This document shows, one piece after another, positions 1 to 64,000 of a stretch of 64,000 nucleotides of DNA. The notes under the pieces were generated by a model. That model ran no database searches and was not told the DNA's origin. It was given only the letters and a program-made list of their open reading frames with translations. The DNA lies in assembly GCF_030397575.1 (NCBI RefSeq), contig NZ_JAPNXS010000005.1, positions 124,001-188,000 on the forward strand, read 5' to 3'. Numbering within the stretch: the stretch's first letter is position 1; every line of letters starts with the position of its first letter. The DNA is from Psychromonas sp. 14N.309.X.WAT.B.A12 (GTDB taxonomy: Bacteria > Pseudomonadota > Gammaproteobacteria > Enterobacterales > Psychromonadaceae). The position numbers and the translations under genes are program-made.

Positions 1-1
1 A

Positions 2-274
2 ATACATGCCACCCCTGGTAGTTTTTGCTTTTGGATTGCCTTACCTATTAATGTCTCTAGCCATGATTTACGAGATAAAGCCGCGCAACATGGAATATTA
101 ATAGAATCAGGTGATACGCTATTTATGCAAAAAGATGCCCCTAAGAATTATATTCGGTTAGGTTTTTCTGCCATGAATAGTGACAAAATTTTGCCTGGCT
201 TAGAAATTTTAGGTGGCCTCATCACTGAGTTAAGCCATGGTTTTATCGAACCTTTACAAAAACGTGTTGTGTAA
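2..274 (+). CDS. C-terminal part of a MocR/PdxR-type regulator or class I aminotransferase (partial)
   Basis: An open frame runs in from the window edge to a TAA stop. The 90 visible residues resemble the end of the aminotransferase domain in MocR-family GntR regulators and related PLP enzymes: a GSFCFWIALP stretch, then AAQHGILIESGD, then YIRLGFSAM. In that family this region binds PLP or substrate and is followed by a short helix, as here. The N-terminal part, including any winged helix and the PLP lysine, lies outside the window, so a stand-alone aminotransferase cannot be excluded. Confidence 0.6.
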   Translation: MHATPGSFCFWIALPINVSSHDLRDKAAQHGILIESGDTLFMQKDAPKNYIRLGFSAMNSDKILPGLEILGGLITELSHGFIEPLQKRVV

Positions 275-308
275 AATGAATTAACTTAAAATAGTATCGC
301 TCTAATAA

Positions 309-418
309 TACCAATTACATTAAATAAGTGTTCTCAATTTTGCGAAGGAAAAATCACTTAGTTTAAAGCATTAGTTGAGCCTTTCGAAGATTAACTTCGT
401 TAATTAGTATGATTGGTA
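309..418. repeat. MITE-like element with imperfect terminal inverted repeats
   Basis: A non-coding 110-bp block begins TACCAATTACATTAAATAA and ends with the imperfect reverse complement; about 15 of 19 end positions match. Nested shorter inverted repeats (AAGTG/CACTT, CTCAA/TTGAG) lie inside. It sits between the aminotransferase-like gene and the Fur-regulated operon. Short elements with TACCAAT ends are, from memory, common in Shewanella, Colwellia and Psychromonas genomes; no second copy was seen in this window. Confidence 0.45.
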
Positions 419-435
419 CAATATCCCATATTAAA

Positions 436-458
436 CTAATCACCGCCTTGGTGATTAG
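436..458. terminator. Hairpin downstream of the partial regulator gene
   Basis: A perfect 9-bp stem, CTAATCACC and GGTGATTAG, encloses a 5-nt loop. No clear T-tract follows, so it may be a weak or factor-assisted terminator. Confidence 0.35.
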
Positions 459-577
459 TGACAAACTTATTACTCCCCCTATCATCTGATATCACCAATA
501 GTATTATGATGTGAATTTCGACACTGTTTGCTTGTCGATTGTTGCAATCAAAAAATAGCTCATATATCATCCAATAA

Positions 578-596
578 GATAACGATAACTATTATC
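578..596. promoter_or_regulatory. Fur box
   Basis: GATAACGATAACTATTATC matches 16 of 19 positions of the classical Fur box GATAATGATAATCATTATC. It lies about 95 bp before the first gene of the siderophore operon, as expected for iron repression of reductase and transporter genes. Confidence 0.75.
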
Positions 597-691
597 AAAA
601 TGATAGTTGCTTTGTCTCTGAGGCATACCTAAACCGTACGTTCAGTTCAATCATCTATACTAATTAATAGGCGTATTTACCCTTAACCATT

Positions 692-1441
692 ATGTCTAAT
701 CTAGCTAAAAAACCAGATTCACTCACCTCCATGTTTAACTTATGCAAGCAAGTTATCCCCTATTTAGAGGGTAAGTTTGAAGATGTAGATTCATCATTGT
801 TAATGACGCTTGAAGATGACCAGTGGCTTAAGGGAAATCATTATGACCAAGCTACTATCCGTGCATTACAAAATGATTTAAAACATCACCTCCCTAATGC
901 AGGTAATGCTTACTACCAAGCTAGAACTTGGCATCTATTATGTTGGCAACCCATCTATATCGCTTTTATCAGTATCTATGGGCTACAAAAATTACCAGAT
1001 TTTTCCTGTTTTAAACAACAACGTCAGCACAATGCAATTATTGGCTATGTATTCCAAAATAATACAATGTTAGCAGGCGATATAAAGCAATTGATCGTAC
1101 AAGCAGGATCACAACTTGCCCCTTTGATTGAACATTACCGAATACAGCTTGATCACATTGAGCGCTGTCGTCCAGGTTATGCCCATCGTTTTGTTGCCGA
1201 TTTAATTTTTGGTAATTTACTGAAAGTAAAAGAATTAGTAACAGGTTTTAATGATCAAGATATTTTATTACATGCTCAGCTCTGGGTTGATGCCATGGGC
1301 TTGCCCCACAAGTTATTGGATTCGTTAAAACCTCGACATGATAAGACTATCGACTTCATCAGAAGCAGTTGCTGCCTTGCTGATAAGATAAATGAAAACC
1401 TCTGTGCAGATTGCCCAAAAGTACATAAAAATAAACAATAA
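692..1441 (+). CDS. Siderophore ferric iron reductase, FhuF-like (AHA_1954 family)
   Basis: This 249-residue cytosolic protein probably reduces Fe(III) in imported ferric siderophores so that iron is released. The sequence ends with a CC-x10-C-x2-C cysteine pattern (SSCC...CADC), the 2Fe-2S binding signature of FhuF-type reductases. The rest is the variable alpha-helical body of that family. It is first in a Fur-box-preceded operon; the next gene is the ABC ATPase, which starts 10 bp after this stop. The start ATG has no strong ribosome-binding site, but upstream sequence is non-coding. The family call rests on the cysteine pattern and operon context. Confidence 0.75.
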   Translation: MSNLAKKPDSLTSMFNLCKQVIPYLEGKFEDVDSSLLMTLEDDQWLKGNHYDQATIRALQNDLKHHLPNAGNAYYQARTWHLLCWQPIYIAFISIYGLQKLPDFSCFKQQRQHNAIIGYVFQNNTMLAGDIKQLIVQAGSQLAPLIEHYRIQLDHIERCRPGYAHRFVADLIFGNLLKVKELVTGFNDQDILLHAQLWVDAMGLPHKLLDSLKPRHDKTIDFIRSSCCLADKINENLCADCPKVHKNKQ

Positions 1442-1451
1442 GATTCTAATC

Positions 1452-2279
1452 ATGAGTTTAACCAATCAACAAACTGCTTTACCTATTAGCCTAACCACCC
1501 ATGACCTAGTTGTGGGCTATTCAATGCCTGTTGTTAAAGGCGTTGATTTAACTATTCAACCAGGAAAAATTAGCATATTAATAGGCTCTAATGGATGTGG
1601 AAAATCAACTCTATTAAAATGTTTAGCCCGTGTACTCCCTCCCATTAGTGGTCAAGTATTGTTAAATGGCAAAGCCATTCATCAGCAACCAGCTAAAAAA
1701 GTGGCTAAAATGATGGCCTTATTGCCACAAGGGCCAATCGCACCAGAAGGTTTATCGGTTAAAGAGTTAGTCTCACAGGGGCGTTACCCACACCAAAGCT
1801 TTTTAAAGCAATGGAGTAAAGAGGATGAGCAAGCGGTTGAACAAGCAATGCAGCAAGCAAATGTTGAAATGCTAGCAGACCGTTCTATTGCTGATTTATC
1901 AGGTGGTCAACGACAACGATGTTGGATTGCTATGGTATTAGCACAACAGACAGATATTATTTTATTAGATGAGCCGACCACTTACTTAGACTTAAAAGTA
2001 CAAGTTGACCTATTAAACTTACTCAGCGACTTAGCCCACCAGCATCAACGTACCCTAGTTATTGTGTTACACGAACTTAATTTAGCCGCCACCTATGCTG
2101 ACCATTTAATCATGATGAAAGAAGGTAAGGTATATGCACAAGGTACACCTGATCAGGTATTTAATGCTGATAACCTGCAAGCTGTATTTGGATTAACCGC
2201 GAAGGTCATGAAAGATCCCGACAGTGATGCTTTACTGTGCATTCCAATGACTCAACAATCTTCTCAGGTAGCATCATGA
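1452..2279 (+). CDS. Iron-siderophore ABC transporter ATP-binding protein (FepC/FhuC type)
   Basis: This 275-residue ATPase would power import of ferric siderophore through the inner membrane. Visible are Walker A GSNGCGKST, Q-loop LLPQG, signature LSGGQRQR, Walker B IILLDEPT and the switch histidine in VLHELN, the usual FecCD-partner layout. I chose ATG 1452 because the longer frame from 1392 would overlap the reductase by about 50 bp and gives a non-homologous N-terminus. It overlaps the next permease by four bases (ATGA), so translation is probably coupled. The siderophore substrate cannot be read from sequence. Confidence 0.85.
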   Translation: MSLTNQQTALPISLTTHDLVVGYSMPVVKGVDLTIQPGKISILIGSNGCGKSTLLKCLARVLPPISGQVLLNGKAIHQQPAKKVAKMMALLPQGPIAPEGLSVKELVSQGRYPHQSFLKQWSKEDEQAVEQAMQQANVEMLADRSIADLSGGQRQRCWIAMVLAQQTDIILLDEPTTYLDLKVQVDLLNLLSDLAHQHQRTLVIVLHELNLAATYADHLIMMKEGKVYAQGTPDQVFNADNLQAVFGLTAKVMKDPDSDALLCIPMTQQSSQVAS

Positions 2280-3274
2280 CTCGTTCAAAATGGCTAAGCT
2301 GGTCAGGCATATTGATCATGCTAGGTTTATTACTGTTTGCATTCATCTGGCATTTATCGATTGGTACCAAAATCATCCCCATCGATGAATTGATACAATC
2401 TTTTTATGCTTACAACCAAGATAATTTTAATCACCTGATTATTCAGGAGCTACGATTACCTAGAGCATTAATCGCAATCTGTGTTGGTGCTTGTTTAGCG
2501 GTTTCAGGTGCATTAATGCAAGGCGTCACACGCAACCCTTTAGCAGATCCAGGACTACTAGGCATGCTCACCGGAGCTGCATTAGGGGTAGTCTATTGGT
2601 CGACTTTCGTCAGTAGCGCTTCTTTAGTTTGGCTACCTTTAGTTGCTGCTATAGGTGCTTTAATCAGTGCAATCATTGTATGGAGTATCGCATCACGTGT
2701 TACAGGTGGTATTACCCCCTTAAGTTTAATTTTGTCTGGTTCTGCTTTTACCGCTTTTACTGGGGCGTTATTAGCTATACACCATCTGCTAGACCAACAC
2801 ACCTTTGAAGAAATGCGCACTTGGTTGGTAGGCTCATTGCTAGCTAGTAACTTAGCAACCCTCTACTGGTGCTTACCTTGGATCATCATAGGTTTGGTTG
2901 CTGCCATTATGCTTGCTCCAAGTGTGACTGCTTTATCTATGGGAGAGGAGGTCGCCACAGGGTTAGGGATTAATATTCCCCGTCGTAAATGGCAGTTATT
3001 GACTTGCGTTGTTATCTTAACATCTGTATCCGTTGCCTTAGCTGGACCTCTCGGTTTTATTGGCTTAGTTATCCCGCATGTGGTCCGGTTCTGGGTTGGT
3101 GCAGATTATCGTTGGATTATTCCTTACTGTATTTTACTCGGTGCGGTATACCTATTATTTGTTGATACCCTAGCTCGTTGGTTAATTCAACCACATGAAA
3201 TAGCGACAGGATTAATCACGATCTTGATTGGTGCACCATTATTTATTTGGTTAGTGAAAGTGAGGGTTCGTTAA
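2276..3274 (+). CDS. FecCD-family siderophore ABC permease, first subunit (FepD type)
   Basis: A 332-residue polytopic inner-membrane protein with about nine or ten hydrophobic segments. It has the FecCD hallmarks LRLPRALIAICVGACLAVSG near the N-terminus, TRNPLADPGLLG, and GPLGFIGLVIPH near residue 265, the region that contacts the ATPase. ATG 2276 overlaps the ATPase stop and fits the family start better than the upstream ATG at 2237. It pairs with the following permease to form the heterodimeric channel. Confidence 0.85.
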   Translation: MTRSKWLSWSGILIMLGLLLFAFIWHLSIGTKIIPIDELIQSFYAYNQDNFNHLIIQELRLPRALIAICVGACLAVSGALMQGVTRNPLADPGLLGMLTGAALGVVYWSTFVSSASLVWLPLVAAIGALISAIIVWSIASRVTGGITPLSLILSGSAFTAFTGALLAIHHLLDQHTFEEMRTWLVGSLLASNLATLYWCLPWIIIGLVAAIMLAPSVTALSMGEEVATGLGINIPRRKWQLLTCVVILTSVSVALAGPLGFIGLVIPHVVRFWVGADYRWIIPYCILLGAVYLLFVDTLARWLIQPHEIATGLITILIGAPLFIWLVKVRVR

Positions 3275-4308
3275 TGCATTTCACTTTACGCTTATTTAAT
3301 CAAGCCATCTCATTACGCATTAACGGCTACGCTTTGTTATGCTCAGCCTTTTTATTTTCTCTGCTTTTAGCTACTTTTTTATTTGCTACAACACAAGGAA
3401 GTTACCCTCTTTCATTACATGATAGCGTGATGAGTTTACTAGGACAGCAACAGTCAGTAATCGATCCACAAACCGACGTTATTATATGGGAGTTTCGTTT
3501 ACCAAGAAGTTTAGTTGCTATATTGAGTGGTGCCCTATTCGCTTTATCAGGTGCATTATTACAAAATATGACACGTAACCCACTTTCTGACCCAAGCTTA
3601 GTTGGGATCAGCCAAGGTGCGGCCTTAGCCGTTGTGACGTTGACTATTTTATTCCCTAATTATATTGATGACTGGCGTGAGATTGCTGCCTTTTTAGGGG
3701 CTGTTAGCATTACTATTGTTATTCAACTATTGCGAGGTAATGACCACCCTCTTAAATTCATTTTATTAGGGGTGGGTGTTGCAGCCTTTATCAGCGCTAT
3801 CATTTCTAGTTTACTCACCTACGGTGACTTGCCCTCTGCAATGGCAGCACTATCCTGGTTAGCTGGCAGTACACATAATAGTAACTGGCACGATGTCAAT
3901 ATGCTATGTATGGCTTTTATCTTGATCATATCTCTAACACTGTACCAAGCGAGAATGATGTCAGTGATCAGCTTAGGTGATGAAGTTGCCATTGGGTTAG
4001 GCATTAATCTGAAGGCCATCATGCTCATTCAGCTTACCATTTCCGTGGCAGCAGCTGCAGTTGCAACAGCTGTCGTAGGACCATTAGGATTTATTGGGTT
4101 GTTAGCACCGCATTTAGCTCGCAAATTAGTACGTTGCGGTCCTGTAAATCATCTATTTTTAACTGCATTAGTTGGCGCTATTTTAGTGTTAGCTGCGGAT
4201 ATTATTGGTAAAAATTTATTTGCACCAACACAACTGGCTGCAGGGTCAGTCACCGCATTAATTGGCGCGCCTTTATTCGCTTACTTATTAATGACGAAAA
4301 AAACATAA
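3274..4308 (+). CDS. FecCD-family siderophore ABC permease, second subunit (FepG type)
   Basis: A 344-residue polytopic membrane protein, paralogous to the preceding permease. It carries the same marks: FRLPRSLVAILSGALFALSG, MTRNPLSDPSLVG and GPLGFIGLLAPH. It starts at an ATG that overlaps the previous stop (TAATG), which implies coupled translation and matched subunit amounts. The longer frame from 3247 lies inside the upstream gene and is unlikely. It should act as the second half of the siderophore channel. Confidence 0.85.
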   Translation: MHFTLRLFNQAISLRINGYALLCSAFLFSLLLATFLFATTQGSYPLSLHDSVMSLLGQQQSVIDPQTDVIIWEFRLPRSLVAILSGALFALSGALLQNMTRNPLSDPSLVGISQGAALAVVTLTILFPNYIDDWREIAAFLGAVSITIVIQLLRGNDHPLKFILLGVGVAAFISAIISSLLTYGDLPSAMAALSWLAGSTHNSNWHDVNMLCMAFILIISLTLYQARMMSVISLGDEVAIGLGINLKAIMLIQLTISVAAAAVATAVVGPLGFIGLLAPHLARKLVRCGPVNHLFLTALVGAILVLAADIIGKNLFAPTQLAAGSVTALIGAPLFAYLLMTKKT

Positions 4309-4322
4309 TCTAAGGAATTGTT

Positions 4323-5249
4323 ATGAAATGGATAGTAGGATTAATCGCTTTATGTCTCAGCATCAATGCTTTGGCTTTTTCTGTCACATTAACACATCAA
4401 TATGGCACATTAAGCATTGATAAAAAGCCATTAAAAGTCGTTTCGGTAGGGCAAGTTGACCATGATGATATTTTATCTTTTGGCGTTAAGCCGATCGCAA
4501 TACGTGATTGGTATGGTAACCAACCTTACGGTGTGTGGCCATGGGCACAATCAGCACTAGGTGATGCTAAACCTGTGCTACTTGATCCTAGGATAATAGA
4601 TTACGAAACAATAGCAGCGCTAAAACCCGACCTCATCATAGGCGTGTCTGCCGCTTTAGATGAAAAGGAGTACCAAAAGCTAAATTCAATTGCACCGACA
4701 CTCGCAGGTCCTAGTGATTATGAAAAATGGACCATTCCTTGGGATGTTCGACATTTAATGATTGGAAAAGCACTAGGCTTTGAAGCCGTGGCTAAACAAC
4801 ATGTCACCTCATTACAGCAAAAACTACAAGAAGTTAAATCACAACATCCCGAATTTGAGGGAAAAACGGCAGCTGTTGCTTTTTATTATAATAAACAGCC
4901 CGGTGCTTATGCCAGCAAAGATCTTCGCTCTCAATTCTTAATGAGTTTAGGCTTTATTATCCCTGAAGAAATTGACCAAATTGCTGGTGATGCTTTTTAT
5001 GCTTCATTCAGTGAAGAGCGATTAGATCTTTTAAATAATGATATTGTTGTTTGGCTAGCCTCAGAGGAAGCGGTCGAAAGTGCTAGCACAGCTATCTTCC
5101 GAGAACGTATGTCTTTCTATAAAGACCATAAAGAATACTTTACAGGCGATCTTGTGGGAGGAGCTTTCTCTTTCTTCAGCTATTTATCAATCCAATATTT
5201 AATAGATGAGATGGTACCGGAATTGGCTAAAGTAACTGCTTCAGATTAA
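4323..5249 (+). CDS. Periplasmic iron-siderophore binding protein (FepB/FhuD type)
   Basis: A 308-residue class III binding protein with a Sec signal peptide (MKWIVGLIALCLSINALAF, cleavage near residue 19). The mature part has the family pattern: KPLKVVSVGQVDHDDILSFGVKPIAI near the start, then IAALKPDLIIG, then an inter-lobe helix near residues 140-170. It delivers ferric siderophore to the FecCD channel encoded upstream. The gap to the permease stop is 14 bp with an AAGGA site. No TonB-dependent receptor gene is present here, so the outer-membrane partner is elsewhere. Confidence 0.85.
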   Translation: MKWIVGLIALCLSINALAFSVTLTHQYGTLSIDKKPLKVVSVGQVDHDDILSFGVKPIAIRDWYGNQPYGVWPWAQSALGDAKPVLLDPRIIDYETIAALKPDLIIGVSAALDEKEYQKLNSIAPTLAGPSDYEKWTIPWDVRHLMIGKALGFEAVAKQHVTSLQQKLQEVKSQHPEFEGKTAAVAFYYNKQPGAYASKDLRSQFLMSLGFIIPEEIDQIAGDAFYASFSEERLDLLNNDIVVWLASEEAVESASTAIFRERMSFYKDHKEYFTGDLVGGAFSFFSYLSIQYLIDEMVPELAKVTASD

Positions 5250-5286
5250 TGGTTAATGGTTAAAAATAGGGTATGAGCTGTGTCAC

Positions 5287-5820
5287 TTAATGCCCTATCA
5301 CACTTTCTTCAACTTTAGCCATTTGTCGGTTATCCCTTACTAAACGTATAATGGTACTTAGATTTACCGTTATTAATGTTGCCTCTAATAATGTACCTCC
5401 AATAGACCCAACTAAAATATTATTAATTAACCAACATACCGCCCCAATTAAAAAGGCAATGCGCATTTTAATCCCTTTTAAAACAAACACAGCATAAGTA
5501 CCAATACTCATGCCTAGCATAGGCCATAGTTCCCAAATGCTGTCAGCAAAATAGATAGCACTACTAAGCCCTATTACAATAAACAATAAAGCGACAACAA
5601 GAGAAGAAACGTAAATAGCTGTTACCGTTCTAAACGCAGATAATAAAGCACTTAACGCAGAAACAATCGAGCCTAATAACAAATAATGTACAAGGTGATT
5701 TAAGTTAAACACCACCATCATAATTTTTAACTTTTTATCGTCCTTTTGGAAAAATGTACACACTCCAAGTAAAAAGCTTAGAAAGCCTAATAACTGTGCG
5801 AAAAATAACTGGTCGTTCAT
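5287..5820 (-). CDS. YgjV-like inner membrane protein
   Basis: A 177-residue protein with about five or six membrane segments, matching the Imp-YgjV family in length and pattern (LLGFLSFLLGVCTFFQKDDKKLK at the start, then NLNHLVHYLLLG). The family's function is unknown to me. I chose the internal ATG at 5820, which starts MNDQLFFAQ, because the longer frame from 5862 overlaps the end of kduD by 16 bp. It follows kduD by 26 bp on the same strand and may be co-transcribed with it. Confidence 0.65.
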   Translation of the reverse strand: MNDQLFFAQLLGFLSFLLGVCTFFQKDDKKLKIMMVVFNLNHLVHYLLLGSIVSALSALLSAFRTVTAIYVSSLVVALLFIVIGLSSAIYFADSIWELWPMLGMSIGTYAVFVLKGIKMRIAFLIGAVCWLINNILVGSIGGTLLEATLITVNLSTIIRLVRDNRQMAKVEESVIGH

Positions 5821-5846
5821 AAATTGAGTACTCTCATTAAAGTCAG

Positions 5847-6608
5847 TTAACGCGCTAACCAACCACCATCCACGGCGATCGTGTAACCATGCATATAACT
5901 AGCAGCTTCTGACGCTAGAAAAACACAGGGTCCAGCAACATCAACGGGTTTTCCCCAACGTTGTGCAGGGATCCGCGCTAAAATAGCTTCATTTCGTTCC
6001 AAATCTTCTCTTAATGCAGTCGTATTATTGGTTTCCATGTAACCCGGAGCAATGCTATTTACATTAATATTATGCGCGGCCCACTCATTAGCCATTGCAC
6101 GAGTCAATCCCATTAACGCACTTTTAGAAGCGGTATAAGACGGTACTCTAATGCCTCCTTGAAAAGATAACATGGAAGCAATATTAATAATTTTTCCGCC
6201 ATCACCTTGCTTAATAAACTGTTTTGCCACCATTTGAGACATAAAAAATGCAGTTTTAGCATTTACATCCATAACGTCATCCCAATCTTTTTCAGTAAAA
6301 TCGATGGCATCCTCTCGACGAATGATGCCCGCGTTATTGACTAAAATATCAATGCGCCCATATTCTTTGATGGTTTGTTCAATAAGAGAAGGAATTTGTG
6401 CCTGCTTTAGCAGATCTGCCCTAAGGTCAAGAAAACGATGACCATTAGCTTGCATTTTTTTCATCGTTTCAGAGGGAGCGCTGCGATTAACACCAACAAT
6501 ATGGGATCCAGCTTCGGCGAGAGCGAGCGCTATCGCCTGACCCAATCCGGTGTTACAACCGGTTACTAGCGCAACTTTCCCTGTTAATTTAAAGGAATCA
6601 AGAATCAT
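5847..6608 (-). CDS. kduD: 2-dehydro-3-deoxy-D-gluconate 5-dehydrogenase, SDR family
   Basis: This cytosolic short-chain dehydrogenase is predicted to reduce 2,5-diketo-3-deoxygluconate to 2-keto-3-deoxygluconate in uronate (pectin/alginate type) catabolism. It has the cofactor motif TGCNTGLGQ, the NNAG motif and the YxxxK catalytic pair in SYTASKSA. At 253 residues from ATG 6608, preceded by AGGGG, it equals E. coli KduD in length. No other uronate gene is nearby, so it is an orphan. Other SDR substrates remain possible. Confidence 0.75.
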   Translation of the reverse strand: MILDSFKLTGKVALVTGCNTGLGQAIALALAEAGSHIVGVNRSAPSETMKKMQANGHRFLDLRADLLKQAQIPSLIEQTIKEYGRIDILVNNAGIIRREDAIDFTEKDWDDVMDVNAKTAFFMSQMVAKQFIKQGDGGKIINIASMLSFQGGIRVPSYTASKSALMGLTRAMANEWAAHNINVNSIAPGYMETNNTTALREDLERNEAILARIPAQRWGKPVDVAGPCVFLASEAASYMHGYTIAVDGGWLAR

Positions 6609-6831
6609 TGTAAGCCCCTTAACATTCGCACAGATAAATATAAATATAAATATCGTCAACAGATTCAGTTAAGCAATACCATGATTGCTTTGAACGGTGA
6701 AAAAGATGAGAAACGATATAATTACTATATGATGCATTAACGTTAACACCAACTAGTCCTCATCACACTAATTAAGTGTTTCCAAAAAAGATTAAACAAC
6801 CCACTTTTATCCCAAGCTATCAGGTTAGATC

Positions 6832-7161
6832 ATGAATAAATCATTAAAAGCAGCGTTACTCTCAGCACTTATATATCCCGGTGTCGGCCATCTTTCTTTA
6901 AAGCGCTATATTTCTGCACTAGTGTTTATCATTGGGTTTTCAATTCCCATGATATTACTATTCAAGAAAATAATGGAAAAGGCTAACCAAGTTGTCGCCC
7001 AAATTGAACATGGCCAAATAGGTATGGATGTATCGTCCCTTTCAAATGCGCTAAACACTTCAGCAGCAGGAAGTATGCAAATGTTAGATGTCTATTCTTA
7101 TCTTATGTTGGCAGTGTGGCTCATTGCACTGCTGGATATTTACCGAGTGAGGAATCATTAA
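6832..7161 (+). CDS. Small two-helix membrane protein of unknown function
   Basis: A 109-residue protein with hydrophobic stretches near residues 7-45 and 86-103, joined by a polar helix. The N-terminal PGVGHLSLKRY stretch recalls the PGxG turn of TM2-like small membrane proteins. I do not recognise a family with confidence. It stands alone between two divergently oriented neighbours and ends just before a strong hairpin. Confidence 0.55.
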   Translation: MNKSLKAALLSALIYPGVGHLSLKRYISALVFIIGFSIPMILLFKKIMEKANQVVAQIEHGQIGMDVSSLSNALNTSAAGSMQMLDVYSYLMLAVWLIALLDIYRVRNH

Positions 7162-7169
7162 CAAAGGAG

Positions 7170-7206
7170 ATGACACCAAAGCAATCTTTGTATTCTTTGG
7201 TGTCAT
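7170..7206 (+). terminator. Rho-independent terminator-like hairpin
   Basis: A perfect 12-bp inverted repeat, ATGACACCAAAG and CTTTGGTGTCAT, has a 13-nt loop. It lies between the converging small membrane protein and the stress protein genes; a T-rich stretch follows some ten bases later. It could serve both directions. Confidence 0.65.
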
Positions 7207-7216
7207 TGACTGGTCG

Positions 7217-8071
7217 TTATTTTTTCAATAATAATAGATCACAAGGCAACTCATTTAAGAGTGCCGTTGTAGTACTACCAACCCAGAGTTGCTCTAACTT
7301 GTTACGAGTCACTAACCCCATCACTAAAATATGACAGCTATTTTTATTAATATATGTCGCTAATACCTCTTCAGGCACACCCTCTAATAAAACACACTGG
7401 TTTGTAGCAATTCGGTGCTTTTTAGCAAAATCCATCAAACCTTGTTTATGTTGGGATAGCACCTTACTTTTATACTGGCTTAGTACCGAAGTCACATAAT
7501 AACAATGTGCTACCATCCAACTTGCTTTTAACGGCTTAGCCCAACGTTCAGCCAATGCAACAATATTCGCATCAAGTGCGCCCGAGCGAGCATGCTCGTG
7601 AAGTGGATCAACGGCAGCCACAATACTTAAGGGTTGATGCCAAGCCTGCTTACTTAATAATAGTAACGGCGCGTTAATCGCGGTGAGACGTTGGAAAATA
7701 GAGTGTCGCTGGGCGACTGCATTATCTTCGATAACCACTAAACTCTGTGAGTCATTCGCTATCTCTGCATTTAAAACCGATAGATAATCGGTGGATTTAT
7801 TGATGCTAACCTCCACATCAATAGCATTCATCGCGAAGAATTTAACTAATTGTGCTTTTTTTAACTCAATTTTTGCCATTATTTCATCAGATAATATTTC
7901 TTTCTCTGCAAATAAATGCCAATATCCGCGCCCCTTTAATTGTGCACTTGCATCAATGATGATTTTCAGTGTTTTTTGGTTGGGCAGGATCAGATGAACC
8001 ATCTTATCCAATGACTTAGTTTGGTAAAAAAAGCGACTGTCGATAAACCAAATAAATTGTTCTTTTATCAT
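7217..8071 (-). CDS. Tandem universal stress protein, UspE-like
   Basis: A 284-residue cytosolic protein with two Usp-like halves (about 1-145 and 146-284). The second half ends with the Usp nucleotide-loop pattern G-x2-x-x9-GSTT (GLVTRNKLEQLWVGSTTTALL) followed by CDLLLLKK, typical of ATP-binding Usp proteins. The first half keeps the fold pattern but lacks a clear loop, as in UspE. It is divergent from the Kef-type antiporter; linkage of Usp genes to ion transporters is common. Target or ligand is unknown. Confidence 0.75.
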   Translation of the reverse strand: MIKEQFIWFIDSRFFYQTKSLDKMVHLILPNQKTLKIIIDASAQLKGRGYWHLFAEKEILSDEIMAKIELKKAQLVKFFAMNAIDVEVSINKSTDYLSVLNAEIANDSQSLVVIEDNAVAQRHSIFQRLTAINAPLLLLSKQAWHQPLSIVAAVDPLHEHARSGALDANIVALAERWAKPLKASWMVAHCYYVTSVLSQYKSKVLSQHKQGLMDFAKKHRIATNQCVLLEGVPEEVLATYINKNSCHILVMGLVTRNKLEQLWVGSTTTALLNELPCDLLLLKK

Positions 8072-8224
8072 TTATAAATTCACATGAATTAGGGGTTAAT
8101 CGAGTATATTGTACTATTCTCACCATTACAATTTGCGCGTTATACAATGCCTAAAACAACTAATTAGCTTTAATATAGTTAATTAAAATATAGGCATAAC
8201 GCCTAACATGACTAAAGAGTTGTT

Positions 8225-9382
8225 ATGCACTTAGATCCTTTTATGCCACAAATGGTTAGTATCATTTTTATAGTGTTGGCTTTAGGTTTTATTCTAAAGT
8301 TATTTCACCAACCACATGTTGTTGCTTACTTGATAGTGGGCATTATTATTGGTCCATGGGGACTTTCATTAATTACCGACACCGAGAACATTGCTCGCTT
8401 AGGCGCTGCTGGTGTGGTATTTCTATTGTTTTTTGTTGGTATGGAAACCGACCCCAAAAAGTTAGTAGAAAACTGGAAACTGGCGATTTTTGGTACCCTT
8501 TTTCAAATTATTCTTAGCGTAACCTTTGTTTGGGTTTTAGGATTATTTTTCCACTGGGGTATCGAACGTATTATTCTTATTGGCTTTGTAATCAGTTTGA
8601 GTAGCACCGCTATTGTGATCAAGCTATTACAAGATACCAACACCTTAGACTCCAAAGTCGGACAAGGTGCATTAGCAATTCTATTAGCTCAAGACCTAGC
8701 AATTATTCCAATGCTAATCATTATTGGTTTATACCAGACCGATGCTGTTGAGAGTGCTCATGTAGGCAGACAAGTTATCGGCTCTATCGCTGCAGCCGCT
8801 TTATTGGCCTTTATTATTATCAAAAAAGAGGTACATATTCCACTGTCTAAGTGGTTAAAGCATGACCATGAGTTACAGTTGTTTGCAGGGTTAGGTATTT
8901 GCTTTGGTTTATCCATGTTAACCGCGTGGTTTGAACTTTCTACTGCGTTAGGAGCATTCCTTGGTGGTATGTTGATCGGAGCAGCAAAAGAAACGCAATG
9001 GGTGCATCATAACTTAAATTCTTTAAAGGTCTTGTTTGTCGCGCTATTCTTTATCTCTGTAGGCATGATGTTGGACTTGGATTTCTTAATCGCCAACTGT
9101 TTACAGGTGGCCTCTTTAGTAATTGCAGCATTGTTAATTAATACTTTTATTAATGCGGGTATTTTGAAGATGTCTGACTTTTCATGGAAAGAAAGTATCT
9201 ATACAGGTGCGCTGTTATCGCAAATTGGTGAGTTTAGCTTTGTATTAGCAGCCGTTGGAAAACAATCTAATATAATCAATGCTTACGGTTACCAATTAGC
9301 GATCTGTGTTATTGCATTATCGCTATTGATTAGCCCGCTGTGGTTAACTTCGTGTAAAAAAATAATCGGTTATAAAGTGTAA
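8225..9382 (+). CDS. Kef-type CPA2 cation:proton antiporter, short form
   Basis: A 385-residue inner-membrane protein with about 12 hydrophobic segments of the CPA2 Na/K:H exchanger fold. Family marks include QPHVVAYLIVGIIIGPWGL, LLFFVGMETDPKKL, SLSSTAIVIKLLQD and the LLAQDLAIIPML segment with the conserved acidic residue. It ends right after the membrane domain and lacks the RCK/TrkA-N domain of KefB and KefC. It probably exchanges K+ or Na+ for protons; the ion is not decidable here. Confidence 0.8.
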   Translation: MHLDPFMPQMVSIIFIVLALGFILKLFHQPHVVAYLIVGIIIGPWGLSLITDTENIARLGAAGVVFLLFFVGMETDPKKLVENWKLAIFGTLFQIILSVTFVWVLGLFFHWGIERIILIGFVISLSSTAIVIKLLQDTNTLDSKVGQGALAILLAQDLAIIPMLIIIGLYQTDAVESAHVGRQVIGSIAAAALLAFIIIKKEVHIPLSKWLKHDHELQLFAGLGICFGLSMLTAWFELSTALGAFLGGMLIGAAKETQWVHHNLNSLKVLFVALFFISVGMMLDLDFLIANCLQVASLVIAALLINTFINAGILKMSDFSWKESIYTGALLSQIGEFSFVLAAVGKQSNIINAYGYQLAICVIALSLLISPLWLTSCKKIIGYKV

Positions 9383-9427
9383 AACAAGATAAAAGGAGCC
9401 CTAAATACAAGGCACCTATTATCAATT

Positions 9428-9453
9428 AACGATGGTTGTTTATAACCATCGTT
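9428..9453. terminator. Bidirectional hairpin between converging antiporter and CorA genes
   Basis: A perfect 10-bp stem, AACGATGGTT and AACCATCGTT, has a 6-nt loop and is followed by TTCTTCTT. It overlaps the last codons of the corA-like gene and lies 45 bp after the antiporter stop. Confidence 0.65.
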
Positions 9454-10408
9454 TCTTCTTAAAGAGTAGAACTAAACTAATAGAAATAAAGCTCATAAAA
9501 CCGAGTAGATAGAAATAACCATTAGCTACTTTCAACTCTGGAATATATTCAAAATTCATCCCATATAAACCGGCTAAAAAACCCAATGGAATAAAGATAG
9601 CCGTGATAACCGTTAATACTCGCATCGTGGCATTCAATTGGTGTGAAGTTACTGATAAATAGCCATTCACTAAGTCGCTGCAAATATCGTAATGCATTTG
9701 CGATAAGCTTAATAAACGCTCGATACGTTCATGGACATCAGTAACAGTATGCAAATCAGCTTGATTGATAATTGGCGTCTCATCAGTCACTAATATTTTT
9801 AATTCGCTACCAATATTACTATGATAATTAAAAGTACGTTTTAGCTTAGTTAACCGCGATTGATACAGGGTGATCTCTTGCATCATTTTATCGTCGCCAC
9901 CGAGTTGAAACTTATCCTCAATAGACTCTAACTTTTCTTCAAATTCAAATAGTTTTTGCAGATAAATACCACAGCTATAATGGAAAATACGCAATGCTAA
10001 AGTGATAGGGCTTTTTGATAAATACTTCTTCCCTTCTTCGCTAAATAACTTGTCGATAGACATCGATGTTTTACGATGAGAAGTGATCACTATATTAGTG
10101 CCAACGAACATACTTATTTGTAAATGTTCAAAGACTAAATCATCACCTGGGTGATAAATACCTCGATACAGCATGAAGATATAGTTATCAAACAATTCAA
10201 TTTTAGGTGGATGACGATCTCGTTGCGCATCGCTGATCGCCAAGGAATGACAACCTAACTCTTTCAACAAACTTTTTTCTTGAGCCTGATCGTGACCGTC
10301 AAAATCTATCCAGATTTGATAACTTGGATTTTGTTGCCATAACTCAATTAAAGACTGATCGCCATAAGTACACGATTTATCTGATTTTAATAACATACAT
10401 CTGATCAT
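9440..10408 (-). CDS. CorA-family divalent cation transporter
   Basis: A 322-residue protein with a large soluble N-terminal domain (about 1-255) and two C-terminal membrane helices. The GMN pore motif (YGMNFEYIPEL) follows the first helix, as in all CorA proteins, and the periplasmic loop has the acidic FEYIPEL pattern of the Mg-transporting group. It probably forms a pentameric Mg2+ (or Co2+/Zn2+) channel. It faces away from the MscS gene at 10671 and stands near an MgtE gene, so this locus holds two different magnesium systems. Confidence 0.85.
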   Translation of the reverse strand: MIRCMLLKSDKSCTYGDQSLIELWQQNPSYQIWIDFDGHDQAQEKSLLKELGCHSLAISDAQRDRHPPKIELFDNYIFMLYRGIYHPGDDLVFEHLQISMFVGTNIVITSHRKTSMSIDKLFSEEGKKYLSKSPITLALRIFHYSCGIYLQKLFEFEEKLESIEDKFQLGGDDKMMQEITLYQSRLTKLKRTFNYHSNIGSELKILVTDETPIINQADLHTVTDVHERIERLLSLSQMHYDICSDLVNGYLSVTSHQLNATMRVLTVITAIFIPLGFLAGLYGMNFEYIPELKVANGYFYLLGFMSFISISLVLLFKKKRWL

Positions 10409-10670
10409 AATATTTCTCTTTCTAGATGATTTAATACTAACAAAGTTGAGGTTAAGCTAGGTTTTACTTTTAGTCACCTTTTATTATTCAGCTAACCTCA
10501 ATACAAACTGACTGTATTAGCAATCCGTTATTTTCCACTAGAAAAGCGATGTCTCTTGCAGGAGTAAAAAAATAAGCCAATATTTTAATACAATATCAAT
10601 ACCTTAAGTTTGAAATGAACTAAACTAGCGAGACTTGTTGTGAACAATACCAAGCCTAGAGGAGCACTTA

Positions 10671-11531
10671 ATGGACTTATCACAAATTAACAATATTTTA
10701 TCCTACAAGCTAATCACCGTATCTGGTCAAGCGATTACTGTAACACATCTGTTGTTGATCCCTGTGGTGATCTTAATCGGTATCGTTTTAACGCGTTGGA
10801 TTGCTAAATTAATTACCAAGCGCCTTATTTCTAAAAAAGTCGATCCCAATGTGATTCACCTGTTAATGCGTGTTTTCTATATCATTGCCATGGCTATTTT
10901 ATTAGTTACGACTTTAGAGCTGATTAATGTGCCAATTACTGCTTTTGCCTTTCTCTCTGGCGCGATTGCTATTGGCGTTGGTTTTGGGGCTCAGAATATT
11001 ATTAACAACTTCATTAGTGGTTGGATATTAATGTGGGAGCGCCCTATTCGCATCGGAGACTTTTTGGAGGTTGAAGATGCTAAAGGTGTAGTAGAGGAGA
11101 TCAATACCCGTTCAACCCGTATTAAACGCGTTGATGGCGTTCATTTACTGATCCCTAATAGTAAACTATTAGAAAATACCGTGGTCAATTGGACATTAAT
11201 TGATAGTTTAGTGAGATCCTCGGTAAAAGTCGGTGTTGCCTATGGCTCACCAGCTAGAAAAGTTGCAGACCTTATTGCCCAAGCAACGACAGAACAAACG
11301 AAAATAGTAGAGCATCCAGCGCCCGTAGTGACCTTCGAAGACTTTGGTGATAATGCCTTAATGTTTGAAGTGACCTTTTGGTTGGACTCTAGCGCGGAAG
11401 GTGGTTTACGGGTAATGCGTAGCAATATTCGATTCCGCTTAGAGGAATTATTTGAAGAGCACAATATTTGTGTTGCTTATCCGCAACGTGATTTACATAT
11501 TGATGGTTCATTAACGATCAACAAACAATAA
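10671..11531 (+). CDS. MscS-family mechanosensitive channel
   Basis: A 286-residue membrane protein with three predicted transmembrane helices (about 20-130) and a C-terminal beta and alpha/beta cytoplasmic domain. The pore helix and following segment read AIGVGFGAQNIINNFISG, with WERPIRIGDFLEV after it, the MscS signature. It would open on membrane tension to release solutes after hypo-osmotic shock. The start ATG has an AGGAGC site 6 bp upstream. A second, more divergent MscS gene follows 100 bp downstream. Confidence 0.85.
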   Translation: MDLSQINNILSYKLITVSGQAITVTHLLLIPVVILIGIVLTRWIAKLITKRLISKKVDPNVIHLLMRVFYIIAMAILLVTTLELINVPITAFAFLSGAIAIGVGFGAQNIINNFISGWILMWERPIRIGDFLEVEDAKGVVEEINTRSTRIKRVDGVHLLIPNSKLLENTVVNWTLIDSLVRSSVKVGVAYGSPARKVADLIAQATTEQTKIVEHPAPVVTFEDFGDNALMFEVTFWLDSSAEGGLRVMRSNIRFRLEELFEEHNICVAYPQRDLHIDGSLTINKQ

Positions 11532-11635
11532 GTAAAAGCGAGTACTCATTAAATTAATGATTAATTAATGAGATTAAAGTAAGTTATTGTTAAAATTAAT
11601 AAAATAGAAAGTTATTAACACAGGTAATACTAATT

Positions 11636-12505
11636 ATGTTTGAAAAACTACAGTCAATAGATCTCTCAAGCAACACTTTTTTTCAAGCGTTAATGAATAA
11701 TAATACGGTACTCACTATCATCTTAATTTTAGTGTTAGTAACCTGTAAAATTTACCTTTTAAAAGTAGTAGAAAAAAAAGGTAAAAATAATAAACGTTTA
11801 AAAATCAATATTGTAAATAATACTATTACAATACTCATCTTCATTGGTATTTTTAATATCTGGGCTGAAGAGTTCCATAAATTTGCCATCTCCATTGCCG
11901 CTTTTGTGGTTGCCATCGTGATCGCGACCAGAGAATTTATTCAATGCTTTATTGGTTTTTTATATATTGTATCGAGCCGCCCTTTTCGAATTGGCGACTG
12001 GATACAAGTAGGTGATTATTACGGTGAAGTACACTCTATTGATTGGGCAAAATTAACCCTCTTAGAGGTCAATAGTGATTCTTACGAGTACACTGGTAAA
12101 ACCTTATATGTGCCTAACAGCAAATTAATCACTTCTTCCATTAAAAACTTAAACTTTTTAAAACGTTACGCGATGCACCATTTCACAATTACCAGAGACG
12201 GCAGTGTTAATCCTTTTGTGTTTTTAGATATTTTATACGAAAAAGCACATGGTTATTGCGCCGATTTTAATGATGTTGCTATACGTTATAACCAACTCAT
12301 TGAAAACCGTTTGGATGTTCATATAGCAGGCCCTGAACCGCACATCCAAGTTGCAACTTCAGATATTGGTGATACACAACTTATTTTCACTATTTTTTGC
12401 CCTACTGAACGCGCACTCGAGATAGAACAATCATTGACAGCTGACTTCATGAAATTGTGGTTTGAACAGCAACAAATGAATAATAAAAGCGATCATTCAA
12501 ATTAA
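11636..12505 (+). CDS. Second MscS-family channel, divergent
   Basis: A 289-residue protein with an N-terminal helix, further membrane segments to about residue 125, and an MscS beta domain (SRPFRIGDWIQVGDYYGEV, then YVPNSKLI). The glycine/alanine pore pattern seen in the preceding gene is replaced by ATREFIQCFIGFLYIV, so gating may differ. It has a long acidic insert (EVNSDSYEYTGKTLY) in the beta domain. The neighbouring MscS suggests related roles in turgor relief, but the two proteins are not recent duplicates. Confidence 0.75.
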   Translation: MFEKLQSIDLSSNTFFQALMNNNTVLTIILILVLVTCKIYLLKVVEKKGKNNKRLKINIVNNTITILIFIGIFNIWAEEFHKFAISIAAFVVAIVIATREFIQCFIGFLYIVSSRPFRIGDWIQVGDYYGEVHSIDWAKLTLLEVNSDSYEYTGKTLYVPNSKLITSSIKNLNFLKRYAMHHFTITRDGSVNPFVFLDILYEKAHGYCADFNDVAIRYNQLIENRLDVHIAGPEPHIQVATSDIGDTQLIFTIFCPTERALEIEQSLTADFMKLWFEQQQMNNKSDHSN

Positions 12506-12570
12506 GTGATAGCAGCAAACAATGCTGTTTTATACTGCCCACGATAACCTCAATAATAACAGGAGGCATG

Positions 12571-13917
12571 ATGTCATTAGATTTATTACCTGATTATATC
12601 GATAAAATTAATCATCATTTTGAAGCCGAAGAAGATATACAGTCGCTGGTAACAGAGATCTACGAGCAACTGTCTGATGAGCAAATTGCCATTTTATTAG
12701 AGTCATTTCCACTTAAATTAAGACTTAATTTATGGGAAGCGCTTAGCGATGAAGCACAGCAAAATATCTTTATCGTCATGAAACATGAGTCTAGAGAACT
12801 TTTACTCAATACTTTAGAAGATGAGCAATGTTTTCCATTGTTAACCAAGTTAGACGCGGTACATCTATTAGAACTTTCTGAAAGTTTAAATGACCGGTTT
12901 ATTGACTACGCTGTTAGCAACATGAACGCTAAACAACGTAGTTTATATAAAAAATCATGTGATTATGCGCTAGATGAAGTGGGTCACTGGCAAAACTTTA
13001 CCGAGATTCAAATACCACAACGTTTAAAACTGTCGGCTGTCAAAAAAGTATGTAGTAAAAAATTACCGACCTTTACTGAAGTAATATATATAGTCGATGA
13101 TAATGCGGTATTGGTAGGAGAAATTGCACTCAATGCTATCTTCAAAGCACAAAGCGACCAAGAATATCAGGACGCCATTGAGAAGAATATTGAGTACATA
13201 TTAAGCAATGAGAATATTGCGGACGCTTCTGAAAAACTCATTGATTTAGACCGTTCAGCTTTACCTGTAATCGATGAAAACCGGTGTTTAACAGGTCGTT
13301 TGGATTTACCAACAGCTTACCGTTATAAAGAACAAATATTAGAAGCACAATTAAATCAATCTGGTGGTCTAGTTGAAGAGGAAGACCTATTTAGCAACGT
13401 ATGGCAAAGCTCAAAGAATCGAGCTGTATGGTTAGGTATTAACTTAGTCACTGCCTTTTTAGCATCATGGTTTATTGGCTTATTTGAAGCCACTATTCAG
13501 CAGGTGGTTGCTTTAGCTGTATTAATGCCAGTGGTGGCTTCTATGGGAGGAATTTCTGGGAGTCAAACCATCACCCTAATTATTCGCGGTTTAGCTTTAG
13601 GGCAAATTAATGATGCCAATAAGAAAAGCATCATAGCAAAAGAGCTGAAAGTAGGCGCTATAAATGGCATATTATGGGCCTTTGTGATCGGTGCTATTAC
13701 CTTTGTCTGGTTCGATAACCCATTACTATCGTTAACTATTTTTATCTCTATTTTGGGTAATATCGTAATTGCGTCTTTATCTGGTGTGTGGGTACCTTGG
13801 ATATTGAATAAATTCAATATTGACCCTGCCTTATCAGGTTCAGTGGTATTAACAACCGTCACCGATATTTTTGGATTTATTGTTTTCTTAGGTCTGGGAA
13901 GTCTTTTATTACTCTAA
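12571..13917 (+). CDS. mgtE: MgtE-family magnesium transporter
   Basis: A 448-residue Mg2+ channel. The N-terminal helical MgtE_N domain spans about 1-140, a degenerate CBS pair about 145-265, and five membrane helices about 285-448. The membrane part has the typical PVVASMGGISGSQTITLIIRGLALG and a late aspartate-bearing helix (VVLTTVTDIFGF), matching the pore-lining region. An AGGAGG site lies 4 bp before ATG 12571, so that start is preferred over ATG 12568. It is monocistronic, with a terminator just downstream. Confidence 0.85.
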   Translation: MSLDLLPDYIDKINHHFEAEEDIQSLVTEIYEQLSDEQIAILLESFPLKLRLNLWEALSDEAQQNIFIVMKHESRELLLNTLEDEQCFPLLTKLDAVHLLELSESLNDRFIDYAVSNMNAKQRSLYKKSCDYALDEVGHWQNFTEIQIPQRLKLSAVKKVCSKKLPTFTEVIYIVDDNAVLVGEIALNAIFKAQSDQEYQDAIEKNIEYILSNENIADASEKLIDLDRSALPVIDENRCLTGRLDLPTAYRYKEQILEAQLNQSGGLVEEEDLFSNVWQSSKNRAVWLGINLVTAFLASWFIGLFEATIQQVVALAVLMPVVASMGGISGSQTITLIIRGLALGQINDANKKSIIAKELKVGAINGILWAFVIGAITFVWFDNPLLSLTIFISILGNIVIASLSGVWVPWILNKFNIDPALSGSVVLTTVTDIFGFIVFLGLGSLLLL

Positions 13918-13925
13918 TTTTCTTT

Positions 13926-13958
13926 AAGGGCATACTTCATAGTGCCCTTTCTTTTTAG
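13926..13958 (+). terminator. Intrinsic terminator of mgtE
   Basis: AAGGGCA and TGCCCTT form a 7-bp stem with a 10-nt loop, followed by a T-rich tract. It lies 9 bp after the mgtE stop. Confidence 0.75.
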
Positions 13959-14153
13959 TCTTTATCATTTAACCTCAGCCATGATTAAAAAAATTAAAAT
14001 CAAATGGTTAGATAACTCATTAGACAGTGCTGTAATTTTGCGTAATTAAGGAGAATGATTGAGGAAATAACGGGTTATTGAAAAGTAATTTAACGCATAA
14101 ATCCATATAAATAGCAGTGTTGCTCCACTTTTCTTATCCAGTATTGGGATTAT

Positions 14154-15002
14154 TTACGTTCTCACATGTGGGAATAGTTGTAAAACTTGCTCTATCATTT
14201 CTATTTTTTGATTATTCGCCAAGTAATTGGCATAAATATCACGACGAAATACTGGCGCATCATCAACTAAAAATAGTTGATTACTCTTTAAGTATTCAAA
14301 AGTAATTTGTCTTGGTAAGTAAGCAGAACCACCGGCATCTAAAATAAAGTTTAAAGCAATTCTCGGTTGACTCATAAAATGTTTCGCTTCTGGTGTATCT
14401 GGAAACTCGCGCAAATACTGTGCCGCAATTGATTCTCCATAGTCCACCATAATAAAGTCCTGTAATTGCACTTGGTTATATACATAATCAGGATTAGTTG
14501 TAACTAAGTGCAGTGGTACAGTTGCTACTTTTTCAGAAATAATCTCACCGACAAAAGTTGGCTCAAACAAGAAACCAATATCCACCACTCTATTCAACAA
14601 ACTCTTACGTAACTCCGGTGCATTGTAAGTGTTGGTTAATAAGCTCACCTCATCAATATTTAAATGAATTTTTTGTAGCCAGTTCTGTAATACAATATCC
14701 CAAATAGTACTTTTTGCCCCTACTACTAACTGCATTGAATGTTGTGCGCTGATACCCACGTCTTGCTTGGTTTTTTGCCACATCAAAATCAATTCATTTG
14801 CATGCTTAATGAGTCTATGACCTTCCGGTGTTAACTTTAAATTTCTATTACTTCTGTCAAATAATAGTACCCCTAAATCATCTTCTAATAACTTAATTCG
14901 AGCACTAACAGCAGATTGAGTGATAAATAGATTTTCTGATGCGATACGAAAATGTAATGAGCGACTAACTTCTAAAAATGTTTTTAATAACTCTATTTTC
15001 AT
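14154..15002 (-). CDS. LysR-family transcriptional regulator (HdfR-like)
   Basis: A 282-residue LysR regulator with an N-terminal winged helix (MKIELLKTFLEVSRSLHFRIASENLFITQSAVSARIKLLE) and a C-terminal periplasmic-binding-like effector domain. The HTH resembles HdfR and related proteins. I start it at ATG 15002, preceded by GGTGAG, rather than the longer frame from 15020. It is divergent from the rimK operon with 237 bp between start codons, so it may control that operon. Effector unknown. Confidence 0.8.
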   Translation of the reverse strand: MKIELLKTFLEVSRSLHFRIASENLFITQSAVSARIKLLEDDLGVLLFDRSNRNLKLTPEGHRLIKHANELILMWQKTKQDVGISAQHSMQLVVGAKSTIWDIVLQNWLQKIHLNIDEVSLLTNTYNAPELRKSLLNRVVDIGFLFEPTFVGEIISEKVATVPLHLVTTNPDYVYNQVQLQDFIMVDYGESIAAQYLREFPDTPEAKHFMSQPRIALNFILDAGGSAYLPRQITFEYLKSNQLFLVDDAPVFRRDIYANYLANNQKIEMIEQVLQLFPHVRT

Positions 15003-15239
15003 ACACTCACCACTAATCAAAATTTTTAATCAAAGACCACAAAACAATTAATTTTATTATATAGCGTTTTGTTTATACACTCCACGCACTTAATCTGAGT
15101 CACCATTAAATACACTAAAAATAGTCAATATGGCTAGTATGCAGTTATCTGCAAGAGTTCCTATTTTGCTCAGATTTTTAACCTTTTATGCGAACACTAT
15201 CGCAACATAATCTGTGAAATATCACATAGGAATTAACTC

Positions 15240-16145
15240 ATGAAAATTGCCATCTTATCTAGAAATCCAAACTTATACTCTACTCGTCGTTTAAAAGAAG
15301 CTGGTGAAGCACAAGGCCATCAAGTTGATATCATCGACACATTACATTGTTACATGGATATTACTAGTAGCCGCCCTACGGTACGCTATCATGGTGAAGA
15401 GCTACCGCAATACGATGCTATTATCCCACGTATTGGTGCATCGGTGACTTTCTATGGAACCGCTGTTGCTCGCCAATTTGAGATGATGGGCACTTTTAAT
15501 ATTAATGAATCAGTGGCAATCAGCCGCTCTCGTGACAAATTACGTTCAATGCAATTATTATCGCGAAAAGGTATCGGCATGCCACGTACAGGCTTTGCTA
15601 ATAAACCAGATAATATTAAAGACTTAATTAAAAACGTTGGTGGCGCGCCAGTGGTAATTAAACTGCTTGAAGGCACACAGGGAATAGGTGTTGTATTAGC
15701 AGATACAGCTAAAGCAGCAGAAAGTATTATCGAAGCATTTATGGGACTAAAAGCGAATATTTTAGTCCAAGAGTTTATTAAAGAAGCTGGCGGCGCAGAC
15801 ATTCGTTGTTTGGTAATAGGCGGACGCGTTGTAGCGGCAATGAAACGCCAAGGGGCAGAGGGTGAATTCCGCTCTAATTTACATCGTGGTGGCTCAGCAG
15901 TGGTGGTCAAACTATCCAAAGAAGAACGTGAGACAGCCGTTAATGCCGCTAAGATAATGGGTCTGAATTTCTGTGGTGTTGACCTATTACGTTCAGAAAA
16001 CGGACCAATGGTAATGGAGGTTAACTCTTCTCCTGGTTTAGAAGGTATTGAAAAAGCAACGGGCATGAACATCGCGGGCATGGTTTTCGATTTTCTTGAA
16101 AAAAGCCCAAAAACAACAACCAATAAAACACGTGGTCGAGGTTAA
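15240..16145 (+). CDS. rimK: RimK, ribosomal protein S6 glutamate ligase (ATP-grasp)
   Basis: This 301-residue ATP-grasp ligase adds glutamate residues to the C-terminus of ribosomal protein S6, or makes poly-alpha-glutamate. Length and sequence match E. coli RimK (300 aa). Visible marks are [21 protein letters not shown], the [14 protein letters not shown] loop, [19 protein letters not shown], and the Mg-binding [26 protein letters not shown]. It is first in a three-gene operon with an AstE-like amidohydrolase and a retropepsin-like protein. Confidence 0.9.
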
Positions 16146-16149
16146 TTAG

Positions 16150-17196
16150 ATGAAAACATTACGCATTGGCGAGTTTGATATTTTACCGGGTACACAATGT
16201 AAAATTGAATTACCCGTTGCCAAGTTATATACAGATGCTGAAGTATCATTGCCTGTACAAATTATCCGTGGAGCTAAAGATGGCCCCACTATTTTTATTA
16301 GTGCAGCTGTACATGGTGATGAGTTAAACGGTATTGAAATTATTCGTCGTTTAATTAATAAACCTAATTTTAAAATAATCCGCGGTACTGTAATTGCAGT
16401 GCCTATGGTGAATGTTTATGGTGTTGTGAATCAAAGTCGTTATATGCCAGATCGACGCGATTTAAATCGCTGCTTTCCAGGGTCAGCAAAGGGTTCATTA
16501 GCGGCGCGTGTCGCACACATATTTTTAACACAAATAGTGCAACATTGTGACTATGGAATTGATTTACATACGGGGGCAATCCACCGCTCTAACTTGCCAC
16601 AAATCCGTGGTGACATGAACGACCCTGAAACTAAAACATTAGCACAAATATTTGCATGCCCAGTGGTATTACACTCTAATGTAGTAGATGGTTCATTACG
16701 TGAATCTGCTGTGGACAATGGTACTAAAGTACTTTTATACGAAGCAGGTGAAGCATTGCGCTTTGATGATTTCTCAATTAATGCCGGTATTAAAGGCATC
16801 GAGAATGTGTTGCGCCACCTAAAAATGATGCGTCAAATAACCTCAAAACGTAAGTTAAAAGAACCTTATATTGCCAATAGCAGCGGCTGGTTACGTGCCA
16901 ATGCCAGTGGTGTTGTTAAACATTTAGTTGAACTAGGTGACCGCGTAACAAGTGGCGATAAACTAGCAGAAATCGGCAGCCCTTATGGTGAAATTTTAGG
17001 GGTCGTTAAAGCAACTCGCTCTGGTATTTTAATTGGCCAACAAAATATACCACTAGTGCAAGAAGGTGAAGCTATGTTCCATATTGCATACTTTAAAGAA
17101 GACGATGAAGCAGTATTTGAGCACATTGAATCAGTACAAGATTTCTTGCGCCCTGAAGATGATTTAAATCGTACCAGTGCGACAGGAAATAAATAA
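16150..17196 (+). CDS. Succinylglutamate desuccinylase/aspartoacylase-like zinc amidohydrolase
   Basis: A 348-residue M14-type zinc hydrolase. Zinc ligands are visible in SAAVHGDELNG (His and Glu) and in IDLHTG (His), with an arginine-rich RRDLNRCFPG segment typical of the family. The C-terminal 80 residues look like a biotinyl-lipoyl-type beta domain (GVVKHLVELGDRVTSGDKLAEIGSP). It starts 4 bp after rimK and is 1 bp from the next gene, so the three are translationally linked. It may remove glutamate chains or another acyl group, but the substrate is unproven. Confidence 0.75.
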   Translation: MKTLRIGEFDILPGTQCKIELPVAKLYTDAEVSLPVQIIRGAKDGPTIFISAAVHGDELNGIEIIRRLINKPNFKIIRGTVIAVPMVNVYGVVNQSRYMPDRRDLNRCFPGSAKGSLAARVAHIFLTQIVQHCDYGIDLHTGAIHRSNLPQIRGDMNDPETKTLAQIFACPVVLHSNVVDGSLRESAVDNGTKVLLYEAGEALRFDDFSINAGIKGIENVLRHLKMMRQITSKRKLKEPYIANSSGWLRANASGVVKHLVELGDRVTSGDKLAEIGSPYGEILGVVKATRSGILIGQQNIPLVQEGEAMFHIAYFKEDDEAVFEHIESVQDFLRPEDDLNRTSATGNK

Positions 17197-17197
17197 C

Positions 17198-17632
17198 ATG
17201 CAATCTAAAGATAAAATGATTATTGGTCGCCTTGAATCAATAGATTTACCTGAACTAGGTATTAAAGAGATGCAAGTGCGTGTTGATACTGGAGCAAAGA
17301 CCTCATCATTACATGTTGATAATATTGTCAAGTATATGGACAAGGGACAACCTTGGGTAAAATTTGATATTCACCCTGATATTCATAATGTCAAAAGGTT
17401 GATTTCTTGTAGCGCTTTAATTAGTGACATTCGCAAGATTAAGTCATCCAACGGTACTTCAGAGGAACGTTATGTCATTGAAACACCGATGACCTTAGGC
17501 AGTGAAACATGGCCGATTGAAATAACCTTAACTGACCGTGCTGATATGAACTATCTAATGCTATTCGGACGTGAGGCGATTGGTAAGCGATTACTGGTTG
17601 ATCCTTCGAAAGTATTTTTAGCCAACCGTTAA
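17198..17632 (+). CDS. RimB-like retropepsin-type protease (ATP-dependent zinc protease family)
   Basis: A 144-residue protein with the aspartyl-protease motif VRVDTGAKTSSLH near residue 31 and a conserved FGREAIGKRLLVDPSK end. These single-domain retropepsin-like proteins occur with RimK; in Pseudomonas the partner RimB processes glutamylated RpsF (recalled knowledge). The start at 17198 follows the previous stop by one base, and the ORF from 17177 would overlap it. I infer a role in trimming or balancing glutamylated protein. Confidence 0.75.
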   Translation: MQSKDKMIIGRLESIDLPELGIKEMQVRVDTGAKTSSLHVDNIVKYMDKGQPWVKFDIHPDIHNVKRLISCSALISDIRKIKSSNGTSEERYVIETPMTLGSETWPIEITLTDRADMNYLMLFGREAIGKRLLVDPSKVFLANR

Positions 17633-17639
17633 AGTTTTA

Positions 17640-17671
17640 GATTAACGCAGTATTATTGTACTGCGTTAATC
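17640..17671. terminator. Bidirectional terminator between rimB-like and cytochrome b562 genes
   Basis: A perfect 13-bp stem, GATTAACGCAGTA and TACTGCGTTAATC, has a 6-nt loop and sits between two converging genes. Confidence 0.7.
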
Positions 17672-17680
17672 AATCTACCG

Positions 17681-18160
17681 CTAATTTTTACAGTTTTGGC
17701 GGAAAGATTTATGCCCTTGTTTTTTCTGTTGATTCACTATTTCTAACAATGAGCTGATCTCAGCAGGGTCTGAACTTGCTTTGATCTTTTTAAAGGTATG
17801 AGTCATTTCACTTATTTGCTGTTGGTATTGCTTATACTGCTGTTTTTGCAGTTCGGTCAATTCATTAGATGATTCACCATGTTCACCATCCATATTTTCA
17901 ATGACCACTGGCATTAATGCTTCAGCCTTGCCACTTAACATAATCAATTCATTAATATGATCTTGCATTTCTGCTTTATTATCAGCCTTGAAACCTTTGT
18001 TGTAAGCTCTTAACTCGCTTTTAATATACTTCATCGTATCGCCCAATACGGTTTCTTTAATGCCACAATGTTCGGCATGTGCAAACACTAAACTAGCAGG
18101 TTGAGTAAAAAATAATGCACCTAATAAAGTAAAAGCTAATTTGCTTTTGATCATACTCAT
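17681..18160 (-). CDS. Cytochrome b562 family protein, periplasmic
   Basis: A 159-residue protein with a signal peptide (ALLGALF...FAHA, cleavage near residue 28). The mature part is a predicted four-helix bundle. The first mature helix contains the methionine of the b562 heme ligand pattern (LGDTMKYIKSELRAYNKG) and the last has the histidine (KKQGHKSFRQNCKN), so non-covalent heme b is likely. Two extra cysteines (HCGIK and QNCKN) could form a disulfide. An AAGGA site precedes ATG 18160. Electron partner unknown. Confidence 0.7.
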   Translation of the reverse strand: MSMIKSKLAFTLLGALFFTQPASLVFAHAEHCGIKETVLGDTMKYIKSELRAYNKGFKADNKAEMQDHINELIMLSGKAEALMPVVIENMDGEHGESSNELTELQKQQYKQYQQQISEMTHTFKKIKASSDPAEISSLLEIVNQQKKQGHKSFRQNCKN

Positions 18161-18998
18161 CGTAATATCCTTTTAAAATGGAGAGGGGTAAATAAGGAAT
18201 ATACTCAGCTTACAAAAATAACACTACATTCAGTGTTATTTAACCTCAATTTTAGAAAGTGAAAGCGGGAGGATTTAATGCAAAAGTCTGCAAAAATAGC
18301 AATATTGCATCGTTTTACTTACCCATAACTGAGGCTATTTAAAATATACCCAAGCCTGTTGCAGCAAAGAATCTATTATCAACGAAATCACTTCTATCCA
18401 AATAATGCTACAGGATAAATAGATGAAATAGGGTTAATTATGTCGATTTATATATACAACATTAGCGTTCAACTAACACCCAAACCACTCCCTTTCATAG
18501 GTTTATAATATTACAAAATAAATATTCATCGAATATCGTCCCAAATATGGAATAACCAATTAAATGAATATAACTATTTCTCCACACATTTAATAATCAC
18601 GCCAAGAACTCAGGGCCCAAAACCTTAACCATCCCTTTTAAAATCAATGTAAAAAGCTATTTATTATTTTAAATATAAAAAATAAAACACCTAAAAATAG
18701 ATAAATAACAGCTTAGTTATCTTAAAAAATTCATTAAACCTTCTATTTCATTAATAGAAAAAGAAGAAATTAATAAGAGAAAAATCACATTAAGTCATAC
18801 TTATAAAACAATAAACCAATAAAGAAACAGATAAATTTAGTTGTAAAAAAAACCAAAAATCAATGAAAGATCTCATTTCCTGACAAAGAACGCATTTTGT
18901 CGATCACTTTCGTGACCTATGCAATGCTAAAAAAATAATCTTCCTTTACTCTTCGATTACAAAGTTTTAACAAATAAAGTTTGTTTTATTGAATTTCC

Positions 18999-19022
18999 TG
19001 AATCAGCTTTTGATTCATTTTT
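18999..19022 (+). terminator. Possible leader terminator/attenuator before tctC
   Basis: TGAATCA and TGATTCA form a 7-bp stem with loop GCTTT, directly followed by five T residues. It lies 100 bp upstream of the tctC start on the same strand, so it may attenuate transcription or end an upstream small RNA. Confidence 0.45.
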
Positions 19023-19034
19023 ACAGGTAAAAAC

Positions 19035-19049
19035 ATAAAACTGTTTTAT
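19035..19049. promoter_or_regulatory. Palindromic candidate operator upstream of tctC
   Basis: ATAAAACTGTTTTAT is a perfect 15-bp palindrome around one central base. A similar half-site, TTTGTTTTATTG, lies about 55 bp upstream. No regulator for it can be assigned. Confidence 0.35.
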
Positions 19050-19121
19050 TAAAGATTAAAACAAACGTCAGAAATAGTGATTAAGAAAGAAGCCATTTTT
19101 ATCCATAAAAGGAATGAAACG

Positions 19122-20048
19122 ATGAGAAAACTACTTAAAACAGCACTGATCAGCGCAGGATTAATTATGTCGGCAAGTACATTTGCAGCTGATTATCCAG
19201 CTAAAAATATACGACTAATTGTGCCATTTGGCGCAGGTGGTGGTACAGATGCGGTGGGCCGTACTTTAGCAAACAGTGCCAAAGATATTTTAGGTACCAG
19301 TATTTCGGTAATGAACAGAACTGGCGGCGCAGGTGCGGTAGGAATGAGCTTTGGCGCGCAGCAAAGACCTGATGGGTATACGTTAACAGTGGTAACTCGT
19401 GAGATTGCTTCATTACCACAAATGGGATTAATGCAGCATACAGCTGATGATTTTAAGTTAATTCGTATGGTTAACTTAGATCCTGCAGTTATTTTAGTGC
19501 CTGCTGACAGCCCATTTAATACGGTCAACGATTTAGTCGCAGAAGCAAAGAAAACACCTGGAAAAGTTAAATTCGCATCGACTGCCGCTCCTAACTTTTA
19601 CTTAATGGCCTTAGAGCAAAACCAAGATATCAAATTAAATGCTGTACCTTATAACGGTTCGGCAGAAGCTATTCCTTCAGTACTAGGTCACCATACGCAA
19701 GTAACTATGGTGACACCTGGTGAAGCAATTGCTCAACTTCGTTCTGGTCAATTAAAAGCATTAGGTGTGATGTCAGAAGAACGCATCTCTTACATTCCAG
19801 ATGTACCAACATTAAAAGAGCAAGGTTTAGATGTTACAACCGGTACATGGCGCGGTATTGGCGCACCTAAAGGCACACCTGATGAGATTATTGAAATTCT
19901 AGGTAACGCTTTTGATCAAGCAATGGCCTCTGAACAATTTAAAGAGTTCATGGCAAAAGGTGCAATGACTATTCACCCATTAAAAGCACAAGAGTTCACT
20001 GACTTTGTTAAAGAAGATACCAAAGTATTAAGTCAGTTTATTAAATAA
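19122..20048 (+). CDS. Tripartite tricarboxylate transporter substrate-binding protein (TctC/Bug family)
   Basis: A 308-residue periplasmic binding protein with a Sec signal (MRKLLKTALISAGLIMSASTFA) and the Bug family start YPAKNIRLIVPFGAGGGTDAVGR, followed by NRTGGAGAVG and the PDGYTL segment. It captures a carboxylate-type solute for the TctAB membrane pair encoded next. ATG 19122, with AAGGAA upstream, gives a normal signal peptide; the frame from 19077 does not. The actual ligand (citrate, tartrate, nicotinate or other) cannot be read. Confidence 0.85.
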   Translation: MRKLLKTALISAGLIMSASTFAADYPAKNIRLIVPFGAGGGTDAVGRTLANSAKDILGTSISVMNRTGGAGAVGMSFGAQQRPDGYTLTVVTREIASLPQMGLMQHTADDFKLIRMVNLDPAVILVPADSPFNTVNDLVAEAKKTPGKVKFASTAAPNFYLMALEQNQDIKLNAVPYNGSAEAIPSVLGHHTQVTMVTPGEAIAQLRSGQLKALGVMSEERISYIPDVPTLKEQGLDVTTGTWRGIGAPKGTPDEIIEILGNAFDQAMASEQFKEFMAKGAMTIHPLKAQEFTDFVKEDTKVLSQFIK

Positions 20049-20064
20049 TAACAGGCGCTAAATA

Positions 20065-20086
20065 GGGTTAAGGTCAGCCTTAACCC
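20065..20086 (+). terminator. Intercistronic hairpin between tctC and tctB
   Basis: GGGTTAAGG and CCTTAACCC form a perfect 9-bp stem with a 4-nt loop. It likely stabilises or partly terminates the tctC message so that binding protein exceeds the membrane parts. Confidence 0.6.
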
Positions 20087-20115
20087 ATCTTTCAATCAAT
20101 AAAATGGGAGGTATG

Positions 20116-20562
20116 ATGCTCAATCGCCATCTAGTACTACCAAGCTTCGTGATTATCTTAAGCTTAGTCATATTGGGCTTTATCACTCAATTTCCAGAGC
20201 CTCTATATCAAGCTTCTCCGGTGGGTGCTGGTTTTTTTCCTACTGTAATTGTCGTGATTCAAATCTTAATATGCTGTGTGTTGATTATTCAGCATCAACG
20301 AAAGAAACAGGTCGAGCAGGAGCAGCCACTTTTATCTAGCCACTCTATTTTTGGTTTTACCTTATTAGTAGGCTATGCAGCTTTAATTACTTTGGTGGGT
20401 TATTTACCAGCGAGCCTAATTGGTTTTACTTACTACTTAATTTATTACCGCGTTAAAAAACCGATCTATTATGTGGTTGCTTGGGTGTTTGTTTTAGCGA
20501 TCTACTTTTTATTTTCAGACGTGTTTATTATCTCCCTGCCTGAAGGCTTACTCTTTTTCTAG
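20116..20562 (+). CDS. Tripartite tricarboxylate transporter small membrane subunit (TctB)
   Basis: A 148-residue protein with four predicted membrane helices, the usual TctB size. It has the SPVGAGFFPTVIVVIQI pattern after the first helix. It partners with TctA in Na+- or proton-driven uptake. The GGGAGG site at 20106 is best spaced for the ATG at 20116. Nine bases separate it from tctA. Confidence 0.8.
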   Translation: MLNRHLVLPSFVIILSLVILGFITQFPEPLYQASPVGAGFFPTVIVVIQILICCVLIIQHQRKKQVEQEQPLLSSHSIFGFTLLVGYAALITLVGYLPASLIGFTYYLIYYRVKKPIYYVVAWVFVLAIYFLFSDVFIISLPEGLLFF

Positions 20563-20571
20563 GTTATTATT

Positions 20572-22059
20572 ATGATGGAATATTTACTCAGTGGGTTTGC
20601 CTCTGCCTTTAGTATGGAGGTTTTCCCGGTATTAGTATTAGGTGTTTTAGGTGGGGTAATTTTAGGGGCGCTCCCTGGATTAACAGCTACCATGGGCGTT
20701 GCAATATTATTACCTTTTACCTTTTCAATGATGCCAACCCCCGCATTAGTAATGTTAATTGGGGTTTATATTGGTGGCATTTATGGTGGTTCAATTGCCG
20801 CTATATTATTAAAAACGCCTGGTACACCAGCATCTGCTGCAACCGTACTAGATGGTCATACAATGGCTATTAAAGGACTTGCAGCAAAGGCATTAAGTAT
20901 TGCAGCTGTTGCATCGTTTATTGGTGGTTTAATCAGTACTGTTGTATTGATTGGTGTCGCCCCAATGCTAGCAGACTTTGCTTTACGCTTTAATGCGCCA
21001 GAATACTTTGCATTAGCCTTATTTGGATTAACGATTATTGCTAGTGTATCAGCTAAAAATATAATGAAAGGCTTATTAGCCGGTACTATAGGCTTATTAA
21101 TCTCTATGGTCGGATTAGATCCAATCAGCAGTGTTCCTCGTTTCACTTTTGGCGTGTTAGATCTATACAGCGGCATTAACATTATCCCTGTGTTAATTGG
21201 TTTATTCGCCATTGCCGAAGGGTTAAATCAACTAGAAAAAATCGCCAGTGATAAACAGGATATCCCGCCAAAGTTTAGTTACAATTTTTTAAGCTTCTCT
21301 GACTTTAAAAAGATTTTACCAACCAGTATTAAAAGTGCATTGATTGGTACCTCTATTGGCTCTGTTCCCGGTGCTGGTGCCGATATTTCTGCCTTTGCTT
21401 GTTATAACGAAGCCAAGCGAGTTGCTAAAAACCCCGAAGAGTTTGGAAATGGTTCTATGCACGGTTTAGCTGCAGCTGAATCAGGTAATAATGGGGTAAC
21501 AGGCGGTTCATTAGTGCCCTTACTTACTTTAGGTGTTCCAGGTGATGCCGTTTCAGCAGTATTATTAGGCGCATTAATCGTGCAAGGTTTAACACCAGGG
21601 CCTCTTTTATTCACACAAAACCCAGAAATTGTTTACGGGATTTTTAGCTCCATGATTGTGGCTAATATAGTGATGTTAATTATTGGTTTTTTAGGAATAC
21701 GCTTTTTTTGCAGGATTATAGAAGTGCCTAAAATAATGATGATTCCTATTATTATCTTCCTTTCAGTAATTGGTGCTTATGCTATTAATAATTCAATGTT
21801 TGATGTGGGTATTGCGATTACGTTTGGTTTATTAGGCTTTATTTTAAATAAACTCGACATTCCCTCTTCACCTATTTTATTGGCGATCATTCTGGGGCCG
21901 ATGGCAGAAACAAACTTAAGAAAATCATTGATCTTGTATGAAGGAAGTTGGTCATTTATATACGATAGACCGATTGCATTAGCCTTTATTTTATTTGCTA
22001 TCTTCTCTGTTTATTCCACTGTAAAACTGAAAAAACGCGAATTAAAAAAACAGAAATAA
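20572..22059 (+). CDS. Tripartite tricarboxylate transporter large membrane subunit (TctA)
   Basis: A 495-residue polytopic protein with about 11-12 membrane segments. It has the two TctA glycine-rich signature regions: ALPGLTATMGVAILLPFTF plus GSIAAILLKTPGTPASAATVLDGH near the N-terminus, and the second-repeat GSVPGAGADISAFACYNEAKR followed by LTLGVPGDAVSAVLLGAL. It forms the translocation path for the solute bound by TctC. It is the last gene of the tctCBA operon. Confidence 0.85.
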   Translation: MMEYLLSGFASAFSMEVFPVLVLGVLGGVILGALPGLTATMGVAILLPFTFSMMPTPALVMLIGVYIGGIYGGSIAAILLKTPGTPASAATVLDGHTMAIKGLAAKALSIAAVASFIGGLISTVVLIGVAPMLADFALRFNAPEYFALALFGLTIIASVSAKNIMKGLLAGTIGLLISMVGLDPISSVPRFTFGVLDLYSGINIIPVLIGLFAIAEGLNQLEKIASDKQDIPPKFSYNFLSFSDFKKILPTSIKSALIGTSIGSVPGAGADISAFACYNEAKRVAKNPEEFGNGSMHGLAAAESGNNGVTGGSLVPLLTLGVPGDAVSAVLLGALIVQGLTPGPLLFTQNPEIVYGIFSSMIVANIVMLIIGFLGIRFFCRIIEVPKIMMIPIIIFLSVIGAYAINNSMFDVGIAITFGLLGFILNKLDIPSSPILLAIILGPMAETNLRKSLILYEGSWSFIYDRPIALAFILFAIFSVYSTVKLKKRELKKQK

Positions 22060-22119
22060 AGCGTTAATAGAGTAGCTAAACAAGCAATATTATTATCTTG
22101 TTTAGCTACTATTAACGCT
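22060..22119. terminator. Long hairpin between converging tctA and CPA1 antiporter genes
   Basis: The arms 22060-22084 and 22097-22119 pair over 23 bases with a two-base bulge (AGCGTTAATA...GTAGCTAAACAAG with CTTGTTTAGCTAC...TATTAACGCT). It should end transcription from either side. Confidence 0.65.
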
Positions 22120-22159
22120 AAATGTTAAAAGCAGAAATGAGGTGATATTTAAGAGGTTC

Positions 22160-23350
22160 TTATTTTTCTATATTAAGCTGTAACTTTTTAGCTAAAGGCT
22201 CAATGGCAGCCCCCTGCAAAAATACAGAAATTAAAACAATAAAGAAAACCATATCAACCATAATTAAAGATGATTCTACGCCAGCTGCCGCTGGGATTAA
22301 TGCAAATACAATTGGCGTTGCACCTTTCAAACCAATTGAGGAAATAAACAAACGTTTTCTCCAAGTTGTTTTGGGGAAGAACAGATAACATATTTGCACT
22401 GCTAACGGTCGAGCAATCAAAATTAATAGTAGAGCAGGTATAATCGATTGATATAAAACATCAAATAATTGATTTGGAAAAATCTGTAATCCAAGTGCAA
22501 TAAACATTAGTGCTTGCGCTAACCAAGATAAGCTATTAAAAAAATGTTTACTTATTTCCCTGCCTCGCTTTAAACCATTACCAATTATTACCCCAACCAC
22601 ATAAGAGGCGAGTAATATATTGCCGCCAGCCAGTTCACTACCATAAGTAGCTAAAACAAAACTCACTAAAACAAACACTGGGATGAGGCCGTACTCTTCC
22701 AGCTTGATATGATTCAACAGCCATATACATAAGCGTCCAACACAAAATGCAATAAACAAAGCACTAAAGATTTGCGTGACCAACTCTAAGCTAACATCAC
22801 TTACAGATACCGCAGTTTCTGGTGTTAATGCCATTCCTGTTAATAAAACAACTAGAATTAATGCAATCGGGTCATTAGTAGCAGATTCAAACTCTAATAC
22901 TGTATCCGTTTTCTCTTTTAGTTTTAATTTTTTAGATTGTAGTATAGAAAATACCGCTGCAGCATCAGTAGAGGAGACAATGGCAGCAAATAAAAGACAC
23001 AAAATAAAGGAGAAGTCTAATAACCACCATAGAATAAGCGAAAAGAATAATGTCGTTAATAGCACACCCAAGGTAGATAAAACGCTTCCTTCACGGTAAG
23101 CAACACGTACACTTCTTTTGGAGGTGTTTAGCCCCCCAACAAATACAATAATATTAAGCGCAATACTACCGACTATTGATGTTAATGCGAAATTATCGTA
23201 AACAAAATCAAACTCACCATTACCAAATAATAACCCTACTCCCATAAAGATAAGCAAAGAAGGGATACCAAAGGTACGCGATGGATGGTGTAGGAGAATA
23301 CCAATACCAATTAAGGCAGCAATACAGATCAGTATAAGTTGGTATGACAT
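22160..23350 (-). CDS. CPA1-family cation:proton antiporter (NhaP2-like, lacking the regulatory C-terminus)
   Basis: A 396-residue inner-membrane antiporter with about 12-13 hydrophobic segments. CPA1 marks are visible: SIALNIIVFVGGLNTS, AAIVSSTDAAAVFSIL, and FESATNDPIALILVV with the ion-binding Asn-Asp. It resembles the membrane domain of NhaP2/CvrA-type K/H antiporters but stops before the TrkA-C and CorC-like domains. It may handle Na+ or K+. It is transcribed away from the FIST gene. Confidence 0.8.
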   Translation of the reverse strand: MSYQLILICIAALIGIGILLHHPSRTFGIPSLLIFMGVGLLFGNGEFDFVYDNFALTSIVGSIALNIIVFVGGLNTSKRSVRVAYREGSVLSTLGVLLTTLFFSLILWWLLDFSFILCLLFAAIVSSTDAAAVFSILQSKKLKLKEKTDTVLEFESATNDPIALILVVLLTGMALTPETAVSVSDVSLELVTQIFSALFIAFCVGRLCIWLLNHIKLEEYGLIPVFVLVSFVLATYGSELAGGNILLASYVVGVIIGNGLKRGREISKHFFNSLSWLAQALMFIALGLQIFPNQLFDVLYQSIIPALLLILIARPLAVQICYLFFPKTTWRKRLFISSIGLKGATPIVFALIPAAAGVESSLIMVDMVFFIVLISVFLQGAAIEPLAKKLQLNIEK

Positions 23351-23751
23351 TAGCTATTTATTTTCCTTCTGTAGTAGTCATTATTATTAGGCTGTAGGAT
23401 CAAAAGAAACAGTCGAATGCTGTATCTTATTTATTAAATGATAGTTTAATTGTACTGGATAATAGAATTAAAAGAATCCAATTATTATATCTTTACTGAA
23501 GATTAATCTTCAGGCTACATACGACTTTATAAAAACATAAAAGTTTAAAGCCCACCTAAAATACGCACCAACTGGCTAGATACAAATCAACTTAGTGAAG
23601 GAAATAGAGTCTAACTAATCACAAAGTGGGATATTGATTATAAAACACTTAGGTGTATTAAAAAAAATAGGCTATATTTTTATTTCACATAAATATTACC
23701 AAGTCATTTTAGCACCCCATATTAAATACTGTTAAATAAGGAGTAAGCGTT
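23351..23751. other. 400-bp divergent intergenic region
   Basis: This region separates the antiporter and FIST genes. It contains a perfect 18-bp palindrome at 23496-23513 and otherwise AT-rich sequence with no small gene that I can support. Promoters for both flanking genes must lie here. Confidence 0.5.
23496..23513. promoter_or_regulatory. Perfect 18-bp palindrome, candidate operator
   Basis: CTGAAGATTAATCTTCAG is fully self-complementary. It lies between two divergent genes, about 140 bp from the antiporter start and 240 bp from the FIST start. The binding protein is unknown. Confidence 0.4.
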
Positions 23752-24870
23752 ATGACAGAGGCTTCTATTGTTCGATTTACGAACAGTTCCTCTATAGATG
23801 AATTAAACATAGCTATTAATATTGTTTGCCAAGAAAACATCCAAGGCCTGTTGTTATTGACCTGTGTCGATAACAATTACCTTGAACCACAGATCAATAA
23901 AATACTATCTGATTGTCAGTTACCGATCGGTGGAGGTATGTTTCCTAAGATTATATATCACGGAAAAAATTACTCACAGGGTGCGATTATTGTTGGTTTA
24001 AGAATTAAGCCAGAAATCATTAATTACCCTATGTATAACAGTGATGAACGTGATATTGACCAGTACATTCAAAGCAATAGCTTAGTTATTCAACATCATA
24101 AAAGCTTTCTTATCCTTTCCGATGCATTATGCAATGCCAGTGAAGATTTTGTTGACCACTTTTATAATTATATGGGCTCAGGCGTGACTGTCATTGGTGG
24201 AGGTGCAGGCTCTTTAGATTTTTTACCGCGGCCTGTCATTTATACAAATCAAGGAGTTAAAGGTTATATCACACAAGTTATTGCACTACCTTGCTCATTA
24301 ATAAATAGCATCGGTCATGGTTGGGAAATTGCTGATGGCCCATACTTAGTTACTTCCGCAGATGGGCATTATGTCCACTCGTTAAATTACCAATCAACTT
24401 TTTCATTATATAAAAAGGTGGTTCAGCAACAAGTTGCTGTGCCTCTATCAGACAACTTTTTTGTCGAATACGCAAAAAGTTTTCCGCTAGGGATGGCCTC
24501 TTTAGATGGAGAAATTTTAGTAAGGGATCCGATACAAACCAATGCTTCATATTTAGAATGTGTTGGTAATGTATTAGTTAATTCAATGGTTTATTTACTA
24601 AAAAGTGATAAACACAAAATGTTAGCTTCTACTCAAAAGGTAGCTAATGAAATTGCTCTAGATAAACAAGAAAACAAGACATTACTATTGTTTAACTGCA
24701 TCAGCAGGGATTCATTTCTTGGAACAGATATCAACGAGGAATTAAGTATCATACAAAACACCCTGCCAGAAACGCCATTAATTGGTGCCATGGCATTAGG
24801 TGAAATTGCAAATACGGATAACGGATCTATTCGATTACTTAACAAGACTACGGTACTTGGCGCATTTTAA
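23752..24870 (+). CDS. FIST domain sensory protein (FIST_N and FIST_C)
   Basis: A 372-residue cytosolic protein with FIST_N at about 30-215 and FIST_C at about 220-355. Marks include the GGGMFPKIIYHGKNYSQGAIIVGL segment, GGGAGSLDF and the C-terminal ETPLIGAMALGEIA. FIST proteins are thought to sense small ligands, possibly amino acids, and are often linked to c-di-GMP or chemotaxis proteins. Here a GGDEF/EAL gene starts 15 bp downstream, so the pair probably forms one signalling unit. Confidence 0.8.
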   Translation: MTEASIVRFTNSSSIDELNIAINIVCQENIQGLLLLTCVDNNYLEPQINKILSDCQLPIGGGMFPKIIYHGKNYSQGAIIVGLRIKPEIINYPMYNSDERDIDQYIQSNSLVIQHHKSFLILSDALCNASEDFVDHFYNYMGSGVTVIGGGAGSLDFLPRPVIYTNQGVKGYITQVIALPCSLINSIGHGWEIADGPYLVTSADGHYVHSLNYQSTFSLYKKVVQQQVAVPLSDNFFVEYAKSFPLGMASLDGEILVRDPIQTNASYLECVGNVLVNSMVYLLKSDKHKMLASTQKVANEIALDKQENKTLLLFNCISRDSFLGTDINEELSIIQNTLPETPLIGAMALGEIANTDNGSIRLLNKTTVLGAF

Positions 24871-24885
24871 GGATTTAACTGCTAA

Positions 24886-26703
24886 ATGAATACAGCGATG
24901 CACATTATGTCGATTCAGCACCAATTAGTATTAGCCATTGGTGAAGAAACTGATTTAAAGAAAATGTTATACACATTCTTACACCTTGCTGGGCAATGTT
25001 TGAATACCACTAATAACCATATTTTCATCATGCAAGATAAGCAAGGCACGCCTGTATACCAACTAAATAACGACGCTTCTATTCAACATTTTTTAAGTTT
25101 CCCCACTAGAAAAGAGGGAATCCACACAAATCAATCATCGCAGTTAATGAATTTAGTCACAGATTTTTCCGAAAAAAATATTGACTCAGAAGTTACCCAA
25201 TTCAACTCATCATTTTATTATTTGTTTAAATTAGGTGAATTTGGAGTCTTTATTATTGAGCGAAAAAATGCCCTTAGTAAAGAGATTCAAAGCGCCTTAC
25301 CGCAAGTTATTAATAAACTCACTAATAGTTGTATCGCCTCTATCAATTACCACACTATGGTATTTGAAATTAAAATGCGTAAAGAGGTGGAGGCGCAAAT
25401 TCGTTATCAAGCTACCCATGATGATTTAACTGGTTTATATAACAGAATGGAAGTACAACGTTGCTTAACTAAAGCTATCCAAGCAACCACAGTAGAAAAA
25501 AAGACAGGTTATGTGCTATCCATTAATTTAATGAATTTCAAAAGTATTAATGATGCAATTGGTTATCATGTTGGCGATAAAGTATTACGACAAGTAGCGG
25601 ATAGAATTAAAAACTCTACGGACAAAGAGACCACTATTGCGATCTTTAATGGTCATGAATTTATTTTAATTATTGACCATTTACCAGCAAACAAGATGAA
25701 AGCACAACTTATCATTGGCGATATTATCGCTGAAATCATTCATACCATTGAACACCCTTTTGAGCTGGCAGAAGGGAACTTCTCTTTATCTTGTTTTATT
25801 GGTTATGAACGATTTACCGATAACAGTAAAACAGCTCAAGATATTATTAAAAATGCCAGCATCGCGATGTATGAAGCATTTAAAAAGTCCAAAGATAAAG
25901 CCCTCGCTTATAAATTAATTATGTCAGAACAACTTAACCAACATATACGTTATACCAAGGAGATTAAACAAGCCTTAATCAATAATGACTTTGAATTACA
26001 TTACCAGCCACAATTCGATCATCTATATAACATGATAGGTGCAGAGGCATTGTTAAGATGGAATCATCCAACACGAGGTTATGAGTCGCCCGCAGTTTAC
26101 ATCCCTATTGCTGAAGAAAGTGATTTAATTATTGAAATAGGCAACTATGTATTAGAGCAAGCATGCCGAGATATAAAACGTTTAAGACAACGTGTTTTAC
26201 CTACTTATTTCGAACAAATCTCCATCAATGTGAGCGCTAAACAACTTGCTAAACGAGACTTTGTAAACAACGTAATCGCCATGGTTAACAAATATCAAAT
26301 CCCCGCTTCTTCGTTAAAAATAGAAATAACAGAAAGTATTATGATGGGGAATTTAGAGCGGTCTATTGATGGTTTAAATACCCTGTTAAAATTTGGCGTA
26401 ACCTGTGCGATTGATGATTTTGGAACCGGTTATTCTTCGCTAGCCTACCTAAAACGTCTACCTGCTAGTTTACTTAAAATAGATCGCTCTTTTGTCACAG
26501 ACATTCATTTAGATCAAAGTAATAAAGCTATCATTAGTATGATTATCCAACTTGCGAAAAGCGTTAATATGGAGGTTATTGCAGAGGGTGTCGAAACTGA
26601 AAAAGAAGTGAATTGTTTGATTGAATTAGGCTGTTATAAATTTCAAGGTTACTACTTTAGCCGCCCTATCACTTTTAACAAGTTACTCGAATACAGACAT
26701 TAA
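24886..26703 (+). CDS. c-di-GMP phosphodiesterase with degenerate GGDEF and intact EAL
   Basis: A 605-residue protein: N-terminal GAF-like region (about 1-165), GGDEF domain (about 180-340), EAL domain (about 355-603). The GGDEF active loop reads FNGHEF, so the cyclase is probably inactive, possibly a GTP-binding regulatory domain. The EAL half keeps AEALLRW, NVSAKQL, EITES, IDDFGTGYSSL, LKIDRSFV and AEGVET, so it should hydrolyse c-di-GMP. It is co-transcribed with the FIST protein, which likely controls its activity. Confidence 0.85.
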   Translation: MNTAMHIMSIQHQLVLAIGEETDLKKMLYTFLHLAGQCLNTTNNHIFIMQDKQGTPVYQLNNDASIQHFLSFPTRKEGIHTNQSSQLMNLVTDFSEKNIDSEVTQFNSSFYYLFKLGEFGVFIIERKNALSKEIQSALPQVINKLTNSCIASINYHTMVFEIKMRKEVEAQIRYQATHDDLTGLYNRMEVQRCLTKAIQATTVEKKTGYVLSINLMNFKSINDAIGYHVGDKVLRQVADRIKNSTDKETTIAIFNGHEFILIIDHLPANKMKAQLIIGDIIAEIIHTIEHPFELAEGNFSLSCFIGYERFTDNSKTAQDIIKNASIAMYEAFKKSKDKALAYKLIMSEQLNQHIRYTKEIKQALINNDFELHYQPQFDHLYNMIGAEALLRWNHPTRGYESPAVYIPIAEESDLIIEIGNYVLEQACRDIKRLRQRVLPTYFEQISINVSAKQLAKRDFVNNVIAMVNKYQIPASSLKIEITESIMMGNLERSIDGLNTLLKFGVTCAIDDFGTGYSSLAYLKRLPASLLKIDRSFVTDIHLDQSNKAIISMIIQLAKSVNMEVIAEGVETEKEVNCLIELGCYKFQGYYFSRPITFNKLLEYRH

Positions 26704-26706
26704 TAA

Positions 26707-26736
26707 AAAGCGATTAAGTTCCCCCCTAATCGCTTT
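26707..26736. terminator. Bidirectional terminator between two signalling operons
   Basis: AAAGCGATTA and TAATCGCTTT form a perfect 10-bp stem around a C-rich 10-nt loop, between converging genes. Confidence 0.7.
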
Positions 26737-26758
26737 ATGATTTCACAATAGTTGAACG

Positions 26759-29700
26759 TTAACGATCAGAAATTTCAAACCTTTGTACAATGTCTTTAAT
26801 CTCTTGACGCTCTAGCACATAATCAATACTACGTACCAATAAAGGCTTAGATAGTTCGTCTTTACTAATCACATCAATGACTTCATTTGAAAGGAAGGAT
26901 TTATCCATTACCGATTCTTTTTGACCTGATAATAAAATAATAGGTGTATCTATATTCTTGATCTTCATTGCTTTCACAAAATCTTCTGCAGTGTTTGGAC
27001 CTAACTGATAGTCCAATAAACATACATCTACATTCATACGCCCTGCTAACTCTATGGCTTCTTCTAGGGTTTTAGCTTCTACAATGGTATAAGAGCGCTC
27101 TTCAGACGCTTTGAAGTATCTTTGCACTCGTAAACGATCCACTGCATCATCATCCACCACCATCACTGTCACATGTTGATTAACTTCAATACGATGATGT
27201 AAGCGTTTCGAGCGATTAATTAACAGCGCTTTAAATTGCTCCTGTGCTTGCACCAACGCATTTTCCACAAACTTTAGCCTAGATATGTTAGTAATCGTAA
27301 TAAGCACACCATGTTGTGCTGTTGCGCTCATATCATCACTAACCGCATAAGGCGCCATTCGTATTAAAGCAGTTTGTCCCGCTTTAGTGAGTATATCCTG
27401 CTCTACCACTTCTCCTTTAGTACTAACATTACCAATTTGAGTTAAGAAGTCGCTGTAATCTAACTCATGAGAAATATGATGAATTGGACGACCTATATCC
27501 GACGTTCGTAAATTAATGTAGTTAGTTGAATGTGGCGTGTATTTACGAATAGTTAAATTTTCATCAAGGAAAATAATACCTAAATCCGTAGAATTGATGA
27601 CGTTATCTAAGTCCATATTCGCTTCTGTTAATTGCGATATTTTCTCTTGGTATTCACTGTTAACCGTATATAACTCTTCATTGACCGACTGTAGTTCTTC
27701 ATTGGTACTTTGCAGCTCTTCGTTAGAAGACATTAGCTCTTCATTACCAGATTGCAGCTCTTCGTTGGTTGTTTCCAACTCTTCGATAGTCACTTGTAGA
27801 TGCTCTTGTTTTTTAACCAGCTCTTGCTCCAAGTCATGAATGCGCTGTAAAGACTGCTCTCCACCATCAAAAGTGATTGATTTAGGTGACTTTCTAATAA
27901 CATCACCTTGTTCGTGCACGATAAATTGTAAAATATACGAACGAGGAGAACTTTGATGATCACTTTGCTTGACCATAAACACAGCCAGGTCAATGAAGCT
28001 TGGCACACCATTTAAAGTACAAGCAACATCGCTATAAAAGACATCTTCTTGATTCTTTTCACTGCGGTATAATGCGGTAGAGACCGCAATAGCAAGATCG
28101 TCACAAATCATATCTTTGATATTTAGACTAACTTTCCCTCGCCCTAAACCTTTGGTATAAGGAGTCATATCACCATAAACATGGACAGCATCAAAACGCT
28201 CATTTAATACAACACAATCCGGAGCATAGTGATCAATTAAACGCTCCATCACCATATTATATTTATTATTACTCACCATTCTTGAAGAGTGTATATTGGT
28301 AGAGGAGTTGGCCGATATCACTGATGTGGCTACATTATGTTTCAGTGATGCTGGTTCTTTTGCAGGTAAACGCGCCGCACTCACTTTTTGGAAAATACGC
28401 GTTCGCTCATCAACCGTATCAAAGTGAACAGCCATATCGCCTAACGATTCAGAATTGCCTAAAAATAAATACCCATATTGCTGTAGAGCAAAATAGAATG
28501 ATAAAAACACTTTCTGTTGTGCATTTTGCTGGAAATAAATTAACGTATTTCTACAGCTAAGCAGGTTAATATTTGAAAATGGAGGATCTTCAATCATATT
28601 CTGTTGGGCAAATATAACCATCTTACGTAGCTTAGCAGATACAACATAAGCATTGCCCGTAGGTTCAAAATAACGATTTAATCGACTCTTAGAGATATCT
28701 TGTACTATTTCAGCAGCGTAAACACCTGTGCTAGCTTCCGCTATCGCATCTTCATCCACATCCGTTGCAAAAATTTTAACTTGACGATCAATTTTATACT
28801 TCTCTTTTGCTTCATCAAACAAGATAGCAATAGAATAAGCCTCTTCACCTGACGAACAACCGGCTATCCATACACGAATAGGGTCTTTACCATTCCCCGA
28901 AGTTAATACCTTATGTACTGCCACTGATGTTAATTTATCAAAGGCTTCATCATCACGGAAAAAGTGCGTTACATTGATCAACAACTCTTTACTTAAAATA
29001 GACACTTCTCTTGGAGAGTCAGTCAATAATCGTAAATAAGCATCTAGTGTTTTTAACTGGTTAATCCCCAGGCGACGCTCGATACGGCGAGATACTGTAG
29101 AGGGTTTATATTGCGCAAAGTTAATTGAAGATTGCTTTTTTAATATATCGAAAATGTCTTCTAATACCTTACTGTCAGCATCAGAGGCAGTAAAAGAACT
29201 CACAGGCGCATCACCTTTAATCGATGGGTGGTTAATAAAATCTACTAGGCTTTTACCCATTTCGCTTGGTAACAATACCATATCGGCCAACCCCGTTTGA
29301 TAGGCATTGGTTGGCATTCCATCAAATTTTGCAGAGTCAGTTTTTTGTACAACGACTAGTCCACCGGCTTCTTTCATAGCGCGAATACCACGAGTTCCAT
29401 CAGTACCTGTACCGGATAAGATAATTCCAATCCCTTTATGTTGCTGATCTTCAGCTAAAGATCGTAAAAATACATCAATAGATAAACACGGTAACCGGTC
29501 TGGCATCTGATCTGATAATAGAAGTTTACCTTCAGTTATCAACATATTCTTACGAGGTGGCATCAGATAAATAGCATTGGCTTCGATATCAATACTATCG
29601 GAAACTTCGTAAATAGGCATATCCGTGTATTTTTTTAACAATTCAGACATCATACTTTTATAGTCAGGCGAAAGGTGCTGTACAACAATATACGTGGCAC

Positions 29701-29824
29701 CTGTATCAGATGGGAGATGACCAAAGAACTCCTGTAGCGCTTCTAAACCACCAGCTGAAGTACCGATACCCACGACATGTGAAGGTGTTTTATGTTGTGT
29801 ATTTTTAGATCTAATCACATGCAT
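26759..29824 (-). CDS. CheB-CheR fusion protein with PAS and response receiver domains
   Basis: A 1021-residue multidomain protein. CheB methylesterase spans about 15-200 with the Ser/His/Asp triad visible in GIGTSAGG, VQHLSP and SGTGTDGTRG. CheR methyltransferase spans about 215-485 (SRRIERR, NVTHFFRD, WIAGCSSGEEAYS). A heptad-rich coiled coil of repeated NEELQS units lies at about 660-735, a PAS domain at about 740-860, and a REC domain at about 895-1010 with acidic DDD and phospho-acceptor Asp in CLLDYQLG. Such proteins modify receptors or partner kinases. It ends a four-gene signalling operon. Confidence 0.85.
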   Translation of the reverse strand: MHVIRSKNTQHKTPSHVVGIGTSAGGLEALQEFFGHLPSDTGATYIVVQHLSPDYKSMMSELLKKYTDMPIYEVSDSIDIEANAIYLMPPRKNMLITEGKLLLSDQMPDRLPCLSIDVFLRSLAEDQQHKGIGIILSGTGTDGTRGIRAMKEAGGLVVVQKTDSAKFDGMPTNAYQTGLADMVLLPSEMGKSLVDFINHPSIKGDAPVSSFTASDADSKVLEDIFDILKKQSSINFAQYKPSTVSRRIERRLGINQLKTLDAYLRLLTDSPREVSILSKELLINVTHFFRDDEAFDKLTSVAVHKVLTSGNGKDPIRVWIAGCSSGEEAYSIAILFDEAKEKYKIDRQVKIFATDVDEDAIAEASTGVYAAEIVQDISKSRLNRYFEPTGNAYVVSAKLRKMVIFAQQNMIEDPPFSNINLLSCRNTLIYFQQNAQQKVFLSFYFALQQYGYLFLGNSESLGDMAVHFDTVDERTRIFQKVSAARLPAKEPASLKHNVATSVISANSSTNIHSSRMVSNNKYNMVMERLIDHYAPDCVVLNERFDAVHVYGDMTPYTKGLGRGKVSLNIKDMICDDLAIAVSTALYRSEKNQEDVFYSDVACTLNGVPSFIDLAVFMVKQSDHQSSPRSYILQFIVHEQGDVIRKSPKSITFDGGEQSLQRIHDLEQELVKKQEHLQVTIEELETTNEELQSGNEELMSSNEELQSTNEELQSVNEELYTVNSEYQEKISQLTEANMDLDNVINSTDLGIIFLDENLTIRKYTPHSTNYINLRTSDIGRPIHHISHELDYSDFLTQIGNVSTKGEVVEQDILTKAGQTALIRMAPYAVSDDMSATAQHGVLITITNISRLKFVENALVQAQEQFKALLINRSKRLHHRIEVNQHVTVMVVDDDAVDRLRVQRYFKASEERSYTIVEAKTLEEAIELAGRMNVDVCLLDYQLGPNTAEDFVKAMKIKNIDTPIILLSGQKESVMDKSFLSNEVIDVISKDELSKPLLVRSIDYVLERQEIKDIVQRFEISDR

Positions 29825-29887
29825 CTCGCTATCTATAATAGTATAGTTATATAACTTATTGTTAAAATTAAGAGTTAATATTAATTT

Positions 29888-32473
29888 TTAATGTTTCGAT
29901 ACTTTGTATTGTTTTAATAATTCACAAGCATTACTTTGTGCTAAAGGTTTATGAAAATAGTAGCCTTGATGACACAAGCAACCTTGCGCAATTAACCAAT
30001 CTTTGGTTTCAATATCCTCGACGCCTTCTGCGACTAAACCTAATTCAAGCATTTTACCTAGGCCTATAATCGCTAAAACTATTTTTTCAGCTTCATTGTC
30101 TCGAAGAATATCCATTACAAAGCTTTTATCTATTTTGATGTAATTTAATGGCATTTGACGTAATAAACCCAAAGACGAGTAACCCGTCCCAAAATCATCA
30201 AGGGCAATTAAAAACCCAGCTTCTTTTAGCTTTCTTAAATTCTCTCCAGCAATCGTAGGGTCTTGTATAAAAGCAGTTTCTGTTACTTCCAATGTAAACC
30301 AGCTTGGATCTATTTTTTCTTTTTTAAACAATGCAATAACTGAGTCAGAAAATTCAACAAGGTGGAGTTGTTTAACAGATAAATTCAGGCTTATTTTTTG
30401 TGGGTGAACCAATAAATCTTGTTCTATCCACGATTTAACTTGCACAATAACCTGGTAAAATAACCATTCAGAGAAAGCTTGAATTAGCCCATTCTCTTCC
30501 ATTGCCAAAATAAAAATATCAGGACTGATTACCCCTAACTCGGCATTTGACCAACGAGCTAACACTTCAAAGCCCATAATATTTTTTGTCTGGGCTTGCA
30601 TTAAAGGTTGTAATACAAAAGAAAATCCAGATTGTGTTAAGTTATTCAAGTCTGTAGTCAAATAATTTAATAACGATAAATCCTTCTCAAAACCAGCTTC
30701 ATAAAAACAAAATTGGTTTCGCCCTGCATCTTTTGCTTCATATAATGCTAAATCAGCCTTTCTTAGAATATCGCTGGGTTGCACATTATGCTCTGTCGCA
30801 ATGGCCACCCCAACACTGCAAGAGAGAACCATAGACTTACCTTCGATCTTGAAAGGTAAGTTGACTGCACTCACTATTTTATTAGCAATAGGAGCAATAA
30901 CACTTTCTGTCATCAGGTCAGTGAAAATAATAGCAAATTCATCTCCCCCTAAACGTGCAATGGAATCCTCATCTCGAACCACCGACTTTAAACGTTTAGC
31001 TACCTCTTGAATGACTAAATCACCTACATGGTGCCCCAATGTATCGTTAATATTTTTAAATCGATCTAAGTCTAAAAACATTAACGCACTAATACCGTGA
31101 CGTGGGACTCGAGCCAGAGCAAATGTTAATCTATCTGTAAAAAAGGCGCGATTAGATAGCCCAGTTAAGTGATCATAATTAGCCATTTTCTGTAGTTTTT
31201 TTGAGTGCGTTCGCTCTGCCGATATATCCATCATAGTAAAAATGAAACCAGTCACCTCAAAGCGATCATTAAACAACCCAACAACATTAATAGACACCCA
31301 TAAATTACGTTCTACTAGCGATACCAATTCAATTTCGCCTTTATAATTATTAGAGTGAGAAATCGATCGTATAATCTCTAATTGGAGTTCGTTAGCGTTA
31401 AGGTTATTAATAGATGAAAGCCAGCCTTGTTCTAATGATTGCTCCTCATTCTGTCCAGTATATTTAGCCCAAGTTTGATTGGAGTATGAACAATTAAAGT
31501 TTTTATCTGTTTGCAAAATAGCCATGGGAACAACACTAGTTAAGGCATTGAACCTTTGCACACTGGCATTATAAATTTCTTGATTAATGCTCACTTCCGT
31601 TTTTTCATTGATCATTAATCCAAAACAGTGACTATTTAAATAATTTACATCAAAGAGATGAATATCAACATGAATGGACTGATGTTCATTTAAAACCAAT
31701 TTTACATTTGACCACTGTTGTTTTTCTAAGTGGCCTAAGAAAAAGAATTTAGTGATAACAGTTAATAAACGAAAAGCAATACTTGGTAATGTTCTATTAA
31801 CTAACTTTTCAATAGACGGCCAACCGCGTTCTAGATTTGAGTTAAAAAGGCTTTGAGCTGCAAGGTTGGATTTTAATACTTTAAACTCATCATTAAAAAT
31901 AAACGCTGGGTGAAAGGTATTTGTTAATAAAGATTCTAAGATAAGCTTGCTTTGGTTATCAGATGAAGTATTGAGTTTATTTTCAACAAGCCCAGATGGA
32001 GATAGCGTTAAGCGTTTTTTTTGATTTTTTAAAAGTGTAATAGTCGCTAATAGAAATGGATTTACATCAATTAATTTTTGGGAATGAAAAGACAACGCTA
32101 TATTCACTAACACGATAATAGCGTAAATATTTTCACTTTCACCGATTGGGATATAACGTAAATTATCAATGTACTTATTACTCAATAACCCATCATCAAC
32201 TTGATCTATTGCCTTATCGTAGAAATAAGGAGTGACCATACAGTCTTTATCCATAAAGTAATCAGTTAAGTCTTTGGTTAGCTGGTTTTTAATGGGCTCA
32301 AACAGCATATCAGGTGCAATCACAACCCGAGATTCTAGATTAACATTATGTGTATTCAATTCATCATCAACTAAAAAACCTAGGGCATAATCTGATTGAT
32401 TAATCCTAGCTAATTTTTCTACACAATGTTCCAAAATGTCATTATTGGATTTTGTAATTTGCTGTAATTTCAA
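29888..32473 (-). CDS. PAS-GGDEF-EAL c-di-GMP turnover protein
   Basis: An 861-residue cytosolic protein. N-terminal GAF/PAS-like regions (about 1-290) precede a PAS domain (about 300-420, ending in FTMMDIS), a GGDEF domain with intact ARLGGDEFAII (about 425-595), and an EAL domain (about 600-855) in which EAL is EVL but the other catalytic residues remain (NLSVKQL, EVTET, LDDFGTGYSSL, IKIDKSFV, AEGVED). Both activities are possible. It lies between the receiver protein and the CheB-CheR gene on one transcript. Confidence 0.85.
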   Translation of the reverse strand: MKLQQITKSNNDILEHCVEKLARINQSDYALGFLVDDELNTHNVNLESRVVIAPDMLFEPIKNQLTKDLTDYFMDKDCMVTPYFYDKAIDQVDDGLLSNKYIDNLRYIPIGESENIYAIIVLVNIALSFHSQKLIDVNPFLLATITLLKNQKKRLTLSPSGLVENKLNTSSDNQSKLILESLLTNTFHPAFIFNDEFKVLKSNLAAQSLFNSNLERGWPSIEKLVNRTLPSIAFRLLTVITKFFFLGHLEKQQWSNVKLVLNEHQSIHVDIHLFDVNYLNSHCFGLMINEKTEVSINQEIYNASVQRFNALTSVVPMAILQTDKNFNCSYSNQTWAKYTGQNEEQSLEQGWLSSINNLNANELQLEIIRSISHSNNYKGEIELVSLVERNLWVSINVVGLFNDRFEVTGFIFTMMDISAERTHSKKLQKMANYDHLTGLSNRAFFTDRLTFALARVPRHGISALMFLDLDRFKNINDTLGHHVGDLVIQEVAKRLKSVVRDEDSIARLGGDEFAIIFTDLMTESVIAPIANKIVSAVNLPFKIEGKSMVLSCSVGVAIATEHNVQPSDILRKADLALYEAKDAGRNQFCFYEAGFEKDLSLLNYLTTDLNNLTQSGFSFVLQPLMQAQTKNIMGFEVLARWSNAELGVISPDIFILAMEENGLIQAFSEWLFYQVIVQVKSWIEQDLLVHPQKISLNLSVKQLHLVEFSDSVIALFKKEKIDPSWFTLEVTETAFIQDPTIAGENLRKLKEAGFLIALDDFGTGYSSLGLLRQMPLNYIKIDKSFVMDILRDNEAEKIVLAIIGLGKMLELGLVAEGVEDIETKDWLIAQGCLCHQGYYFHKPLAQSNACELLKQYKVSKH

Positions 32474-32552
32474 AAAAACCTCTTCCTAGTTGAGTATTTT
32501 TTTATTATTCGAGATAAAACGCTGTCATTTATAAAAACAATGTTCCCCATCA

Positions 32553-32972
32553 TTATTTGGGCAACATCACTACTCGCCAATAACAATCTAATAATTTAAT
32601 GACTTTATCAAAACCAGCCTTCACATCAGATTTAACAATATAACCTGCTATATTCTCATTGTAAGCAGCTACCACATCTTGATCCGCAGAAGATGTGGTC
32701 AAGACAAAAATAATAGAGTCTTTTAACCTATCATCTTGACGGATATGTTTTAAAAACTCTACCCCCCCCATAATCGGCATATTTAAATCTAATAGTATAA
32801 TGTAGGGGCGAACTAAAGCAGCTGGCTCTCTTAAAATTGCTAATGCATCCACTCCATTTTTTGCTCGAGTAATAGGGTTAGCTAATTTTAATTTTTTAAA
32901 GCCTCTCTCTACCGCTTTAGCATCAATGTCATCATCTTCTACCAACAAAATGCTTACTTCACTATATTCCAT
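32553..32972 (-). CDS. Single-domain response regulator (Rcp1/CheY-like)
   Basis: A 139-residue receiver domain with no output domain. Acidic pocket VEDDDID, phospho-acceptor Asp in LLDLNMP, Thr/Ser switch in VLTTSS and Lys in YIVKSDV are all present. Its sequence resembles Rcp1-type regulators that pair with phytochrome-like kinases. It starts 29 bp after the kinase gene upstream and should receive phosphate from it, then act on the downstream c-di-GMP or CheB-CheR proteins. Confidence 0.85.
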   Translation of the reverse strand: MEYSEVSILLVEDDDIDAKAVERGFKKLKLANPITRAKNGVDALAILREPAALVRPYIILLDLNMPIMGGVEFLKHIRQDDRLKDSIIFVLTTSSADQDVVAAYNENIAGYIVKSDVKAGFDKVIKLLDCYWRVVMLPK

Positions 32973-33001
32973 ACATGCTCACTTTATATTTAAATCAAAA
33001 A

Positions 33002-34903
33002 TTATTTATCTGAAACGTTTTTAGGCCAAGTGAAATAAAAAGTGCAGCCTTCACCCTCACTAGACTCAATTTCTACCCGTCCGTTGTAATGCTCAACTAT
33101 TTTTTTAATTAACGCTAACCCCATGCCACTTCCTTCCGTTTCATCTCGTGGTTTGAGTGTTTTGAACATTTTAAAAATTTCTTCTTGGTATTTAACAGAG
33201 ATACCAGGCCCATCATCTGTAACACTAAACTGGTAAAAATCACCTTCATCCGCACAATTAACACTAATCGAGCCCAACTCTTTATGATGATGCTTAATCG
33301 CATTATTCAATAGGTTACGTATTACTTGCTCAAAAGGAGCTCTAAACGTAGAGAAGATAGGTAACTCCCCCTCAATATTTAAAGAAAAACTATTCAAAGG
33401 TGAAACTAATACAAATAGGTCATTTACTAATACATTACTATCAATTTCAGAGATACTATCTGACCGATGATTAACTTGAGAATACTCTAGTAAGTCATTT
33501 AACAGACTTTCTAAGCGCCCGATCCGATTTCTCATCATTTTAAGGTGATCTGGGATCTCTTCTAAGTTCCCCTCTTCAATGTCCTCGATTACCCAAGTGG
33601 CTAACTGGTCGATGCCTCGTAATGGAGCTTTTAGATCATGTGATGCCACATAAGCAAATTCATCTAACTCTTTATTTGATCTAGCTAACTCTTCTGCATA
33701 TGTTTGCGCATTAAGCTTTGCTTGTTCAGCCTCTTTCATTAATCGAGAAAGTAAAACTCGTTGTTTTTCCAAAATATCTACATTTTCTTTAAGTTGCGAA
33801 TTTTTATCCGCTAAAGACTGAGTACGTTGTGTTACTTTTTTCTCTAAACTACTATTTTGACTTTTTAGTTCTTCACTCAGGAGAGTAATACTTCTCGCTC
33901 GCTCAATGGAAACAAGCAATGCGTAGATAGCAATACCAAGTAATAGACTAATCGTAATACCTCCAGCTAAAACCCACTTAATAACAGGAGGAGACTCAAG
34001 ACTTTCTATCAATTGTTGATTTAATGAAACATGCAACTGCCATTGACGTTCAGGTACCTTTAAATCATAGCTAAAAAAGTGAGAAGTTGTATCCATTCCA
34101 TATAACAAGTCCACATGGTTAACATCAACATCTAGCAAAGTGAGCTCAAGCCCTTTTATATCTGCATATTTTTTAGCGCTTTCCATCAAAACATCGATTT
34201 TAAAAACACCCGTCACATACCCGCGCAATGCACTTATGCGTTGTTCGATAGTGTCGGTTGCTAAACCTTTGTTATAAACAGGTGCAATAATTAATGCCCC
34301 AATCAAACTTCCCGCTTCTCGTACTAAATTGATTTTACCGGTAGTCGACATCATGCCACTATTTCTAGCAAACTCTAATGAATTACGACGAACCTCATTA
34401 CTGCTTAAATCGTAACCCAATGCTTTTTTGTTTGATTGAATTGAACTGAAATAAGTTACTGGGGTATATTCATCTTTATCAGGACTGACAATTAACTGAC
34501 CATTCTCGTCTCGTTGCACAATATTAAAGCCAGGATATTCAGCTCTTAATCGCGCTAGATATTCACTTTTTTGTTCTGATTTAATTAAAGGAACCCAACT
34601 TAGAGCTTGAATGTAATTACGACTTTTTATATCTAAAATTTCCATGTAACGATTAAATTCAAGTTGTGATATTCCACCTTTACCCACACTATAAAATGCT
34701 TGTAAACCACGCAAATCATTAAGGGATTTATCGATAGAGTCTTGAAGGTAGTTTGAAACTTGCTTTGCAGTGTTCTCTATTTTTAAAGCGCTTTCTGACT
34801 TTAATTGACTAGCTACTTTCAAAGAAACTGAATAAGTACTTAAGATACCGAATACACTTATAACGACAGAAACCGCAAGTGACTTAATAGATATTTTTTT
34901 CAA
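33002..34903 (-). CDS. CHASE-domain sensor histidine kinase
   Basis: A 633-residue membrane kinase: transmembrane helix (about 5-25), periplasmic CHASE domain (about 65-270, YIQALSWVPLI), second helix (about 315-335), coiled coil, HisKA with phospho-acceptor His in FAYVASHDLKAPLRG, and HATPase (NNAIKHH, DDGPGIS, GSGMGLALIKKIV). I prefer a TTG start at 34903, which has AAAGGA 7 bp upstream and gives MKKISIKSLAV, a normal membrane-anchor start. ATG 34933 or TTG 34945 would add 10-14 residues without a ribosome site. It leads the four-gene operon. Confidence 0.85.
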   Translation of the reverse strand: MKKISIKSLAVSVVISVFGILSTYSVSLKVASQLKSESALKIENTAKQVSNYLQDSIDKSLNDLRGLQAFYSVGKGGISQLEFNRYMEILDIKSRNYIQALSWVPLIKSEQKSEYLARLRAEYPGFNIVQRDENGQLIVSPDKDEYTPVTYFSSIQSNKKALGYDLSSNEVRRNSLEFARNSGMMSTTGKINLVREAGSLIGALIIAPVYNKGLATDTIEQRISALRGYVTGVFKIDVLMESAKKYADIKGLELTLLDVDVNHVDLLYGMDTTSHFFSYDLKVPERQWQLHVSLNQQLIESLESPPVIKWVLAGGITISLLLGIAIYALLVSIERARSITLLSEELKSQNSSLEKKVTQRTQSLADKNSQLKENVDILEKQRVLLSRLMKEAEQAKLNAQTYAEELARSNKELDEFAYVASHDLKAPLRGIDQLATWVIEDIEEGNLEEIPDHLKMMRNRIGRLESLLNDLLEYSQVNHRSDSISEIDSNVLVNDLFVLVSPLNSFSLNIEGELPIFSTFRAPFEQVIRNLLNNAIKHHHKELGSISVNCADEGDFYQFSVTDDGPGISVKYQEEIFKMFKTLKPRDETEGSGMGLALIKKIVEHYNGRVEIESSEGEGCTFYFTWPKNVSDK

Positions 34904-35207
34904 TGAAAAATCCTTTAAAAAGTAGGAGTACATGTAAAAATTCAAGGTGAACTTAATAGCAAAACATTATGGAGATTTTAGTTTATTAGAAAATGAGCTC
35001 ATATTGACTAATCAATAAAAAGTATAGCACTAAAAACAGTTACCTATTTTAAAGTACAACCGAAACTTCCCCTTTTATTTATATCTTCCTTTTTATTCGA
35101 TCTTGATACCATAATTTAACTTTCCTACATCAACCTAACGCACAAATATAGAGCGAATCGCACTATCATGTAGCAAAAATAACTAGATTAAATACCCAAC
35201 AAAAAAC

Positions 35208-35221
35208 TAACCATATGGTAA
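35208..35221. promoter_or_regulatory. RutR-like operator upstream of hpxO
   Basis: TAACCATATGGTAA matches 10 of 12 defined positions in the RutR box core TGACCANNTGGTCA and is centred on the perfect palindrome ACCATATGGT. It lies 28 bp upstream of the hpxO sigma-54 promoter. A RutR-like TetR gene lies just downstream of hpxO. Confidence 0.5.
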
Positions 35222-35248
35222 GTAAATGGTTTTAGCCTTTTCTTAGGT

Positions 35249-35264
35249 TGGCACGTTGGTTGCA
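35249..35264 (+). promoter_or_regulatory. Sigma-54 (RpoN) promoter of hpxO
   Basis: TGGCACGTTGGTTGCA fits the consensus TGGCACRNNNNTTGCW at every defined position, with GG and GC at the required -24/-12 spacing. It lies 115 bp before the hpxO start and the transcript would begin near 35276, within an inverted repeat AATACA-N4-TGTATT (35273-35288). Confidence 0.8.
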
Positions 35265-35379
35265 ATACCTTCAATACAGCAATGTATTAGCAACCAATAA
35301 ATGCATAGAGAAATAACAAGATATCGCTAATACCAATAGACCGAAATTAAATAACAACGCATTAAGAAAGGGAAATATC

Positions 35380-36534
35380 ATGAAGGCATTAATAATAGGC
35401 GCAGGTATTGGCGGTATTTCAGCAGCAGTATCACTCAAGCAGCAAGGCATTGAATGCGAAGTATTTGAAGCAGTAAAAGAGATAAAACCAGTCGGAGCAG
35501 CCATTTCGGTTTGGTGCAACGGAGTGAAATGTATGAATCACCTCGGCATGGGGCATATTATGGATAAACTAGGTGGTCCGATGCTCAATATGGCCTATCA
35601 AGATGGTAAAACCGCAGCAATAATGACACAGTTTAGTCTAGTTCCGTTAATTGAAGAAGTTGGGGAGCGACCATGTCCTGTGTCACGTGCAGATTTACAA
35701 TCAATGATGATTGATCATTGGGGTAAAGAGAAAATTCAATTTGATAAACGTATTGAACGTGTAGAGCAAGATGAGCAAGGTGTGACGGCTTATTTCACCG
35801 ATGGTAGTCGCGCACAAGGTGACTTTATGATTGCAGCTGATGGTGCTAACTCTGTAGCGCGATCATTTGTCCTCGGTCATTCTGTCGAAAAACGTTATGC
35901 AGGTTATGTAAACTGGAACGGTTTAATTGATGTTGATACATCAATAGCACCAGCAGATCAGTGGACAACCTTCGTTGCCGACGGGAAACGCATCTCCCTA
36001 ATGCCTATTTCGGATAACCGTTTCTATTTCTTTTTTGATGTACCACTACCATTAGGTTTAGCCGAAGATCGAAGTACCGTAAAAGACGATCTTAGCGGAT
36101 ACTTCTCAGACTGGGCTGAGCCAGTACAAAAACTTATTCAAGCCATTGACCCATCTACGACTAATCGCATTGAGATTCACGATGCTGAACCATTCACTAC
36201 CTATGTTGATCGACGTATTGCTCTATTAGGGGACTCTGCTCACCCTACGACACCAGATATTGGTCAAGGAGGTTGTTCTGCAATGGAGGATGCAGTTGTA
36301 CTCGGTCAAGCTTTTACAGAAACAAAAGATATCCACACTGCGCTGTTAGATTATCAATCTAAACGTAATCAACGTGCGAAAGATCTAGTACTCAAAGCCC
36401 GTAAACGCTGCGATGTAACACATGGTGTTGATATGGAAGTGACTCAAGCGTGGTACCAAGATCTTAAAAAAGAGACTGGTGAAAATATAATGGCAGGTTT
36501 AAAAGAGACGATCATCAGTGGCCCTTTGGGCTAA
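35380..36534 (+). CDS. hpxO: FAD-dependent urate hydroxylase
   Basis: This 384-residue flavoprotein monooxygenase converts urate to 5-hydroxyisourate with NADH and O2, the first dedicated step in urate breakdown. It has the FAD Rossmann motif GAGIGGISAAVSLKQQGI at the N-terminus, the DG-type motif around FMIAADGANSVAR, and GDSAHPTTPDIGQGGCSAMEDA near residue 285. Its length equals Klebsiella HpxO as I recall it. An AGGGA site precedes the ATG. A sigma-54 promoter and RutR-like box lie upstream, fitting control by nitrogen status. Confidence 0.88.
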   Translation: MKALIIGAGIGGISAAVSLKQQGIECEVFEAVKEIKPVGAAISVWCNGVKCMNHLGMGHIMDKLGGPMLNMAYQDGKTAAIMTQFSLVPLIEEVGERPCPVSRADLQSMMIDHWGKEKIQFDKRIERVEQDEQGVTAYFTDGSRAQGDFMIAADGANSVARSFVLGHSVEKRYAGYVNWNGLIDVDTSIAPADQWTTFVADGKRISLMPISDNRFYFFFDVPLPLGLAEDRSTVKDDLSGYFSDWAEPVQKLIQAIDPSTTNRIEIHDAEPFTTYVDRRIALLGDSAHPTTPDIGQGGCSAMEDAVVLGQAFTETKDIHTALLDYQSKRNQRAKDLVLKARKRCDVTHGVDMEVTQAWYQDLKKETGENIMAGLKETIISGPLG

Positions 36535-36587
36535 AAAATCGATCCCGCATTACGATTTAATATTAAATTTCATCATTTAACCAATAA

Positions 36588-36637
36588 GTATGCTGATATT
36601 GACTAACAGGTATTCAAGAACCTGTTTTTCAGCATAC
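36588..36637 (+). terminator. Nested hairpin terminator after hpxO
   Basis: Outer arms GTATGCTGA and TCAGCATAC enclose an inner stem AACAGGT/ACCTGTT followed by a T-run (36625-36629). It ends the hpxO message before the regulator gene. Confidence 0.65.
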
Positions 36638-36780
36638 CCACCCTTAACTAATGCAAACTAATAAAGCCTTTATCGGCGATTAATTTCAGTTAGATATAGT
36701 GACTATAAGCAACTATAAAACCCGTGTATTATCGTCTTATCATTTATATTTATAAAATCGATTCACCTATAGGGAAAACA

Positions 36781-37410
36781 ATGAGGAAAAGCAATAAAGG
36801 CAGAATAAGAGCCGAAAAGACACAAATAATATTACAAGCAGCTGAAACTGAATTTGTTAAACATGGTTACAAAGGTACGAGCATTCAGGCAATTTCAGAC
36901 GCAGCAGGATTGCCTAAAGCTAATCTATTATATTATTTCCCTAGCAAAGAAAAATTGTACGACGCACTACTAAAAAACATTATATCTATTTGGAACCAAG
37001 CCTTTACCGAGATTACCGAAGAAGATGATCCAGCCAAAACACTTGAGCAGTATATACACAGCAAAGTGGAACAAGCGATTCATTACCCTAATGCATCAAA
37101 AATATTTGCAGCTGAAATCATCCAAGGAGCTCCCAACCTAAACGAGTACCTACGTACAGAAACTCGCACTTGGTTAAAAGACAGCTGCAAAATAATAGAC
37201 AGCTGGATTGCACAGGGAAAGATGAAAAAAGTAGATCCTGAAAAGCTAATCTTTTTAATTTGGTCCAGCACACAACATTATGCCACTTACCAAGCTGAGT
37301 TATTGCTCATTACAGACAAACCAGAATATCTACAAAAAGATATTACCCAAATTAGTACATTTTTATGCGAGATGGTGCTATCGGGTTGTGGCCTAACAGC
37401 GAGTAAATAA
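36781..37410 (+). CDS. TetR-family regulator, RutR-like
   Basis: A 209-residue repressor with an N-terminal HTH (about 10-60, GTSIQAISDAAGLPKANLLYYFPSKEKLY) and a RutR/YcdC-type ligand domain with IFAAEIIQGAP and WSSTQHYATYQAE. RutR in E. coli senses uracil and controls pyrimidine and purine nitrogen genes. I start it at ATG 36781, which has AGGGA 6 bp upstream; the longer ORF from 36724 lacks one. The hpxO upstream box matches the RutR site, so hpxO is a probable target. Confidence 0.8.
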   Translation: MRKSNKGRIRAEKTQIILQAAETEFVKHGYKGTSIQAISDAAGLPKANLLYYFPSKEKLYDALLKNIISIWNQAFTEITEEDDPAKTLEQYIHSKVEQAIHYPNASKIFAAEIIQGAPNLNEYLRTETRTWLKDSCKIIDSWIAQGKMKKVDPEKLIFLIWSSTQHYATYQAELLLITDKPEYLQKDITQISTFLCEMVLSGCGLTASK

Positions 37411-37549
37411 ACAACAGTATGAAGTAGGCTCACTTGTAGAGAGCAAAACGATACAGCACCGTTATATACGTAATCACCTTGGGCAAGACTCTGAAAAAAT
37501 ATAAATAGTGAGAATAAAAAATAAGAGCCATTTTATAATAGGCAAAAAA

Positions 37550-37575
37550 AAACCCTCTAATCGCTTAGAGGGTTT
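37550..37575 (-). terminator. Intrinsic terminator of the OmpA-family gene
   Basis: An 11-bp stem, AAACCCTCTAA and TTAGAGGGTTT, with a 4-nt loop is followed on the minus strand by a run of eight or more T residues. This is a textbook rho-independent terminator 20 bp past the gene's stop. Confidence 0.9.
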
Positions 37576-37594
37576 AAATAGTTACTCAGTAAAA

Positions 37595-38659
37595 TTAACG
37601 TTCTACAGCAACTTTACGCGTTTCATTGATGTTGATTTCAATGCGACGGTTCATTTTATGTGCTTCAGCAGTGTTACTTGAATCGATCAAGTTTGTTTCA
37701 CCGTGACCAACAGGTGTTACACGTGAAGAATCAATACCGTATTCAGATGTTAATAAGTTAGCAACTGCAGCGGCACGTTTTTCAGATAACTGTTGGTTGT
37801 AGCTTGCTTTACCTAATACTGAAGTGTAACCATCAACTGTAATGTCTACGTGTGGGTACTGTTTAAGGAAAGCAGCAACGTCTGATAATTCAGAGTAGTA
37901 CTCTGGTTTTACAACAGCTTTGTTGTTATCAAAGTTAACAGCTAAACGGTAAGAAAGTCTTTCTTGCTCAAATACAGTACAACCTACTTCATCTACTTTA
38001 TCTGTAGTTGGTGTAGCAGGACATTGGTCAACACCATCAGCAACACCGTCTTTATCTGTATCAACAACTACTGGTGCAACATACGGTGCTGGCTCTGGTT
38101 TAACAGCCACTACTTTATCGTTAGTGCTGAAGAAGTAAACTAAACCAACTTGTGCAATTGCATCAGTTTGCTTATCTTCAAATTGGTAGTTTGCTTTACC
38201 TTCTAAGTAACCAGCGAACTGGTCAGTGAAGTATTGACGGTAACCTAGACCTGCATTAACAGCAGCTTCTGTGTCTGTATTAAAATCAAATGCGTTAACA
38301 CCACCAAGTACGTAAATGTTTTGCTCTGTTGGGAAGTACAATGCATCTAAGTTGTATTTGTTAATACCTTGAATGTTATCGCCTTCATGAAGTTCTGCAG
38401 CGAAACGAGTGTAAGATAAACGAAGCTCTACAGGTGCAGATAGACGGTAACCTAACTCAACACCAATACCACCTGAACGTGTAAATTGATTGTCTGAAGG
38501 GTCTAGACGGTCATTATCGGCTTTCATGTATGCACCATGAATACCACCGTAGTAATTACCTACTAAAGTGTCAGCGTCTGGTTGTTCTGCAGCATTAACA
38601 GCGTTGAATTGAGTAAGTAAAAGCGTGCTAACAAGAAGAGAGGTTTTATGTTTCATCAT
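37595..38659 (-). CDS. OprF-like OmpA-family outer membrane protein
   Basis: A 354-residue outer-membrane protein: signal peptide (to about residue 23, AVNA), N-terminal eight-strand beta-barrel (about 24-190), a calcium-binding thrombospondin type 3-like linker (DTDKDGVADGVDQCP...VDEVGC) and a C-terminal OmpA peptidoglycan-binding domain (about 240-350, FDNNKAVVKPEY, VDGYTSVLGKASYNQQLSEKRA). It links outer membrane and cell wall. GGA 7 bp upstream favours the ATG at 38659 over 38671. It is monocistronic. Confidence 0.88.
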   Translation of the reverse strand: MMKHKTSLLVSTLLLTQFNAVNAAEQPDADTLVGNYYGGIHGAYMKADNDRLDPSDNQFTRSGGIGVELGYRLSAPVELRLSYTRFAAELHEGDNIQGINKYNLDALYFPTEQNIYVLGGVNAFDFNTDTEAAVNAGLGYRQYFTDQFAGYLEGKANYQFEDKQTDAIAQVGLVYFFSTNDKVVAVKPEPAPYVAPVVVDTDKDGVADGVDQCPATPTTDKVDEVGCTVFEQERLSYRLAVNFDNNKAVVKPEYYSELSDVAAFLKQYPHVDITVDGYTSVLGKASYNQQLSEKRAAAVANLLTSEYGIDSSRVTPVGHGETNLIDSSNTAEAHKMNRRIEININETRKVAVER

Positions 38660-39292
38660 TTCTATATCCATTTGATTAGTTAATTGTCCGATAAAGCATT
38701 TAAATATTTAATTAAATGTGATTATAAGCACAACAAAAAAATAAAAAATTTAGCAAAAAATATCATGTTAAAAATTTGTTTGCAAATTAAATATCTGGGA
38801 AGGCTAAATAAATAACACTTCTCAAAGGTCCTTTAAAACTGTTCTATATACCCAGTTATTTTACAAGAGCAGGTAAAGAAATACTCCTTTATAAAATAAA
38901 AAATATATTAATAAAACAAACCAACAATAACCAATAAGAGGTAAAAATAGTTACTCGTTTTTGCCTTAAAATAGCATAACAAACAAAAACATAGCTCTCT
39001 GACCAAGCAGCGTTTCATAAGAACAATCTATTATAAAAGTAAAGTCTTTAAAGTCATAACACTTTATATAATATTTGAACTACTTTGAGCAGTATAAGCC
39101 GCCCCAAAAGAATACGTACCAACCATGTATTTAGATCACTATTATTTACACAATTAATATAAATATGATTTACTTCTATAATACATATCAAAACAATGGT
39201 TTATCATCATCGTTTGATATGTATATTCATAAACATATCAACAGCCCCTTTCATTTTTCAGACTGTTTTTGCATTTATACTCATCTAAATAA
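38660..39292. other. Long AT-rich intergenic region between OmpA and GNAT-nitrilase genes
   Basis: About 630 bp with no supported gene. It holds the OmpA gene's promoter and leader next to 38660 and a 12-bp-stem hairpin, ATACATATCAAA/TTTGATATGTAT (39181-39224), which may end the minus-strand nitrilase transcript. The rest is AT-rich and unremarkable. Confidence 0.55.
39181..39224 (-). terminator. Hairpin downstream of the GNAT-nitrilase gene
   Basis: A perfect 12-bp inverted repeat with a 20-nt loop lies about 70 bp after the gene's stop on the minus strand. There is no clear T-tract, so its role is uncertain. Confidence 0.4.
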
Positions 39293-40816
39293 TTAATATT
39301 TTTCTAATTTAAATAGGTCGGTACGCCTATCTTTCAAGTTTTTGACACTACCAAATTGATGGAGTTCCCTTAATAAATAAAGATCTACATCTGCAATTAA
39401 AATCATTTCTGTATTTGGCGTTGCTTCGGCCTTGATACCATTAGCAGGAAAAGCAAAGTCACAAGGCGTAAAGACAGCTGATTGGGCATACTGAATATCC
39501 ATATTATGAACTTTAGGTAAGTTCCCGACACCACCAGCAATAGCGACATAACATTCATTTTCAATAGCACGAGCTTGTGAGCAAGCTCTAACGCGAGAAT
39601 AACCATTTTGTGTATCAGTTAAAAAAGGCACAAACAGAATATCCATTCCTTCATCAGCTAAAATACGACTTAATTCAGGAAACTCTGAGTCATAACACAC
39701 TAATATACCAATTTTGCCACAGTCGGTATCAAAGGCTTTCAAGTGGTGCCCGCCTTCCATTCCCCACACTTTCGTTTCATCAGGAGTAACATGCAGTTTT
39801 TCGAAACGCTCTTTGGTGCCATCTCGACGACATAAATACCCAACATTATAAAGCCGATCATCTACTATCTCAGGCATACTGCCAGTGATAATATTAATAT
39901 TGTAGCTAATCGCTAAATCAGTAAATTTTTGTACAATAGTGTCTGTATATTTAGCTAACTCACGAATTGCTTGCGGTTCACTAATATGGTTATTCTCAGC
40001 CATTAACGGAGCATTAAAAAATTCAGGGAAAAGTGCAAAGTCAGAATGATAACTTGCAACGGCGTCAACAAAATATTCAGCTTGCTCCATTAATTCATCA
40101 AAATCTTTGTAAGGACGCATTTGCCATTGAATTAACCCAAGACGGACTAATTTTTTAGTTGGAATAGTTTGTTTATTCGGTTTTTCATAATAAATATTGC
40201 TCCACTTCAACAATACTGCGTAATCATTCGAGCCTTTATCACCTTCCAAGTAACCTTTAATAATTCTGGCAGGGTAAAAGTCATTAGATATCTGAAAATT
40301 TAATACAGGATCATGTATCTCTTTACGTTTTACTTTATCTATATATTCCTTTGGCGATATTTGCTCTGAATATTTATGATAATTAGGTATTCGACCACCA
40401 AAAGTAATGCCTTTCAGATTTGCTCTTTCACAGAGCTCTTTTCGATAATCATATAAACGTCTGCCGAGTCTCAATCCTCTAAACTCAGGTTTAATAAAAA
40501 CATCCACACCATATAAAGTATCACCATAACTGCGATGAGTATTGAAGGTATCGTTACCAGTGATTTCGTTATATGTATGGCTATCATCGAAAGCGGCATA
40601 ATCCACTTTAATAGACAGTGCACACCCAGCAATCTGTTCATTAACTTTAATAACCACTTGTCCTTCAGGAAACTTATCAATTAAAAATTTAATTTGATGC
40701 TCTTCTCGGTAGGGATCATCTAATGTGGTATAAGCCTCAATCATAATCTGTTTCAACTCTTGATAATCATCAAGGCTCAATAATGACAATTCAATATTTT
40801 CTATATTTTGCATGGT
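39293..40816 (-). CDS. Fusion of GNAT acetyltransferase and nitrilase-superfamily carbon-nitrogen hydrolase
   Basis: A 507-residue cytosolic protein. Residues about 5-190 form a GNAT domain (VFIKPEFRGLRLGRRLYDYRKELCE acetyl-CoA loop). Residues about 215-505 form a nitrilase-type amidohydrolase with the Glu-Lys-Cys triad in FPEFFNAP, RFEKLHVT and GILVCYDSEFPEL. It probably hydrolyses an amide and may bind or acetylate the product or substrate; the exact substrate is unknown. Start ATG 40816 follows AGGTC. It is divergent from the sigma-54-driven ABC transporter operon, and a sigma-54-like sequence faces it. Confidence 0.75.
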   Translation of the reverse strand, partial: TMQNIENIELSLLSLDDYQELKQIMIEAYTTLDDPYREEHQIKFLIDKFPEGQVVIKVNEQIAGCALSIKVDYAAFDDSHTYNEITGNDTFNTHRSYGDTLYGVDVFIKPEFRGLRLGRRLYDYRKELCERANLKGITFGGRIPNYHKYSEQISPKEYIDKVKRKEIHDPVLNFQISNDFYPARIIKGYLEGDKGSNDYAVLLKWSNIYYEKPNKQTIPTKKLVRLGLIQWQMRPYKDFDELMEQAEYFVDAVASYHSDFALFPEFFNAPLMAENNHISEPQAIRELAKYTDTIVQKFTDLAISYNINIITGSMPEIVDDRLYNVGYLCRRDGTKERFEKLHVTPDETKVWGMEGGHHLKAFDTDCGKIGILVCYDSEFPELSRILADEGMDILFVPFLTDTQNGYSRVRACSQARAIENECYVAIAGGVGNLPKVHNMDIQYAQSAVFTPCDFAFPANGIKAEATPNTEMILIADVDLYLLRELHQFGSVKNLKDRRTDLFKLEKY

Positions 40817-41004
40817 AAGACCTACTTGAATATAAATACTTGATTCGAATTTGCTCAACTAACATATACAGAGCATTTTTTGTAACCTAAATCGACTGAT
40901 AAACTTCAATATACTATTGAAATACATTAATAAAAACACCTTTATACACTCCATTGAAACTCAGCACTGACGTTTAAATAAACAAATAGAATTGCCCTCA
41001 AATA

Positions 41005-41021
41005 GTGCAACGATCGCACCA
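41005..41021. promoter_or_regulatory. Conserved inverted repeat upstream of ABC operon (enhancer site or divergent sigma-54 promoter)
   Basis: GTGCAACGATCGCACCA starts 110 bp upstream of the ABC operon's sigma-54 promoter. A 15/17 identical copy lies 111 bp upstream of the NCS2 permease promoter (60886). Read on the minus strand it is TGGTGCGATCGTTGCA, one step from the sigma-54 consensus, facing the GNAT-nitrilase gene. It may serve as activator site, divergent promoter or both. Confidence 0.5.
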
Positions 41022-41114
41022 GATTAATATAAATTGATAACAATATTTTTTATTTAACTCACGTAAAGAAACTAAGTTAATGTTTTAAAAGATCTTTTAA
41101 AAATACAAACTAAA

Positions 41115-41130
41115 TGGCACAATCGTTGCA
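41115..41130 (+). promoter_or_regulatory. Sigma-54 promoter of the amino acid-type ABC transporter operon
   Basis: TGGCACAATCGTTGCA matches the -24/-12 consensus TGGCACRNNNNTTGCW exactly. The start codon is 70 bp downstream. GAATAGTTTCAATCGTT (from 41141) begins at the predicted transcription start. Confidence 0.85.
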
Positions 41131-41184
41131 CAATTACACCGAATAGTTTCAATCGTTTCATTTTATAAAACATGGAGATAAAAG

Positions 41185-41976
41185 ATGAAATTTTTAAAGG
41201 TTCTATCAAGTGTGGTTTTATCAACAACGTTGCTTTTTTCTGCTCAATCAGTGCAAGCAGATAAATTAGCAGACATTAAACAAGCATCGGTGCTAAAAGT
41301 TGCAGTACCTCAAGACTTTCCGCCTTTTGGGTCTGTTGGAACGGATTTACAACCTCAAGGTTACGATATTGATATGGCCAAATATTTAGCCAAAGAACTG
41401 GGTGTTAAGTTAGAGCTCATTCCAGTAACTAGTGCAAACCGTATCCCTTATCTACAAACAGGCAAAGTAGATTTAGTTATCTCAAGCATGGGGAAAAACC
41501 CAGCTCGAGAAAAAGTAGTAGACTTTAGTGAAGCCTATGCACCATTTTTCCTAGGGGTATTTGGAACAGAGTCAGAAGATGTAACCGATGCTGCAGGTTT
41601 AGCGGATAAAACAGTGGGTGTAACACGCGGGTCTGTTGAAGATTTAGAATTAAGTAAACTAGTCCCTGATAGTACTACAATTAAACGTTTTGAAGATAAC
41701 AATAGTACATTATCAGCATTTTTATCTGGCCAAGTTAGCTTAATTGCCACGGGTAACTTAGTCGTGACTGAAATTGCAACTCGCTACCCAGATAAAGCGC
41801 CTGAGACTAAGTTCTTGCTTCATAACTCACCATGTTATGTAGGTGTAATGAAAGGTGAGAATGAGCTATTGACTGAAGTTAATCGATTAATTCAAGCCGC
41901 AAAACAAAATGATGTCTTAGAAGACTTATCGCAAAAGTGGTTAAAAGCACCTTTCCCTGCAGATTTAAAGTCATAG
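41185..41976 (+). CDS. Periplasmic polar amino acid-type ABC substrate-binding protein
   Basis: A 263-residue family 3 solute-binding protein with a Sec signal (to about residue 25, QSVQA). The mature protein begins with the usual pattern (VLKVAVPQDFPPFGSVG, then LQPQGYDIDMAKYLAKELGV and DLVISSMGKNPAREKVVDFSEAY) of amino-acid binders. The gene is first in an operon with two permeases and an ATPase under a sigma-54 promoter. Because it lies in a ureide region, the ligand may be an unusual nitrogen compound. Confidence 0.85.
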   Translation: MKFLKVLSSVVLSTTLLFSAQSVQADKLADIKQASVLKVAVPQDFPPFGSVGTDLQPQGYDIDMAKYLAKELGVKLELIPVTSANRIPYLQTGKVDLVISSMGKNPAREKVVDFSEAYAPFFLGVFGTESEDVTDAAGLADKTVGVTRGSVEDLELSKLVPDSTTIKRFEDNNSTLSAFLSGQVSLIATGNLVVTEIATRYPDKAPETKFLLHNSPCYVGVMKGENELLTEVNRLIQAAKQNDVLEDLSQKWLKAPFPADLKS

Positions 41977-41989
41977 GTTACACATAATT

Positions 41990-42658
41990 ATGAGCTACCA
42001 ACTTGATTTTCCAAGTTTAGTTCCTTTCCTGCCGCAATTTGCGGCAGGGTTATGGACAACAATAGAATTAACTGTGATTTCCACTTTAGGTGGATTGCTA
42101 CTCGGAACTGTATGTGCTCAAGGTCGTATCAGTAAAGATACTTGGTTAAGAACCATCTGTTCTTGTTATGTAGAGGTCATCCGAAATACCCCCTTTATCG
42201 TACAACTATTTTTTATCTTTTTTGGGCTACCCGCTTTAGGTTTTAAATTATCTGCTTGGGAAGCTGGCGTGATTGCCATGGTGATTAATCTAGGGGCTTA
42301 TAGTACAGAAATAATTAGAGCCGGTATTGATGCAGCTCCGAAAGGGCAATGGGAGGCAGGACAGACATTAGGATTAACTCGACGTCAGGTTTTTTGGCAT
42401 ATTATTTTACCGCCAGCTTATCAACGAGTTTACCCAGCAATTGCCAGTCAATGCATCATCGTTATGCTAGGTTCTTCGGTCGTATCTCAAATTTCCGTAG
42501 AAGAGTTAACCTTCTCAGCAAACTTTATCCAGTCTCGAACTTTTTTAAGCTTTGAGTCTTATATAGTGGCTGCATTAGTTTATCTATTACTAGCTATTTT
42601 AATGCGTCAAGCTTTTGCATTAGTAAAACGCTGTACTTTCAAAAACCCATCTTTATAG
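41990..42658 (+). CDS. Amino acid-type ABC transporter permease, first subunit
   Basis: A 222-residue HisM/GlnP-type membrane protein with about five helices. It has the N-terminal GLWTTIELTVISTLGGLLLGT segment, the VEVIRNTPFIVQLFFIFFGLP motif, and the EAA loop EAGQTLGLTRRQVFWHIILPPAYQRVYP that docks the ATPase. It forms a heterodimer with the next permease. It starts 13 bp after the binding-protein stop. Confidence 0.88.
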   Translation: MSYQLDFPSLVPFLPQFAAGLWTTIELTVISTLGGLLLGTVCAQGRISKDTWLRTICSCYVEVIRNTPFIVQLFFIFFGLPALGFKLSAWEAGVIAMVINLGAYSTEIIRAGIDAAPKGQWEAGQTLGLTRRQVFWHIILPPAYQRVYPAIASQCIIVMLGSSVVSQISVEELTFSANFIQSRTFLSFESYIVAALVYLLLAILMRQAFALVKRCTFKNPSL

Positions 42659-42670
42659 GAGGACTCTAAA

Positions 42671-43321
42671 ATGATGCAATTTACAGATTGGGATATTTTA
42701 AGAAACCTTCTTTTAGCTGCTCGTTGGACAATTTTATTGTCATTATTGGCTTTTATAGGTGGAGGTCTATTCGGCTTACTGTTAACAATATTACGAAGTA
42801 TGCGTAATACGCTTATTACCCGTTTAATCCAAGGTTACGTTGAAGTTTTTCAAGGTATACCTCTATTGATGCAATTATTTTTAACCTTCTTTGGATTCTC
42901 TTTAATTGGATTTGAAGTTGATGCTTGGACAGCTGCCGTAATTTCGCTGACGCTTTTTAGTAGTGCATTTTTCCATGACATTTGGCGAGGTTGTATCGAA
43001 GCTCTGCCAAAAGGTCAATGGGAAGCATGCCGTACATTAGGATTGAGCTACTTACAAACTATGCGTTATGTCATTGTTCCTCAAGCAATGCGTATGTCGA
43101 TAGCACCTACGGTTGGTTTTTCCGTACAAATTGTAAAAGGAACGGCCCTAGCCTCTGTCATTGGTTTTGTAGAGTTAACTAAAGCAGGCACTATGATCAA
43201 CAACGCTGTTTTTCAGCCATTTAAAGTCTTTGCTTTTGTGGCACTTTTATATTTTTTAATCTGTTTTCCACTGTCTTTATTAGCTCGTTATTTGGAGAAA
43301 AAAAATCATGTCGCTCGTTAG
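42671..43321 (+). CDS. Amino acid-type ABC transporter permease, second subunit
   Basis: A 216-residue HisQ/GlnP-type permease with about five helices, a paralogue of the preceding gene. Visible are VEVFQGIPLLMQLFLTFFG and the EAA loop EACRTLGLSYLQTMRYVIVPQAMRMSIAP. A TAGGAGGACTC site precedes the start; ATG 42671 or 42674 are both possible. Its end overlaps the ATPase gene by 14 bp, so their translation is coupled. Confidence 0.88.
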   Translation: MMQFTDWDILRNLLLAARWTILLSLLAFIGGGLFGLLLTILRSMRNTLITRLIQGYVEVFQGIPLLMQLFLTFFGFSLIGFEVDAWTAAVISLTLFSSAFFHDIWRGCIEALPKGQWEACRTLGLSYLQTMRYVIVPQAMRMSIAPTVGFSVQIVKGTALASVIGFVELTKAGTMINNAVFQPFKVFAFVALLYFLICFPLSLLARYLEKKNHVAR

Positions 43322-44036
43322 TCTAGATAAAGTTCATAAATATTATGGTGATAACCATGTTTTAAAAGGTGTAGACCTTAAAATAGAAGCGGGTGAAGTC
43401 GTCTCTATCATAGGAAGAAGTGGATCAGGTAAGAGCACCCTTCTTCGTTGTATGAATGGCTTAGAGCAATATCAAAAAGGTGGGGTAATCGTTGATAACC
43501 AATCTGTCGAAGATGATGAATATAAACTGCGCTTATTAAGCCGAAGTGTCGGAATGGTTTTTCAAAGCTTTAACCTATTTCCGCATATGACTGTTGGTCA
43601 AAATGTAATGCTTGCAACCAAGTTAGTATTAAAAAAATCTCCTTCAGAAAGTAAAAAGCTAGCTGAAGAGTTACTAGAAAAAGTCGGTTTATCAGATAAA
43701 TTCTCCGCTTACCCAGGTAACTTATCTGGTGGGCAACAGCAACGAGTAGCCATCGCGCGATCTTTAGCTATGTCTCCTAAAGTTTTATTATGTGATGAAA
43801 TTACATCTGCTTTAGATCCTGAATTGGTTGGAGAAGTATTAAAAGTATTGGAGCAATTAAAAGCAGAAGGTATGACACTCATTTTAGTCACACATGAAAT
43901 GAATTTTGCTCGTGATGTAGGCGATCGAGTCGTATTCATGAATCAAGGCAAAGTATGGGAAACAGGTGCCAGTGATGAAATTTTCGCAAACCCACAAACG
44001 GAAGAACTAAAAAGCTTTCTTGCAGCTGTAAGGTAA
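43308..44036 (+). CDS. Amino acid-type ABC transporter ATP-binding protein
   Basis: A 242-residue ATPase of the polar amino acid transporter group (GlnQ/HisP type). Walker A GRSGSGKST, Q-loop VFQSFNLFPHMT, signature LSGGQQQRVAIARSLA, and Walker B VLLCDEITSALDPELVGEVL with the usual H-switch THEMNFARDV are all present. It drives the permease pair encoded just upstream. The gene overlaps permease 2 and is 3 bp from the RpiR regulator. Confidence 0.9.
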   Translation: MSLVSLDKVHKYYGDNHVLKGVDLKIEAGEVVSIIGRSGSGKSTLLRCMNGLEQYQKGGVIVDNQSVEDDEYKLRLLSRSVGMVFQSFNLFPHMTVGQNVMLATKLVLKKSPSESKKLAEELLEKVGLSDKFSAYPGNLSGGQQQRVAIARSLAMSPKVLLCDEITSALDPELVGEVLKVLEQLKAEGMTLILVTHEMNFARDVGDRVVFMNQGKVWETGASDEIFANPQTEELKSFLAAVR

Positions 44037-44039
44037 TCA

Positions 44040-44858
44040 ATGACAAGTAATAGCCACTCTCTCACAGATCGTATTAATCGCCATTACGCGGAGTTAACAC
44101 CAAATAGTCGTCGTTTAGCCGATTATTTGTTACTTAATCCAGAAAAAGTATTGATCATGTCTACGAATGAGATAGCAGAATCTTGCGCGGTCTCAAAAAC
44201 CAGTGTTAGTCGTTTCATACGTCGCCTCGGTTATGCTGATCATTTGTCGTTACGTAATGAACTGTTAGAAGTACGAGAAAGTGGTGAGCCCGTTTTGACC
44301 GCAGTTCAAGAAGGCTGCGACTTTCATCAAGATATTCAAGGGTTACAACAATTAAAAAAGCAGTTAGAGAGTACTTCTTTACAACCTATTACCAAACAGC
44401 TGGCAAACGCACCACGCATCAAAATTATTGGTTATCGAAATAGCTATCCGTTAGCGATGCATTTTCGCCAACAACTAATGCAATGCAGAGGCCATGTAGA
44501 ACTGTTACCAGTCCCTGGGCAAACCATAGGTGAAGACTTAGCTTCTATTGATGAAGATGACTTTGTAGTGGTAATAGGTATCCGTCGCCGTGTAAAGAAA
44601 TTCGCTAAATTATTAGAACAATTGCAACACAATAAAGTATTACTGATCACTGATCAGTCAGGCCAAAAGTATGCCGGTAATGCAACGCATCTTTTAGTGT
44701 GCCACATGAATAATGAAACTCCCTTAGATAGCTATGCGGTTCCAAGCAGCTTAATCGCTCATCTAGTCAACAATACTTACCAACTTCTAAAAGGAAACGC
44801 TACTAAAGTAAGCAGTAAAATAAGTGCAAATTACTCCAAACTCGATGAATTAGAGTAA
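44040..44858 (+). CDS. RpiR/MurR-family transcriptional regulator (HTH-SIS)
   Basis: A 272-residue regulator with an N-terminal HTH (about 20-75, MSTNEIAESCAVSKTSVSRFIRRLGY) and a C-terminal SIS domain (about 105-245) containing IKIIGYRNSYPLAMHFRQQL and DFVVVIGIRRRVKKF. SIS domains usually bind phosphosugars, but RpiR members near purine or amino acid genes also exist. It follows the ABC ATPase by 3 bp, so it is part of the sigma-54 operon and could regulate that promoter or the downstream catabolic genes. Confidence 0.8.
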   Translation: MTSNSHSLTDRINRHYAELTPNSRRLADYLLLNPEKVLIMSTNEIAESCAVSKTSVSRFIRRLGYADHLSLRNELLEVRESGEPVLTAVQEGCDFHQDIQGLQQLKKQLESTSLQPITKQLANAPRIKIIGYRNSYPLAMHFRQQLMQCRGHVELLPVPGQTIGEDLASIDEDDFVVVIGIRRRVKKFAKLLEQLQHNKVLLITDQSGQKYAGNATHLLVCHMNNETPLDSYAVPSSLIAHLVNNTYQLLKGNATKVSSKISANYSKLDELE

Positions 44859-44956
44859 TGATACTAACGAGAGTAGATAAGAGGCTTCGCTACAAGTCCT
44901 TTCATCATAGTAGTTGGTGTTATTAACATGATAAAAACAAGGTCGTTAAAATTAAT

Positions 44957-45955
44957 ATGAATATTATAAGTAAGCTTAAAAAAGAATGGTTTTTAGTTGG
45001 AATGGTGATTGCAATAGCGCTCGCAACCGTTACTGCCGAACTCGGCAAAAGCGGAGGTATCATCCATCTTGATAAATTAACAGGGATCGGTGTTGCTATC
45101 GTCTTCTTTTTACATGGTTTAGGGTTATCTCCTGCCGCGATTAAAGCAGGTATTAGTAACTGGCGTATGCACATCTACATTCAGGTAGCGACCTTCGTTG
45201 CTTACCCTTTATTGTGGGTGATTTTCGGAGATCTATTCTTAGCTTATATGCCAGCTGCACTGGCTTTTGGTTTTTGTTATCTCTTTGTTTTACCAAGCAC
45301 AATATCTTCTTCGGTAGCAATGACAAGTGTAGGTAAAGGTAATGTCCCTGGTGCTATTTTTAATGCATCATTATCAAGTATATTAGGCATTTTTATTACC
45401 CCTCTTCTTATTCAATTATTCATGGGGTTTGAAGGTGTTGAATTAGATTTAATGGCTTCTATTATTTCCATCTCAAAATTATTACTTCTGCCTATGATTT
45501 TAGGCCAGTTAGCACGCCCTCTATTATTAAAATTTGCAGAAAAACATAAAGCAGTTGTTAATAAAGTCGATAAATATGTAATTTTATTAATTGTATATAA
45601 CGCTTTCTGTGACTCAATCGTCAATGGTATTTGGAGCTCATTTTCATTAGAAATGCTGATCACCTCATTTGTATTATGTGTAGTGATTTTATTGATCATG
45701 GTTCACCTTATTCAATGGGGAGCTCGCCGCAGCAAGTTTGCATTAGCAGATGAAGTTGCAGCGGTCTTTTGTGGAACCAAAAAAACCTTGGCGGCTGGCA
45801 TTCCAATGGCGACGGTTATTTTTGGAAGCGACCCTAAACTGGGCATGATCTTATTACCTATAATGCTATATCACCCAATTCAAATTTTTTACTGTGCAAT
45901 GTTGGCCAGTCGTTATGCAGCACAAGCCGAGCCAGTAACTAATACATCGATTTAG
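44957..45955 (+). CDS. Bile acid:sodium symporter-like (SBF/YfeH type) transporter
   Basis: A 332-residue inner-membrane protein with about ten hydrophobic segments and YfeH-like features: GIGVAIVFFLHGLGLSPAAIKAGI, then VLPSTISSSVAMTSVGKGNVPGAIFNASLSSILGIFITPLLI, and the late GTKKTLAAGIPMATVIFG. It belongs to the SBF-like group, which moves organic anions with Na+. It is 98 bp after the RpiR gene and 12 bp before the amidase, so it likely exports or imports a carboxylate of this pathway. Confidence 0.75.
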   Translation: MNIISKLKKEWFLVGMVIAIALATVTAELGKSGGIIHLDKLTGIGVAIVFFLHGLGLSPAAIKAGISNWRMHIYIQVATFVAYPLLWVIFGDLFLAYMPAALAFGFCYLFVLPSTISSSVAMTSVGKGNVPGAIFNASLSSILGIFITPLLIQLFMGFEGVELDLMASIISISKLLLLPMILGQLARPLLLKFAEKHKAVVNKVDKYVILLIVYNAFCDSIVNGIWSSFSLEMLITSFVLCVVILLIMVHLIQWGARRSKFALADEVAAVFCGTKKTLAAGIPMATVIFGSDPKLGMILLPIMLYHPIQIFYCAMLASRYAAQAEPVTNTSI

Positions 45956-45967
45956 AAGGAGCGGGAT

Positions 45968-47164
45968 ATGAGTAACAACACAACAAAAGATAACAGTGTT
46001 TATTGCCTACAAGGTCCTGAAAAACTGTCTGCAACAGGCTCCGGTTTATTGAATAATAAAAGCTTTGTCTTTAAAGATTTGTTCGATGTTACAGGGTTTG
46101 TTACTGGAGCAGGTAATCCAGCTTGGTTAAATAGCCATGAGCCTGCCAACAAAACGTCTCCTTTGATTGATAAGTTACTATCACAAGGGGCAAATTGTGT
46201 CGGCCGAGTACAAACCGATGAGCTTGCCTACAGTTTGAATGGACAAAACATTCACTATGGCACACCAACTAACCCCATCGCCCCAAACTGCCTACCAGGA
46301 GGTTCATCAAGCGGTAGTGCAGTCGCAGTCGCAAGGAAAGATGTAGACTTCTCAATCGGTACCGATACAGGTGGTTCAGTGCGTGTGCCAGCAAGTTATT
46401 GTGGTTTATTTGGGTTACGTCCAACATTGGGGAAACTAGATTTAAGCAATGCATTTACCTTATCTACAAGCTTTGACACCGCTGGTATCTTCAGCCGAGA
46501 TTTAACACTGTTAAAAGCAGTATTTAAAACACTATCTGAAGATAACACAAGTGGAAAAGCCACAGCTCAGATTTACCTTGATGACACCTTAGCGAAGTCA
46601 TTAAGCGAAACGCGTTTGAATAGTTTGCAAGCATGGTGTAAAGCATCATCGATCAAACTACTCGGTTGTAATTTATTAGGCGAGTTGGCGATGACTTTAG
46701 ATGATCTCAGCCTTTTATTCCGAACGATTCAAGGCTATGAAATTATTCAAGAGCATGACCAATGGTTGGCTAAATATGGCGAGACTTTAGATCCTTCGAT
46801 CCTATTAAGAGTCGATTGGGCACGAACCATCACCAGCGCAAAGTATGATCAAGCAAAAACTCAGCAACGAGACTTTACCAATAAAGTGACTGATCACTTA
46901 GAGCAACTTAATGGCTTATTTGTATTACCAACAACGCCTTCAGGTGCTCCTTCATTAACGCTCACTGGTGAAAAACTGGCAGATTACCGTTCACAACTGA
47001 TGGGCTTAACCAGTATTGCAGGCTTAAGCGGTTTACCACAATTGCATTTACCAATGGCAGATTTAGATGAAGGCCCTTGCGGTTTCTCATTGATGGGTTT
47101 AGCTAATAGCGAAGCAGATTTGATTGCAACTGGCTTAGCACTTACCGAAGAGGAGGTTAACTAA
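45968..47164 (+). CDS. Amidase signature-family hydrolase (AtzE/AtzF/HpxX-like)
   Basis: A 398-residue amidase with the Ser-cisSer-Lys triad visible: Lys in FVFKDLFDV, and the GGSSSGSAVAVAR and GTDTGGSVRVPAS motifs. It is shorter than AtzE (about 460) and lacks the extended C-terminus of AtzF. The gene is coupled by a TAATG overlap to the hpxW-like gene. In Klebsiella an amidase also sits beside hpxW (recalled). It may act on oxalurate, oxamate or a related ureide, but this is unproven. An AAGGAGC site precedes the ATG. Confidence 0.75.
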   Translation: MSNNTTKDNSVYCLQGPEKLSATGSGLLNNKSFVFKDLFDVTGFVTGAGNPAWLNSHEPANKTSPLIDKLLSQGANCVGRVQTDELAYSLNGQNIHYGTPTNPIAPNCLPGGSSSGSAVAVARKDVDFSIGTDTGGSVRVPASYCGLFGLRPTLGKLDLSNAFTLSTSFDTAGIFSRDLTLLKAVFKTLSEDNTSGKATAQIYLDDTLAKSLSETRLNSLQAWCKASSIKLLGCNLLGELAMTLDDLSLLFRTIQGYEIIQEHDQWLAKYGETLDPSILLRVDWARTITSAKYDQAKTQQRDFTNKVTDHLEQLNGLFVLPTTPSGAPSLTLTGEKLADYRSQLMGLTSIAGLSGLPQLHLPMADLDEGPCGFSLMGLANSEADLIATGLALTEEEVN

Positions 47165-48741
47165 TGGCTTATCAAACTTCCTTTACCGCTCCACATCATA
47201 AAGCAGCCGCTGCAGGCCAAGCAATTCTCGATGCTGGCGGTACAGCCAGCGAAGCGATGGTCGCTGCGGCCGCAATGGTTTCTGTACAATATCCACATAT
47301 GAACAGCATTGGTGGAGATGGCTTTTGGTTAATCAGTAAAACAGGCCAACACCCTGTGGCGATTGATGCCTGTGGTGCTGCTGCGCTCGATATCGACCTA
47401 CAAAGCTATCGTCAACAAGCAGATGAATTACCAGAAAGTGGTGGTTCAGCGGCATTAACCATGGCAGGCACTATTTCAGGCTGGCAAGCCGCATTAGAGA
47501 TTGACGGTGGTAGTTTACCGCTGAGCAAATTACTACAACCAGCAATCGATGCTGCACAACAAGGAATTGAAGTAACACAAAGCCTAGTTGATGCCAGTGA
47601 AAAAACACTAAATCGATTACAACAACTAGAGGCTTTTTCTGCGGTTTACTTAAAACAAGGTAAAACCCTTAAGGTTGGGGATATCATTACTAACCAACCT
47701 TTAGCCGATACTTTTACACGGTTAGCCGAGGCCGGACTGGATGATTTTTACCGCGGGCAATTAGCAGAACAAATGGCAGCTGAATTAGCATTAGCAGGCA
47801 GCCCAATTACGTTAGCGGATTTCAACCGACATCAAGCAAAAGTAACCACGCCATTAAGCGTTGAAATATCCAAAGGCCATTTATATAACTTAGATGCACC
47901 AACACAAGGGTTAGCCTCTTTATTGATTTTAGCTATTTATGATCGTTTAGCTGATCAAGTTAACACTGAAGTCGAGCATATTCATCTGCTTGTGGAAGCC
48001 ACGAAACAAGCCTTTATTATCCGCGACCAACAAATTACCGATCCAGACTGCTTAACCCAACCGCTCCAAGAGTGGTTAAATGATTCAGTGATTCAGGAAT
48101 GCGTTAATAATATTTCTCTAGAAAAAGCATTAGCTTGGCCACACATGGCAAAGCCTGGTGATACGGTTTGGATGGGTGCTTGTGACCAATACGGTACCAT
48201 GGTGAGTTTCATACAAAGTATTTACTGGGAATTTGGTTCAGGTGTTGTATTACCTAGCTCAGGTATTACTTGGAACATTCGAGGTAAAAGTTTCACACTG
48301 GACGCTAGCCACCATAACGTATTAGCGCCCGGTAAAAAGCCTTTTCACACATTAAATCCAGCTTATGCAGAGCTAAGTGATGGCAGACGTATTGTCTATG
48401 GTTCAATGGGTGGTGAAGGCCAACCACAAACCCAAGCCTGCCTATTTAGTCGTTACCTTTATCAAGGTACCAGCTTATCTAGCTCAGTGGCTAAACCGCG
48501 TTGGTTATTAGGCCGCACTTGGGGCGACAGTACTAATAATCTACGTTTAGAGAACCAACTTTACAAACAATACGGTGCAACACTAAAAGCCTTAGGGCAC
48601 GACGTAACAGCCGTCGCAGATAACAATGAATTAATGGGGCACGCTGGTGCCATTATGCTCAACAAACACGGTGAAGCGCAGGCAACTAGTGACCCGCGTA
48701 GTGATGGGCAAAGCTTACTTGGAGAAAATAATGACAACTAA
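47164..48741 (+). CDS. hpxW: Oxamate amidohydrolase-like protein (gamma-glutamyltransferase fold)
   Basis: A 525-residue Ntn-hydrolase of the GGT family without a signal peptide, so it acts in the cytosol. The autoprocessing site lies before Thr334 (PGDTVWMGACDQYGTMVSF), the position expected for the nucleophile; GSMGGEGQPQTQA and the C-terminal LMGHAGAIMLN match the family. HpxW in Klebsiella hydrolyses oxamate to oxalate and ammonia. The gene overlaps the amidase by one base and the aminotransferase by 11 bp. A true gamma-glutamyl substrate is less likely given context. Confidence 0.75.
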   Translation: MAYQTSFTAPHHKAAAAGQAILDAGGTASEAMVAAAAMVSVQYPHMNSIGGDGFWLISKTGQHPVAIDACGAAALDIDLQSYRQQADELPESGGSAALTMAGTISGWQAALEIDGGSLPLSKLLQPAIDAAQQGIEVTQSLVDASEKTLNRLQQLEAFSAVYLKQGKTLKVGDIITNQPLADTFTRLAEAGLDDFYRGQLAEQMAAELALAGSPITLADFNRHQAKVTTPLSVEISKGHLYNLDAPTQGLASLLILAIYDRLADQVNTEVEHIHLLVEATKQAFIIRDQQITDPDCLTQPLQEWLNDSVIQECVNNISLEKALAWPHMAKPGDTVWMGACDQYGTMVSFIQSIYWEFGSGVVLPSSGITWNIRGKSFTLDASHHNVLAPGKKPFHTLNPAYAELSDGRRIVYGSMGGEGQPQTQACLFSRYLYQGTSLSSSVAKPRWLLGRTWGDSTNNLRLENQLYKQYGATLKALGHDVTAVADNNELMGHAGAIMLNKHGEAQATSDPRSDGQSLLGENNDN

Positions 48742-49963
48742 CACTTTATTTGAAACGCTAAACCCACCTGTACGTTTATTAATGGGGCCAGGTCCAATCA
48801 ACGCATATCCACGCGTGCATCAAGCGATTTCATCAGCATTAATTGGTCAATATGATCCCGTAATGACAGGTTATATGAACCAAGTGCAATCCTTATATCG
48901 AGACGTGTTTGAAACACAAAACAAACAGACTATGTTAGTCGATGGTACTGCACGTGCAGGCATCGAAGCGGTATTAGTGTCAGTACTTAAACCTGGCGAT
49001 AAAGTACTGATCCCCGTAATGGGACGCTTTGGTCACCTCTTGTGTGAAATTGCGCAACGTGTTGGTGCCGTGGTTAAAACCATTGATATCGAGTGGGGTG
49101 AAGTTTGCCCGCCAGAATTAGTAGAAAAAGCGATTAAAGAGTTTGGCCCAAAAATGTTAGCGACGGTACAAGGTGATACTTCAACCACCATGAACCAACC
49201 ATTAGCAGAAATCGGCGAAATTTGTGACCGCTATGATGTGTTATTTTATTGTGATGCCACCGCTTCAATCGCAGGTAATGAACTCAAAATAGATGAGTGG
49301 AAATTAGATGCAGTATCAGCAGGATTACAAAAATGTTTGGGTGGACCATCAGGAAGCGCACCTATCACCTTAAGTGATAAATGTGCAGAAGTGATCACGC
49401 GCCGTAAACACATTGAAGCAGGTATCCGTGCAGAGCACCATACCGCTGGCAGTGATGCAATTATTCAATCTAACTATTTCGACCTGGCCATGATAATGGA
49501 CTACTGGGGTCCTGAGCGTTTAAATCATCATACCGAAGCGACGAGCATGTTATATGCCGCGCGTGAATGTGCACGTATCTTCCTAGAAGAAGGTAGTGAA
49601 AATGTAGTTGCACGTCATAAGCAAGCAGGTGATGCAATGGCTAAAGGTTTACAAGCAATGGGATTAACCTTGTTTGGTAACCAAAATTATAAAATGAATA
49701 ACGTAGTGGGTGTTTACATTCCTGAAGGATTAGATGGTGATAAAGTACGTCAAGAATTACTTCTGTGTTTTGGTATTGAAATCGGCACTTCATTTGGTCC
49801 CTTACATGGAAAAATTTGGCGTATAGGTACTATGGGCTTCAACGCAAGACAAGAGTGTGTACTTACTACACTTGCAGCATTAGAGTCAGTGTTACTAAAA
49901 CATAAAGTAAAAATAAATCCAGGTCAGGCAGTGACCACTGCTATGCAACACTTTAGCGTCTAA
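48731..49963 (+). CDS. pucG: (S)-ureidoglycine-glyoxylate aminotransferase
   Basis: A 410-residue class V PLP aminotransferase (also named HpxJ). It moves the amino group of ureidoglycine to glyoxylate, giving oxalurate and glycine. The family start LLMGPGPINAYPRV, DATASIAG and the PLP lysine in SAGLQKCLGGPSG are visible. GGAG 6 bp before ATG 48731 sets the start; the frame from 48647 lies inside hpxW. Alanine/serine-glyoxylate aminotransferases share this fold, but the ureide context supports pucG. Confidence 0.82.
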   Translation: MTTNTLFETLNPPVRLLMGPGPINAYPRVHQAISSALIGQYDPVMTGYMNQVQSLYRDVFETQNKQTMLVDGTARAGIEAVLVSVLKPGDKVLIPVMGRFGHLLCEIAQRVGAVVKTIDIEWGEVCPPELVEKAIKEFGPKMLATVQGDTSTTMNQPLAEIGEICDRYDVLFYCDATASIAGNELKIDEWKLDAVSAGLQKCLGGPSGSAPITLSDKCAEVITRRKHIEAGIRAEHHTAGSDAIIQSNYFDLAMIMDYWGPERLNHHTEATSMLYAARECARIFLEEGSENVVARHKQAGDAMAKGLQAMGLTLFGNQNYKMNNVVGVYIPEGLDGDKVRQELLLCFGIEIGTSFGPLHGKIWRIGTMGFNARQECVLTTLAALESVLLKHKVKINPGQAVTTAMQHFSV

Positions 49964-49980
49964 CGGTAGTAGGAGCATTT

Positions 49981-51213
49981 ATGTCAATAAACAATACTCA
50001 GCAAAGTGCAGCAAAAATAATGCAATGGGCAGATAAATTAGCCAGTTTTAGTGCGATGCCAGACGGTTTATTAAGGGCTTATTTAACACTAGAGCATAAG
50101 TTAGCGCATCAACAACTAGCAGAGTGGATGGCGCAAGCAGGTCTAACGACTTGGGAAGACAGTGTTGGTAATCAATGGGGACGCAAAGTATCCCCTAACC
50201 CAACAATGCCAACTCTATTAATCGGTTCACACAGTGATACAGTAGCCAATGCTGGTAAATATGACGGTAACCTAGGTGTATTACTGGCACTTGAGGCAAT
50301 GTATCAGCTACAAGGTGAAACATTGCCCTTCCATGTTGATATTGTTGCCTTTGCCGATGAGGAAGGTACTCGCTTTAATACCACCTTAATTGGCTCAAGT
50401 GCTGTCGCTGGATGTTTTCAACCTGATTGGTTGGCGATTGAGGATGCACAAGGCATTAGCATGGCACAAGCGATGCGCGATTTTGGTTTAGATCCAACCC
50501 TAGCAGGTAAAGATCAAAAAAATACAGAAGATACATTAGCGTATCTAGAAGTGCATATTGAACAAGGTCCTGTATTAGAAGATCAAGACTTACCTGTAGG
50601 TGTTGTGACCGGCATTGCTGGTGCCAAGCGTTACCAATTTAAGCTGAAAGGAATGGCAGGACACGCAGGTACAGTTCCTCTGGCACTACGTAAAGATGCA
50701 ATGTCTGGTGCTGCTCAAATGATCTGTCATATTGAACAATTTGCCTTTGAAAACCAAATTGTAGCGACCGTGGGTCGCTGTGAAGTATTTCCTGCAGCAG
50801 TGAACGTTATTGCTGGCGAAGTGCACTTCACAGTGGATATTCGTAGTCAATCTCAAGCTACCTTAGAGCGTTGTTGTGAGCAACTATTAAAAGACCTAGC
50901 CCATATATCTGAACAGCGTCAATTACAGTTAAGCCATGAAAAACTCTACGAAGCGGAAGCAGTGTTATGTGATGACTTATTGCAAAAGCAATGGGGAGAA
51001 ATAGTGAAGCTTCGCACGCAAAAAGTACCGTGTTTTCTTGCTAGTGGTGCAGGTCATGATGCCATGGTAATGACTAATATTACCAACATTGCTATGTTAT
51101 TTGTGCGCTGTGAAAAAGGTATTAGCCATAATCCAAGAGAGCAAGTGATTGAATCCGATGTTGCAGTCGCTTTGGACTGTTTAACAGATATGATCAAAAA
51201 ACTTGCGGGATAA
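49981..51213 (+). CDS. hpxK: Allantoate amidohydrolase, M20-family zinc/manganese hydrolase
   Basis: A 410-residue cytosolic enzyme that splits allantoate to ureidoglycine, CO2 and ammonia. Metal ligands and motifs are visible: GSHSDTV, KYDGNLGVLL, ADEEGTRF, HIEQGPVLE, and the lid domain GIAGAKRYQFKLKGMAGHAGTVPL, then GAGHDAM. It resembles AllC/HpxK and related carbamoyl-amino-acid hydrolases. It directly follows pucG, so its product would feed the next enzyme. Confidence 0.85.
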   Translation: MSINNTQQSAAKIMQWADKLASFSAMPDGLLRAYLTLEHKLAHQQLAEWMAQAGLTTWEDSVGNQWGRKVSPNPTMPTLLIGSHSDTVANAGKYDGNLGVLLALEAMYQLQGETLPFHVDIVAFADEEGTRFNTTLIGSSAVAGCFQPDWLAIEDAQGISMAQAMRDFGLDPTLAGKDQKNTEDTLAYLEVHIEQGPVLEDQDLPVGVVTGIAGAKRYQFKLKGMAGHAGTVPLALRKDAMSGAAQMICHIEQFAFENQIVATVGRCEVFPAAVNVIAGEVHFTVDIRSQSQATLERCCEQLLKDLAHISEQRQLQLSHEKLYEAEAVLCDDLLQKQWGEIVKLRTQKVPCFLASGAGHDAMVMTNITNIAMLFVRCEKGISHNPREQVIESDVAVALDCLTDMIKKLAG

Positions 51214-51232
51214 CAAGTAGAGCCCATTATAA

Positions 51233-51267
51233 AAAAGGCGCTTAAATATTTTATTTAAGCGCCTTTT
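51233..51267. terminator. Bidirectional terminator between hpxK and puuE
   Basis: A perfect 15-bp stem, AAAAGGCGCTTAAAT and ATTTAAGCGCCTTTT, has a 5-nt loop and ends in T-rich and A-rich flanks, so it works for both converging operons. Confidence 0.9.
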
Positions 51268-51291
51268 ATTTAGTATAAAAATGAACATAGC

Positions 51292-52224
51292 TTATTCAGG
51301 GCAAGGATGATTTTCAATCCAGTGTTGTGCTATTTCATCACGGCGTGCAATCCACACATCATCATGGGATTGAACATAATCTAAGAATTTTTTCAGTGCC
51401 AGAAAACGACCCGGTTTGCCAATTACTCGGCAATGTAAACCTATCGACATCATTTTTGGTTTCTCATTACCTTCTGCGTATAAACAGTCAAAGCTATCTT
51501 TCAAATATTGAAAGAACTCCTCCCCATGGCTAAAGCCGTAAGGTGATGAGAAACGCATATCATTATTATCAAGTGTATATGGGATCACTAAATGAGGGCG
51601 TGTTGTTTTCGCACCTTCAGAGCTAGGTACCTGCATCCAAAATGGTAAATCATCACCGTAATAATCAGAGTCGTAAAGCAGCCCTTGTTGCTCTGCTACT
51701 AACCCACGAGTGTTTGGTGAGTCACGTCCTGTATACCAACCTAATGGACGCTGACCGGTCAAATTTTCAATAATATCTAAGGCTTGTGTCATATGCTCAC
51801 GCTCTTCTCCGATAGGCATATGTTGGTAATGAATCCATTTCAAACCATGACAGGCAATCTCATGGCCATCTTCCATAATTGCTTGGGTTACATCAGGATT
51901 ACGTTGTAATGCAGTAGCAATACCAAAGATAGTTAACGGTAAGTCACGTGCTTTAAATTCATTTAAAATTCTCCATACGCCTGCTCTTGAACCATATTCA
52001 TATAAAGACTCCATGCTCATATGGCGTTCAGGATAAGCTTCTGCACCGGCGATTTCAGATAGAAACGTTTCCGAATGAGTATCACCATGTAACACGCAGT
52101 TTTCGCCACCCTCTTCAAAATTTAAAACAAACTGCACTGCAATTTTTGCTTTATTTGGCCAATTTGCATCGGGCACATCATGTCTACCGTAGCCTCTATA
52201 ATCGCGAGGATTATCTTTACTCAT
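51292..52224 (-). CDS. puuE: Allantoinase PuuE, polysaccharide deacetylase family
   Basis: A 310-residue cofactor-light allantoinase (HpxB type) that opens (S)-allantoin to allantoate. The PuuE start (PRDYRGYGRHDVPDANWPN, then AVQFVLNFEEGGENCVLHGD) and the deacetylase segment MEDGHEIACHGLKWIHY are visible, with GWYTGRDSPNTRGLV. It is unrelated to metal-dependent AllB. It starts 1 bp after the racemase stop on the same strand, and both follow the GntR gene. Confidence 0.88.
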   Translation of the reverse strand: MSKDNPRDYRGYGRHDVPDANWPNKAKIAVQFVLNFEEGGENCVLHGDTHSETFLSEIAGAEAYPERHMSMESLYEYGSRAGVWRILNEFKARDLPLTIFGIATALQRNPDVTQAIMEDGHEIACHGLKWIHYQHMPIGEEREHMTQALDIIENLTGQRPLGWYTGRDSPNTRGLVAEQQGLLYDSDYYGDDLPFWMQVPSSEGAKTTRPHLVIPYTLDNNDMRFSSPYGFSHGEEFFQYLKDSFDCLYAEGNEKPKMMSIGLHCRVIGKPGRFLALKKFLDYVQSHDDVWIARRDEIAQHWIENHPCPE

Positions 52225-52225
52225 C

Positions 52226-52981
52226 TTAACGCTCCTTTGTTTTTATTTTATTACTATTCCAATGTTCATAACGACCACCAAAAGTCTTCTTTAAAGGTGA
52301 ACCATACTGCCCTATCTTGCAGGTTTTTAAACCTAGTTGATGTAATGACTCCGCCAATTTAACTGCAGCGCAAACACCATCAATAATCGGGACCTTAAGA
52401 TCTGCCGATAATTTATCGGTTAAATCAGACATGCCAGCACACCCTAAAACTAATGCTTCAGCGCCGTCTTCCAATAATGCTTTTTCACATTCAGCTTTTA
52501 ACTCACGATAAACATCATCTCCAATATTTTCAAGGTCTAATACTGCAATATCTGTGGCTCTAACACCACTACAAAGATGTTGATAACCATAACGATTAAG
52601 CAAGTGTTCACTAGCAGGTAAAGTTCTCGTCATAGTCGTCACGACACCAAACCGATAAGCGACTAAACTAGCGAGTTGAAAAGCAGCTCCCGCTATACCA
52701 ATCACAGGTACAGAGGCAACTTCTCTGGCAGCATCTAATGCAGGATCGCCAAAACAGGCAATAATGTGAGCATCAACTTTATTATCCTCCCCCTGTTTAA
52801 TCACATCTAACAAAGCGGCTGAAGCAATCACTTCATCAAAAGCACTTTCAATGCTTTCAGGGCCATGCTTAGGCATAGATGCAATAATTTCAGTACTTGA
52901 AAGGGCAGCTCCACGTGCAGAAGCAGCTATTTTTTCAGTCATACCGGAACAGGTATTTGGGTTAATTAAGTTGATTCGCAT
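52226..52981 (-). CDS. hpxA: Allantoin racemase, Asp/Glu racemase superfamily
   Basis: A 251-residue racemase that interconverts (R)- and (S)-allantoin so that allantoinase can use both. It starts INLINPNTCSGMTEKIA, and the catalytic cysteine pair is visible in HIIACFGDPALDAAREV and LVLGCAGMSDL. It is close to HpxA and hydantoin racemases (HyuE). The gene lies between gntR and puuE with 3-bp and 1-bp gaps, so one transcript is likely. A hydantoin racemase role is possible but less consistent with puuE. Confidence 0.85.
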   Translation of the reverse strand: MRINLINPNTCSGMTEKIAASARGAALSSTEIIASMPKHGPESIESAFDEVIASAALLDVIKQGEDNKVDAHIIACFGDPALDAAREVASVPVIGIAGAAFQLASLVAYRFGVVTTMTRTLPASEHLLNRYGYQHLCSGVRATDIAVLDLENIGDDVYRELKAECEKALLEDGAEALVLGCAGMSDLTDKLSADLKVPIIDGVCAAVKLAESLHQLGLKTCKIGQYGSPLKKTFGGRYEHWNSNKIKTKER

Positions 52982-52984
52982 TGA

Positions 52985-53665
52985 TCACTCCGTATTAGCA
53001 AACAGTTGTTGAAAATTAATTTTTTGGCCATCGCTAACACCCAATTTCAAAGAAGACTTAATATGGATTAAATGATGTTTCATCCAATCTTGAGCCTTTT
53101 CATCTTGTTTGTTATCCATTAAATCAATTAGCTCTAAATGATCGCCACAATCACAACTTACACTATGACGAGAACCAAAAACTGCAATGATTAATGATGA
53201 GCGATAACAAAGCTGCTGGATAAAGTCAGCCATGACAGAGTTATCTGATAATGCAGCTAACTCATAATGAAATTGTGCAGTTAATTGAATTAAAGCGGCT
53301 TGATCTTCATTTGCTTCAGCTTGCTTCTCTTCTTTGAGCATCGCGCGAAAATATTTGGAATTAGCTTTAGACCAATATTTCATTATTTCAGGGATTAATA
53401 ACGGCTCTAGCATGATGCGACTATCTAAGATCTCTTGCGCTTCTTGTTCACTAGGACGATTTACATGTGCTCCTTTATTAGGCTCAATGGTGACAATCCG
53501 TTCTAAGGCCAAACGTTGCAGTACTTTTCGAATACTAGTGCGGCTTCGACCAAAGGCTTCTGATAACTTATCTTCAGGTAATCTTGCCCCAGGTGGAAGT
53601 TGGTGCTCAACAATCGACTTCAATATTTTTTTATAGATGGCTTCATCATTCAACATATTATTCAC
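52985..53665 (-). CDS. GntR-family (FCD) regulator, HpxS-like
   Basis: A 226-residue GntR regulator with an N-terminal winged helix (LPPGARLPEDKLSEAFGRSRTSIRKVLQRLALE) and a C-terminal FCD helical effector domain (about 90-215). It is the first gene of the racemase-allantoinase operon and faces the NCS1 permease. In Klebsiella the allantoin genes also begin with a GntR gene, hpxS (recalled). Three TTGTATACAA-type sites in the divergent region are probable operators. Confidence 0.82.
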   Translation of the reverse strand: MNNMLNDEAIYKKILKSIVEHQLPPGARLPEDKLSEAFGRSRTSIRKVLQRLALERIVTIEPNKGAHVNRPSEQEAQEILDSRIMLEPLLIPEIMKYWSKANSKYFRAMLKEEKQAEANEDQAALIQLTAQFHYELAALSDNSVMADFIQQLCYRSSLIIAVFGSRHSVSCDCGDHLELIDLMDNKQDEKAQDWMKHHLIHIKSSLKLGVSDGQKINFQQLFANTE

Positions 53666-53684
53666 TACTAATCCCTCTTATTTA

Positions 53685-53718
53685 TTGTATACAACAAAAC
53701 ATAAGTAAATGTATACAA
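53685..53718. promoter_or_regulatory. Two TTGTATACAA-type operators before the gntR-hpxA-puuE operon
   Basis: TTGTATACAA at 53685-53694 and ATGTATACAA at 53709-53718 (9 of 10 identical) are 24 bp apart, just upstream of the gntR start. They probably allow autoregulation by the GntR protein. Confidence 0.65.
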
Positions 53719-53887
53719 CTTTATTTATTTCCTTACTTAATCTTATCCTTCAAAGAGAGTATTTCAAGTGAGATAACGCACCAAAATGATCACAATTGTT
53801 TAAAAACAGTGCACAAAAGGCACTATCTCACTGAGTTAAAATCGATGAAAGTGCTTAAGAGACTGTATTCTCTGAATATTTCAATAT

Positions 53888-53903
53888 TGGATCAGTAATT
53901 GCT
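53888..53903 (+). promoter_or_regulatory. Possible sigma-54 promoter of the NCS1 permease
   Basis: TGGATCAGTAATTGCT keeps the invariant GG and GC with correct spacing and the TTGC block, but CAC is replaced by ATC. It lies 57 bp before ATG 53945. A GntR-type operator follows from 53912, at the predicted start site. Confidence 0.4.
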
Positions 53904-53911
53904 AATCAACA

Positions 53912-53921
53912 TTGTATACAA
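53912..53921. promoter_or_regulatory. TTGTATACAA operator before the NCS1 permease
   Basis: A perfect 10-bp palindrome identical to the site at 53685, located 24 bp upstream of the permease start codon. Binding here would block transcription start or clearance. Confidence 0.65.
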
Positions 53922-53944
53922 TCAACAAAACATTGGAGGTTAGC

Positions 53945-55390
53945 ATGTCAGATAAATTAGAAATTAGTCCACGCCTTAGCAATGAGGACCTATTACCAGA
54001 GAAACAACAAAAGTGGGGCTGGTATAGTATCTTTGCTTTTTGGATGTCAGATGTACATAGTGTCGGAGGGTATGTATTCGCAGCGAGTTTATTCGCGCTG
54101 GGATTAAATGGTATCCAAGTATTTATCAGCTTATTGGTAGGTATTTCTATCGTTTTATTATTTGCCAACTTGATGGGCAAACCAGGGCAAAAATGTGGAG
54201 CGCCTTTCCCTGTGGTGGCACGTATGTCATTTGGTGTGTTTGGTGCGAATATTCCAGCGGTTATTCGTGGTTTGATTGCGGTGGTTTGGTACGGCATTCA
54301 AACTTACTTAGCTTCTAGTGCATTTATTATTTTGATTCTGTACTTTTTCCCTAGTGCAGAAAGCTTAGCGAACAGTGAATTTTTAGGGTTATCTTACTTA
54401 GGTTGGGTTGGCTTTAGCTCAATGTGGATCTTACAAGCAATTATCTTTATGTTCGGTATGGATATGATACGTAAGGTGATTGATTGGTCTGGACCAGCTA
54501 TCTATATCGCTATGTTTGCATTATGTATTTACTTAGTTAACTTAGCCGGTTGGGACAATATTAGCTTTAACCTAAGCTCACAAGAATTAGTTGGCTGGGA
54601 TGCTATTATTCAAATGTTTATTGCGGCCTGTTTGGTAGCTGGTTACTTTGCAGGACCAACATTAAACTTTAGTGACTTCTCTCGTTACTGCACCAGCTAT
54701 AAGCAATTAAAACTCGGCAACATCTTAGGTTTACCGGTTAACTTTATTATCTTCTCTCTATTTAGTGTATTGATTGTATCTGCCTCTATCCCAGTGTTTG
54801 GCGAAATGATCACTGACCCAGTTGAAACAGTAAAACGATTAGACTCAGGCATGATTACAATACTTGGCGCATTAACGTTTATTTTTGCGACTGTGGGAAT
54901 CAACATTGTGGCTAACTTTGTTGCCCCTGCTTTTGACTTTTCTAATGTGGCACCGCAAAAAATTAGCTTTAAAGCAGGTGGTTTTATTGCCGCCTTTGGT
55001 TCAGTACTGTTAACACCTTGGAACCTGTTTAATAACCCTGAAGTTATTCATTATACCGTTGATGTATTAGCCGCGATGATCGGGCCATTATACGGCATCA
55101 TTATTGTTGATTATTACTTTATTAAAAAAGGTCATATTCATATTGATTCGTTATACACAGAATCACCAAAAGGCATTTACTGGTATCAAAACGGCATTAA
55201 TATGAAAAGTGTTTACGCGTTAATCATCGCAGGTTTACTAGCTATCTATGCGACCTTCTTCATCGATGGTTTAGCTAACTATGCAATCTTTATTGGTGGA
55301 TTCACTGCTGCCATTACATACCGAGTATTGATGGCTAAAGAGCGAGAAAAAATGGTTGATGTACAAGCTAATTTAGCCGAACAATCATAA
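53945..55390 (+). CDS. NCS1-family nucleobase/allantoin:cation symporter
   Basis: A 481-residue inner-membrane transporter with 12 predicted helices of the LeuT fold. NCS1 signs are visible: the N-terminal SNEDLLP, the FAFWMSDVHSVGGYVFAASLFALGLNG helix, PVVARMSFGVFGANIPAVIRG and the FVAPAFDFSNVAP region. It most likely imports allantoin, given the neighbouring racemase/allantoinase operon. ATG 53945 has TTGGAGG upstream; the longer ORF from 53912 begins inside the operator. Confidence 0.82.
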   Translation: MSDKLEISPRLSNEDLLPEKQQKWGWYSIFAFWMSDVHSVGGYVFAASLFALGLNGIQVFISLLVGISIVLLFANLMGKPGQKCGAPFPVVARMSFGVFGANIPAVIRGLIAVVWYGIQTYLASSAFIILILYFFPSAESLANSEFLGLSYLGWVGFSSMWILQAIIFMFGMDMIRKVIDWSGPAIYIAMFALCIYLVNLAGWDNISFNLSSQELVGWDAIIQMFIAACLVAGYFAGPTLNFSDFSRYCTSYKQLKLGNILGLPVNFIIFSLFSVLIVSASIPVFGEMITDPVETVKRLDSGMITILGALTFIFATVGINIVANFVAPAFDFSNVAPQKISFKAGGFIAAFGSVLLTPWNLFNNPEVIHYTVDVLAAMIGPLYGIIIVDYYFIKKGHIHIDSLYTESPKGIYWYQNGINMKSVYALIIAGLLAIYATFFIDGLANYAIFIGGFTAAITYRVLMAKEREKMVDVQANLAEQS

Positions 55391-55680
55391 TCAAGCTTTA
55401 CACTATGTTATTAGGGCAGTTGAACTTTACCGTTTAAATTTTGTTCACTACAGGGCGTTTTGACCGAGGTGGACAAAGTTTAGCCTAGTAATCTCAGCAA
55501 ATGTTATCCAACAAAGAGCATAACCTCTTGTGGCGAACCCGAAGGGCAACATTTGCTGACTATTTCTGCTGCACTTTCGCTTATTTATGTGGAACAACCA
55601 CAGCTCACAAACCCAGCCTTGTAGAAAAACCAGCAACTCGTTGCAAAAAATAAACTTGAAAGATCAATAGACCCTTGATA
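55391..55680. mobile_element. Putative non-autonomous element or insertion sequence remnant
   Basis: The stretch has composition and structure unlike the neighbouring spacers. An 11-bp perfect inverted repeat, CAGCAAATGTT (55495-55505) and AACATTTGCTG (55548-55558), brackets a second hairpin (ACAAAGAG...CTCTTGT). A 62-codon minus frame here (55448-55636) looks like repeat-derived translation rather than a gene. Similar sequences near transposases in marine gammaproteobacteria are recalled but not confirmed. Confidence 0.35.
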
Positions 55681-55682
55681 AC

Positions 55683-55724
55683 AAGCAGTGTTTGCCACGA
55701 CTTTAAAAGTGACAAACACTGCTT
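55683..55724 (-). terminator. Terminator hairpin of the efflux operon
   Basis: AAGCAGTGTTTG and CAAACACTGCTT form a perfect 12-bp stem, immediately after the HlyD-family gene's stop on the minus strand. Confidence 0.7.
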
Positions 55725-55731
55725 ATATCAC

Positions 55732-56766
55732 TTACTCATCCGTTATAATAGTCGGCACAACGGACATACCAACACGTAATTGATTCTCTTGTTTTTGTGC
55801 ATTATCAATTTCAATTCTAACCGCAATTCTCTGTACAATTTTAGTAAAATTGCCAGTGGCGTTATGCGCAGAAACAGATGAATAGCTCACACCACTTGCA
55901 GGAGCAATGCTCGCTACATGACCAGTAAACGCTTTACCCGGTAATGCATCAACGGCTAACTCAACTGATTGCCCTACTTTCACCTTAGCAAGCTGTGTTT
56001 CACGGTAATTTGCATGTACGTAAACTTTGTCCAGTGGTACCACAACCAACAGTGGGTTACCTGGATTTACATAATTACCGACACGTGCTGATTTTTTTCC
56101 AACAACCCCATCAATAGGCGCTTTTATTTCGGTGTAAGATAATTTCAAATTAGCTGCACCTAGCATAGATTCAGCCTGCAATAGCGTTGCTTTTGCACGT
56201 TCAATTTGTGCTTTTAAAATCGCAATTTTCTGCTTGCTAGCAATCAATGCAGCTTGATTTTTACCTAAGCTAGCTTTTTGTATATAAAATTGTGATTCAG
56301 CTTGTTGTAAATCTTGTACCGTTCCAGAGCCATCTGATGCGAGATTACGGTAACGTTTAAAATTCCTTTCTGCTAATACCAATTGTGCTTTGTTAGCATC
56401 TACTTCTGCTTCAGTTTCGGCTACTAAAGAAGCTTGTTGGATAAGTGTTGCTTGCAATATTTCAATGCTGGCTTGAGCGCTCGCCACTTGTGCTTTGGCG
56501 CTATTCACCGCAACAATAAAGTCACCTTTATCCATGCTGATTAATAGGTCGCCCTTTTTAACGGTTTGATGTTCTTCTACCATCACTTTTTCAACGGTTG
56601 CTGCAACTTGTGGTGCAACCACAGTAAAGTCAGCTTGGACATAGGCATCATCTGTTGATTGATTCGCCGCGGCAGATTCTGGTTGGTTTAAGTGTATAAC
56701 AGTGGTCACAATCACGATCACCACAATAACAATAGAGAGCGCTTTGATTAATTTAGCTAGTTTCAT
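55732..56766 (-). CDS. HlyD/EmrA-family membrane fusion protein
   Basis: A 344-residue periplasmic adaptor with one N-terminal membrane helix (about 8-28), a lipoyl-like domain (DDAYVQADFTVVAPQVAATVEKVMVEEHQTVKKGDLL), a long coiled-coil hairpin (about 85-195) and a beta-barrel domain. It links the MFS pump to the outer-membrane channel encoded upstream. It is last in the three-gene operon, 26 bp after the pump gene. Substrate likely hydrophobic drugs or toxic metabolites. Confidence 0.85.
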   Translation of the reverse strand: MKLAKLIKALSIVIVVIVIVTTVIHLNQPESAAANQSTDDAYVQADFTVVAPQVAATVEKVMVEEHQTVKKGDLLISMDKGDFIVAVNSAKAQVASAQASIEILQATLIQQASLVAETEAEVDANKAQLVLAERNFKRYRNLASDGSGTVQDLQQAESQFYIQKASLGKNQAALIASKQKIAILKAQIERAKATLLQAESMLGAANLKLSYTEIKAPIDGVVGKKSARVGNYVNPGNPLLVVVPLDKVYVHANYRETQLAKVKVGQSVELAVDALPGKAFTGHVASIAPASGVSYSSVSAHNATGNFTKIVQRIAVRIEIDNAQKQENQLRVGMSVVPTIITDE

Positions 56767-56792
56767 AGTTGATTACTCAATAAAATAAATAG

Positions 56793-58331
56793 TTAAGGTT
56801 GATTAGTATTAGGTGCTGGTACATAAACCATCATTAAGGCCAATGGAATAAGCAACAATGCCAAGATACCAAGTACTAAATAGGCATCTGCAATGGATAA
56901 AATAAGTGATTGTTTTGCAACCACGCTAGGCAATAAAGCGCTTGGTAACGCATTAGATAGAGAATGTTCAACTAGCGCTGCATGCTCCAATAACATTTCA
57001 CTGTGGAAGCGACTACGTAGCGTTAATAGTTGCCCTACTGATGCACTACCGATCAATGAACCAAACACTCTGAATGTATTGATTACACCTGAGAAATAAG
57101 GCCCTTCACTTGGGTCTAACACACTGGTCATCAAAAATAAAATAGACACAACCGCCATAGGTTGACCAATCGCTTGTAGCATTTGCGCGACAATAAACTG
57201 ATCACCATTCCATATTTCATTGATTGAAATAGCAGAAAAACAGGCCAGAGCAATAAACAACAAGCCCACAGACAGCACTTTTCTCGCATCAATCCACTTT
57301 TGATAAAGTAATAACGCGACCAAAGAGCCTAATATTAATTGCGGTAACGCAATCATTAATCCAATAGGTGCTATTTGCATCGTTCGATAGCCTTGTATTG
57401 CACCTAAATAGCTTGCAGGTAACATTGATCCCGACATCAATACCACCAATAAAAAAGTTAAAATAAGCGAACCGATACTTAAGTTACGACGCGCTAATAG
57501 TTGCGGCTGAATAAACGGCGTTTTATGTGTAAACTCAGTAAAAAGATACAGCGCCATAAACACCACACCGAGCAATAATGCACTAGTAATAAGTGGCGAG
57601 TTAAACCAATCCAGACGCCCACCCTGCTCCAGTGCAAGTGAAATTAATAACAAGGCACTCACGCCTAAGATCATGCCTAACCAATTACCTTGTTTAAAAC
57701 GAGCGAACTTTATCTCTTCCTTTGGTAATCCCCAGCCCACTAAAGACCCAGCAATAATGCACAAAGGAATAACTTGCCAATAAACCCAACGCCAGTCGGA
57801 TAAACCATCGGTCCAATAACCGGTTATCCAGATAGCCAAATTAGGAGCAAAGGTGGCGGTCATTGCATATAGCGCTAACCCATGTAAACGAATACTCAGC
57901 GGTAAAAACTTAAGTGCAGCCATCATCAAAATCGGAATCAATGCACCACTGCTCACGCCTTGGATAAAACGCAAACCAATTAATAGGTCAAGGTTTTGAA
58001 TAAAAGGTAAAATTACAGCAATCACTGCGCACAGTGACACCATTGATAGATGAAAGCGTCGCACCGAAAAAGTGATTGCAAACCATGCTGCAAATGGCAT
58101 CGCTATTAATTCACCCATGGTATAAGCGGTTGAAATCCAAGAAGCATCATCAACACTTGCTCCCATCACGCCACGGAGATCAACTAATGCTAATGACCCT
58201 ACGCGGTTATTTAATCCAGACATCATGGCTGCAATAAAAATACCGCTTAATCCAGCGAGGGCTTGTTTTGATAACAAGCTTTGTTTTTTAGGAGCAACTG
58301 AAATAGTGTCGGCGATCACTGCACTGCTCAT
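56793..58331 (-). CDS. DHA2-family MFS drug efflux pump (EmrB/QacA type)
   Basis: A 512-residue pump with 14 predicted helices. It resembles EmrB-like antiporters: LSGIFIAAMMSGLNNRVGSLALVDLRG near the N-terminus, WISTAYTMGELIAMPFAAW, and GLRFIQGVSSGALIPILM. The usual N-terminal aspartate-rich motif is less conserved than in EmrB, so specificity may differ. It overlaps the outer membrane channel gene by 4 bp and uses proton motive force to expel compounds. Confidence 0.82.
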   Translation of the reverse strand: MSSAVIADTISVAPKKQSLLSKQALAGLSGIFIAAMMSGLNNRVGSLALVDLRGVMGASVDDASWISTAYTMGELIAMPFAAWFAITFSVRRFHLSMVSLCAVIAVILPFIQNLDLLIGLRFIQGVSSGALIPILMMAALKFLPLSIRLHGLALYAMTATFAPNLAIWITGYWTDGLSDWRWVYWQVIPLCIIAGSLVGWGLPKEEIKFARFKQGNWLGMILGVSALLLISLALEQGGRLDWFNSPLITSALLLGVVFMALYLFTEFTHKTPFIQPQLLARRNLSIGSLILTFLLVVLMSGSMLPASYLGAIQGYRTMQIAPIGLMIALPQLILGSLVALLLYQKWIDARKVLSVGLLFIALACFSAISINEIWNGDQFIVAQMLQAIGQPMAVVSILFLMTSVLDPSEGPYFSGVINTFRVFGSLIGSASVGQLLTLRSRFHSEMLLEHAALVEHSLSNALPSALLPSVVAKQSLILSIADAYLVLGILALLLIPLALMMVYVPAPNTNQP

Positions 58332-59824
58332 TGCGCCTCCTCATGCGATGCTAACGTGTTAATTTTGTTCACACTATTATCCCAGCCACCGCCAAGTGAT
58401 TTATATAAATTCACTATCGCTAGCGCACCATTTGTTGTGCTGTTATTTAAACGATTTTGACTATCCAACACTTTTGCTTGTTCACTAAATACACTCAAGC
58501 TATCTGCTGTACCTTGTTGGTAGTTACGATTAACGACATATAGAGCTTGTTTCGTAAAGTCATCAGCGATTGATAGTTTATGATGATGGCTTTGTTGCGC
58601 TAACCAAGCATCAATGGCGTTATCCACTTCATGCCAAGCTGTTAACACCACTTTACGATAAAGTAACGCTGCATTTTTTTGCTTTTCCTTGGTTAACTCC
58701 AATTGCAAGGTAAGTCGACCGCCTTGAAATAAAGGTAAATACACTTTAGGCCCAATAGAAAAAGCACGAGAATCCCAACTTCCAAGGTCATCCCCATCAA
58801 AAGCTTCTACACCTAAGCTACCAGTTAGCGAAATACTTGGATAAAAATTTGCTTTAGCAGCACCAATCGATGCGACGGCGCTATGCAGATTTGCCTCTGC
58901 TTGTAAAATATCAGGTCGCTGCTGTGCGATATCTGAAGGGATACTCGTGAACATCCCCTTAGGAAGATGCATCGCTTGCTTGGGGTTTTTTAACAGTGAC
59001 TCTAAAGCTCTAGGCTGTTTACCCAACAATAAAGCCAAGGCATTCATTTGTGCATGAATACGTTTCTGTATATCAGGCACTGCCGCTTTACTATGCTCTA
59101 ATTGAGCTAAAGCATAAATCGTCTCAATATGCGTGCCTACGCCATTTTTTTCACGACTACTTAATAATTCCACTACGTGCTCAGCGAGCGCTTGTTTTTT
59201 CAATGCAATATCTAATGTAGCTTGCATATTACGTAATAAAAAATAAGTACGAGCAACTTCTGCCGTTAAACTCACTCGAGCCGCTTCACGCTGGTAAATA
59301 GTCGCTTCTAACTGTGCCATAGCTCGCTCACTTAAACGTTGATTTTTCCCCCATAAATCAAGCTCCCAACTTGCATCAAAACCTGCCATAAAGAAATTAT
59401 CAGCCTCTGTTGGAGCACCTAGAGCTGCCCATTTACCATTCGCACTATTCCCCTCATGGGCATAACTTGCATTGGCAGAGAGAACTGGTAGTTTATCGGC
59501 ATCTGTAATACCTAACTTAGCTCGACTCTGAGCGATCCTGTTACTCGCTATTTGTAAATCTAAATTACCAACTTGTGCTTGCTCTTCTAGCTGCATCAAG
59601 ATCGGGTCATTAAACAATTCCCACCATTTTGATGAAAAAACCTTCAAGTCACTGGCATTTTGAGGTTTATCCACTTCGTAACTGTCTCTAGCCGTTATTT
59701 CATCAAAACCTTGAGTTGGCTTTTCAAAATTAGGGCCTACAGTACATGCTGACAGGAGCGTAATGGCGAAACTAACGCTGACCGTATTGAGTAAATAATT
59801 AAAATATTTACGTTTAATTATCAT
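58328..59824 (-). CDS. NodT-family outer membrane efflux lipoprotein (TolC-like)
   Basis: A 498-residue outer-membrane channel protein. The lipobox LLSAC (cysteine near residue 27) shows it is a lipoprotein, and two OEP repeats follow (about 65-270 and 290-485). SARAKLGITDADKLPVLSANASY and the second-repeat AKANFYPSISLTGSLG are typical of NodT. ATG 59824 has a TAGGAAAG site; the longer ORF from 59854 lacks one. It is the first gene of the efflux operon. Confidence 0.85.
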   Translation of the reverse strand: MIIKRKYFNYLLNTVSVSFAITLLSACTVGPNFEKPTQGFDEITARDSYEVDKPQNASDLKVFSSKWWELFNDPILMQLEEQAQVGNLDLQIASNRIAQSRAKLGITDADKLPVLSANASYAHEGNSANGKWAALGAPTEADNFFMAGFDASWELDLWGKNQRLSERAMAQLEATIYQREAARVSLTAEVARTYFLLRNMQATLDIALKKQALAEHVVELLSSREKNGVGTHIETIYALAQLEHSKAAVPDIQKRIHAQMNALALLLGKQPRALESLLKNPKQAMHLPKGMFTSIPSDIAQQRPDILQAEANLHSAVASIGAAKANFYPSISLTGSLGVEAFDGDDLGSWDSRAFSIGPKVYLPLFQGGRLTLQLELTKEKQKNAALLYRKVVLTAWHEVDNAIDAWLAQQSHHHKLSIADDFTKQALYVVNRNYQQGTADSLSVFSEQAKVLDSQNRLNNSTTNGALAIVNLYKSLGGGWDNSVNKINTLASHEEAQ

Positions 59825-59919
59825 TTTAACTTTCCTATCTAATAACCAATGCACTTGCTTAGTGGTGTTTTATGGCTTCAATATTGTTATCACTGACGAC
59901 AGCCATTAAAATCAAACTG

Positions 59920-59931
59920 TACCGCTCGGTA
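59920..59931. promoter_or_regulatory. TetR operator site 1
   Basis: TACCGCTCGGTA is an inverted repeat (5-bp arms around CT), inside a longer match AACTGTACCGCTCGGTAT shared with 60052. It lies about 100 bp before the efflux operon start. Confidence 0.7.
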
Positions 59932-60051
59932 TAACCAGTAAATATAAAAAAACGAAACATCTTCAATCAGAGCTTTTCTTCTTGATACTCAAGATATACA
60001 AATAGATAACATGTATAATTTGAGCAATATCAATATAGCCAAATTGAACTG

Positions 60052-60063
60052 TACCGCTCGGTA
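60052..60063. promoter_or_regulatory. TetR operator site 2
   Basis: A second identical TACCGCTCGGTA, again within AACTGTACCGCTCGGTAT, lies about 50 bp before the tetR start. The two copies, one near each divergent start, indicate coordinated repression of pump and regulator. Confidence 0.7.
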
Positions 60064-60109
60064 TGATATATTGTCATATAGCACTTACTATTGTCAAGAG
60101 AGTAACTCA

Positions 60110-60760
60110 ATGAAAGATCTTATTTTAAACAACGATCATCTTCCTAGACTCGATCTAAACCTCACTCCAAAGGCACAAACCGTCCTAGATGCTGCGACTA
60201 AAATATTTTTAACCCATGGTTTTAATGGTGCAACGACAGATATGATTCAGCGCGCTGCAAATGTATCTAAATCGACGGTATACGCACATTTTTCTAATAA
60301 AGAACGATTATTTTTAGCAGTAGTCCAAAGTGAATGTGCTTCTTTTACACAATCAATGCACAGCATTAAATTTACCCCAGGCAATCTAGTTGAAAGTTTA
60401 CGAGAGTTAGGTCATGCCTACTTAAACGTTGCTTTATCAGACTCTGCACTGGCACTTTATAGAGTGGTGATTGCCGAAGCTCCACGTTTTCCTGCATTGG
60501 GTCATATGTTCTATAATTCAGGTCCGCATGTTGTTAAAAGTAACGTGATTAAATGCTTTCAAATTGCCCTTGATGCACAAGAAATCGATTTACAAGGTGA
60601 TGATATTAATGAAGTCGCAGAAGTATTTGTGGCAATGTTACGCAGTGAATTACATTTACAGTGTTTAACTCATCCAGATCAGCCGTTACAAAGTAAAACA
60701 GTGGACCATTGGGTTAACATCGCAATCAACACTTTTATCCGTAGTTATGGAGCTAAATAA
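60110..60760 (+). CDS. TetR-family repressor of the divergent efflux operon
   Basis: A 216-residue AcrR-type regulator with an N-terminal HTH (about 15-65, GATTDMIQRAANVSKSTVYAHFSNKERLF) and a C-terminal AefR/TetR_C ligand domain. It faces the three-gene efflux operon and two identical palindromes lie between them. I chose ATG 60110, with GAGAG upstream, because the frame from 60011 would run through operator site 2. The inducer is unknown. Confidence 0.82.
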   Translation: MKDLILNNDHLPRLDLNLTPKAQTVLDAATKIFLTHGFNGATTDMIQRAANVSKSTVYAHFSNKERLFLAVVQSECASFTQSMHSIKFTPGNLVESLRELGHAYLNVALSDSALALYRVVIAEAPRFPALGHMFYNSGPHVVKSNVIKCFQIALDAQEIDLQGDDINEVAEVFVAMLRSELHLQCLTHPDQPLQSKTVDHWVNIAINTFIRSYGAK

Positions 60761-60784
60761 TAAATTTATTCTCTGCCCTGTTTG

Positions 60785-60824
60785 TTAGAATAAGTAGGCT
60801 GTTTTACATGGCAACTTATTCTAA
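60785..60824 (+). terminator. Terminator hairpin after tetR
   Basis: TTAGAATAAGT and ACTTATTCTAA form an 11-bp stem around an 18-nt loop, 25 bp after the tetR stop. No strong T-tract follows. Confidence 0.5.
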
Positions 60825-60885
60825 TGATCAATCAACTTGTATGCACAACCTCGCAAATGTCCCCTCCCCCACATGATCATTTAAA

Positions 60886-60902
60886 GTGCAACAATTGCAC
60901 CA
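60886..60902. promoter_or_regulatory. Conserved inverted repeat upstream of NCS2 permease (candidate activator site)
   Basis: GTGCAACAATTGCACCA contains a perfect inverted repeat GTGCAA/TTGCAC and is 15/17 identical to the site at 41005. It begins 111 bp upstream of the sigma-54 promoter, the typical distance for an enhancer-binding protein. Confidence 0.5.
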
Positions 60903-60996
60903 ATACAGAATAAAGATTCTCGAACTACTCCTTTAAAAAATTCTATAAATAAAATAAACAACTGTTTTAAATATGTTTTTTTAATTTTATTTGAAA

Positions 60997-61012
60997 TGGC
61001 ACGATCGTTGCA
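60997..61012 (+). promoter_or_regulatory. Sigma-54 promoter of the NCS2 permease gene
   Basis: TGGCACGATCGTTGCA is a perfect match to TGGCACRNNNNTTGCW. The start codon is 67 bp from its first base. GAATAGTCACAATCGTT (from 61023) follows at the predicted start site, as in the ABC operon. Confidence 0.88.
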
Positions 61013-61063
61013 AAAATACTATGAATAGTCACAATCGTTGCAAACATTCAATAAGGAAGTCCC

Positions 61064-62500
61064 ATGAGTGAAGAGTCTGAGTTAATTTATAAACTCGATG
61101 ATAACCCTTCAAATAAGGAATCATTTTTTGCCGCTATACAACATGTATTAGCTAGTTTTATCGGTATTATTACTCCAACTTTAATTATTGGTGGTGTGCT
61201 AGGATTAGGTGATGAAATCCCTTACCTTATTTCGATGGCATTGATGGTGTCTGGTGTTGGTACGATTATTCAAGCTAAGCGACCGATGGGTATCGGTGCA
61301 GGAATGATTTGTGTTCAAGGGACTAGCTTCGCATTTTTAAGTTCAGTATTAGCTGCAGGCTTTATTGCTAAAGCTAATGGTGGTGGCCCTGATCAAATTC
61401 TTTCTCTGATTTTTGGCGTATGTGTTTTAGGTGCCTTTGTAGAAATTGCCGTTAGTCAATTTTTAGATAAACTAAAGCGAGTAATCACTCCGGTTGTGAC
61501 AGGTACAGTTATTACCGTTATTGGTATAAGTTTAATTAAAGTAGGCTTCACTGACTTAGCCGGCGGTCAGTGGTTACTAACCAATAAACCAGAGTTATTT
61601 GCTAGTTTTGATAACCTATTTTTAGGTGGTCTAGTAATGGCATCAATCATTATCGCTCATAAATACGGTAATCAATGGGTACGATTATCATCGATTATTA
61701 TAGGTATGATCATCGGCATGATTGCTGCAATATTAATGGGTAAAGTGAATTTCAGCGCCATTAATCAAGTCGAATCCATCATCAGCTTACCTGTTCCGTT
61801 CAAGTATGGCTTCTCTTTTGATATTGCTGCATTTATCCCAATTGCGCTAATCTATTTAATTACAGCCATTGAAACATCAGGTGATATCACTGCAAACTGC
61901 ATGGTGTCAAAACAGCCAATTGCTGGTAAGTCATACATAAAACGTATTCAACAAGGTATTTTAGGCGATGGTGTTAATTCATTGATAGCTGGGTTATTTA
62001 ATACCTTCCCAAATACCACTTTCAGTCAAAATAATGGGGTAATTCAGTTAACAGGCATCGCAAGTCGATACATAGGCGTATGGATTGGTGGTATCTTAAT
62101 CGTAATGGGATTATTCCCACACATTGGTGCTCTATTCCGCGCAGTACCAAATTCAGTATTAGGTGGCGCGACAATTATTATGTTTGCAACTGTTGCTACA
62201 GCAGGTGTAAAAATCTTAACTCATGTTGAATTAAACAGAAAAAATATGCTCACATTAGCCGTTTCATTTGGTATGGGTTTAGGAGTGTTATTGGTACCAG
62301 AGGTAGTGAACACAGTATCTGCAAATATTGGCGGTGATTTAGGTGCTATCGTTAAAAGCATATTTGGCTCACCAATCACTGCAAGTGGTTTAAGTGTGAT
62401 TGTATTAACCCTATTTTTAGGAGAATACCCTGAAGAATACAACCCAATTATTCAAGATTTCCCTCTTGATGATGAGCATTCAGGTAAAGCTAAGAGCTAG
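61064..62500 (+). CDS. NCS2-family purine permease (urate/xanthine type)
   Basis: A 478-residue inner-membrane transporter with about 14 helices of the UraA fold. It has the family N-terminus (AIQHVLASFIGIITPTLIIGGVLGL), the substrate-site helices with TAIETSGDITANC, and the NCS2 signature QNNGVIQLTGIASR. It resembles UacT/XanQ purine permeases; urate is likely given hpxO under the same promoter class. An AAGGAAG site precedes the ATG. The NCS1 gene at 53945 appears to be the partner for allantoin. Confidence 0.85.
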   Translation: MSEESELIYKLDDNPSNKESFFAAIQHVLASFIGIITPTLIIGGVLGLGDEIPYLISMALMVSGVGTIIQAKRPMGIGAGMICVQGTSFAFLSSVLAAGFIAKANGGGPDQILSLIFGVCVLGAFVEIAVSQFLDKLKRVITPVVTGTVITVIGISLIKVGFTDLAGGQWLLTNKPELFASFDNLFLGGLVMASIIIAHKYGNQWVRLSSIIIGMIIGMIAAILMGKVNFSAINQVESIISLPVPFKYGFSFDIAAFIPIALIYLITAIETSGDITANCMVSKQPIAGKSYIKRIQQGILGDGVNSLIAGLFNTFPNTTFSQNNGVIQLTGIASRYIGVWIGGILIVMGLFPHIGALFRAVPNSVLGGATIIMFATVATAGVKILTHVELNRKNMLTLAVSFGMGLGVLLVPEVVNTVSANIGGDLGAIVKSIFGSPITASGLSVIVLTLFLGEYPEEYNPIIQDFPLDDEHSGKAKS

Positions 62501-62508
62501 CATTTTAT

Positions 62509-62609
62509 CATCAAGTGTTTTATAGCTTTAATTCACTTGATGCTAAAAACAGTGTTAAGTAATGAAACTGACATGGCGCTTTCCTAAATATGAAAACCTA
62601 GGAAAGCGC
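62509..62609 (+). terminator. Two consecutive hairpins after the NCS2 permease
   Basis: CATCAAGTG/CACTTGATG (62509-62542) is followed by GGCGCTTTCCTA/TAGGAAAGCGCC (62574-62609), a perfect 12-bp stem. Either may end transcription before the binding-protein gene. Confidence 0.6.
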
Positions 62610-62766
62610 CTCATCTATTTAGGTAATCACAATAAGTTCAGTGAATTACATAAATAACTGTAATGTTATCGATACTTTATATATCACTAAGAATATTTAA
62701 GTAGATAACAGTTTTCAGACAAAAATAACTATATATTTTACAACCAATCAAAATTAAGGACAATTT

Positions 62767-63771
62767 ATGAAGAAGATATTAACAACCACAGCTGCTGCAG
62801 TATCAATTGCACTATGTTCATTTGTAGCACAAGCTGCTGATTTCAAACCGGCTGTTGCTTATGATTCAACAGGTAAGTTTGATAAATCTTTCGGACAAGC
62901 AGTTGCGGAAAACGGTGTAATTAAATTCATGGAGCAATCGGATACTAAAGTTCGTGAATTAGTACCTTCAAGTGATGCACAGCGTGAACAAGGTCTTGAG
63001 CGTCTTGCACGTAAAGGTTTTAGCCCTATTCTTGTTGTTGGTTTCTTATATGCAACACCACTACAAAAAATTGCAGCAAAATACCCTGATAGCCAATTTG
63101 TGATCATCGATGCAGTGGTTGACTTACCAAATGTAAAATCAATCTTATTTAAAGAGCATGAAGGTTCTTTCCTTGTCGGTGCAATGGCCGCAATGAAGTC
63201 TGAAACCAATAAAGTAGGTTTCGTTGGCGGTATGGATATTTCATTGATCCGTAAATTTGCTTGTGGTTATGAGCAAGGTGCTAAATACGTTAACAAAGAC
63301 GCAGAAGTTTTCCAAAATATGACGGGTTCAACTAACGCAGCATGGTCAGATCCTGCTCGTGGTGCTGAACTAGCTAAAAGCCAATTCAGTAAAGGTGCTG
63401 ATGTAGTATTTGCTGCGGCAGGTGGTACAGGAGTAGGTGTTTACCAAGCAGCAGCTGACGAAGGTAAATATGCAATTGGCGTAGATTCAAATCAAAACTA
63501 CATTCACCCAGGTGTGATGTTAACGTCTATGGTTAAACGTGTTGGTGTTGCAACAGTAGATGCGTTCAAAGCTGCTGAAGCAGGTACATTTACAGCCGGC
63601 ATCCAAAGCCTTGGCTTAAAAGAGAATGGTGTAGATTGGGCATTAGACGAATATAACCGTGATTTAGTGACACCTGAAATGGAAGGTAAAATTGCTGGAA
63701 TTAAAGCTAAGATTATTTCTGGTGAAATCAAAGTACACGATTACATGATTGATAATACTTGTAACTACTAA
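62767..63771 (+). CDS. BMP-family nucleoside ABC transporter substrate-binding protein
   Basis: A 334-residue periplasmic binding protein (PnrA/BmpA group) with a Sec signal peptide (MKKILTTTAAAVSIALCSFVAQA). Marks of the family include AVAYDSTGKFDKSFGQAV, VGFVGGMDISLIRKFACGYEQGAKYV and the AAAGGTGVGVYQAA sugar-pocket loop. Members carry purine nucleosides to a sugar-type ABC pump. The ATPase gene follows after an attenuator. It extends purine scavenging from bases to nucleosides. Confidence 0.85.
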   Translation: MKKILTTTAAAVSIALCSFVAQAADFKPAVAYDSTGKFDKSFGQAVAENGVIKFMEQSDTKVRELVPSSDAQREQGLERLARKGFSPILVVGFLYATPLQKIAAKYPDSQFVIIDAVVDLPNVKSILFKEHEGSFLVGAMAAMKSETNKVGFVGGMDISLIRKFACGYEQGAKYVNKDAEVFQNMTGSTNAAWSDPARGAELAKSQFSKGADVVFAAAGGTGVGVYQAAADEGKYAIGVDSNQNYIHPGVMLTSMVKRVGVATVDAFKAAEAGTFTAGIQSLGLKENGVDWALDEYNRDLVTPEMEGKIAGIKAKIISGEIKVHDYMIDNTCNY

Positions 63772-63794
63772 TATCTCCCCTGAGAAAATTAATG

Positions 63795-63827
63795 CTCCCT
63801 TGTTGTAACAAGTAAGGGAGTATTTTT
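63795..63827 (+). terminator. Intercistronic attenuator after the BMP binding protein
   Basis: CTCCCTT and AAGGGAG pair, with an inner CTTGTT/AACAAG stem, and are followed by TATTTTT. It lies between the binding-protein and ATPase genes, so it likely lowers downstream expression. Confidence 0.7.
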
Positions 63828-63867
63828 ACCGATCTTTATCAATGGACAGAATAGAGAAACTTAATTT

Positions 63868-64000
63868 ATGTCTCAACCCCACAATCAAGAGAACATTGCT
63901 TTAGAGCTTTGTGGCATCGATAAAAAATTCGGTGCAGTACACGCTAATTGCAATATCGATCTAAAAGTACCTGCAGGGACTATCCATGGCATAATTGGAG
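63868..64000 (+). CDS. Nucleoside ABC transporter ATP-binding protein, N-terminal part (partial)
   Basis: A frame opens at ATG 63868 and runs off the window. The 44 visible residues (ELCGIDKKFGAVHANCNIDLKVPAGTIHGIIG) match the start of sugar/nucleoside-type ABC ATPases, just before the Walker A loop. It follows the BMP binding protein by 96 bp. The two permease genes expected in this system would lie beyond the window. Confidence 0.75.
   Translation, partial: MSQPHNQENIALELCGIDKKFGAVHANCNIDLKVPAGTIHGIIG

Follow-up and report, generated by a model that had tools for sequence, protein, structure and literature searches.

A 64,000-nucleotide stretch of DNA from the marine bacterium Psychromonas sp. 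14N.309.X.WAT.B.A12 (here called the window) contains two groups of genes for c-di-GMP signaling that point toward each other, one of which encodes a CheB-CheR hybrid protein (CheBR). The locus raises the question of whether both groups form one functional unit, and of what the methylation enzymes of CheBR could act on.

Two convergent operons and their linkage

The six ORFs and their domain assignments, as given in the original prediction, were all confirmed by ORF calls and Pfam (Table 1), and the two operons indeed converge tail to tail (ends at 26703 and 26759). The FIST and EAL genes on the plus strand are 15 bp apart. On the minus strand, the CHASE kinase gene is transcribed first, followed by those for the receiver, the PAS-GGDEF-EAL protein, and CheBR (CheB-CheR-PAS-REC), with gaps of 63, 79, and 29 bp in the order of the coordinates. 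The kinase ORF extends to 34945, 42 bases past 34903, with an uncertain TTG start codon. The terminator-like hairpin between the operons (26707-26736) is only suggestive as a terminator, the scan having given 3 such sites versus 5.8 expected in shuffles; the promoter scan found 33 versus 50 expected in shuffles.

Table 1. Features of the locus (positions are those of the window).
Feature	Position	Strand	Basis
FIST sensor protein (FIST_N + FIST_C), 372 aa	23752..24870	+	Pfam PF08495 4.8e-16, PF10442 1.9e-20
GGDEF (NGHEF)-EAL protein, predicted c-di-GMP phosphodiesterase, 605 aa	24886..26703	+	Pfam; conserved EAL positions
GAF-like N-terminal domain of EAL protein	24886..25392	+	AlphaFold2, Foldseek, profile
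NGHEF, degenerate GGDEF motif, EAL protein residues 255-259	25648..25662	+	
Inverted repeat between convergent operons, possible two-way terminator	26707..26736	.	Terminator scan
CheB-CheR-PAS-REC hybrid (CheBR), 1021 aa	26759..29824	-	Pfam: CheB, CheR_N, CheR, PAS_10, Response_reg
Tandem heptads N-E-E-L-x-[ST]-x, proposed methyl-accepting helix, CheBR residues 687-722	27659..27766	-	
PAS-GGDEF-EAL protein, 861 aa	29888..32473	-	Intact GGDEF, I-site RDED (RxxD), EAL residues (EVL)
Single-domain receiver, Rcp1 type, 139 aa	32553..32972	-	Pfam Response_reg; PDB matches
CHASE-HisKA-HATPase_c sensor kinase, bacteriophytochrome-type core, 647 aa	33002..34945	-	Pfam; PDB matches

Of 24 Psychromonas genomes, 8 have FIST, 7 have the CHASE kinase in full length (an eighth matches over the kinase core only), and 5, the window's own included, have a CheBR orthologue (86-91%). 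In all seven genomes with the full-length kinase, both units were on one contig, with FIST-EAL within about 10 kb. In two of these (G003 and G018), PAS-GGDEF-EAL and CheBR are missing, and the kinase-receiver pair lies directly opposite FIST-EAL. The FIST carrier G019 has FIST-EAL on a 5.8-kb contig, with an RsgA-like GTPase gene downstream and no kinase. Outside the genus, the CHASE kinase operon was present in none of the 15 FIST neighborhoods, within the stretches fetched. By the test that the original prediction had set for itself, unlinked operons in most relatives would refute it; the linkage held inside the genus (7/7), but outside one clade the operons were unlinked (0/15, and not in G019 either), which goes against the prediction. 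An NhaP-type exchanger and OmpA-type genes flank the locus in the same seven genomes and, because these flanking genes are conserved too, the linkage is synteny of one clade and no proof of joint function.

It is unlikely that both operons serve a single function, with FIST on one side and the CHASE kinase on the other sending opposing signals into c-di-GMP control. Apart from the close linkage in all seven genomes with the full-length kinase, this idea gains from the GGDEF motif of the EAL protein, which is degenerate ([ND]GHEF) in those seven and intact in the unlinked G019. However, a single inherited segment, its flanks included, explains the linkage, G019 and nine other genomes have FIST-EAL but no kinase operon, none of the 15 non-genus neighborhoods has that operon, and the PAS-GGDEF-EAL enzyme could work in either direction. 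One conserved six-gene unit was rejected as a candidate, the arrangement being that of one clade and CheBR and PAS-GGDEF-EAL being missing in G003 and G018. The locus is a new arrangement of known parts, with two separate c-di-GMP modules, probably of separate origin, lying tail to tail. That they occur together is mostly a peculiarity of a single lineage. Gene content, intact catalytic residues, recurrent pairings, and the extreme conservation of Glu-pair heptads described below can be read from the sequences themselves. The explanation as a whole (a FIST-EAL module, a module of CHASE kinase, receiver, CheB-CheR, and PAS-GGDEF-EAL, and possible self-modification of the hybrid) is, in our estimate, slightly on the probable side.

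The FIST-EAL module

The first GGDEF domain had been predicted to be degenerate, and the enzyme indeed combines a degenerate GGDEF with an intact EAL domain. Its NGHEF motif departs from the GG(D/E)EF of an active diguanylate cyclase, and nine EAL positions, which we take to be the catalytic and metal-binding ones, were kept in all 17 proteins compared. At the GGDEF site, these 17 EAL partners have [ND]GHEF in the seven linked Psychromonas genomes, GGDEF in G019 and five others, RDDEF in one, REDEF in one, and SGNAF in two.

A FIST profile search of 394 genomes of the order matched 26, of which 8 are Psychromonas and 18 are not. A contig scan with the FIST query gave only six loci, all from Psychromonas. 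FIST lies directly upstream of the orthologous GGDEF-EAL gene in all eight Psychromonas carriers and in 9 of the 15 non-genus neighborhoods examined (from the 18 genomes, leaving out G280, G325, and G370). In the remaining six, it is upstream of a gene encoding either an HD-GYP protein (4/15, with N-terminal-domain-PAS-HD-GYP architecture) or a hybrid kinase (two).

The N-terminus of the EAL protein comprises about 165 residues without any Pfam family match. AlphaFold2 modeled this domain with a pLDDT of 83.9, and GAF domains were among the top Foldseek hits (best E 1e-4, TM about 0.6), which also included MglB and other proteins. A profile of the domain from the 17 EAL proteins found the N-terminus of the FIST-linked hybrid kinase of locus L175 (E = 1.4e-10), which had not been part of that profile. 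We read the domain as an exchangeable piece that may link FIST to different outputs, and propose it as the docking or input domain for FIST. The similarity of the profile to the HD-GYP partners and to the kinase partner of L097, the N-termini of which are related to each other, was weak (E 0.05-1) and was counted against the explanation as a whole. For the first unit, the reading we favor is a FIST sensor signaling via a GAF-like domain to a phosphodiesterase: the cytoplasmic FIST protein would sense a small ligand and, through protein contact with the GAF-like N-terminal domain, would act on the EAL phosphodiesterase.

The best guess for this ligand, by analogy, is heme or NO. In the NosP systems of Legionella (NosP-NahK-NarR) and Burkholderia (NosP-NosK-NosR), as described in PMC8846402 and PMC12570481, a FIST protein is encoded beside a signaling partner that changes c-di-GMP. 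The protein of the window likewise has FIST_N and FIST_C domains and is encoded beside a c-di-GMP enzyme; unlike in the NosP systems, FIST directly precedes GGDEF-EAL, with no kinase between. It matched no NCBIfam model at E 0.001, in a library that may hold no NosP model. CdpA of Vibrio cholerae, according to a review (PMC8846402), also ties FIST-FIST_C to a phosphodiesterase, the EAL domain of which is reported to be inhibited by heme, but there FIST-FIST_C is within the phosphodiesterase, whereas FIST and EAL are two ORFs here. Because FIST matches no NCBIfam model, sensing of NO or heme is put forward as an analogy only. That the protein is no NO or heme sensor and binds some other small ligand is conceivable, although not what we expect. 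Such a ligand would fit with the absence of an NCBIfam match and with the comparison with PDB sequences, which gave no match to a solved FIST structure. It would also fit with several class-wide FIST proteins that adjoin no signaling gene (among 40 regions hand-picked from a longer list, in only part of which a single-sequence search found a FIST ORF, so that no rate follows). The FIST-linked c-di-GMP enzymes and kinases studied so far, on the other hand, are reported to respond to NO or heme (PMC8846402, PMC12570481), and H-NOX, present in 2 of 24 genomes of the genus, was not found in this genome, which leaves room for another NO sensor.

The CHASE kinase operon and its CheB-CheR hybrid

In the PDB set, the closest relatives of the kinase core are a histidine kinase (8f71) and bacteriophytochromes; the single receiver matches Rcp1 (1i3c/1jlk). 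H436 of the kinase is invariant in the seven genomes, as are phospho-Asp D62, T92, and K114 of the receiver. The pair thus resembles Cph1 or a bacteriophytochrome with Rcp1 in its kinase core and single receiver, but has a CHASE periplasmic sensor rather than a phytochrome module. According to the original prediction, the single receiver may compete with the CheB-CheR receiver for phosphate. Because the single receiver follows the kinase in all seven Psychromonas genomes with the full-length kinase, versus CheB-CheR in five of them, it is the constant partner of the kinase. We infer that the CHASE kinase responds to a signal from outside the cell and passes phosphate to its Rcp1-type receiver and, in genomes with the hybrid, to the CheB-CheR receiver as well.

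Two further parts of the original prediction stood: CheB-CheR has a receiver of its own, with phospho-Asp and Lys in 9/9 REC-bearing orthologues, and the second GGDEF is intact, the PAS-GGDEF-EAL protein keeping GGDEF and the RxxD I-site. Because it keeps GGDEF, inhibitory site, and EAL residues alike, this enzyme may make or break c-di-GMP; with its direction not fixed in this way, the opposing control of c-di-GMP that had been proposed for the two operons was not supported.

Both enzymes of the hybrid have conserved catalytic residues. S23, H50, and D142 of the window protein, which we take to be the catalytic triad of CheB, are kept in the order (Ser and His in 32/32, Asp in 31/32) and intact in 77/77 proteins outside it. 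The CheR part matches PDB CheR structures over the SAM-binding domain and has conserved active-site residues; outside the order, the CheR residues checked were each found in 66 to 77 of 77 proteins, and the exceptions had Ser in place of Thr, Tyr in place of Phe, or Asp in place of Glu. Because the catalytic residues are intact, both CheB and CheR should have a substrate. Ten proteins encoded between 20.5 and 37.4 kb were scanned, none of which is CheA, CheW, or an MCP, and no NCBIfam model reached its cut-off for CheBR. In open-licence literature, outside of which most subscription journals lie, no functional study of CheB-CheR hybrids and none on their linker was found. PMC2890560 reports a hybrid without function in Rhodospirillum centenum, which likewise combines CheB and CheR in one polypeptide, but CheBR of the window has PAS-REC at its C-terminal end and a PAS-GGDEF-EAL gene as its partner.

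Beyond the genus, CheBR orthologues with a REC domain were found in G275 (61%), G374 (46%), G320 (44%), and G267 (37%). A PAS-GGDEF-EAL gene adjoins CheBR in all four, on the same strand in two and divergently in two. The next gene downstream encodes a kinase in three of them, and in the fourth a kinase gene lies within about 5 kb. In G320 (family f7, locus L215), the genes for PAS-GGDEF-EAL, CheBR, CHASE kinase, and an Rcp1-like receiver all lie together on the same strand, so that a second family has the set of four. The hybrid probably works with the PAS-GGDEF-EAL enzyme. Of the 32 CheBR proteins in the order, 6 contain GGDEF or GGDEF-EAL as a fusion (L031, L200, and L203-L206), 22 have a gene of this kind as a neighbor, and the remaining 4 (L198, L202, L207, and L209) show neither arrangement, against a background of 1/212 unrelated ORFs with these domains. 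The search of the phylum, performed with CheB-CheR alone and without the linker in the query to avoid circularity, yielded hybrids in 65 of 299 sampled genomes. At the 76 CheBR loci outside the order, a kinase was found in 39 (20 fused, 19 adjacent), a c-di-GMP enzyme in 7 (3 fused, 4 adjacent), and neither in 30. Because kinases are far commoner outside the order, it is this order that is marked by a link between CheBR and c-di-GMP; a general tie was rejected, since it holds in the order but fails in the phylum sample (7/76).

The CheR-to-PAS linker of CheBR

In the window protein, CheR and PAS are connected by a linker containing five tandem heptads N-E-E-L-x-[ST]-x. Across the 32 CheBR proteins of the order, the five pairs are Glu in 319/320 cells, with Asn at position a in 148/160 and Leu at position d in 145/160; the heptads are conserved like catalytic residues. 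(With Asn and Leu taken as a and d, the Glu pairs are at b and c; another register, with Leu at a, is possible.) In an alignment of 17 CheBR sequences (29-60% identity to the window protein), 15 of 68 invariant columns fell within the 30 heptad residues. The linker peptide of the window is 40-42/44 identical in four proteins from other families, with 20-24 synonymous codon changes, so that selection on the protein, rather than recent growth of a DNA repeat, keeps the linker as it is.

Outside the order, a heptad run (four or more [EQ][EQ] pairs spaced seven residues apart) was present in 75 of 80 CheB-CheR places (71 of the 76 loci and all of L294, L299, L334, and L337, read stop to stop); the maximum in shuffled controls (200 shuffles each) was four. 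The places without a run were four short ORFs (L259, L262, L335, and L336) and L281 (run of 2). Mostly, the helix has five to eight Glu-pair heptads. Runs of at least three Glu pairs occurred in 73/78 CheR ORFs versus 1/399 other nearby ORFs, and this sole exception belongs to a CheBR gene that is split in two, of which it forms the second part. The linker was also matched by 239 plasmid records. Eight places were examined among 60 listed; in seven, including a Shewanella CheB-CheR-GGDEF-EAL protein and proteins of Deinococcus and Salinibacter, the linker is in the same frame as CheB-CheR, and in the eighth (L254) it is in the ORF right behind a CheR gene.

Methylation sites of MCPs lie in helical heptads with Glu pairs at b and c followed by small residues (PMC1079850, PMC6829392). 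The linker heptads resemble these chemoreceptor sites: outside the order, the relaxed MCP feature (tandem Glu-pair heptads with a small residue, here A/S/T at position f, four after the first Glu) was seen in 464/487 heptads, and 283/487 also carry a small residue right after that A/S/T. The strict consensus [ASTG][ASTG]xx[EQ][EQ]xx[ASTG][ASTG], however, was found in 0/5 window heptads; its downstream half was present in 3/5 and a small residue at position -3 in 5/5, but position -4, where the heptads depart from MCPs, is E, Q, or M and never small. CheBR also differs from MCPs in that it has writer and eraser enzymes in the same chain, and in its five consecutive pairs. We propose the linker as a candidate in-cis methylation target: the hybrid may apply its methylesterase and methyltransferase to its own signaling helix, as an adaptation or memory device, although we rate self-methylation as less likely than not. 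More generally, CheB-CheR hybrids could be self-contained adaptation devices, with methyltransferase, methylesterase, and methyl-accepting helix in one chain, a suggestion we make tentatively; equally speculative is its corollary that the helix sets the output, whether a PAS-linked receiver, a kinase, or a c-di-GMP enzyme.

The heptads might instead be only a stiff signaling coiled coil between CheR and PAS, in which the Glu pairs give charge and register, with CheR and CheB acting elsewhere, for example on the cell's ordinary chemoreceptors; to this we give an even chance. AlphaFold2 predicted one helix for residues 654-746, as expected of any coiled-coil linker, with low confidence (ten-residue blocks between residues 641 and 720 at 47-69), and the model does not place the helix against CheR. 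Moreover, a non-CheR kinase of L252 (minus strand) reaches five Glu pairs at heptad spacing in a plain charged coiled coil. This coiled coil, the lack of strict sites, and the low-confidence helix were counted against self-methylation. Against a coil alone speak the surface residues at b and c, which are more conserved than the core positions a and d, the prevalence of A/S/T at position f, and the near confinement of Glu-pair runs to CheR ORFs.

Self-methylation of CheBR, as we infer it, names the exact residues and is directly testable. If it is true, the c-di-GMP pathway here would gain a chemotaxis-like memory without chemoreceptors, and input adaptation by methylation would extend to sensor kinases and c-di-GMP enzymes. 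If the hybrid does modify its own helix, reversible methylation of glutamate would serve as a general means of input adaptation outside chemotaxis.

Two genes separating the CHASE kinase gene from the OmpA-type gene

In the window, the genes for the CHASE kinase and the OmpA-type protein flank two others, one encoding a TetR-family regulator and one of the HpxO urate hydroxylase type, which scores 602 bits against the respective NCBIfam model (cut-off 500). Among the stretches of the seven linked Psychromonas genomes, only the window and that of G014 carry both genes; tblastn found no match to either in the other five.

Features and their coordinates
Feature	Location	Basis
HpxO urate hydroxylase-type gene	window 35380-36534	NCBIfam
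TetR-family regulator gene	window 36724-37410	
PAS-like stretch, CheB-CheR-PAS-REC hybrid	window ~27914-28282	AlphaFold2
PAS-GGDEF-EAL orthologue, Psychromonas G023	L034 7796-8062 and 8011-10365	
CheB-CheR-GGDEF-EAL gene, Shewanella plasmid	L251 4081-8631	

Signaling proteins and Glu-pair heptads

Between CheR and the heptad linker of the CheB-CheR-PAS-REC hybrid, AlphaFold2 predicts an extra mixed α/β, PAS-like stretch (residues 515-637), over which Pfam names no domain. The PAS-GGDEF-EAL orthologue of G023 looks frameshifted or misassembled because its matches fall in two different frames, changing near codons 73-89.

The CheB-CheR-GGDEF-EAL protein encoded on a conjugative plasmid of Shewanella is 1,516 aa long and has eight Glu-pair heptads. 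An unrelated kinase encoded on the minus strand of a Salinibacter plasmid (L252) also contains five heptad-spaced Glu pairs, within a plain charged coiled coil; given this kinase, heptad spacing of Glu pairs alone should be read with caution.

FIST partners across the class

Class-wide FIST partners (loci L163, L165, L152, L154, and L157) have a second N-terminal signature in common, approximately L-x-R-Q-L ... L-x-x-S-[LM]-x-[IV]-S-S-x-E-M, which is borne by both kinases and GGDEF-EAL proteins. It is as if the proposed FIST contact domain had, here again, been swapped between outputs.
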